Below, in pieces: positions 1 through 25,325 of a DNA stretch of 25,325 nt (positions are counted from its first letter, which is position 1; each line of letters begins with the position of its first letter). The notes under the pieces are model-generated. The model had not been told where the DNA came from, did no database searches, and saw only the letters and a list, made by a program, of their open reading frames with translations. The stretch is taken from assembly GCA_002712305.1 (NCBI GenBank), contig PATE01000026.1, positions 11,332-36,656 of the forward strand. Reading direction: 5' to 3'. The position numbers and the translations under genes are program-made. Source of the stretch: Gemmatimonadota bacterium (GTDB taxonomy: Bacteria > Latescibacterota > UBA2968 > UBA8231).

Positions 1-900
1 GGTGGCGGTCCGACACGAGATGGGATTCTCGCCCAACCGTCGGCGACGATCGATGGACGAATCAAGCTCACCGAGCAGGGGGAGGTCATCTCCGACCATT
101 GGGGCAACCGACGCATCGCCGCCAGTCAGCTCGACCTGCTGCTCGCTTCGGTGACCGAAGCGTCGCTCTTACACCTGGAACCGCACCACAGTCCCGCTTT
201 TCACGAGCGCTGGTTCGGCACGATGGACCAGATCTCCGACACCGCCTACGGGAAATACCGCACCCTGGTCGAACGAGAGGGATTCGTCCAGTACTTCCTC
301 CACGCCACACCGGTGGAGGAACTCGGCGGCATGAACATCGGGTCGCGGCCGGCGAGGAGGCGGGGCGATATCTCGGGCTTGAGTGGCTTGCGCGCCATCC
401 CCTGGGTTTTCGGCTGGACGCAGTCACGACAGATCGTGCCCGGGTGGTACGGACTCGGCACGGCCCTGGAGGCGGCAGAGCAGGAGGATCTCGGCGAGAT
501 CATCGATGAGATGCATGTGTCGTGGAGCTTCTTCCAAAGCCTGATCTCCAATGTGGAAATGACGCTGGTGAAGACCGACATGGGGATCGCACGGCGCTAC
601 GTGCGTGAACTCGTCGATCCGGATCTCCACGCCATCTTCGAAGACATCGAGCAGGAACACGATCGCACACTGGCCCAGATCATGCGGATCACACGACAGG
701 ACGGCCTGCTCGCCGAGCAGCCGGTCCTGCAGCGGACGCTGCGGGTGCGTGACCCGTATATCGATCCGCTCAACTATCTCCAGATCGCGCTGCTCAAACG
801 CCAGCGCTCGCACGCTGACCGTGAAGAGGATGGGCTGGAGCATCGGGCTCTGCTGCTGACGATCAACGGGATCGCGGCGGGTCTGAAGAATACCGGCTGA
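1..900 (+). CDS. ppc: phosphoenolpyruvate carboxylase, C-terminal part (partial, runs off the left edge)
   Basis: The frame is open from base 1 and ends at a TGA at 898-900, giving about 299 residues of a protein that normally has 870-950. PEPC makes oxaloacetate from phosphoenolpyruvate and bicarbonate in the cytosol and replenishes the TCA cycle. The first codons read GGGPT, which is the end of the glycine-rich catalytic loop (GRGGSxGRGGGPT), followed by LTEQGEVI. Further family motifs are NIGSRPARRR, PWVFGWTQSRQIVPGWYGLG and the C-terminal TINGIAAGLKNTG; the invariant end of PEPC is INGIAAGxxNTG, so the terminus is complete. One deviation is GGGPTR, where many family members have GGGPTH. 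The apparent ATG at 151 is internal and is not the start. No neighbour is clearly linked to it. Confidence 0.96.
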   Translation, partial: GGGPTRDGILAQPSATIDGRIKLTEQGEVISDHWGNRRIAASQLDLLLASVTEASLLHLEPHHSPAFHERWFGTMDQISDTAYGKYRTLVEREGFVQYFLHATPVEELGGMNIGSRPARRRGDISGLSGLRAIPWVFGWTQSRQIVPGWYGLGTALEAAEQEDLGEIIDEMHVSWSFFQSLISNVEMTLVKTDMGIARRYVRELVDPDLHAIFEDIEQEHDRTLAQIMRITRQDGLLAEQPVLQRTLRVRDPYIDPLNYLQIALLKRQRSHADREEDGLEHRALLLTINGIAAGLKNTG

Positions 901-1305
901 AGAGCACGGCTGACCTGAGACCGACGGGCACCGAGTATTGGGGGAGTCGTTGAGGTTGTGCTGGTCTCGGAGTTTTCAAGGGTCAGAATCGGGGCGGTGT
1001 TGCAGGCACACGAACAAGGCCTACTCTCTACCTCATGATCCGACTCACAGTAAGCTCTCCGGCCAGGACCGTCCTCCAATCCGGTCTGCTTGCATCGCTC
1101 CTGTTGTGGCCTGCCGTTTCGCCTTCTCTGGATCGTACTACGGTTTCACCCGCGATCTGGCCTGGATGGAGCGCCAGGCTTTTCTCGGCTGTCTACAGTG
1201 GTTGGGTGAGCAGTAGCGGCGGCACCGCCTGAAGGTGACGCTGTCGAAGCAGAGCCCTATCGTTTTCGGTCAGTGCGGGAATGTGGTCGACATCAGGAGA
1301 CGAAG
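901..1305. other. 405-nt intergenic stretch without a convincing gene
   Basis: No recognisable gene lies between ppc and the PhyH-like gene. A 65-codon + frame at 1035-1232 begins with a signal-peptide-like hydrophobic run (LLASLLLWPAVSPS). A different + frame across about 1126-1216 reads YYGFTRDLAWMERQAFLG, which looks protein-like. These two frames would have to be joined by a frameshift to make one product, and there is no ribosome binding site before the ATG at 1035. It could be a small decayed secreted-protein gene or chance. I see no clear intrinsic terminator after ppc. The last part, 1295-1300, is the AGGAGA binding site of the next gene. Confidence 0.4.
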
Positions 1306-2076
1306 ATGCTCACCGACCAACAGAAGAACCACTACGACGCCTTCGGATTCATCTTCTGCCGTCAGCTCTTCAACCCACAGGAGATGGCTCGACTCACGAC
1401 CATCTTCGATCAGGTCATGGAAGATGCACGAGACGGGGATCCTCTCGGTGAGGACGGCCAGTCTGCCGTCGAACTGATCGAGGCTACGTCTGATCTCGAG
1501 TGGATCCTTCACGACGACCGGATCTATGAGACGGTCTGTCAGCTGCTCGGGGAGGACTTCATCTGGGGCGGATCCGAGTGCAACATCACCGCCCATCAAC
1601 AGCATCGCTGGCATGCGGACCGTTTCGGCTCCAGCGAGACCCACTACCATCGCCTGAAGATCATGATCTATCTCGACGAGACTCGCGCAGAGCGAGGTTG
1701 CCTGCGCGTATTGCCCGGCTCGCATCGAGATCCTTACCACACCACGCTCGGTCCACTCATTTCGCAGACGACCACGGTGGCCGAAGAACATTTCGATATG
1801 CCCGGTGAAGACCTGCCGGCGTATGCGGTCGAAGCCCGCCCGGGAGATGTCCTGTTCTTCTGCCATACCTTGTGGCACGGGGTCTACCATTCCTTTCCGG
1901 GGCGTCGTTTCATGGCCCTGAAGTACGCTGAACGTCCCACGGAACCGGCTCACATCGAATCCCTCGATCGATACAGCAGGGGCGTCGTGTTTCAGCCACC
2001 CAAGGTCCTGCAGCAGAGTACGAATCCGCGCCTGCGGCGGATGGTGGAGGGCCTTTCAGAGATAGCACCCAGCTGA
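1306..2076 (+). CDS. phytanoyl-CoA dioxygenase (PhyH) family protein
   Basis: This 256-residue protein belongs to the Fe(II)/2-oxoglutarate-dependent PhyH family, which hydroxylates small molecules using O2. The iron-binding triad is visible: H103 and D105 in the HxD motif (WHADRFG) and a distal histidine, H191, in LWHGVYHS. R200 or R201 downstream is a candidate for binding the 2-oxoglutarate carboxylate. The segment GCLRVLPGSHRDP is typical of the family. The ATG at 1306 is preferred over an in-frame codon at 1273 because AGGAGA lies at 1295-1300, 5 nt upstream. The TGA overlaps the next gene's ATG by one base, so the pair is probably co-translated. The substrate cannot be read from sequence. 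The association with a sugar-acid dehydratase suggests a small catabolic or secondary-metabolite substrate rather than phytanoyl-CoA. Confidence 0.9.
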   Translation: MLTDQQKNHYDAFGFIFCRQLFNPQEMARLTTIFDQVMEDARDGDPLGEDGQSAVELIEATSDLEWILHDDRIYETVCQLLGEDFIWGGSECNITAHQQHRWHADRFGSSETHYHRLKIMIYLDETRAERGCLRVLPGSHRDPYHTTLGPLISQTTTVAEEHFDMPGEDLPAYAVEARPGDVLFFCHTLWHGVYHSFPGRRFMALKYAERPTEPAHIESLDRYSRGVVFQPPKVLQQSTNPRLRRMVEGLSEIAPS

Positions 2077-3260
2077 TGAAGATCACCGCTCTGCGCACCC
2101 ACAAGTTCAGTGTGCCCACGGGGCAGGAGATTCGTGATCCGGCGACGGGACAGCTTCTGTGTTCAACGTCAAAGCCCTGGCTGTTTCTGCAGCTCGAAAC
2201 CGACGGCGGGATTACGGGATGGGGCGAGGGTACGGGAGAATGGTTGACCGAACCCGTCGAGGCGACCCTGCATGCCTGGTCCGAGTTGCTGGTCGGACGT
2301 GATCCGCTGCAGGTATCGGCTCTGTGTGAAGACATTCAGGATCGGCTGCCGTGGAAGGGAGGGCCCGTTTTCGGGTCGGCGATCTCGGCAATCAATCAGG
2401 CCCTCTATGACATCGCCGGGCGTGCCTGGAATGTGCCCGTCCATACGATTCTGGGTGGCAAGCGCCGAGAGCAGGTACGCGTGTACGCCCACACATCACT
2501 TGAGTCACCCGAGGTGGCCGTAGAGGGTGCGCTGGCCGTGCAGAAGGCAGGATACGCGGGCGTCAAAGCGAATCCACTGGAGGCGCGGACCTGGCAGCGA
2601 GATTCGGCAGCCGTCACGCAGTCGGTCGACTGTGTCGAGGCCGTGCGAAAAGCCCTGGGGGATTCCTTCGACATTCTGTTGGATGCCCACGGAAGCCCTA
2701 CGGTGGAACTCTCCGTCGAGTTTGCCGAGGCGATCGCTGCATTCCGACCACTGTTCCTGGAAGAGCCGGTCAAGGTTGGTTCTCTCGAAGCGTTGGAAGA
2801 GGTCTCGAGCAAGAGTCCCGTCCCCATCGCCACCGGCGAAAAACTCTTCCACATCCGTGACTTCCTGCCCCTCATTGAGGCTCGGGCCTGCGCTTATCTA
2901 CAACCCGATGTCTGTCACGCCTTCGGCATCGATGGACTGGTGGAGATCGGTCGCGCCGCTCTTCATGCGCAGATGCAGATGGCCCCGCACAATGCAGGGG
3001 GGCCTCTGTGTCTGGCAGCGTCGCTGACGGCGAATGCCGTGACGCCGAACTTTCTGATTCAGGAGCTTGGCGACGCCTGGTTTCGTCGCTTCCACACGTA
3101 CGTCGAACACGACTGGCGTATCGAGGGTGGGCACATCAACGTGTCCGATGCCCCAGGTCTGGGGTTGACGGTGAAACTACAGGACATTGAGTCTCTGCCA
3201 TATGAACCGATGCCCTATCGACAGTATCGCCACGAAGATGGCAGCTGGAAGGGCTGGTAG
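2076..3260 (+). CDS. mandelate racemase/muconate lactonizing enzyme family protein, galactonate-dehydratase-like
   Basis: This 394-residue enolase-superfamily protein acts by abstracting the proton alpha to a carboxylate and usually dehydrates a sugar acid. The N-terminal capping domain ends near residue 115 and a TIM barrel follows. Metal and acid/base residues can be seen: D203 and H205 (LLDAHG), E229 (FLEEP), E255 (ATGEKLF) and H305 (APHNAGGP). The DxH pattern plus the late histidine is the arrangement of the D-galactonate/mannonate dehydratase branch rather than that of mandelate racemase proper, which uses a KxK motif. ATG 2076 overlaps the stop of the PhyH gene. It ends at TAG 3258-3260, five bases before the next start. 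The exact sugar-acid substrate is not determinable here. Confidence 0.92.
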   Translation: MKITALRTHKFSVPTGQEIRDPATGQLLCSTSKPWLFLQLETDGGITGWGEGTGEWLTEPVEATLHAWSELLVGRDPLQVSALCEDIQDRLPWKGGPVFGSAISAINQALYDIAGRAWNVPVHTILGGKRREQVRVYAHTSLESPEVAVEGALAVQKAGYAGVKANPLEARTWQRDSAAVTQSVDCVEAVRKALGDSFDILLDAHGSPTVELSVEFAEAIAAFRPLFLEEPVKVGSLEALEEVSSKSPVPIATGEKLFHIRDFLPLIEARACAYLQPDVCHAFGIDGLVEIGRAALHAQMQMAPHNAGGPLCLAASLTANAVTPNFLIQELGDAWFRRFHTYVEHDWRIEGGHINVSDAPGLGLTVKLQDIESLPYEPMPYRQYRHEDGSWKGW

Positions 3261-3265
3261 GGTCG

Positions 3266-3682
3266 TTGCGGATTCTGCTGCTCGTGGTGGGTACGATGAG
3301 TGTCATCGCCGGACTTATCGGGATCTTGCTGCCCCTGGTACCGACGACACCCTTCCTGCTGTTGGCGGCCTGGTGTTTTGCACGAAGCTCGCCACGATTC
3401 TACCGGCTGCTTCTCGGCAACCGCTGGCTGGGCCCCTACATCCGCAATTACCGAGAGGGCCGCGGGCTGACCATGGCGGCCAAGGTCTCCACTCTCGTCG
3501 TGCTCTGGCTCGCCATCGCGTCGACGGTGTGGTTCATCGCCCCCATGCCCTGGGCCCGTGTCGTCCTGATTGCCATCGCCACGGGTGTGACGATCTATCT
3601 ACTCCGGTTGCCAACCACCACAGCCGAGGCAAGCCAGACACGCGCCGAAGCCGGCGCTCCGGCTGAGACAGGCTGGGACTGA
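3266..3682 (+). CDS. DUF454 (YbaN-like) inner-membrane protein
   Basis: This small membrane protein of 138 residues has the DUF454 signature GxIGILLPLVPTTPFLLLAAWCFARSSPRF near the N-terminus, followed by GPYIRNYREGRG. Three hydrophobic segments are visible at about residues 3-38, 74-92 and 97-113. The start is taken as TTG 3266 because it gives the family's usual N-terminus (short charged start, then the LIGILLPLVP helix) and follows a GGTAGGG run. The next in-frame ATG, at 3296, would cut into the first helix. It sits 5 nt after the dehydratase gene and is probably in the same transcript. The biochemical function of DUF454 is not known. The C-terminal ~25 residues are polar and Ala/Glu-rich. 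Confidence 0.88.
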   Translation: MRILLLVVGTMSVIAGLIGILLPLVPTTPFLLLAAWCFARSSPRFYRLLLGNRWLGPYIRNYREGRGLTMAAKVSTLVVLWLAIASTVWFIAPMPWARVVLIAIATGVTIYLLRLPTTTAEASQTRAEAGAPAETGWD

Positions 3683-3734
3683 AACTGACCCCGCCTGAGG
3701 CTGACTCTTTCGCTGCTCTAGTCGGGTGAGACCG

Positions 3735-4607
3735 TCAGCGCCAGAGAAGTTTCCTCGCTGTGGTTCCAAGAATGGCGGCCTTGTCCTGCGCACTCAGAAA
3801 GTCGGCGTGGCGCACCAGGTCGACACCTGCCAGGACCTCCGTGGGCGGGTCGTCCAGCTTCGATGGCCCACCACAGTCACTCTCCCACATGCAACGGTCG
3901 GCGCCAAAGGCTTTTACGACCTGGCGCAGCAGCACGGCGACCCCTGCAAAGGGTGCTTCCTCGTCGCTGAGTGCATGCACGGGGCCAAACTTCACGAACA
4001 CCTTCGGATGATCCGCCAGATCGACCAACTGCTGAAGATCGTCTGCGGCGACGGCGCCTTCCTTCATTCGCACACCGCCCACGTGATCGATGATCACGGC
4101 GGTCTGTGGGAACCGTTCGCACATACGTCCAATCTCCGGCAGATCCTCGGAGGCAGCGAGAAAAGACAGCACCAGGTCATCCTCGGCGGCGGTGGCGAAC
4201 ATGCGCTCGTAGCCGTCCTGATTCAGCCACTGATCGGGCTGCCCCCACTGGGGTTGGGCGGCACGGCTGCGAATGCGAAAGGCGCGGATTCCGCCCTTGG
4301 CCAGATCGCGCATGACACGATCAGGAGACCCCACCGACACATCGGAAACGGCGGGGATGATGCCCGTGCCCGTGAATAACTCAGGATCCGATCCGATGAG
4401 GTCGAGGATGTAGCTGTGATCGAGGCCATACCACGTCATCTGGATCAGATTGATCCCCGCCACTGCCTCACCGAACCGGCCGGTGTTGGTCCGGTGATCG
4501 TCCGGCGTATAGGAGGGCAACCACAGATCCGACGGTTCGAACCCCGGTGCCAACGGGTAATGCTCTACGTCGGGACTCCATACGTGGATGTGGGCATCGA
4601 CGATCAC
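3735..4607 (-). CDS. amidohydrolase family 2 (COG3618-type, lactonase-like)
   Basis: This 290-residue TIM-barrel metal hydrolase is related to 2-pyrone-4,6-dicarboxylate lactonase and L-fuconolactone hydrolase. It starts with the metal motif DAHIHVW (H6, H8). Other conserved positions are H175 (IIDHVGG) and D244 (MWESDCGG), the latter typical of the catalytic aspartate. It starts at GTG 4607, which gives the canonical MIVDAHIHVW N-terminus. It lies 10 nt downstream of the broken DUF1761 gene and is the last gene of a minus-strand cluster that also has Gfo/Idh and pterin dehydratase genes. Likely substrates are sugar or aromatic lactones, but decarboxylase members of the superfamily cannot be excluded. 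It converges on the DUF454 gene with about 50 nt between them and no obvious terminator hairpin. Confidence 0.88.
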   Translation of the reverse strand: MIVDAHIHVWSPDVEHYPLAPGFEPSDLWLPSYTPDDHRTNTGRFGEAVAGINLIQMTWYGLDHSYILDLIGSDPELFTGTGIIPAVSDVSVGSPDRVMRDLAKGGIRAFRIRSRAAQPQWGQPDQWLNQDGYERMFATAAEDDLVLSFLAASEDLPEIGRMCERFPQTAVIIDHVGGVRMKEGAVAADDLQQLVDLADHPKVFVKFGPVHALSDEEAPFAGVAVLLRQVVKAFGADRCMWESDCGGPSKLDDPPTEVLAGVDLVRHADFLSAQDKAAILGTTARKLLWR

Positions 4608-4617
4608 CGGACGCGAC

Positions 4618-5056
4618 CTACTGCCAGTAGGAGAGGATGAAGCTGAAGCTCAGCAGCCGCACCAGATCGAAGCTCGAATTGATCACCACGAGTCCCCACT
4701 TCCGCTGCTCCCAGGCGACGCGCTCGATCTGCAGGGGCAGGAAGAATCCCAACCATGTCCACAGGGCACTGTTGAGGGCATACACGGATGGGACATCGTC
4801 CATTCCCGCACCCCACGTCGAGGGTTACCACGCTTCGATGTTGTGGGCAAGGACGGTGGCGATGAGAAAGGATCCGAGGGCGTACAGTGCCATGGACTTC
4901 GCCATGGCGGCACCGCCGGGTTCCTCCATGTTCCAGACCCATGTGACGGGCCCAGGCTTTGCCGAACAGGGGTCCGAACCACAGAAACCCCACAGGCATG
5001 GCGGCAACGACACAAACGATGATCGTGGCGAAATTGACATTGATCTCTGGTTGCAT
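4618..5056 (-). pseudogene. DUF1761 family membrane protein, broken by a +1 shift and an in-frame stop
   Basis: Reading begins at ATG 5056, which has an excellent AGGAGG (5065-5070) 8 nt upstream. It gives a DUF1761 N-terminus with a membrane segment (TIIVCVVAAMPVGFLWFGPL) followed by FGKAWARHMGLE. The family sequence then continues in a different frame from about 4930 (MEEPGGAAMAKSMALYALGS, then IATVLAHNIEAW). This implies one extra base relative to an intact gene. That frame meets TAA at 4825-4827, after which homologous sequence resumes in the same frame (PSTWGAGMDD, ALWTWLGFFLPLQIERVAWE, FILSYWQ) to TAG at 4618. Rejoined, the product would be about 145 residues with four membrane segments, a normal DUF1761 length. 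The function of the family is unknown. Either a real pseudogene or a sequence error would fit. Confidence 0.82.
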
Positions 5057-5124
5057 GCGCCTTTCCTCCTCGTGGCGGGTCGCACCAGCGCCAATGATGG
5101 TGGATTCGTCTCAGGGCCGCAAAA

Positions 5125-5421
5125 TCAGGGTATCCAGGCGTTTAGAGCTTTGGCGAAGTCGATGTCCGCCTGTGTGATGCCCCCTTCGCTGTGCGTGGTG
5201 ACGGCTACGGCCACCGTGCGAGAACCCGTGTCGAGGGAAAAGTCTGGATGGTGATTCTGTGCCGCGATCGTGCCGACCACATGCTGCAGGAAGGCGGTGA
5301 TCTGGCTGAAGTTCGCCAGCACGAAGTCTCGCTGAATCATCAGACCGTCACGGGTCCAACCATCCAACGAGGCCAACGCTTCGTTGACTTCGGCTGTGCT
5401 GAGGGTGCTCTTGTCTTCCAC
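5125..5421 (-). CDS. phhB: 4a-hydroxytetrahydrobiopterin dehydratase (pterin-4a-carbinolamine dehydratase)
   Basis: This small cytosolic enzyme dehydrates the 4a-carbinolamine formed by aromatic amino acid hydroxylases and so recycles the pterin cofactor. With GTG 5421 as start it has 98 residues, the usual size. The active-site signature is NHHPDFSL (H57, H58, P59, D60) with a later histidine, H77, in VTTHSEGGIT, and the C-terminal helix ADIDFAKALN. An in-frame GTG at 5454 would add 11 residues but overlaps the end of the Gfo/Idh gene. GTG 5421 is preceded by GAGAGAA and lies 10 nt after that gene's stop. No phenylalanine hydroxylase is in the window. In such settings the protein may instead support molybdopterin or another pterin pathway, which is inference. 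Confidence 0.92.
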   Translation of the reverse strand: MEDKSTLSTAEVNEALASLDGWTRDGLMIQRDFVLANFSQITAFLQHVVGTIAAQNHHPDFSLDTGSRTVAVAVTTHSEGGITQADIDFAKALNAWIP

Positions 5422-5431
5422 GATGTTTCTC

Positions 5432-6544
5432 TCACCCGTCGACCTGCGCACCACCGATGGGCTGTGACGCGGCGGACTGAATCTGCTTGGCGTACCGTTC
5501 TTCGCCCATGACCTGCTTCTTGTTCAGCAGGCGACTCTCGTTGGGCACGATACCAAGACTGCGATCTTCGATGGGGAATCGGATCGGTGCGAATCCCTGA
5601 CGATGAGATTCACGCAGCCCCACAGCGATCTCCAGGACCTTCCGCATGTTGTCGCCGCTGCAGCGTGGCTCCTTGTTGTGATCCAGCGCGTCGACGATCG
5701 ACTCCATACCGCCTCGTTGGCGAGAGCCGCTCGGCTCCATCCAGCCTGCAGTGCCGCCGAACTCCTCAAAGACCGATTCGTCCTCGGCGAGGGGACCATT
5801 GGCCTCACCACGCCATAGATGACCACTTCCCCAATTGGTGTGATACACGGCCTTCGAGCACACGACCTCGATGCCCTCAAGGGCAGAGCGCTTGTGACTG
5901 ATGGAGGCATCGATGCCATTGGCGAAACGAATGTGGCCACCCATTCCCTGATCATGATCGCTAGCGGGATCTCCCGAGCACCAACCTGTGACCCAATCCA
6001 CGTCGGCGTCGTCGGCGAACAGCCGCAGCACACTCAGGCCCTGACAGCCGCCCCCGGAAATCTCACCCGTGCCCTGGTATAGATTGATGGTCTGTACATC
6101 GCCCAATTCACCTGCATCAATGAGGGCCTTCACCTTCCAGTGATGAGGCATGTTGCGGTAAGCGTCACCGGCTGCCAGGTGAATGCCTCGCGATCTGCAG
6201 GCCTCCACCATCTCATCTGATTCGGCCAGCGTCACGGCCATCGGTTTCTCGCAGTAGATCGCCTGCACACCTGCACCGGCACAATCCACCACGACCTGTG
6301 GGTTGGGTTGTACGGGCAGAATCGGCGCTGCAATATCGAGCCGCTCCGACGATAGCATTTCATGGTAGTCGGCGTATCCGGTAACCCCGAATCGCTGCGT
6401 GAAGATATCGAGATTGTCCGTGTCCGAATCAGCGGCGGCGACCAGCTCGGTGTGGGGGTTGCCCACGTAGCCTCGAGCATGTCCATGTCCCTTGCGGCCA
6501 CATCCGATCAAGCCCACGCGGTAAGCAGGTTTGTCACTGTTCAC
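5432..6544 (-). CDS. Gfo/Idh/MocA family NAD(P)-dependent oxidoreductase
   Basis: This 370-residue protein has the two-domain layout of the glucose-fructose oxidoreductase / inositol dehydrogenase family. The N-terminal Rossmann domain has VGLIGCGRKGHG (G11, G14, G16). YCEKPMA contains the family lysine K100. The C-terminal half is the alpha/beta substrate-binding domain. The start is GTG 6544 because AGGAGA at 6553-6558 lies 8 nt upstream. A TTG at 6568 is also in frame but has no binding site. The family oxidises or reduces sugars, inositols and glycosides. Neighbouring lactonase-type amidohydrolase and pterin dehydratase genes fit small-molecule catabolism, but the substrate is not identified. 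A short lipoprotein-like ORF ends 27 nt upstream. Confidence 0.9.
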   Translation of the reverse strand: MNSDKPAYRVGLIGCGRKGHGHARGYVGNPHTELVAAADSDTDNLDIFTQRFGVTGYADYHEMLSSERLDIAAPILPVQPNPQVVVDCAGAGVQAIYCEKPMAVTLAESDEMVEACRSRGIHLAAGDAYRNMPHHWKVKALIDAGELGDVQTINLYQGTGEISGGGCQGLSVLRLFADDADVDWVTGWCSGDPASDHDQGMGGHIRFANGIDASISHKRSALEGIEVVCSKAVYHTNWGSGHLWRGEANGPLAEDESVFEEFGGTAGWMEPSGSRQRGGMESIVDALDHNKEPRCSGDNMRKVLEIAVGLRESHRQGFAPIRFPIEDRSLGIVPNESRLLNKKQVMGEERYAKQIQSAASQPIGGAQVDG

Positions 6545-6571
6545 GTCTGGCGTCTCCTGTTCCTGCAATTC

Positions 6572-6667
6572 TCATTCTGGATGGGACGGATCGTTACAGG
6601 CCAGAAACAACGCAACCAGCGTGGTCAAGGCGAGCACGACCTTGCGATTCCAGGATTCGGGTCGCAT
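6572..6667 (-). CDS. 31-aa lipoprotein-like small ORF
   Basis: From ATG 6667 to TGA 6572-6574 there is a 31-codon frame that looks like a complete lipoprotein signal peptide: a basic N-region (R2, R8, K9), a hydrophobic core (VVLALTTLVALFLA) and a lipobox LFLAC with the cysteine at residue 24. After the cysteine only seven more residues follow (NDPSHPE). The binding site is poor, since an AAGG touches the ATG directly. It lies just upstream of the Gfo/Idh gene with 27 nt between them and could be its leader. Alternatives are a toxin-antidote-like (entericidin-type) mini-lipoprotein, the stub of a truncated lipoprotein gene, or chance. The match to a lipobox is clear; expression is not shown. 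Confidence 0.45.
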   Translation of the reverse strand: MRPESWNRKVVLALTTLVALFLACNDPSHPE

Positions 6668-6714
6668 CCTTCGAAGGGTCTAAGGCCCAATATCACACGG
6701 TTACTGGACGGCAG

Positions 6715-7290
6715 ATGCTCACACCCGAAGAAGCGCTCGAACTCATGCATGAGTTCACCGAATCCGATGCGCTGCGCAAACACATGTATTCCGTCGAAAT
6801 CGCCATGCGTGCCTATGCTCGGAAATCCGAGGAAGATGAAGCTGCGTGGGCGACGGTGGGTCTGCTTCACGACTACGACTACGAGCGCTTTCCGAACGAC
6901 GCTAGATTGGCCACCGAGCAGCACCCATCCCATGGCGTCCAGCTGCTGCGCGAACGGGGCTATCCCGAGACGCTGTGCGAGGCGATTCTGGGTCATGCCC
7001 AGTACACGGGTGTTGCCAGAGTGACGCCCGTGGCCAAGACGCTGTTTGCCGTAGACGAGTTGTGCGGTTTTCTGGTGGCGTGTGCCCTGGTGAGACCGTC
7101 ACGCAGTCTGCAGGATCTTACGGTGAAGAGTGTGAAGAAGAAGCTGAAGGACAAAGCTTTCGCACGGGGCGTGAATCGCGAGGAATTACTGCAGGGTGCC
7201 AAAGAACTCGGTGTGCCGCTGGAGGAGCACATCCAATTCGTCATCGAAGCCCTGCGCCCCGAAGAAGAGAGACTGGGACTGGGTTCGTAA
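6715..7290 (+). CDS. HD domain-containing phosphohydrolase-like protein
   Basis: This 191-residue protein has the order of metal-binding residues typical of HD-superfamily hydrolases: H23, the H52-D53 pair (GLLHDYDYE), H73 (HPSHG), H94 (ILGHAQ) and D114 (FAVDELCGF). The C-terminal third is basic and helical (KSVKKKLKDKAFARG) and ends in an acidic tail. This small, single-domain HD group is common in clostridia and in many uncultured phyla. The biochemical substrate is generally unassigned, with nucleotides or phosphorylated compounds as candidates. The ATG at 6715 gives the normal short lead-in before H23. It is divergent from the Gfo/Idh cluster and is followed after 45 nt by the YajQ gene, so the two are probably co-transcribed. 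Confidence 0.87.
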   Translation: MLTPEEALELMHEFTESDALRKHMYSVEIAMRAYARKSEEDEAAWATVGLLHDYDYERFPNDARLATEQHPSHGVQLLRERGYPETLCEAILGHAQYTGVARVTPVAKTLFAVDELCGFLVACALVRPSRSLQDLTVKSVKKKLKDKAFARGVNREELLQGAKELGVPLEEHIQFVIEALRPEEERLGLGS

Positions 7291-7335
7291 CCACCTGGGC
7301 CTATCCAACAACCCCATGCCAGACACGGACAACGT

Positions 7336-7827
7336 ATGCCATCGTTCGACGTAGTGAATACGGTCAACATGCAGGAGATCACCAACACGGTGACCAATTC
7401 GAGTAAGGAAATCCAGCAGCGGTATGATTTCCGCGGGTCCAACACCGAGATCGAACTCGACGCCGCAGCCAAGAATATCGTCGTGCGTACCGAGGATGAA
7501 ATGAAGATCGAGGCCGTTCGTCAGATCCTGATCACCCACGCGACGCGACGCAAACTCGACGTGGCCTGTCTCGATTTCCAGGAGCCTCAGCCTGCAGGGG
7601 GCAAAACTATGCGTCAGGAGATCGCCATCCAGGACGGCATCGAGCGCGAGACGGCGCAGAAGATCGTCAAGGATGTGAAGGGGACGAAGATCAAGGTGCA
7701 GGTGGCGATTCAGGGCGAAGAGCTGAGAGTGACCGGCAAAAAACGAGATGATCTGCAGTCGGTGATCCAGTTTCTCAAATCAGAGGACTACGGGATTCCT
7801 CTCCAGTTCGTGAACATGAGGGATTGA
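7336..7827 (+). CDS. yajQ: YajQ family cyclic-di-GMP-binding protein
   Basis: This 163-residue protein matches the conserved YajQ/DUF520 length and both ends of the family: MPSFDVVNTVNMQEITNTV at the N-terminus and KKRDDLQSVIQFLK with PLQFVNMRD at the C-terminus. RYDFRGS and QEIAIQDGIERETAQKIVKD are also characteristic. In Xanthomonas and Pseudomonas, members bind cyclic di-GMP and affect transcription. Older work reported nucleotide or RNA binding, so the role in this organism is open. The gene follows the HD-domain gene by 45 nt on the same strand. No strong Shine-Dalgarno sequence is visible before ATG 7336. It converges on a short minus-strand frame ending at 7834. Confidence 0.95.
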   Translation: MPSFDVVNTVNMQEITNTVTNSSKEIQQRYDFRGSNTEIELDAAAKNIVVRTEDEMKIEAVRQILITHATRRKLDVACLDFQEPQPAGGKTMRQEIAIQDGIERETAQKIVKDVKGTKIKVQVAIQGEELRVTGKKRDDLQSVIQFLKSEDYGIPLQFVNMRD

Positions 7828-7833
7828 TCAGCC

Positions 7834-8013
7834 CTACTGATTGGGGAGGTATGTGGCCAGAAAGATCAGATAGCCTGGGTGCACGCGTCGATTGTGCATG
7901 GGCATCCACAGCGGATCACTGTTCAAGGGCAGAATCAGCCGATCCCGCCGATGGAGTTCCCTGAAGAGCCTGCTCAGGGGATCCCCGCCCCGTTGAGGGC
8001 GTGTGCGCGCCAT
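7834..8013 (-). CDS. 59-aa minus-strand ORF of unknown function, possibly a gene-tail remnant
   Basis: This is an open frame from ATG 8013 to TAG 7834-7836, in the same frame as the dienelactone hydrolase remnant directly upstream. The product is rich in arginine and ends with a protein-like tail (HPGYLIFLATYLPNQ). No Shine-Dalgarno sequence precedes the ATG, and I do not recognise the sequence. It could be the 3' stub of a gene joined to the hydrolase remnant by a deletion, or a chance frame in GC-rich DNA. A separate frame on the same strand (7916-8125) overlaps it and looks non-coding. Confidence 0.2.
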   Translation of the reverse strand: MARTRPQRGGDPLSRLFRELHRRDRLILPLNSDPLWMPMHNRRVHPGYLIFLATYLPNQ

Positions 8014-8028
8014 GGTCTGTGGCGGCGA

Positions 8029-8187
8029 TCAACTCAGATAGGCCAGGGCCAGGGCGGCGACACCGCCAATCGTCATCGCCGCAGCGCGTTGAAAGAAAGC
8101 GCGTCGCTCGATACGGCCATGGCAATAATCGTCGTATAGGTCCCAGACTTAGGTTTTGACCTGCTCTCCGTCAGCGTCTCTGTTCAC
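8029..8187 (-). pseudogene. dienelactone hydrolase family gene, 5' remnant with nonsense codon
   Basis: GTG 8187, with AGGAA at 8194-8198 placed 6 nt upstream, opens a frame reading MNRDADGEQVKT and then TAA at 8149-8151. The same frame continues with VWDLYDDYCHGRIERRAFFQ and then a hydrophobic stretch (MTIGGVAALALAYLS) to TGA at 8029-8031. The YDxYxHGxIxRRxFxxRAA pattern followed by a hydrophobic stretch is the N-terminus of secreted, Tat-signal dienelactone hydrolase family proteins. None of the catalytic alpha/beta-hydrolase core follows in any frame that I could read. One change (CAA to TAA) explains the first stop. The rest of the gene, roughly 700 nt, is missing. It is a relic rather than a small gene, and is divergent from the uronate-dehydrogenase-like gene. 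Confidence 0.72.
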
Positions 8188-8368
8188 GAGGTGTTCCTCA
8201 TTAAGTGTGCACTTTTGGATGAAAAGGCTAAGACGATGCACAGGTCGTTGCCAACTCCGCACCCTCTGATCACCTGTGCCTGCCTACGACCTATTGCTCA
8301 GGCGATACAGCGTTGGCGATACTCATGTCCGCTGTCGATCACACCAGCCATTGCGAATTGGGAAACCC

Positions 8369-9094
8369 ATGTCCAAGAAGAAAGTGCTTATCACTGGTGC
8401 CGCCGGTGCTATCGGTCAGGTCCTGCAAGAGGGCCTCAAGGACCGCTATGACTTGCGTGTCCTGTACAATCGCACCGTGCTGCCTCAGCAGGACAACGAA
8501 GAGATTTGCCAAGGGGACATCACCGACCTGGACACGATGGAGACGGTTGTCGACGGATGTGATGCGGTCATTCACATGGCCGGCAATCCATCTGTGCAGG
8601 CTTCCTTCGCAGATGTCCACCACCAGAACAGCATGGGAACCTACTGCCTGTATGAAGCGTGCGTCCGTCGGTCATGTCCGCGCGTCGTATTCGCGTCGAC
8701 GAATCATGTCACCGGCGAATACGAGAAGGAGGGGATCTATACCACGCCCGACATGCCCGTCAGACCGGATAGTTTCTACGGCGCCAGCAAGGCACACGGT
8801 GAAGCCCTCGGCCGGTACTACGCGGACAACTTCGGGCTCGCCGTGATCTGCTTGCGCATCGGTTCGTTCCAACCCCTATCGAGTGTCACCGAGCGCACCA
8901 GTGATCGAATCCTGTCGACGTGGCTCAGCCACCGAGACACGGTGCAATTGTGCTGGCGTGGTGTCGAAGCCGAGAAGGTGAAATTCGGTATCTACTACGG
9001 GATCTCCGGCAACAAGCGGGGATACTGGGACATCCAGAGTGCCATCGACGAATTGGGCTACGCCCCCGAAGACAACGCCGAGGATCACGTCTAA
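8369..9094 (+). CDS. NAD-dependent epimerase/dehydratase family, uronate-dehydrogenase-like
   Basis: This 241-residue extended short-chain dehydrogenase has a Rossmann motif TGAAGAIG (G10, G13, G16), the SxN segment VVFASTNHV and the catalytic pair Y137/K141 in FYGASKAHGE. The overall pattern (ITGAAGxIG, DITDLDTMETVVDGCDAVIH, GTYCLYEA, RPDSFYGASK, LRIGSF, STWLSHRD, GYWDIQSAIDELGY) follows bacterial uronate dehydrogenase, which oxidises galacturonate or glucuronate to the aldarolactone with NAD. The start is ATG 8369, after GGGA, because the Rossmann motif begins right away. A frame open from 8276 adds a basic, non-family N-terminus. It could also be a related sugar-nucleotide epimerase, but the C-terminal match favours uronate dehydrogenase. 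Its stop is three bases from the stop of the convergent SecA-like gene. Confidence 0.86.
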   Translation: MSKKKVLITGAAGAIGQVLQEGLKDRYDLRVLYNRTVLPQQDNEEICQGDITDLDTMETVVDGCDAVIHMAGNPSVQASFADVHHQNSMGTYCLYEACVRRSCPRVVFASTNHVTGEYEKEGIYTTPDMPVRPDSFYGASKAHGEALGRYYADNFGLAVICLRIGSFQPLSSVTERTSDRILSTWLSHRDTVQLCWRGVEAEKVKFGIYYGISGNKRGYWDIQSAIDELGYAPEDNAEDHV

Positions 9095-9097
9095 AAG

Positions 9098-11185
9098 TTA
9101 TCTGCGTCGCTGGGTCAGCTTGCGCGCAGCGATCCAAAGTCCCAGCAGGGGCCACATCAAACCGGCTCCCACATTCATGCCCATGTCCCGATTGCCCGTC
9201 AGGAGATTGGCCAGGTGGTCGGCGGTGGAATCATCGTTGACCAGATAGGTCCACGTAGAGGCCGGCCCACGCAGCCCTTCCTGTTCCAGATCGATGCCCG
9301 CCGGGCCCATCGGGACGGCCCGGAATGTTTCGATGATGGCCTCGTCGATGCGTGACGTGATCTCGTCGATCGGATTCAGACCTCCAAGACCGACCAGGTG
9401 TATCCCGTCCCTCAGCATGGCGATCTCGGCCAGATGGTCGCGCCACGCTGCGTCGAGGTGGTGGAGGGTGATGCGTTCGGCTTCGGCAACATCGGAGTGG
9501 CTGGCCACGCTGCAGTGGGAGGCATACGGGTCAGGCTCGTGTTCCTGCAGAAACTGGTTTTGTCCGGACAGAACCAGTTCGCGGCGCTCAAACAGTTGCC
9601 GCCTCTGTCCTTCGATGAACTGGCTGTAGCGCGACAAGGTCCGTCGAATCTCGAAACTCTGGCCTTCCACGATTCGCTGTGCACGATCGATTTCCCGCTG
9701 AAAGGCGGGGTGATCCAGCGGTTCGGTCCGCAGCGGACGCCGATACCTCTCGGGGATCAGTGAATCGATCCCATGTCGCTGGATCAGTGGATCTTCCAGA
9801 CTGATGTAGAATCGGGAGCTTCCGGAGTCGCCTTGACGACCCGCCCGGCCTCGGATCTGATCGTCGATTCGCCGACTCTCGTGTCGGTTCGTGCCGATCA
9901 CACAGAGTCCGCCCCGCGAGATCACTTCGACTCGTCGAGATTCGTCGCGCCCTCCGAGACGGATGTCGGTGCCGCGTCCAGCCATGTTGGTCGAAATCGT
10001 GATCGCTCCCGGAGCACCGGCCTCCTCGATCACCTCTGCTTCAGCAGCGTCGTTTCTGGCATTGAGGACCTCACACGAAAGGCCCACGCTCAACAGTCGG
10101 TTGCCGAGCTCTTCCGATTCGGCCACAGCGGCGGTGCCCGCCAACACGGGTCGCCCAGACCGATGGTTCTCGTGAATGCATTGGATGAGGGCCTCCAGCT
10201 TGGCCGTCCGATGGGTAAACACCACATCCGCCTGATCCACTCGCCCACAGGGTCGGTGCGGCGGGATGACCACCACGTTTAGCCCATACAATTCATCCAG
10301 TTCCTCAGCCGCCGGACAGGCGGTGGCCGTCATCCCGCTGACCTGGCCGTACTGCTCGAGGAAGTGCTGGAGGGTGATGAACCCCAGAATGGCGCCATCC
10401 TCTTTCCGATGGACCGACTCTTTCGCTTCCACCGCCGCCTGTAACCCATCGGGCCAGTGACGATCCTCTACAATGCGTCCGGTAAGCTCGTCGATGATCT
10501 CGATCTGATCGGCTCGCACGATGTAGTCCACGTCGGCTGTGAGCAGCACACGCGCATGAAGAGCCAGATTCACCTGTGTGAGTCGGTGGAGATGTTCTCG
10601 GTCATGCAGTGACGGGACGTTGAGAATCTGTTCCACGTGGGCCAGGCCCGCCTCCGTGAGGTGCACATTTCGCTGCGCCTCGTCCGACTCGAAGTGAACC
10701 TCCGGCGTCAGGCCTCGCACGATCTGAGCCATACGCCCCGGGTCGTCGTGGCTCGCCTCTACCGCGCCCGCAAGGACCAGTGGGATTCTGGCCTTGTCGA
10801 TGAGAATCGAATCGGCTTCGTCAACCAGGGCCCATCGAAACCCGCGATGGACACGATCTGCAGGATCGGTCACGCGTTGATCGCGCAGGAAATCGAATCC
10901 CGTCTCCTTCGCTGTGGCGTAGGTGATATCGCAGGCATAGGCAACTCGACGTGATTCGCTGGACATGCCCGCTTCGATTGCCCCGACGCTGAGTCCGAGA
11001 AAGCGATAGATGGGGCCCATCCACTGTGCATCGCGATGAGGCAGATAGTCGTTGAAGGTGAGCACGTGTACGCCCTGACCGCTCAGCGCACGAAAGGCGA
11101 CGGGGGCCACTGCAGCGAGGGTTTTGCCCTCGCCCGTCTGCATTTCGGCGATGTGGCCCTCATGCAGTGCGATGCCGGCGATCAT
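9098..11185 (-). CDS. SecA-like preprotein translocase ATPase (short paralogue), main open part
   Basis: From the internal ATG 11185 this frame encodes 695 residues of a SecA-type motor. Motifs: Walker A TGEGKT (17-22), FNDYLPHRDA, Walker B VDEADSILID (DEAD at 122-125), DVDYIV, AVEAKE, GMTATA (GMTGTA in housekeeping SecA), TNMAGRGTDIRLGG and IGTNRHESRRIDDQIRGRAGRQGD. The helical scaffold (DAAWRDHLAEIAMLRDGIHL) is kept, but the wing domain is short and the C-terminal zinc-binding CxC motif is absent. Instead the protein ends in a hydrophobic segment (AGLMWPLLGLWIAARK) with a basic tail, a possible membrane anchor. Family sequence (REVALRTLGLRLFDEQ) continues in frame upstream of 11185 without a start codon, so the true N-terminus lies further up and is broken. 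It is probably an accessory SecA, not the essential one. Confidence 0.85.
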   Translation of the reverse strand: MIAGIALHEGHIAEMQTGEGKTLAAVAPVAFRALSGQGVHVLTFNDYLPHRDAQWMGPIYRFLGLSVGAIEAGMSSESRRVAYACDITYATAKETGFDFLRDQRVTDPADRVHRGFRWALVDEADSILIDKARIPLVLAGAVEASHDDPGRMAQIVRGLTPEVHFESDEAQRNVHLTEAGLAHVEQILNVPSLHDREHLHRLTQVNLALHARVLLTADVDYIVRADQIEIIDELTGRIVEDRHWPDGLQAAVEAKESVHRKEDGAILGFITLQHFLEQYGQVSGMTATACPAAEELDELYGLNVVVIPPHRPCGRVDQADVVFTHRTAKLEALIQCIHENHRSGRPVLAGTAAVAESEELGNRLLSVGLSCEVLNARNDAAEAEVIEEAGAPGAITISTNMAGRGTDIRLGGRDESRRVEVISRGGLCVIGTNRHESRRIDDQIRGRAGRQGDSGSSRFYISLEDPLIQRHGIDSLIPERYRRPLRTEPLDHPAFQREIDRAQRIVEGQSFEIRRTLSRYSQFIEGQRRQLFERRELVLSGQNQFLQEHEPDPYASHCSVASHSDVAEAERITLHHLDAAWRDHLAEIAMLRDGIHLVGLGGLNPIDEITSRIDEAIIETFRAVPMGPAGIDLEQEGLRGPASTWTYLVNDDSTADHLANLLTGNRDMGMNVGAGLMWPLLGLWIAARKLTQRRR

Positions 11186-11448
11186 TTGCTCGTCGAAGAG
11201 TCGCAGCCCGAGCGTGCGCAGGGCGACCTCTCGAACCAGCGCAACAAACTCGGAAGGAAGATTGGTGTGTCGGTAACCGCGAAATAGCTCGACGATCTCC
11301 TGTGTGCCCGGTTCTGCAACTGCTCATCGGACAGGCCCGTCAGGGACGATTCCGCCTGGTAGATCCGATCGAGGCCCGCCTAGTAGGGGCGCAGATCGCG
11401 GATGATCGTCGAACCACGGATGCGTTTGAGAAGATGCTGAAGGTTCAA
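11186..11448 (-). pseudogene. broken 5' end of the SecA-like gene (in-frame TAG plus frameshift)
   Basis: TTG 11448, with GAGGA at 11453-11457, opens a frame with the usual SecA N-terminal helix (NLQHLLKRIRGSTIIRDLRPY). It stops at TAG 11380-11382 and then continues in frame as GLDRIYQAESSLTGLSDEQL, where SecA proteins have ALSDEEL. The family sequence then changes frame somewhere in 11290-11320 and continues as EIVELFRGYRH, LPSEFVALVREVALRTLGLR into the main frame at 11185. The change equals a one-base deletion. Repaired, the gene would span 9098-11448 and encode about 783 residues. In the main frame no ATG, GTG or TTG occurs between its TGA at 11324-11326 and ATG 11185. As it stands, translation could only start at 11185, which removes about 85 residues of the first nucleotide-binding fold. 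Confidence 0.78.
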
Positions 11449-11605
11449 TCGGTCCTCAGTGTGGACAGGCGGTACGATCGACAATTCAGCGGGTGCGCGG
11501 AAACCTACCGGTGGGGTAACAACAGTTGCAACCATCCCGCGCAGAGCCGCATTTCGCTTTCTTATCCGATGAGAATGACCCAACAACCGACCAGAGAGGA
11601 TTCAA

Positions 11606-12277
11606 ATGGGCAGCTTCTATGAAAACTCAGTCGTTCCCGACCACCTGCGGCGGGACTTCGACGTCTACGACCGGATCAAAGAGCTCGATCTCGATATAGG
11701 CACGTTCGACCAGTGGATGGAACGAGATCTCAAAGGAGCCAACATCTGCTCCGTGATTTTTCACGAGTCCGGCCTCGTATATCTGTCCGGGTATGGATAT
11801 GGCCCCGGGCAGATGTATGACGATCCGGATCGGTTGAAGGAAGGGCAGGGCGCGGCCCAGTTTGTGGCTGACTCCATGATCGGCCGTCTTCACTGGTCTC
11901 TGACCTGCGGCGGCGAGGGCGGCGATCTCAACGACGTGCTGTACACGGTGAAGGGGTTGGGTATGGTGGTTTCCACAGACGTGGCCTTTCACGGTGCCCC
12001 GTCGGTGATGAATGGTTTTTCCAGTCGCTGGCAGTCCGTGTTCGGCGGTGGGGCGGGCGCCTTCGCCAAGGATGGAATCGACAGCAGCTACTCGGGCGTT
12101 CACGCTCGCAGTGCGATTGGTGGATTTACGGGGAGATTCTCGATCGAACCCGAACTCATCGTCGCCGTGGCGCCTGAATTGGCCAGGGCGATCATCCGCA
12201 ATCGTGGATGGGTCTTTCCCCTTCCTCCCACCGAGGCCGAGCGAATTCGCACCGAATACAAAGCCAATCATGGCTGA
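11606..12277 (+). CDS. RidA-like (YjgF/YER057c/UK114 superfamily) protein, long form
   Basis: This protein has 223 residues. The segments VYLSGYGYGPG, MVVSTDVAFHGAPSVMNGF and ARSAIGGFTGRFSIEPELIV follow the order of the RidA fold (the LFVSGQ strand, the F..MN helix region and the final strand with xVEIExIA). The protein is roughly twice as large as classical RidA (about 130 residues), with an N-terminal ~50-residue extension and a loop insertion after the first strand. RidA proteins deaminate reactive enamine/imine intermediates, and larger relatives have unknown roles. No classical arginine of the RidA active site can be assigned with confidence. ATG 11606 has AGAGAGGA at 11593-11600, 5 nt upstream. 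It is divergent from the SecA-like gene. Confidence 0.7.
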   Translation: MGSFYENSVVPDHLRRDFDVYDRIKELDLDIGTFDQWMERDLKGANICSVIFHESGLVYLSGYGYGPGQMYDDPDRLKEGQGAAQFVADSMIGRLHWSLTCGGEGGDLNDVLYTVKGLGMVVSTDVAFHGAPSVMNGFSSRWQSVFGGGAGAFAKDGIDSSYSGVHARSAIGGFTGRFSIEPELIVAVAPELARAIIRNRGWVFPLPPTEAERIRTEYKANHG

Positions 12278-12448
12278 TCTGGTCCGTGAATCGCCGAAAC
12301 CTGCATTCGTGACAAGTTCACGGATGCGGTCGGGTACAATGTCGATGTTGGTTGCATGGTGGAAAGCTGGGGATCGTGTGCCGCACGGGCGCGAGTTGAG
12401 GCCTGGAAGTCGTCGGCGAGTTGGCATGTAACTGACGCCGGCTTGGGT

Positions 12449-15205
12449 TTAGCCTGGGCCCACCACCAGAAGTCGAAGCGCATCGAGACGCACACGGACC
12501 CCGGCCAGACCCTCGCTTAGTTCCCGCAGCTGTTCGTGAGCCGCCTGCACTTCCTGCGACGACACCGATGGGTTGATCTTCGCCAGAGCCGCCAGTCTTT
12601 CGACGGCGGGTTCCAACTCCCGACGCATTCGATCCAACGCGGCGTCGACGATCGGCTCGGTCTGCTCCTCTGCCCGCTCTCGCGCTGAATCCAGCAGCCT
12701 CGGTACCAACTCACTCACCTGCGGCATCTGAAGAATCCCGGGATCGGCTGGTTCCAGATCGCCTGGTTCGATGTCGAAGTCAGCCACATGGCCCGACACG
12801 TCGATCACCACACGAATCGGTGTGGGTGGCAGGAACCGGTCGGCTCGCCACTGACGCGAGACGGTCGGTTCGGCAACGAACAGTGCCTCCAGGCACAGAC
12901 CGGGTTTGTCACCAGACACACGAGCGACGCTGGCATTCCCGTGCTCGTGGCCCAACAGGGTGTCCACCGTATCACGCACCATCGGATGGTCCCAGGTCAG
13001 CAGCACACGTTCCGGGTGCCGCAGGGCGATCTGGCGATCGAAGGTGACACCCATCTGTTCGCCGTGGAATCCGGGAAAGGGTCGATGGTAGTCCATGCCT
13101 GCACGCATCGCGTAGCTGCGGTGTTCGATCCGTTCGACATCGAGCCCACCCCGCTCGAAGGCTTCCACCATGAAGGCCTCCAACTCGGTGGCTTTCTCGG
13201 CGGCTTTGATGCTGGTATGGAGTTCACGTGCAGCAGCTATATCGAAGGAGGTCAGTTCGAGGAGACGATCGCGGCCATCATCCAATTCCGCCACGATCTG
13301 TTCATTCCGACGACGGCCGCGATCGAGGAGGGCGTCGAATTCTCCCTCCTCTTCGCTGAGCAAGGAGGCGATCAGATCTTCCTGGAATTCCCGCTCGATC
13401 GCTGGCGAGCCGTGCCACGGTGTTTCGAAGATACGCAACCCTTCATCGTGCCAACGCAGAAGGCGATGCTGTGGGGATCCTTCGATGACGAGGGTATGCA
13501 GGAAGATCGCTTCGCCCTGGCCGATCCGGTCGATGCGACCGATGGCCTGTTCGAGCCGATCGGCCTCGAGGGGAAGATCGAGGAGCACGAGGTGACGAGC
13601 GACCTGAAAGTTGCGGCCCTCTGCACCGATGGCAGAGCACACCACGACCTGTGGCCCGTCCTCGTCCAGGAACCAAGCCGCCTGCCGGTCACGACTGACG
13701 GTGCCCATGCCTTCGTGGAAACAGGCGACCTTTCGCTGTGGCGTGGCCAGGGCTTCGGCGATCGCTTCCGCCTTGGTCTGACTCGCGCACAAGGCGAGCA
13801 ACTTTTCCTCGGGGTGCTCGACGAGAAATCGAGTCAGCCAGCCCACTCGCGGATCGTTGTCCGCGTCGGTCAGGGGCCGCCCGCCCTCGGAGCCGATTTC
13901 GGCGAGAAACTCCGCTCGCATTCGACGGACGTCACCTGGGACGATCTCCGGGCAGGATCGTCGGGTTGGAAAGCCGGGGATCCGAGCTCTGACATTGCGA
14001 TACATGATCCGACCGATCCCGTGCAGATCCAGCAAGGCTGACAACAGGTCGAGTTGCCGGCGGCGACTGCCGGGATCAGCCTGCAGGGCCTCGACCGCCT
14101 TCGGGCCAAGACGATCCGTCAGCAGGGCATAGTCATCCTCTTCGAGATCGGCCGCCTGCTGCAGACGCGTCGCTGTCGACGCCAGCTCGCGATAATGAAC
14201 GGCCTCCTGCTGATACGTGTCCTGATCGTGGAAACGTGCCGGGTCCAGTAGTGCCAGCCGCCGGAAGTGGCCCTCCTCGCCATCACGATCCGGTGTGGCA
14301 CTGAGCAGAATCACGTGCTCGGTCCGGGCTGCCAGGTCTTCGACGAGGGCAAACTCATCGCCGCCGCTCTGTAGATGGTGGGCCTCATCGACAATCACCA
14401 GATCCCAGGAGGTTTCCCCGAAGGCCTGACCCATCTGGATACCGAGGGGGCAAACGAACAGCTGCGAGTTCAGCAACTGTTCGGGGAGATCCTCACTCTC
14501 CAGATCGATGGTGCCCCCTTCGTAGGTGTCCTCTCCCATGACCTGAAGGATGAGATTGAAACGCAGGTAGGCTTCGGCCAGCCACTGATGTACCAGTGCC
14601 GGTGGCACGAGGATCAGGGCATTCTCGATCCGGCCCGACAGTAACATTCGGTGCAGGATCAGCAGGGCCTCGATGGTCTTACCCAACCCGACTTCGTCGG
14701 CGAGCAGGACACGGACCTGATGTCGCTCGCACACATCACGAGCGATAGACAACTGATGGTCGAACAGTCGGATGCGGCCGCCGAGAAATCCACGGGCCGG
14801 TGACGAGAGCAGCTGGTGCCTCAGCTGCAGCGCTTTTGATCGCAGGTCGAACAGCGGATGATCGTCCACCTGCGCACCCAGAAGGCGATTCTCGGGTGTC
14901 GCTACATCGAGCTCGGCGTCGAGTTGCGCTTCGCTGAGTCGTTGTCCCTGGCCGACATAGGTCAACAGACCATCCTGCTCGAGAACCTCTTCGATACAGA
15001 AGTCCACATCGGGGCCTCCACGCGCATGCTGGCCTGGGGCCAGGCGCGCCCGGACCAGAGGGGGGTCCTCCATCGAATACCGACGTACCACCTCACGGGC
15101 CGGAAAGGAGATCACCACTTGACGACCCTCAACGGCATCGACGTGGCCCAGGCCCAGTTCGGGCTCGGTGAGGCTATGCCAGCGTTGTCCGGAGGCGAAA
15201 CTCAT
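12449..15205 (-). CDS. rapA: RNA polymerase-associated protein RapA (Swi2/Snf2 family ATPase)
   Basis: This 918-residue protein aligns along its whole length with E. coli RapA (968 aa), which binds RNA polymerase and recycles it from post-termination complexes. The N-terminal Tudor-like region has ASGQRWHSLTEPELGLG. The Swi2/Snf2 motor has Walker A ADEVGLGKT (169-177), DEAHH (273-277) and LSATPD (301-306). The second RecA lobe has FHEGMG, AEGRNFQ and QAIGRIDRIGQ. The C-terminal spacer and domain are kept (RFLPPTPIRVVID, KINPSVSSQEV, VRLDALRLLVV). ATG 15205 is chosen because it matches the RapA start. ATG 15283 is in frame but adds 26 unrelated residues and neither start has a clear binding site. 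A long antisense frame at 12788-14041 is a shadow. Confidence 0.94.
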   Translation of the reverse strand: MSFASGQRWHSLTEPELGLGHVDAVEGRQVVISFPAREVVRRYSMEDPPLVRARLAPGQHARGGPDVDFCIEEVLEQDGLLTYVGQGQRLSEAQLDAELDVATPENRLLGAQVDDHPLFDLRSKALQLRHQLLSSPARGFLGGRIRLFDHQLSIARDVCERHQVRVLLADEVGLGKTIEALLILHRMLLSGRIENALILVPPALVHQWLAEAYLRFNLILQVMGEDTYEGGTIDLESEDLPEQLLNSQLFVCPLGIQMGQAFGETSWDLVIVDEAHHLQSGGDEFALVEDLAARTEHVILLSATPDRDGEEGHFRRLALLDPARFHDQDTYQQEAVHYRELASTATRLQQAADLEEDDYALLTDRLGPKAVEALQADPGSRRRQLDLLSALLDLHGIGRIMYRNVRARIPGFPTRRSCPEIVPGDVRRMRAEFLAEIGSEGGRPLTDADNDPRVGWLTRFLVEHPEEKLLALCASQTKAEAIAEALATPQRKVACFHEGMGTVSRDRQAAWFLDEDGPQVVVCSAIGAEGRNFQVARHLVLLDLPLEADRLEQAIGRIDRIGQGEAIFLHTLVIEGSPQHRLLRWHDEGLRIFETPWHGSPAIEREFQEDLIASLLSEEEGEFDALLDRGRRRNEQIVAELDDGRDRLLELTSFDIAAARELHTSIKAAEKATELEAFMVEAFERGGLDVERIEHRSYAMRAGMDYHRPFPGFHGEQMGVTFDRQIALRHPERVLLTWDHPMVRDTVDTLLGHEHGNASVARVSGDKPGLCLEALFVAEPTVSRQWRADRFLPPTPIRVVIDVSGHVADFDIEPGDLEPADPGILQMPQVSELVPRLLDSARERAEEQTEPIVDAALDRMRRELEPAVERLAALAKINPSVSSQEVQAAHEQLRELSEGLAGVRVRLDALRLLVVGPG

Positions 15206-15344
15206 GAAGGATCGAATCGTTTCGAGAAGGGGAGCCGGAAGAGAAACAGCTAATCTACGGCACCTGCCCGGTCGAGTCGTCATGGCGAGTCGTCACGTAG
15301 AGTCATCGAACGAGTTACACCGAATGGTCTCAGTGGCGGCATGC

Positions 15345-15372
15345 GGAGAGGAGGGCGTAGGTTACGCCCCGC
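15345..15372 (+). promoter_or_regulatory. ribosome binding site followed by a hairpin before the MFS start
   Basis: An AGGAGG core (15349-15354) lies 18 nt before ATG 15373, too far for a standard Shine-Dalgarno spacing. Between them is a perfect 7-bp stem (GGGCGTA at 15353-15359 and TACGCCC at 15363-15369, loop GGT) that ends three bases before the ATG. An in-frame TAG at 15358-15360 rules out a closer upstream start. Folding would either hide part of the binding site or bring it near the start. Both are inferences. Confidence 0.45.
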
Positions 15373-16671
15373 ATGAACTCAACCTCCTCATGGTTTTCGC
15401 AGACCTTCGGCTTCGTTCGTGGCAATATCCTGGTTCTGACCATTTCCGGTTCCCTGGGAATGTTCAGTCGCAGCATGGTGTTTCCCTACGTGCCGTTGTA
15501 CGTCCTCTCCCTGGGTGGCGATCCCGAACAGGTGGGTATCGTCTACGCGCTGGGGCCTCTGGGCGGTCTGCTCATGTTTCCTATCGCCGGATATCTGGCC
15601 GATCACATGAACCGGCCACGCCTGATCGCACTGGCGGGGTATTTCTCTGCAGTGATGCTGCTGATCAATGCCGTGGCTCCCACCTGGGAGTGGGTGGCGG
15701 CGGCCCGGCTGCTGCAGGGGTTGGCCGTGTTCCACTTTCCCGCGTCGTCGGCCATCATCGCCGACTCGCTCCCACCCGAGCACCGGGGGCGCGGCATGGC
15801 GACGATGGCCGCCATGGCTGGAACCGTCGCACTGTTTGCGCCCTATCTTGCGGGTACGACGCTCGACGCGTGGGGCGTCGAGCGTGGGATGCGAATTCTC
15901 TATGTCGCCATGGCCGCTGCCTATGCCGGTGGTGCCACGATCAATCTGCTGTTTCTGAAAGAGACGCGGCAGGTATCGCCCGATCGTGTCCGCATGGACA
16001 ATCTGGCTCAGACATTTCGCGGTGTGTATGCCGACATCGTGCCGATGCTGCGTGGCTTCTCTCCGGCTCTGAAGGCAATGTCCGTCATCGTCACTCTCTG
16101 CTTTGTGTGCAACGGCCTGGCGGGCCCCTTCTGGGTGGTCTACGTGACGACGGAGGTGGGTCTCTCCTCATCACAGTGGGGGTTGATCCTGCTTGTCGAG
16201 GCGGGGTTACGTAATCTGTCGACGATTCCCGCGGGGTTCCTCGTGGACCACTTTGGTCGCCGCCGCTTTATCCTGATGGTCCTGCTCTTCAGCTGGGTGA
16301 TTCCGCTGTTGTTGCTGGCCGGTTTCTTTGCGCAGGTGCTCGTGCTGCGTTGCGTGATCGGCATCATCTCCGCGTTCTTCTCACCCGCCATGGGTGCACT
16401 GATGGCCGATATCGTACCGAGTGAGAATCGTGGGCGGGTGATGGCGGCGATCGGTCGAGGAACGGTCATGGTCGGCGGGGCGACCGGCGGCATCGGTGGC
16501 CCTGGTGTCGGATTCCTGACCACCTTGCCTCTTATCATCGGTTCGGCCTGTGGCGGGATTCTCTACGCCATCAGCCCGTCGATTCCATTCCTCTTCGTGC
16601 TGGGCGCGATGGTCGTCGCCTTCGCGCTGGCCGTTGGTTTTCTGCACGAACCGAAGAACGCTGAACTGTAA
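15373..16671 (+). CDS. major facilitator superfamily transporter
   Basis: This 432-residue inner-membrane protein has about 12 hydrophobic segments in two halves. The MFS loop 2-3 signature appears as GYLADHMNRPR (residues 73-83) and is repeated in the second half as GFLVDHFGRRR, as expected of the family. DSLPPEHRGRG and DIVPSENRGRV are the matching conserved loops after helices 4 and 10. A central cytosolic loop of about 45 residues separates the halves. The substrate cannot be assigned; drug/proton antiporters and sugar-type carriers both have this form. An aldo/keto reductase gene starts 11 nt downstream on the same strand, so the pair is likely one transcript. The start and its unusual leader are described in the separate entry. 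Confidence 0.92.
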   Translation: MNSTSSWFSQTFGFVRGNILVLTISGSLGMFSRSMVFPYVPLYVLSLGGDPEQVGIVYALGPLGGLLMFPIAGYLADHMNRPRLIALAGYFSAVMLLINAVAPTWEWVAAARLLQGLAVFHFPASSAIIADSLPPEHRGRGMATMAAMAGTVALFAPYLAGTTLDAWGVERGMRILYVAMAAAYAGGATINLLFLKETRQVSPDRVRMDNLAQTFRGVYADIVPMLRGFSPALKAMSVIVTLCFVCNGLAGPFWVVYVTTEVGLSSSQWGLILLVEAGLRNLSTIPAGFLVDHFGRRRFILMVLLFSWVIPLLLLAGFFAQVLVLRCVIGIISAFFSPAMGALMADIVPSENRGRVMAAIGRGTVMVGGATGGIGGPGVGFLTTLPLIIGSACGGILYAISPSIPFLFVLGAMVVAFALAVGFLHEPKNAEL

Positions 16672-16682
16672 AGGAACGAGAG

Positions 16683-17663
16683 ATGAACTACCGAGAGTTG
16701 GGCAAGACGGGCGTACTGGTTTCACCCGTATGCCTGGGCACGGCCTTCCGAAGCCAGGAGGATGAAGACACCTGTGTGCGGGTCATCGAACGGGCCATGG
16801 ATCTGGGCTGCAACTTCATCGACACCGCCCTCTACGGGGAGGGTCGATCGGAAAAGGTGGTCGGCAGAGCGCTGAAGGGGCGACGTGACGAGATCGTGCT
16901 GACGACGAAGATCTTCGCCACTCTCGGTGCCGGACCCAATCGAGGCCGGCTCAACCGACTGAATCTGATGAGCGGCGTCGAGGCGAGTCTCAAACGACTC
17001 GGCACAGACTACATCGACCTCTACCTGCTGCACTCCTTCGATCCCCATACCCCCCTCGAAGTCACGCTCCGGGCTCTCGATGATCTGGTCCATCAGGGGA
17101 AGGTTCGCTATATCGGCTGCTCGAATTTTGCCGCGTGGAAGATGATGGAGGCCCTGTGGATCTCGTCAGAAAAGGGACTGGCGCCCTTCGTGTGCACGCA
17201 GTCCCAATACAATCTTCTGAATCGGTTTGAGATCGAGCCGGAGATCATGCCCCTGTGCAGGGAGTTTGGCGTGGGCATCATGGCCTACAGTCCGCTGGCG
17301 ATCGGCTTGCTCACCGGCCGATTCCGGCGTGGCCAGGAGCCTCCTGCGCACACGCCGTGGAGTCGTGGCGAAAATACCGGTCTCAGCCCACACAAGTACA
17401 AACTCGAAGACGCCATGGATGAATTCAACGACCGGATTGTTCAAACCCTCGTCGACATCGGTGAGCGGCACGATCGATCGCCAGCGCAGGTCGCCATCGG
17501 CTGGATTCTCGATCACCCTGAGATCAGCGCGCCCATTCTGGGTGCGGATGAGCCGGAACATGTGGATGAGATCTTCGCGGGTCTGGAATGGGCGCTGCCT
17601 GCCGAAGAGCGGGTCTTGCTCGATGAGGTGTCGGAACGCCCAAAGCCAAGAAAATTCGCCTGA
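16683..17663 (+). CDS. aldo/keto reductase
   Basis: This 326-residue (beta/alpha)8 NADPH-dependent oxidoreductase shows the whole catalytic tetrad: D47 and Y51 (FIDTALYGEG), K76 (LTTKIF) and H117 (YLLHSFD). Further family segments are RYIGCSNFAAWKM, QSQYNLLNR, MAYSPLAIGLLTGRF and the C-terminal GADEPEHVDE. It reduces aldehydes or ketones of sugars or similar compounds. The tetrad and the YSPLAxGLLTG pattern place it near the voltage-gated-channel-beta/Tas-like bacterial group. ATG 16683 follows AGGAA (16673-16677), 5 nt upstream. It is directly downstream of the MFS gene, which suggests that transport and reduction act on one substrate. Confidence 0.94.
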   Translation: MNYRELGKTGVLVSPVCLGTAFRSQEDEDTCVRVIERAMDLGCNFIDTALYGEGRSEKVVGRALKGRRDEIVLTTKIFATLGAGPNRGRLNRLNLMSGVEASLKRLGTDYIDLYLLHSFDPHTPLEVTLRALDDLVHQGKVRYIGCSNFAAWKMMEALWISSEKGLAPFVCTQSQYNLLNRFEIEPEIMPLCREFGVGIMAYSPLAIGLLTGRFRRGQEPPAHTPWSRGENTGLSPHKYKLEDAMDEFNDRIVQTLVDIGERHDRSPAQVAIGWILDHPEISAPILGADEPEHVDEIFAGLEWALPAEERVLLDEVSERPKPRKFA

Positions 17664-17669
17664 CTGCCG

Positions 17670-17696
17670 CTGACTCGATCAACCGACTCGAGTCAG
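17670..17696. terminator. 9-bp inverted repeat between convergent genes
   Basis: CTGACTCGA (17670-17678) pairs perfectly with TCGAGTCAG (17688-17696), with a 9-nt loop. It sits between the end of the aldo/keto reductase gene and the 3' end of the convergent PhyH-like gene, where a bidirectional terminator would be expected. Neither strand has a T-run after the stem, so intrinsic termination is not certain. Confidence 0.4.
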
Positions 17697-17727
17697 TGAT
17701 GCGATTCGGGGGTTCTGATCCGACGTC

Positions 17728-18596
17728 TCAGGTGCCCAGTCGCGCTTTCTGCTCTTCCAGCATTCTGCGTTGCCGCAACTCGCGCTCGGGAACGATGCGC
17801 TCGCGTTCGCCCGTGATCCTGTAGTCGAGTTCATCGACGTCGAGGGCGTGTAACACGGCCTGCTCGACGAGGGTGTAGTTGCCGTCGGCCTGGTGGAACT
17901 GCATGGGCTCGACGAAGCTGACGGGAGGATTGGTGATGAAGCGAGCCCGTCCAGAGGGATTGCGCGATCCGGCGTGCAGCATATACGGGTGAATGAGCAG
18001 GACGTCACCTACGCGGCCCGTCACCTCGCCGAACTGTTGACAGTGTTTGATCTGCTCACCGAAGCGCGCATCCACCGGACGAAGACCCCCGGGGAATTTC
18101 TCCAGATAGCGGGCGATGGGTCCGAGGGAGTCGGGGGCGATGAAGGTTCCACCACTACGGGGGTCGATGTCAGACCACAGGACGATGGACAGCAGCCCCT
18201 GTTCGGGGCTGTCGAGGAAATGCCGGAACCAGTCCCCATCCTTGTGCCATCCCGGCGCCTCTGCCGAGGGCTCCTGCCAGTCCTGGTCGGCACCGACGTT
18301 GAAGTTGATGATGAATCCATCACCCCAGTGCAGGTCGCCTGCAATGTGCTCCTCTCCACTAGACAGGTCACAGATCGTCTCGAAGGCGCGCGGAGCGAAG
18401 GTCTTCACCTCGACCCGGTTCATCGTGGGCAGGTGGACAGCTCCTGATCCCAGGTTGAGGGATCCTCTGGATCGTAGCCGAGTCGCTCGAACGCCAGATC
18501 CCGCTACCGGTCGGCAGTCGCCCGATCGATACAATCGTCGAGACGCAAATACCCCTGTTCGATGAAATGGTCACGCTCGCTTGCAGAAAGTGCCAT
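17728..18596 (-). pseudogene. second phytanoyl-CoA dioxygenase family gene, broken near the 5' end
   Basis: ATG 18596, preceded by AGAGGA, opens the PhyH N-terminus MALSASERDHFIEQGYLRLD and reaches TAG at 18504-18506. The same frame continues after the stop as RDLAFERLGYDPEDPSTWDQE. Near 18441 the family sequence changes frame (AVHLPTMNRVEVKTFAPR), consistent with loss of one G from GAGGCT. The rest is open to 17728. It keeps the iron ligands: H and D of WHKDGDW (bases 18238-18246), the distal histidine in HPYMLHAGSRNP (codon at 17974-17976) and an arginine after it (SGRARF). Repaired, it would be about 289 residues, normal for PhyH. A start within the remaining frame (up to 18534) would have a non-family N-terminus. 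The enzyme core is intact, so decay looks recent or reflects sequence errors. Confidence 0.82.
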
Positions 18597-18709
18597 ATCG
18601 GGTCCTCTTCGGTGTCAGACATGAGACCGTTGGCTCAGAAGGCCAGGTCCGATTGGGCAGAAGCAAGTCTCTCAACATAGGTTGTGACAAACTCCATCCC
18701 GAGGTGACC

Positions 18710-19849
18710 ATGGACGTCCACGCGATTCGCGCCAGGATCCCCCTGACGCAAACCTGTCTCTACTTCAACACCGGTGGCATCTCACCCACGCTGGATGTGG
18801 TTCGCGACTCGCTCATCCACGACATCCGGGAGATCGGTGAGACAGGCCCGCCACCGATCATGCGGCCCGATGAGTATCATCAGCGACTGCAGAGTGCCCG
18901 TGAACGACTCGCCGATTTCTGCGGTGCCGAGCCAGAAAACCTGTGCCTCACGCGCGGAGTAGCGGATGGGGTGACGACGGTTTTCAATGGCCTGGATTGG
19001 CAGACCGGCGATGAACTGGTGCTCACCGACGAGGAACACCCCGCCGTCAGGATACCGGCCGATCGTTTGCCGGCAGGCCACGGTGTGAAGCTGAAGTATC
19101 TGCCCATCGACGGGTCTGCGGAGGAGGTCCTGTCGCGGTTGGAACAGATGATCACGTCGAAAACGAAGATGCTAGCCCTGAGCCATGTGACCACCGATAC
19201 GGGCACCCGCCTTCCCGCCAGGCAGATCGTCGAACTGGCTCACTCACGGAGCGTACCGGTGTTGTATGATGGGGCCCAGTCGCTGGGGCAGTTCCCGGTG
19301 GACGTGACCGATATTGGCGCCGACTTCTACAGCGCCCTCAGTTACAAGTGGATGTTCGGTCCCTACAGTGCCGGATGGCTCTACATTGATCCCGCCTGGC
19401 ATAATCGCCTCAAGGTGGTGCCATCCAGCGCCAACTACTTCGCCGATGACGGAATTCGAAGGTTCGAGTTCGTCACGATGCCCACCATCTACTACACGGC
19501 CAGTGCTGCTGGCACCGACTATCTGAGCGCAGTCGGAATCGACAAGATCGAGCAGCACACGGCGGATCTCGCAGGCCGACTACGGACGGGCCTGGCCGCG
19601 ATCCCAGGACTCGCCATCGAAAGCCCCTCCGAGCCCGGAATGAGCACAGGTGTCGTGGCCTTCCAGGTCGCCGGTTTCGAGGGACCCTACATCTCCACGC
19701 AGTTGCGGGAGCGACAGATCATCACGCGCCCAACCGGTCTGAAGTTCAGCGGTGTGCGCGTGTCGGTGGCGATGTTCACCACGGCGGCCGATGTAGATGC
19801 CGTGATCGGTGCCGTCGACGAGATCGTCCGAGCCGGGGCTCCGGCCTGA
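18710..19849 (+). CDS. aminotransferase class V family protein (PLP-dependent)
   Basis: This 379-residue fold-type I PLP enzyme is of the cysteine-desulfurase/isopenicillin-epimerase-like group. Visible are YFNTGGISP at the N-terminus, the ring-stacking region LTRGVADGVTTV, DEEHPAVRIP, SHVTTDTGTRLP, D187 in YDGAQSLGQFPVD (binds the pyridine nitrogen) and the Schiff-base lysine K213 in SYKWMFGPYSAGWLY. The start is ATG 18710, with GAGGTG at 18701-18706. The open frame begins at 18581 but its first 43 residues have no family similarity. Reactions in the family include desulfuration, epimerisation and transamination, so the substrate is open. It is followed after a single base by the esterase gene, so they are translated together. 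Confidence 0.92.
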   Translation: MDVHAIRARIPLTQTCLYFNTGGISPTLDVVRDSLIHDIREIGETGPPPIMRPDEYHQRLQSARERLADFCGAEPENLCLTRGVADGVTTVFNGLDWQTGDELVLTDEEHPAVRIPADRLPAGHGVKLKYLPIDGSAEEVLSRLEQMITSKTKMLALSHVTTDTGTRLPARQIVELAHSRSVPVLYDGAQSLGQFPVDVTDIGADFYSALSYKWMFGPYSAGWLYIDPAWHNRLKVVPSSANYFADDGIRRFEFVTMPTIYYTASAAGTDYLSAVGIDKIEQHTADLAGRLRTGLAAIPGLAIESPSEPGMSTGVVAFQVAGFEGPYISTQLRERQIITRPTGLKFSGVRVSVAMFTTAADVDAVIGAVDEIVRAGAPA

Positions 19850-19850
19850 C

Positions 19851-21143
19851 ATGTCGTCCCCAAATCAGATCAGCGACGACCAGATCACCCGAGACCGGGA
19901 AGACCCGACCTACCAGACCGGGGAAGACGCAGTCTTCAGCATCCAGCTGGGCCCCGACGCCGAGCGGGCCCACGTGTGTCTCAGCAACGATGGGTATCGC
20001 GTGCTCCTTCAGCAGCCCATCGACGCACACGCACGAATCGCCGGATCGCTGGAGACACCCGGCATTCTGCGGTGCCGTGTAAACTGGCTTCGCGACGGTG
20101 AGCCGCACTCGATGATCAGTGCCGCTGCATTCGATCCTTACCAGATCGAACCGACGACGACGGAGCCCGACGACTTCGACGCCTTCTGGCAACAGCAGAA
20201 GCAGGCGCTGGCCTCGGTTCCCATGGACGTCACCTTCACGGCAGATGCGTCCGATGCCACCGAAGAGGCCCTTGGCTTCGGCAAGGTCTCTCTGGCCAAC
20301 ATCGAGGACACCCGGGTGTATGGGTATTTCGCCCGACCAAGCACAGAGGGGCCATTTCCGGCGGTGCTGACGCTGCAGAATCACGGCGGAGGCGCCTGGA
20401 GTGTGCCGCGTGAGTGGGCCACAAACTTTGCTGAGCAGGGCTTTCTGTCGATGGCGATCAACACCCACGATGTGGACAATGGCCTCGAACAACGACGCTA
20501 CGACGACCTGAATCGGGGAGCTCTCGATAGCTACACGCTGCATGGCTTTCTGGACAGGGAGGATTACTACTTCAAGGCCGTGTATACCCGTCTTGTTCGG
20601 GCGATCGACTATCTCACCAACCTGTCCGAGTGGGACGGAAAGACCCTGATTCTCACCGGACGGAGCCAGGGAGGTGGGCTCACGTTGGTTGGGTCAGGTC
20701 TCGACGATCGCGTCACAGGTATGGTGTGCGCCGTGCCTGCCATGTGCGAGCACGGCGGTCACAAGTTCGGCCGACCTGCGGGATGGCCACGGTTTGTGCC
20801 CAACGACGAACACAACTACGGCAAAGGCTGGGAATATGCGGAGACCGGCAATGGGCACGGCCCCGTGAGCCGGCCCGTGTGGGAGGTATCCCGCTACTAC
20901 GACGCCGTGAATTTCGCCCGACGCATCTCGTGCCCTGCCGTCATCAACCTGGGCCTGATCGACACCTGTGTGCCACCGACGACCGTCTTCAGCGCCTTCC
21001 AGGTGATCAAGGGGGCCAAGACCGCCGTCGTCAGCCCCGATCTGGGACACGACGCCGACCGCAACCCAGCCTATCGTCGCGACGAGTTTATCCGCACGAT
21101 GGCCTCAGAGACGGGTTCGGTGGTGACGGCGCCGGACTCGTAG
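19851..21143 (+). CDS. acetylxylan esterase / cephalosporin-C deacetylase family alpha/beta hydrolase
   Basis: This 430-residue protein has an N-terminal beta-rich region of about 110 residues and then the AXE1-type catalytic domain (FDAFWQQQKQAL, YGYFARPSTEGPFPAVL, NHGGGAW). The catalytic triad is S272 in GRSQGG, D371 in GLIDTCVPP and H400 in DLGHDADR, which is the known order of this family. These enzymes remove acetyl groups from xylan, xylo-oligosaccharides and similar compounds. No signal peptide is visible, so it is likely cytosolic and acts on imported oligosaccharides. ATG 19851 follows the aminotransferase stop by one base. An in-frame ATG at 19809 would overlap the aminotransferase gene and is less likely. 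Confidence 0.92.
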   Translation: MSSPNQISDDQITRDREDPTYQTGEDAVFSIQLGPDAERAHVCLSNDGYRVLLQQPIDAHARIAGSLETPGILRCRVNWLRDGEPHSMISAAAFDPYQIEPTTTEPDDFDAFWQQQKQALASVPMDVTFTADASDATEEALGFGKVSLANIEDTRVYGYFARPSTEGPFPAVLTLQNHGGGAWSVPREWATNFAEQGFLSMAINTHDVDNGLEQRRYDDLNRGALDSYTLHGFLDREDYYFKAVYTRLVRAIDYLTNLSEWDGKTLILTGRSQGGGLTLVGSGLDDRVTGMVCAVPAMCEHGGHKFGRPAGWPRFVPNDEHNYGKGWEYAETGNGHGPVSRPVWEVSRYYDAVNFARRISCPAVINLGLIDTCVPPTTVFSAFQVIKGAKTAVVSPDLGHDADRNPAYRRDEFIRTMASETGSVVTAPDS

Positions 21144-21221
21144 AGGGCCAGTCCAAGGCGCCATCATCCCGCTGATCCGCCGCGTCGGTGCGCCACCGCT
21201 ATCGCTGCGCCACCTGCCAAT

Positions 21222-21410
21222 TCAGCCACTGACCTGACCTTGTCGTGCATAGTCCACCGCTTCACCCAAAATTCGCGCCGCTACCTGCGGCGCGTGGAAA
21301 CCCATGTGTGCTCTTCATCCTTACGGTCCATGATGTTGCCGCAGTGCAGCCACGGCAAAACTCGCCAAAGCGGTGACGACAATGATGGCTGCAGCCGACT
21401 TCCCGGGCAT
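21222..21410 (-). pseudogene. nrfA: nrfA remnant: N-terminal anchor joined to the C-terminal end, heme region deleted
   Basis: ATG 21410, two bases after the nrfH stop, opens a signal/anchor sequence (MPGKSAAAIIVVTALASFAV, AAL). The reading then changes frame near 21341 and continues with [11 protein letters not shown], matching the NI-x-ERK-x-E pattern at the start of cytochrome c nitrite reductase. About 20 nt later a third frame (21305-21222) reads [20 protein letters not shown] and ends RQGQVSG and TGA. This matches the C-terminus of NrfA, including the distal histidine. Intact NrfA needs about 1.4 kb and has five heme-binding motifs. Here 189 nt remain and no CxxCH/CxxCK is left. The position directly after nrfH is the normal nrfHA order. 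Confidence 0.7.
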
Positions 21411-21412
21411 GT

Positions 21413-21924
21413 TTACCGTGATTCCCCTTCCAGTTCCAATGTTGTTTCGGGACCGCCAAGCCCCGCCTTCTCACCGTGGCCTACCGTCGCATGGCAGTGT
21501 ACGCAGCCCGGTGAGTCCTGATTTGAGACCAGCATGTCAGAGGTCATCGGCTCGTGACAGCCTAGGCAGTTGCGCTGCAGGATCTGACTGTTCTTGGAAT
21601 TGATGACGATGGGTTCGTGGAAATCCTGGAATGTGAACCCTTTGGAGTGGTAGTAGCCGTTTTCCGGCTTGGCCATGTACTTGGCGACGAAACTCTGAGG
21701 CAGATGGCAGTCGACGCAGCTCGCAACACCGTGATGGGAGGCTTTCTGCCACGAATCAAACTGCGGCTGCATGATGTGACAGTTCGTGCAAGCTCGTGGG
21801 TCCGTGCTGAAGTAGGACAGGCCCTCGGCATATTGGAGTGTGAAGATACCGAGGCCAGCCACAATCCCTATGCAGGCCAGGCCACGATCGCAAGTCGTTG
21901 CGGAGATTGTTCAGAAGGCGCCAT
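21413..21924 (-). pseudogene. nrfH: cytochrome c nitrite reductase small subunit NrfH, frameshift in the membrane anchor
   Basis: NrfH is a membrane-anchored tetraheme cytochrome that passes electrons from the quinol pool to NrfA, which reduces nitrite to ammonium. All four heme motifs are present: CTNCH, CVDCH, CLGCH and CVHCH, with family segments [28 protein letters not shown] and [12 protein letters not shown]. The N-terminal anchor ([18 protein letters not shown]) is in the heme frame, but the matching start, ATG 21924 ([15 protein letters not shown]), is in another. Joining them needs one extra C at about 21872-21876 (GGCCTG for GGCCCTG). In the heme frame the first start is GTG 21862, which loses half the anchor. 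Repaired length is about 170 residues. ATG 21924 overlaps the end of the TonB receptor gene by 14 nt. Confidence 0.88.
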
Positions 21925-24133
21925 TCACACCGATCACGAAGTTGCGGATGTCACCCAGGTTCCGCTCCAGCTGCGTGTAGTTGTAGTTCAGCACGTTGTT
22001 CACGCCTGCTGTGAACGACAGGCCAACCCATTGCACCTGGGCTCGGGCATTGAGTTCGTGTTGCGCCACACGCTGATCCCCGGAAAAGACCGATACCTGC
22101 TGGATTCTGCTTGTGTAGCGGTAGTCGAGACGGCTCGATACTCTGCCCAGGTGGAGAGACGGGTTCATCTGCAGGGTCCAGCGAGGGCGGTAGGCGAGGG
22201 GGCGCTTCAACTGCAGATCTTCAGAGTCGAGGAAGGTAAGTCCCGCGTCGACGTGTAGGCGCTGACGCCACAACCGCGTGCCTGTTGCCAACTCCACGCC
22301 GCGAATTCGCGCATCGTTGACATTCTGGAAACGAACGACGATGCGGGATGCCGTCTGCGCCAGATCGACGAGGGGTTCGACGAAGTCCCGGTAGTCATTC
22401 TGAAAAATCGCTGCATCGACGTAACTGTTGTCTCCCAGAGTCTGCCGTGCCCCGGCTTCGTACGACCAAGCACGCTCTGCATCGAGATGATCGCTGGAGA
22501 TGACTTGGAAGTTCCCGGTTTTGAAGCTCATTGAGCGTTCTGCGGTGGTAGGGACGCGGAAAGCGCGACCCGCCGACGCACGCAAAGACAGGCTCGACGT
22601 GGGCCTGAAGTTGAGGCCCAAGCGCGGCGACGCCTGCCGGTAGGCTTCCTGGTCATCCAAGTCATGTTGGTCGAATCGAAGCCCTGCCGTCAAGCGCAGA
22701 TTGTGACGAATTCGCCACTCGTCCTGGACAAAAGCTCCCAGGGCCACCTCCGTATGGCTGCCGTCGAAGAATCTGCCTTCCACCCGATGCACCTTGCCGT
22801 CCACACCCGCCGAGATGAAGTGGTTCGTTCGCGGCAGCCAGTCGAGCTGCACCTCCACGCCAGGGCCATGAGCCGGAGAGAACTCACCCCCTCGATCGAA
22901 CTGATTGCCCAGCATCGATCGAAGTAACGATGCGCGGACCCGCAGGTGCGATTGTGCCGACAAGGAGCGGGAATACTTCAGATACGTGTTGACCCATGCG
23001 ACCTTCAAGACGTTGCCCTGATCCTGTGAGAGCAATGGATGAAATAGTTGGGCCGGCGCAGAAGCGGCGGAGCCGTCCGTCGAATCAGGAACAAAGGGGG
23101 AACGCCACTGAAGGAAGACGCTTGAGTGATCACGCAGCCAGGCGGCGTAGAACTCGAGCTCAGACGCGTCGGCGAAATGACGCGAGATTTTGCCACTCAC
23201 GGTCCACTTGTTGAAGTCGCCGTCCTGCCGATCCCCTGTCGACGCATACCGGCTGGCGGCGATCCGGATTCCCGTTGGCCCGTAAGCCTTGCTGTAGCCC
23301 ACATCGAGGCGCTCGTAGTGCAGAGTACGGCCCGTCCAGATCCACTCCGATTCGGACGGATCGTCGTACATCCCTGCCGCGGAGCGGACCGAGAGCAGTC
23401 CGCGTTGAGAAGGCCGTCGAGTGATGACATTCACGACGCCGCCGATGGCGCCCGAACCCCACAGGGCTGAACCGGCGCCTTTGACGACCTCTACGCGTTC
23501 GACCTCGTGCAGGGGGATGATGTCCCAACTGATGCCGCCCGTGTCACTGGTGATCAGAGGCACACCATCCAGCAGCAGCATGACGCGATTGCCCGTATTG
23601 GCCCGATACCCGGTAGCGCCGCGGATGTTGATGTCATCCTCCATGAAGTAGACACCGGGCACCATCTCCAGCGCTTCGTCGAGGCGCAGGTTCGTGCGAT
23701 CGCTGATCTGTGCTTCACCCAGCACGGTGACACTCGTCGAAGATTCCTCGAGGGGTATGGCGCGCCGGTCAGCGGTGACAACGACGGGATTCAGCGAAAT
23801 GGACGCTTTCACCAGTGCGACGCGTATTTGTCCGGAATGAGGCAGATCGACGTCGACGAGATGTTCCCGGTAACCGATCATGCTGATGCGGATCTGGTGC
23901 AGTCCGGGGGGGACGCGAGCGACGATGAACTCGCCCTGTAGGTCGCTGATGGTGGCCAGCACGGTACCCAGGATCTGCACGTTTGCGCCCGCCATACGTT
24001 GACCCGAGGCGGCATCGACAACAACGCCCTGCAGCAGATTCTCGTCGGCCGACGCAACCTGGATCGGCAGCAGGGAGAGACAGGTCCACAGAACCACAGT
24101 CCGCCGGCCAAAGGCTTCTCGGAGACTCTTCAT
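21911..24133 (-). CDS. TonB-dependent outer-membrane receptor with N-terminal carboxypeptidase-like regulatory domain
   Basis: The 740-residue protein starts with a signal peptide (hydrophobic VVLWTCLSLLPIQVASA, cleavage near residue 28). A CarboxypepD-reg-like beta domain (about 33-110; LQGVVVDAASGQRMAGANVQ, DLQGEFIVARVPPG) follows. The plug domain (about 140-250) has LDEALEMVPGVY, INIRGATGYRANTGNRVML, LLDGVPLI and VERVEVVKGAGSALWGSGAIGGVVNVITR. The rest is a 22-strand-type barrel ending in an aromatic residue (NGAF). ATG 24133 overlaps the stop of the upstream lipoprotein gene (ATGA), which fixes the start; longer frames to 24283 are not family-like. It imports a ligand driven by TonB. No TonB box is clear and the ligand is unknown. 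The companion lipoprotein probably works with it at the surface. Confidence 0.95.
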   Translation of the reverse strand: MKSLREAFGRRTVVLWTCLSLLPIQVASADENLLQGVVVDAASGQRMAGANVQILGTVLATISDLQGEFIVARVPPGLHQIRISMIGYREHLVDVDLPHSGQIRVALVKASISLNPVVVTADRRAIPLEESSTSVTVLGEAQISDRTNLRLDEALEMVPGVYFMEDDINIRGATGYRANTGNRVMLLLDGVPLITSDTGGISWDIIPLHEVERVEVVKGAGSALWGSGAIGGVVNVITRRPSQRGLLSVRSAAGMYDDPSESEWIWTGRTLHYERLDVGYSKAYGPTGIRIAASRYASTGDRQDGDFNKWTVSGKISRHFADASELEFYAAWLRDHSSVFLQWRSPFVPDSTDGSAASAPAQLFHPLLSQDQGNVLKVAWVNTYLKYSRSLSAQSHLRVRASLLRSMLGNQFDRGGEFSPAHGPGVEVQLDWLPRTNHFISAGVDGKVHRVEGRFFDGSHTEVALGAFVQDEWRIRHNLRLTAGLRFDQHDLDDQEAYRQASPRLGLNFRPTSSLSLRASAGRAFRVPTTAERSMSFKTGNFQVISSDHLDAERAWSYEAGARQTLGDNSYVDAAIFQNDYRDFVEPLVDLAQTASRIVVRFQNVNDARIRGVELATGTRLWRQRLHVDAGLTFLDSEDLQLKRPLAYRPRWTLQMNPSLHLGRVSSRLDYRYTSRIQQVSVFSGDQRVAQHELNARAQVQWVGLSFTAGVNNVLNYNYTQLERNLGDIRNFVIGVNGAF

Positions 24134-24975
24134 TTCGCTAGCCCCAGATCGACGGTGATGTCCACATCGGCCACCGTGTCGCCCAAGGCGACGGTTACTT
24201 CGGCCGGCTCGCCTGAACCGGGGCTCGTTTCGTAGAAACCGATCTCTTTGAAGTCGAAGACACTGGCACCTCGGCCCAACCACAGCACGACCGTGTATTC
24301 GTAGGTCCCCGGTGGTGTCGCCAACCGGTAGTCAAACTCGTCGACCTGGGTAGGCAGGGAGATGTTCAGGGCGGCGGGGCGGAAGAACTCGAGCAGATTC
24401 TCTGGCCGCGTCCGGTAGGCTGCGATGCCCATCAGTTCGGTGTTGTCTGGCCAATTGCCTTCGTAGGTAATGCGACCGCCGAGGACGGCACCTCGATCGA
24501 CAGCCGAAAAGTCCGCCGTCACATCAACGTCTTCCACCACCGGCGCATCTGCGGTGACGTGCACCGTGTCGGGGAAGGAGATGCCGCCGGTGAAGGAGGC
24601 GCCATAGAGGCCGAGTACATCCGACCAGATCACCGGTTCGTCGATGGCTTTCCACACCACGGCGATGGCCGCATAACTACCGAGACTGGGAACTTTGATC
24701 TCGTAGTCGGCACTCCCCGCGTTGAAGTTGAGGCGGGCACTTTGCGACAGGGCCAACTGAACCACGTCGGATGGTGGAAAGTCACGCGATGCGACGACGA
24801 CGACCCAATGCGTGTTGGCTGGCGGATCTCCCTCGAAGGTGATCGTGCCGCGGATGGCCGGCACACCGACCTGAGGTTCGATGCCCTGGTCGACGGAACA
24901 GGTGGCCACCGCCATCGCCGCAAGCGACACGAGCGCAAGACGGACGATATGCTGAGCATGGAAATCCATCATCAT
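24130..24975 (-). CDS. two-repeat lipoprotein, likely partner of the TonB-dependent receptor
   Basis: This 281-residue protein begins with a signal peptide ([14 protein letters not shown]) and a lipobox ending at C26 (VATC), so it is probably lipid-anchored. The rest consists of two similar beta-rich repeats, about residues 43-156 and 167-278. Each starts with a G-x-I-T-[FY]-E-G segment ([26 protein letters not shown]), contains a hydrophobic strand run and ends with V-x-D-V-D-[VI]-T. I do not recognise a family. The genes on both sides overlap it by ATGA (pdxA stop at 24972-24974; TonB receptor start at 24133), so translation is probably coupled. Surface ligand binding for the receptor is an inference from this arrangement only. 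Confidence 0.85.
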
Positions 24976-25325
24976 GTGACAGGTTCGAGTTCGAGGTGAT
25001 CCTTTACCATCGAGCTCCAGCGTCCGGAGGCGAGAATCGATTCGATCATCCCTCGTTCCTGGGCGATGCCCTGCCCAGCGATATCAAAAGCCGTGCCGTG
25101 ATCGACCGACGTGCGCAGGAATTTCAACCCCATGGTCAGACTCACCGTGCCGTGGAAGTCGAGGGTTTTAGCGGCGATGTGACCCTGATCGTGATACAGG
25201 GACAACACGCCATCGTAGCGCCCCTCGCAGGCCTGATGAAACACCGAATCGGCCGGCACGGGGCCTGCCACGTGCCAACCACGTTCTCTCGCATTGCGAA
25301 CGGCAGGGCCAATCGTGTCCATCTC
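24972..25325 (-). CDS. pdxA: 4-hydroxythreonine-4-phosphate dehydrogenase family (PdxA), C-terminal part (partial, runs off the right edge)
   Basis: About 117 residues are visible, continuing open past the window edge. Family motifs are [42 protein letters not shown], where the YHDQG histidine binds metal, and [16 protein letters not shown]. PdxA oxidises 4-hydroxy-L-threonine phosphate in pyridoxal phosphate synthesis. PdxA2-type relatives handle phosphorylated four-carbon sugar acids in catabolism. With no other pyridoxine gene in view, both are possible, and the sugar-acid genes in the window make the catabolic branch reasonable. Its TGA overlaps the lipoprotein start (ATGA), an unusual association. 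Confidence 0.92.

Follow-up and report, generated by a model that had tools for sequence, protein, structure and literature searches.

The minus strand of the window (the whole stretch of 25,325 nucleotides analysed here) carries, at positions 21924-21199, a broken nrfHA locus that is very probably the pseudogene of a formerly working operon, in which frameshifts and an internal deletion of about 1.2 kb would have built up once the need for nitrite respiration had ended and purifying selection had lapsed. NrfHA consists of the membrane protein NrfH, a four-haem quinol dehydrogenase subunit, and NrfA, the pentahaem ammonia-forming nitrite reductase. With no NrfA haem site left and the anchor reading of NrfH lost, the remains, as read from their sequence, cannot make a nitrite reductase.

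The nrfHA locus and its intact counterpart

The locus lies on a 62-kb contig (C47) of a draft genome of 4.77 Mb (G000; 146 contigs, 90.9% complete). The single other member of the genus compared, Gemmatimonadetes bacterium SI074_bin69 (G001, hereafter the sister; locus L022, JABJJN010000089.1), is collinear with nearly the whole window. Its nrfHA is intact, specifies a NrfA of 472 amino acids with five CXXCH motifs, and matches PF02335 at 408 bits and NF008339 with E = 7e-80. The sister's operon is flanked by the same two genes as the window's remnant, namely an intact TonB-dependent receptor gene upstream (21911-24283, minus strand; Pfam PF00593 and PF07715) and, downstream, an intact and convergent gene for an acetyl xylan esterase-like hydrolase (AXE1; 19809-21143, plus strand; Pfam PF05448). 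The intact operon that the first-pass annotation had proposed to look for in sister genomes is thus found between the same neighbours. Window and sister are about 73% identical in DNA, so the exact bases of the indels and of the deletion junction described below are uncertain.

The nrfH pseudogene (21924-21413, minus strand) is 79.7% identical to the sister's intact NrfH and retains all four CXXCH motifs; its frame from 21862 to 21413 scores 151.1 bits against the NCBI equivalog TIGR03153 (cut-off 134.2). The probable start, an ATG at 21924-21922, lies within the last part of the TonB-receptor gene. Reading from this codon leads to an in-frame TAG at 21870-21868, and the remainder of the protein lies in another frame. 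A one-base deletion in the anchor, claimed from the outset, is confirmed by the change of frame between AIVAW and CIGIVAGLG and by the sister alignment, which places it at 21884-21874 on the minus strand (exact base uncertain). With the frame changing inside the anchor, no uninterrupted frame with an N-terminal membrane anchor was found for the window's nrfH. A length difference of about 31 nt at the 5' end was dropped as a candidate lesion, since the probable start lies inside the TonB-receptor gene and the difference may be natural variation.

What is left of nrfA is its two ends. The first remnant, on the minus strand at 21410-21306, is the membrane anchor; it begins at 21410 with MPGKSAAAIIVVTALASFAVAAL and continues for 10 residues in a second frame. 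It matches the sister's NrfA by tblastn in pieces in two frames, and the identity amounts to 80.6% over 31 residues when the query is read across the frameshift. The frame shifts near 21342, at a 2-nt deletion (21344-21340, minus strand) where the window reads GCACTG--CGGCAAC and the sister GCATTGCTCGTCAAT. The deletion junction follows at 21310-21305 on the same strand. Alignment by blastn against L022 breaks at window 21310/21305 and at L022 6552/7755, and the sister's nrfA sequence shows about 1,202 nt to be gone (L022 6553-7754), all five CXXCH haem sites of NrfA included. The second remnant (21305-21222, minus strand) is the C-terminal MGFHAPQ helix, with a weak match to Pfam PF02335. It is 86% identical to residues 437-464 of the sister's NrfA (E = 2.5e-8 in a genome-wide search) and agrees with intact NrfA proteins at 24 of 26 residues, so that the match is not a chance one. 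The first-pass annotation had described an nrfA cut down to its two ends, devoid of catalytic haem motifs, with about 1.2 kb deleted at this very junction and a C-terminal segment that should align with NrfA; each of these points was borne out by the comparison. It had missed a further 1-nt deletion near 21227, which creates an early stop at 21224-21222. Past this stop, the original nrfA frame (LNWQVAQR*, with TAG at 21201-21199) still matches the sister's tail. Relative to the sister, therefore, the locus carries four lesions, a 1-nt deletion in nrfH and deletions of 2 nt, about 1.2 kb and 1 nt in nrfA, the large scar being flanked on both sides by the smaller frame-breaking nrfA deletions. 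No clear direct repeat (microhomology) is recoverable at the junction at this divergence from the sister.

The gene order nrfH-nrfA, a NrfH with four CXXCH motifs, and an NrfA anchor and C-terminal MGFHAPQ helix are all features of NrfHA (TIGR03153; PF02335/NF008339). Unlike a working NrfHA, the window's version has an nrfA from which residues ~36-436 (sister numbering), and with them the five haem sites and the catalytic core, have been deleted, as well as a frameshifted nrfH.

Timing of the inactivation and alternative readings

Window and sister nrfH differ at 58% of third codon positions, compared with 18% of first and 13% of second ones, and the nrfA remnants show 12 differences at first or second positions versus 29 at third positions (p = 1e-6 against an even spread). 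On the NrfH tree, the branch lengths are 0.18 for the window and 0.22 for the sister. The dominance of third-position changes, combined with a window branch no longer than the sister's, indicates that most of the divergence arose under selection and that the genes were inactivated only late in the period since the split. These sequence comparisons thus support a loss of nrfHA that is recent only relative to the separation from the sister. The first-pass annotation had called the loss of respiratory ammonification recent, which holds in this relative sense and not in absolute terms. Its description of the junction as a datable scar is not supported, given the level of third-position change, the overall DNA identity to the sister and the lack of a close strain among the genomes compared.

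As the cause we infer a relaxation of selection for anaerobic nitrogen-oxide respiration, with the following order of events: a lineage that stopped needing nitrite respiration would have ceased to keep nrfHA under purifying selection, after which the frameshifts and the 1.2-kb deletion could pile up. That the organism instead has an intact nrfA, whose two ends were joined by the assembler or whose sequence was blurred by a mixture of strains, with sequencing errors posing as small indels, appears very unlikely. The genome is indeed a draft, and nrfA can assemble badly, as in another genome of the same family (G010), in which a scaffold gap of 100 N (L016 2139-2238) falls in mid-nrfA; this assembly gap was not counted as a fourth internal nrfA deletion. 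The window's junction, however, shows neither a run of N nor a repeat, no other part of the assembly contains the missing 1.2 kb, small frame-breaking lesions flank the scar and also affect nrfH, and the same kind of nrfHA wreck is present in three other assemblies. Moreover, when the 62-kb contig was compared with the sister (about 42 orthologues), lesions clustered in nrfH/nrfA, in a PhyH and a DUF1761 gene and at the 5' end of a secA2-like gene, other genes being clean. Such clustering in a few loci disfavours random sequencing error, since errors would spread out. Most of the damaged loci on the contig carry more than one lesion, and some of the lesions, in broken genes other than nrfHA, are nonsense substitutions rather than indels, which also speaks against an artefact. 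In the reverse comparison, a clear internal stop was seen in 1 of 41 sister genes. Internal-stop counts in stop-to-stop frames were rejected as a measure of lesions, most of these stops lying upstream of the real starts when checked one by one.

Less probable still is a live remnant in which NrfH, in the absence of NrfA, is translated from another start codon such as GTG 21862 and passes electrons to some other partner. The intact haem motifs of NrfH and its score above the family cut-off would fit such a role, as would the predominance of third-position changes in nrfH (88 versus 48 at positions 1 and 2 together). But the conservation is accounted for by selection before inactivation, the open part begins within the anchor helix, without its N-terminal half, and the window's genome holds no second NrfA. 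The share of changes falling at positions 1 and 2 is also higher on the window's branch than on the sister's (20/46 versus 13/46), a difference that is not significant (p = 0.19).

Three further genes of the window appear to be broken. The secA2-like gene (9098-11450, minus strand) matches TIGR04221 at 732.5 bits (cut-off 725); its 5' part is broken relative to the sister by a TAG in frame near 11382 and by a shift of frame somewhere between 11305 and 11263, and an N-truncated frame of 695 amino acids stays open from ATG 11185. In the gene for a PhyH-family dioxygenase (17728-18600, minus strand), a tryptophan codon has become TAG near 18505 and a frameshift is found near 18430; the sister's frame is intact (346 aa). 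The DUF1761 gene (4604-5090, minus strand) is shifted out of frame at 4931/4932 and also contains a nonsense codon (HNIEAW*PSTW), the corresponding sister frame of 178 aa being intact.

Nitrogen-oxide respiration in the two genomes

Searching the window's genome revealed no second nrfA. The sole other match to PF02335 (contig C133) was rejected as an nrfA: it covers only positions 237-291 of the family and lies in a 587-aa multihaem frame. Full NapA, NarG, NirK and NosZ were likewise not found in this genome, absences that may in part reflect contigs missing from a 90.9% complete draft. In the sister, NapA, NirK and NrfHA score above curated cut-offs, and a full-length NosZ scores 478 bits, below its cut-off. 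Missing contigs could account for one absent gene, hardly for all. These patterns of gene content suggest that the window's lineage has probably undergone a wider loss of nitrogen-oxide respiration, of which nrfHA would be the last visible wreck. The loss of respiratory ammonification, initially proposed from the locus itself, fits the absence of napA, narG, nirK and nosZ.

The window's nrfHA is a case of ordinary gene decay. It resembles bacterial respiratory pseudogenes left after the loss of an anaerobic pathway in having an intact sister orthologue, several independent lesions, and pathway partners that are absent too. There is no difference in kind from such pseudogenes; here the lineage is an uncultured one, and a single family shows such decay in three or more of its lineages. 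Nothing on point was found in the literature on nrfA pseudogenes or on this family. The new elements here are a comparison with the sister, the loss of the remaining pathway, and evidence that decay recurred within the family.

Broken nrfHA loci in the family

Of the 25 genomes of the family surveyed, nine lack nrfHA, four carry a visibly broken copy and several an intact one. Besides the window's locus, the broken ones are those of G012 and of G007 and G019, which represent two genera other than the window's. In G012 (L017 800-1850), NrfH is interrupted by a TAG, the NrfA anchor is joined to residue ~330 of the protein, and a frameshift is present. G007 and G019 (L021 1480-2260 and L020) have three defects of NrfH in common, namely a TGA, a frameshift and the loss of two haem cysteines; of their nrfA there remain only the anchor, two inner stretches (residues 104-124 and 287-~330) and the extreme end. 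Microhomology in the form of a short shared stretch is plausible only at a single G007 junction. In the NrfH tree, broken and intact loci pair with good support (window with G001, 97/89; G012 with G005, 95/90), and supported branches require three separate changes, in the window's genome, in G012 and in G007/G019. It thus seems likely that nrfHA has been destroyed convergently within one family, in at least these three pseudogenisations, through nrfH frameshifts or stops and internal nrfA deletions, with operons left intact in sisters and the remaining nitrogen-oxide respiration lost as well.

The NrfH of another genus, g4 (G008 L007 and G004 L012), falls together with a Phycisphaeraceae sequence, L041 (100/99), apart from the NrfH of the window's genus. 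This grouping of sequences suggests a transfer of nrfHA between phyla.

In the lineage represented by the window, respiratory ammonification appears to have been lost, whereas the sister in the same genus retains nrfHA, nap, nirK and nosZ. Surveys based on marker genes would be misled by such a locus, since its nrfH passes the family cut-off though no working enzyme is predicted from the remains. The recurrence of decay among members of the family identifies nitrite ammonification as a trait that is easily lost, and several independent losses of nrfHA provide replicates for studying the cause of the loss. If convergent destruction is the correct interpretation, the family would constitute a natural series in which the loss of ammonification may be dated and its steps ordered.
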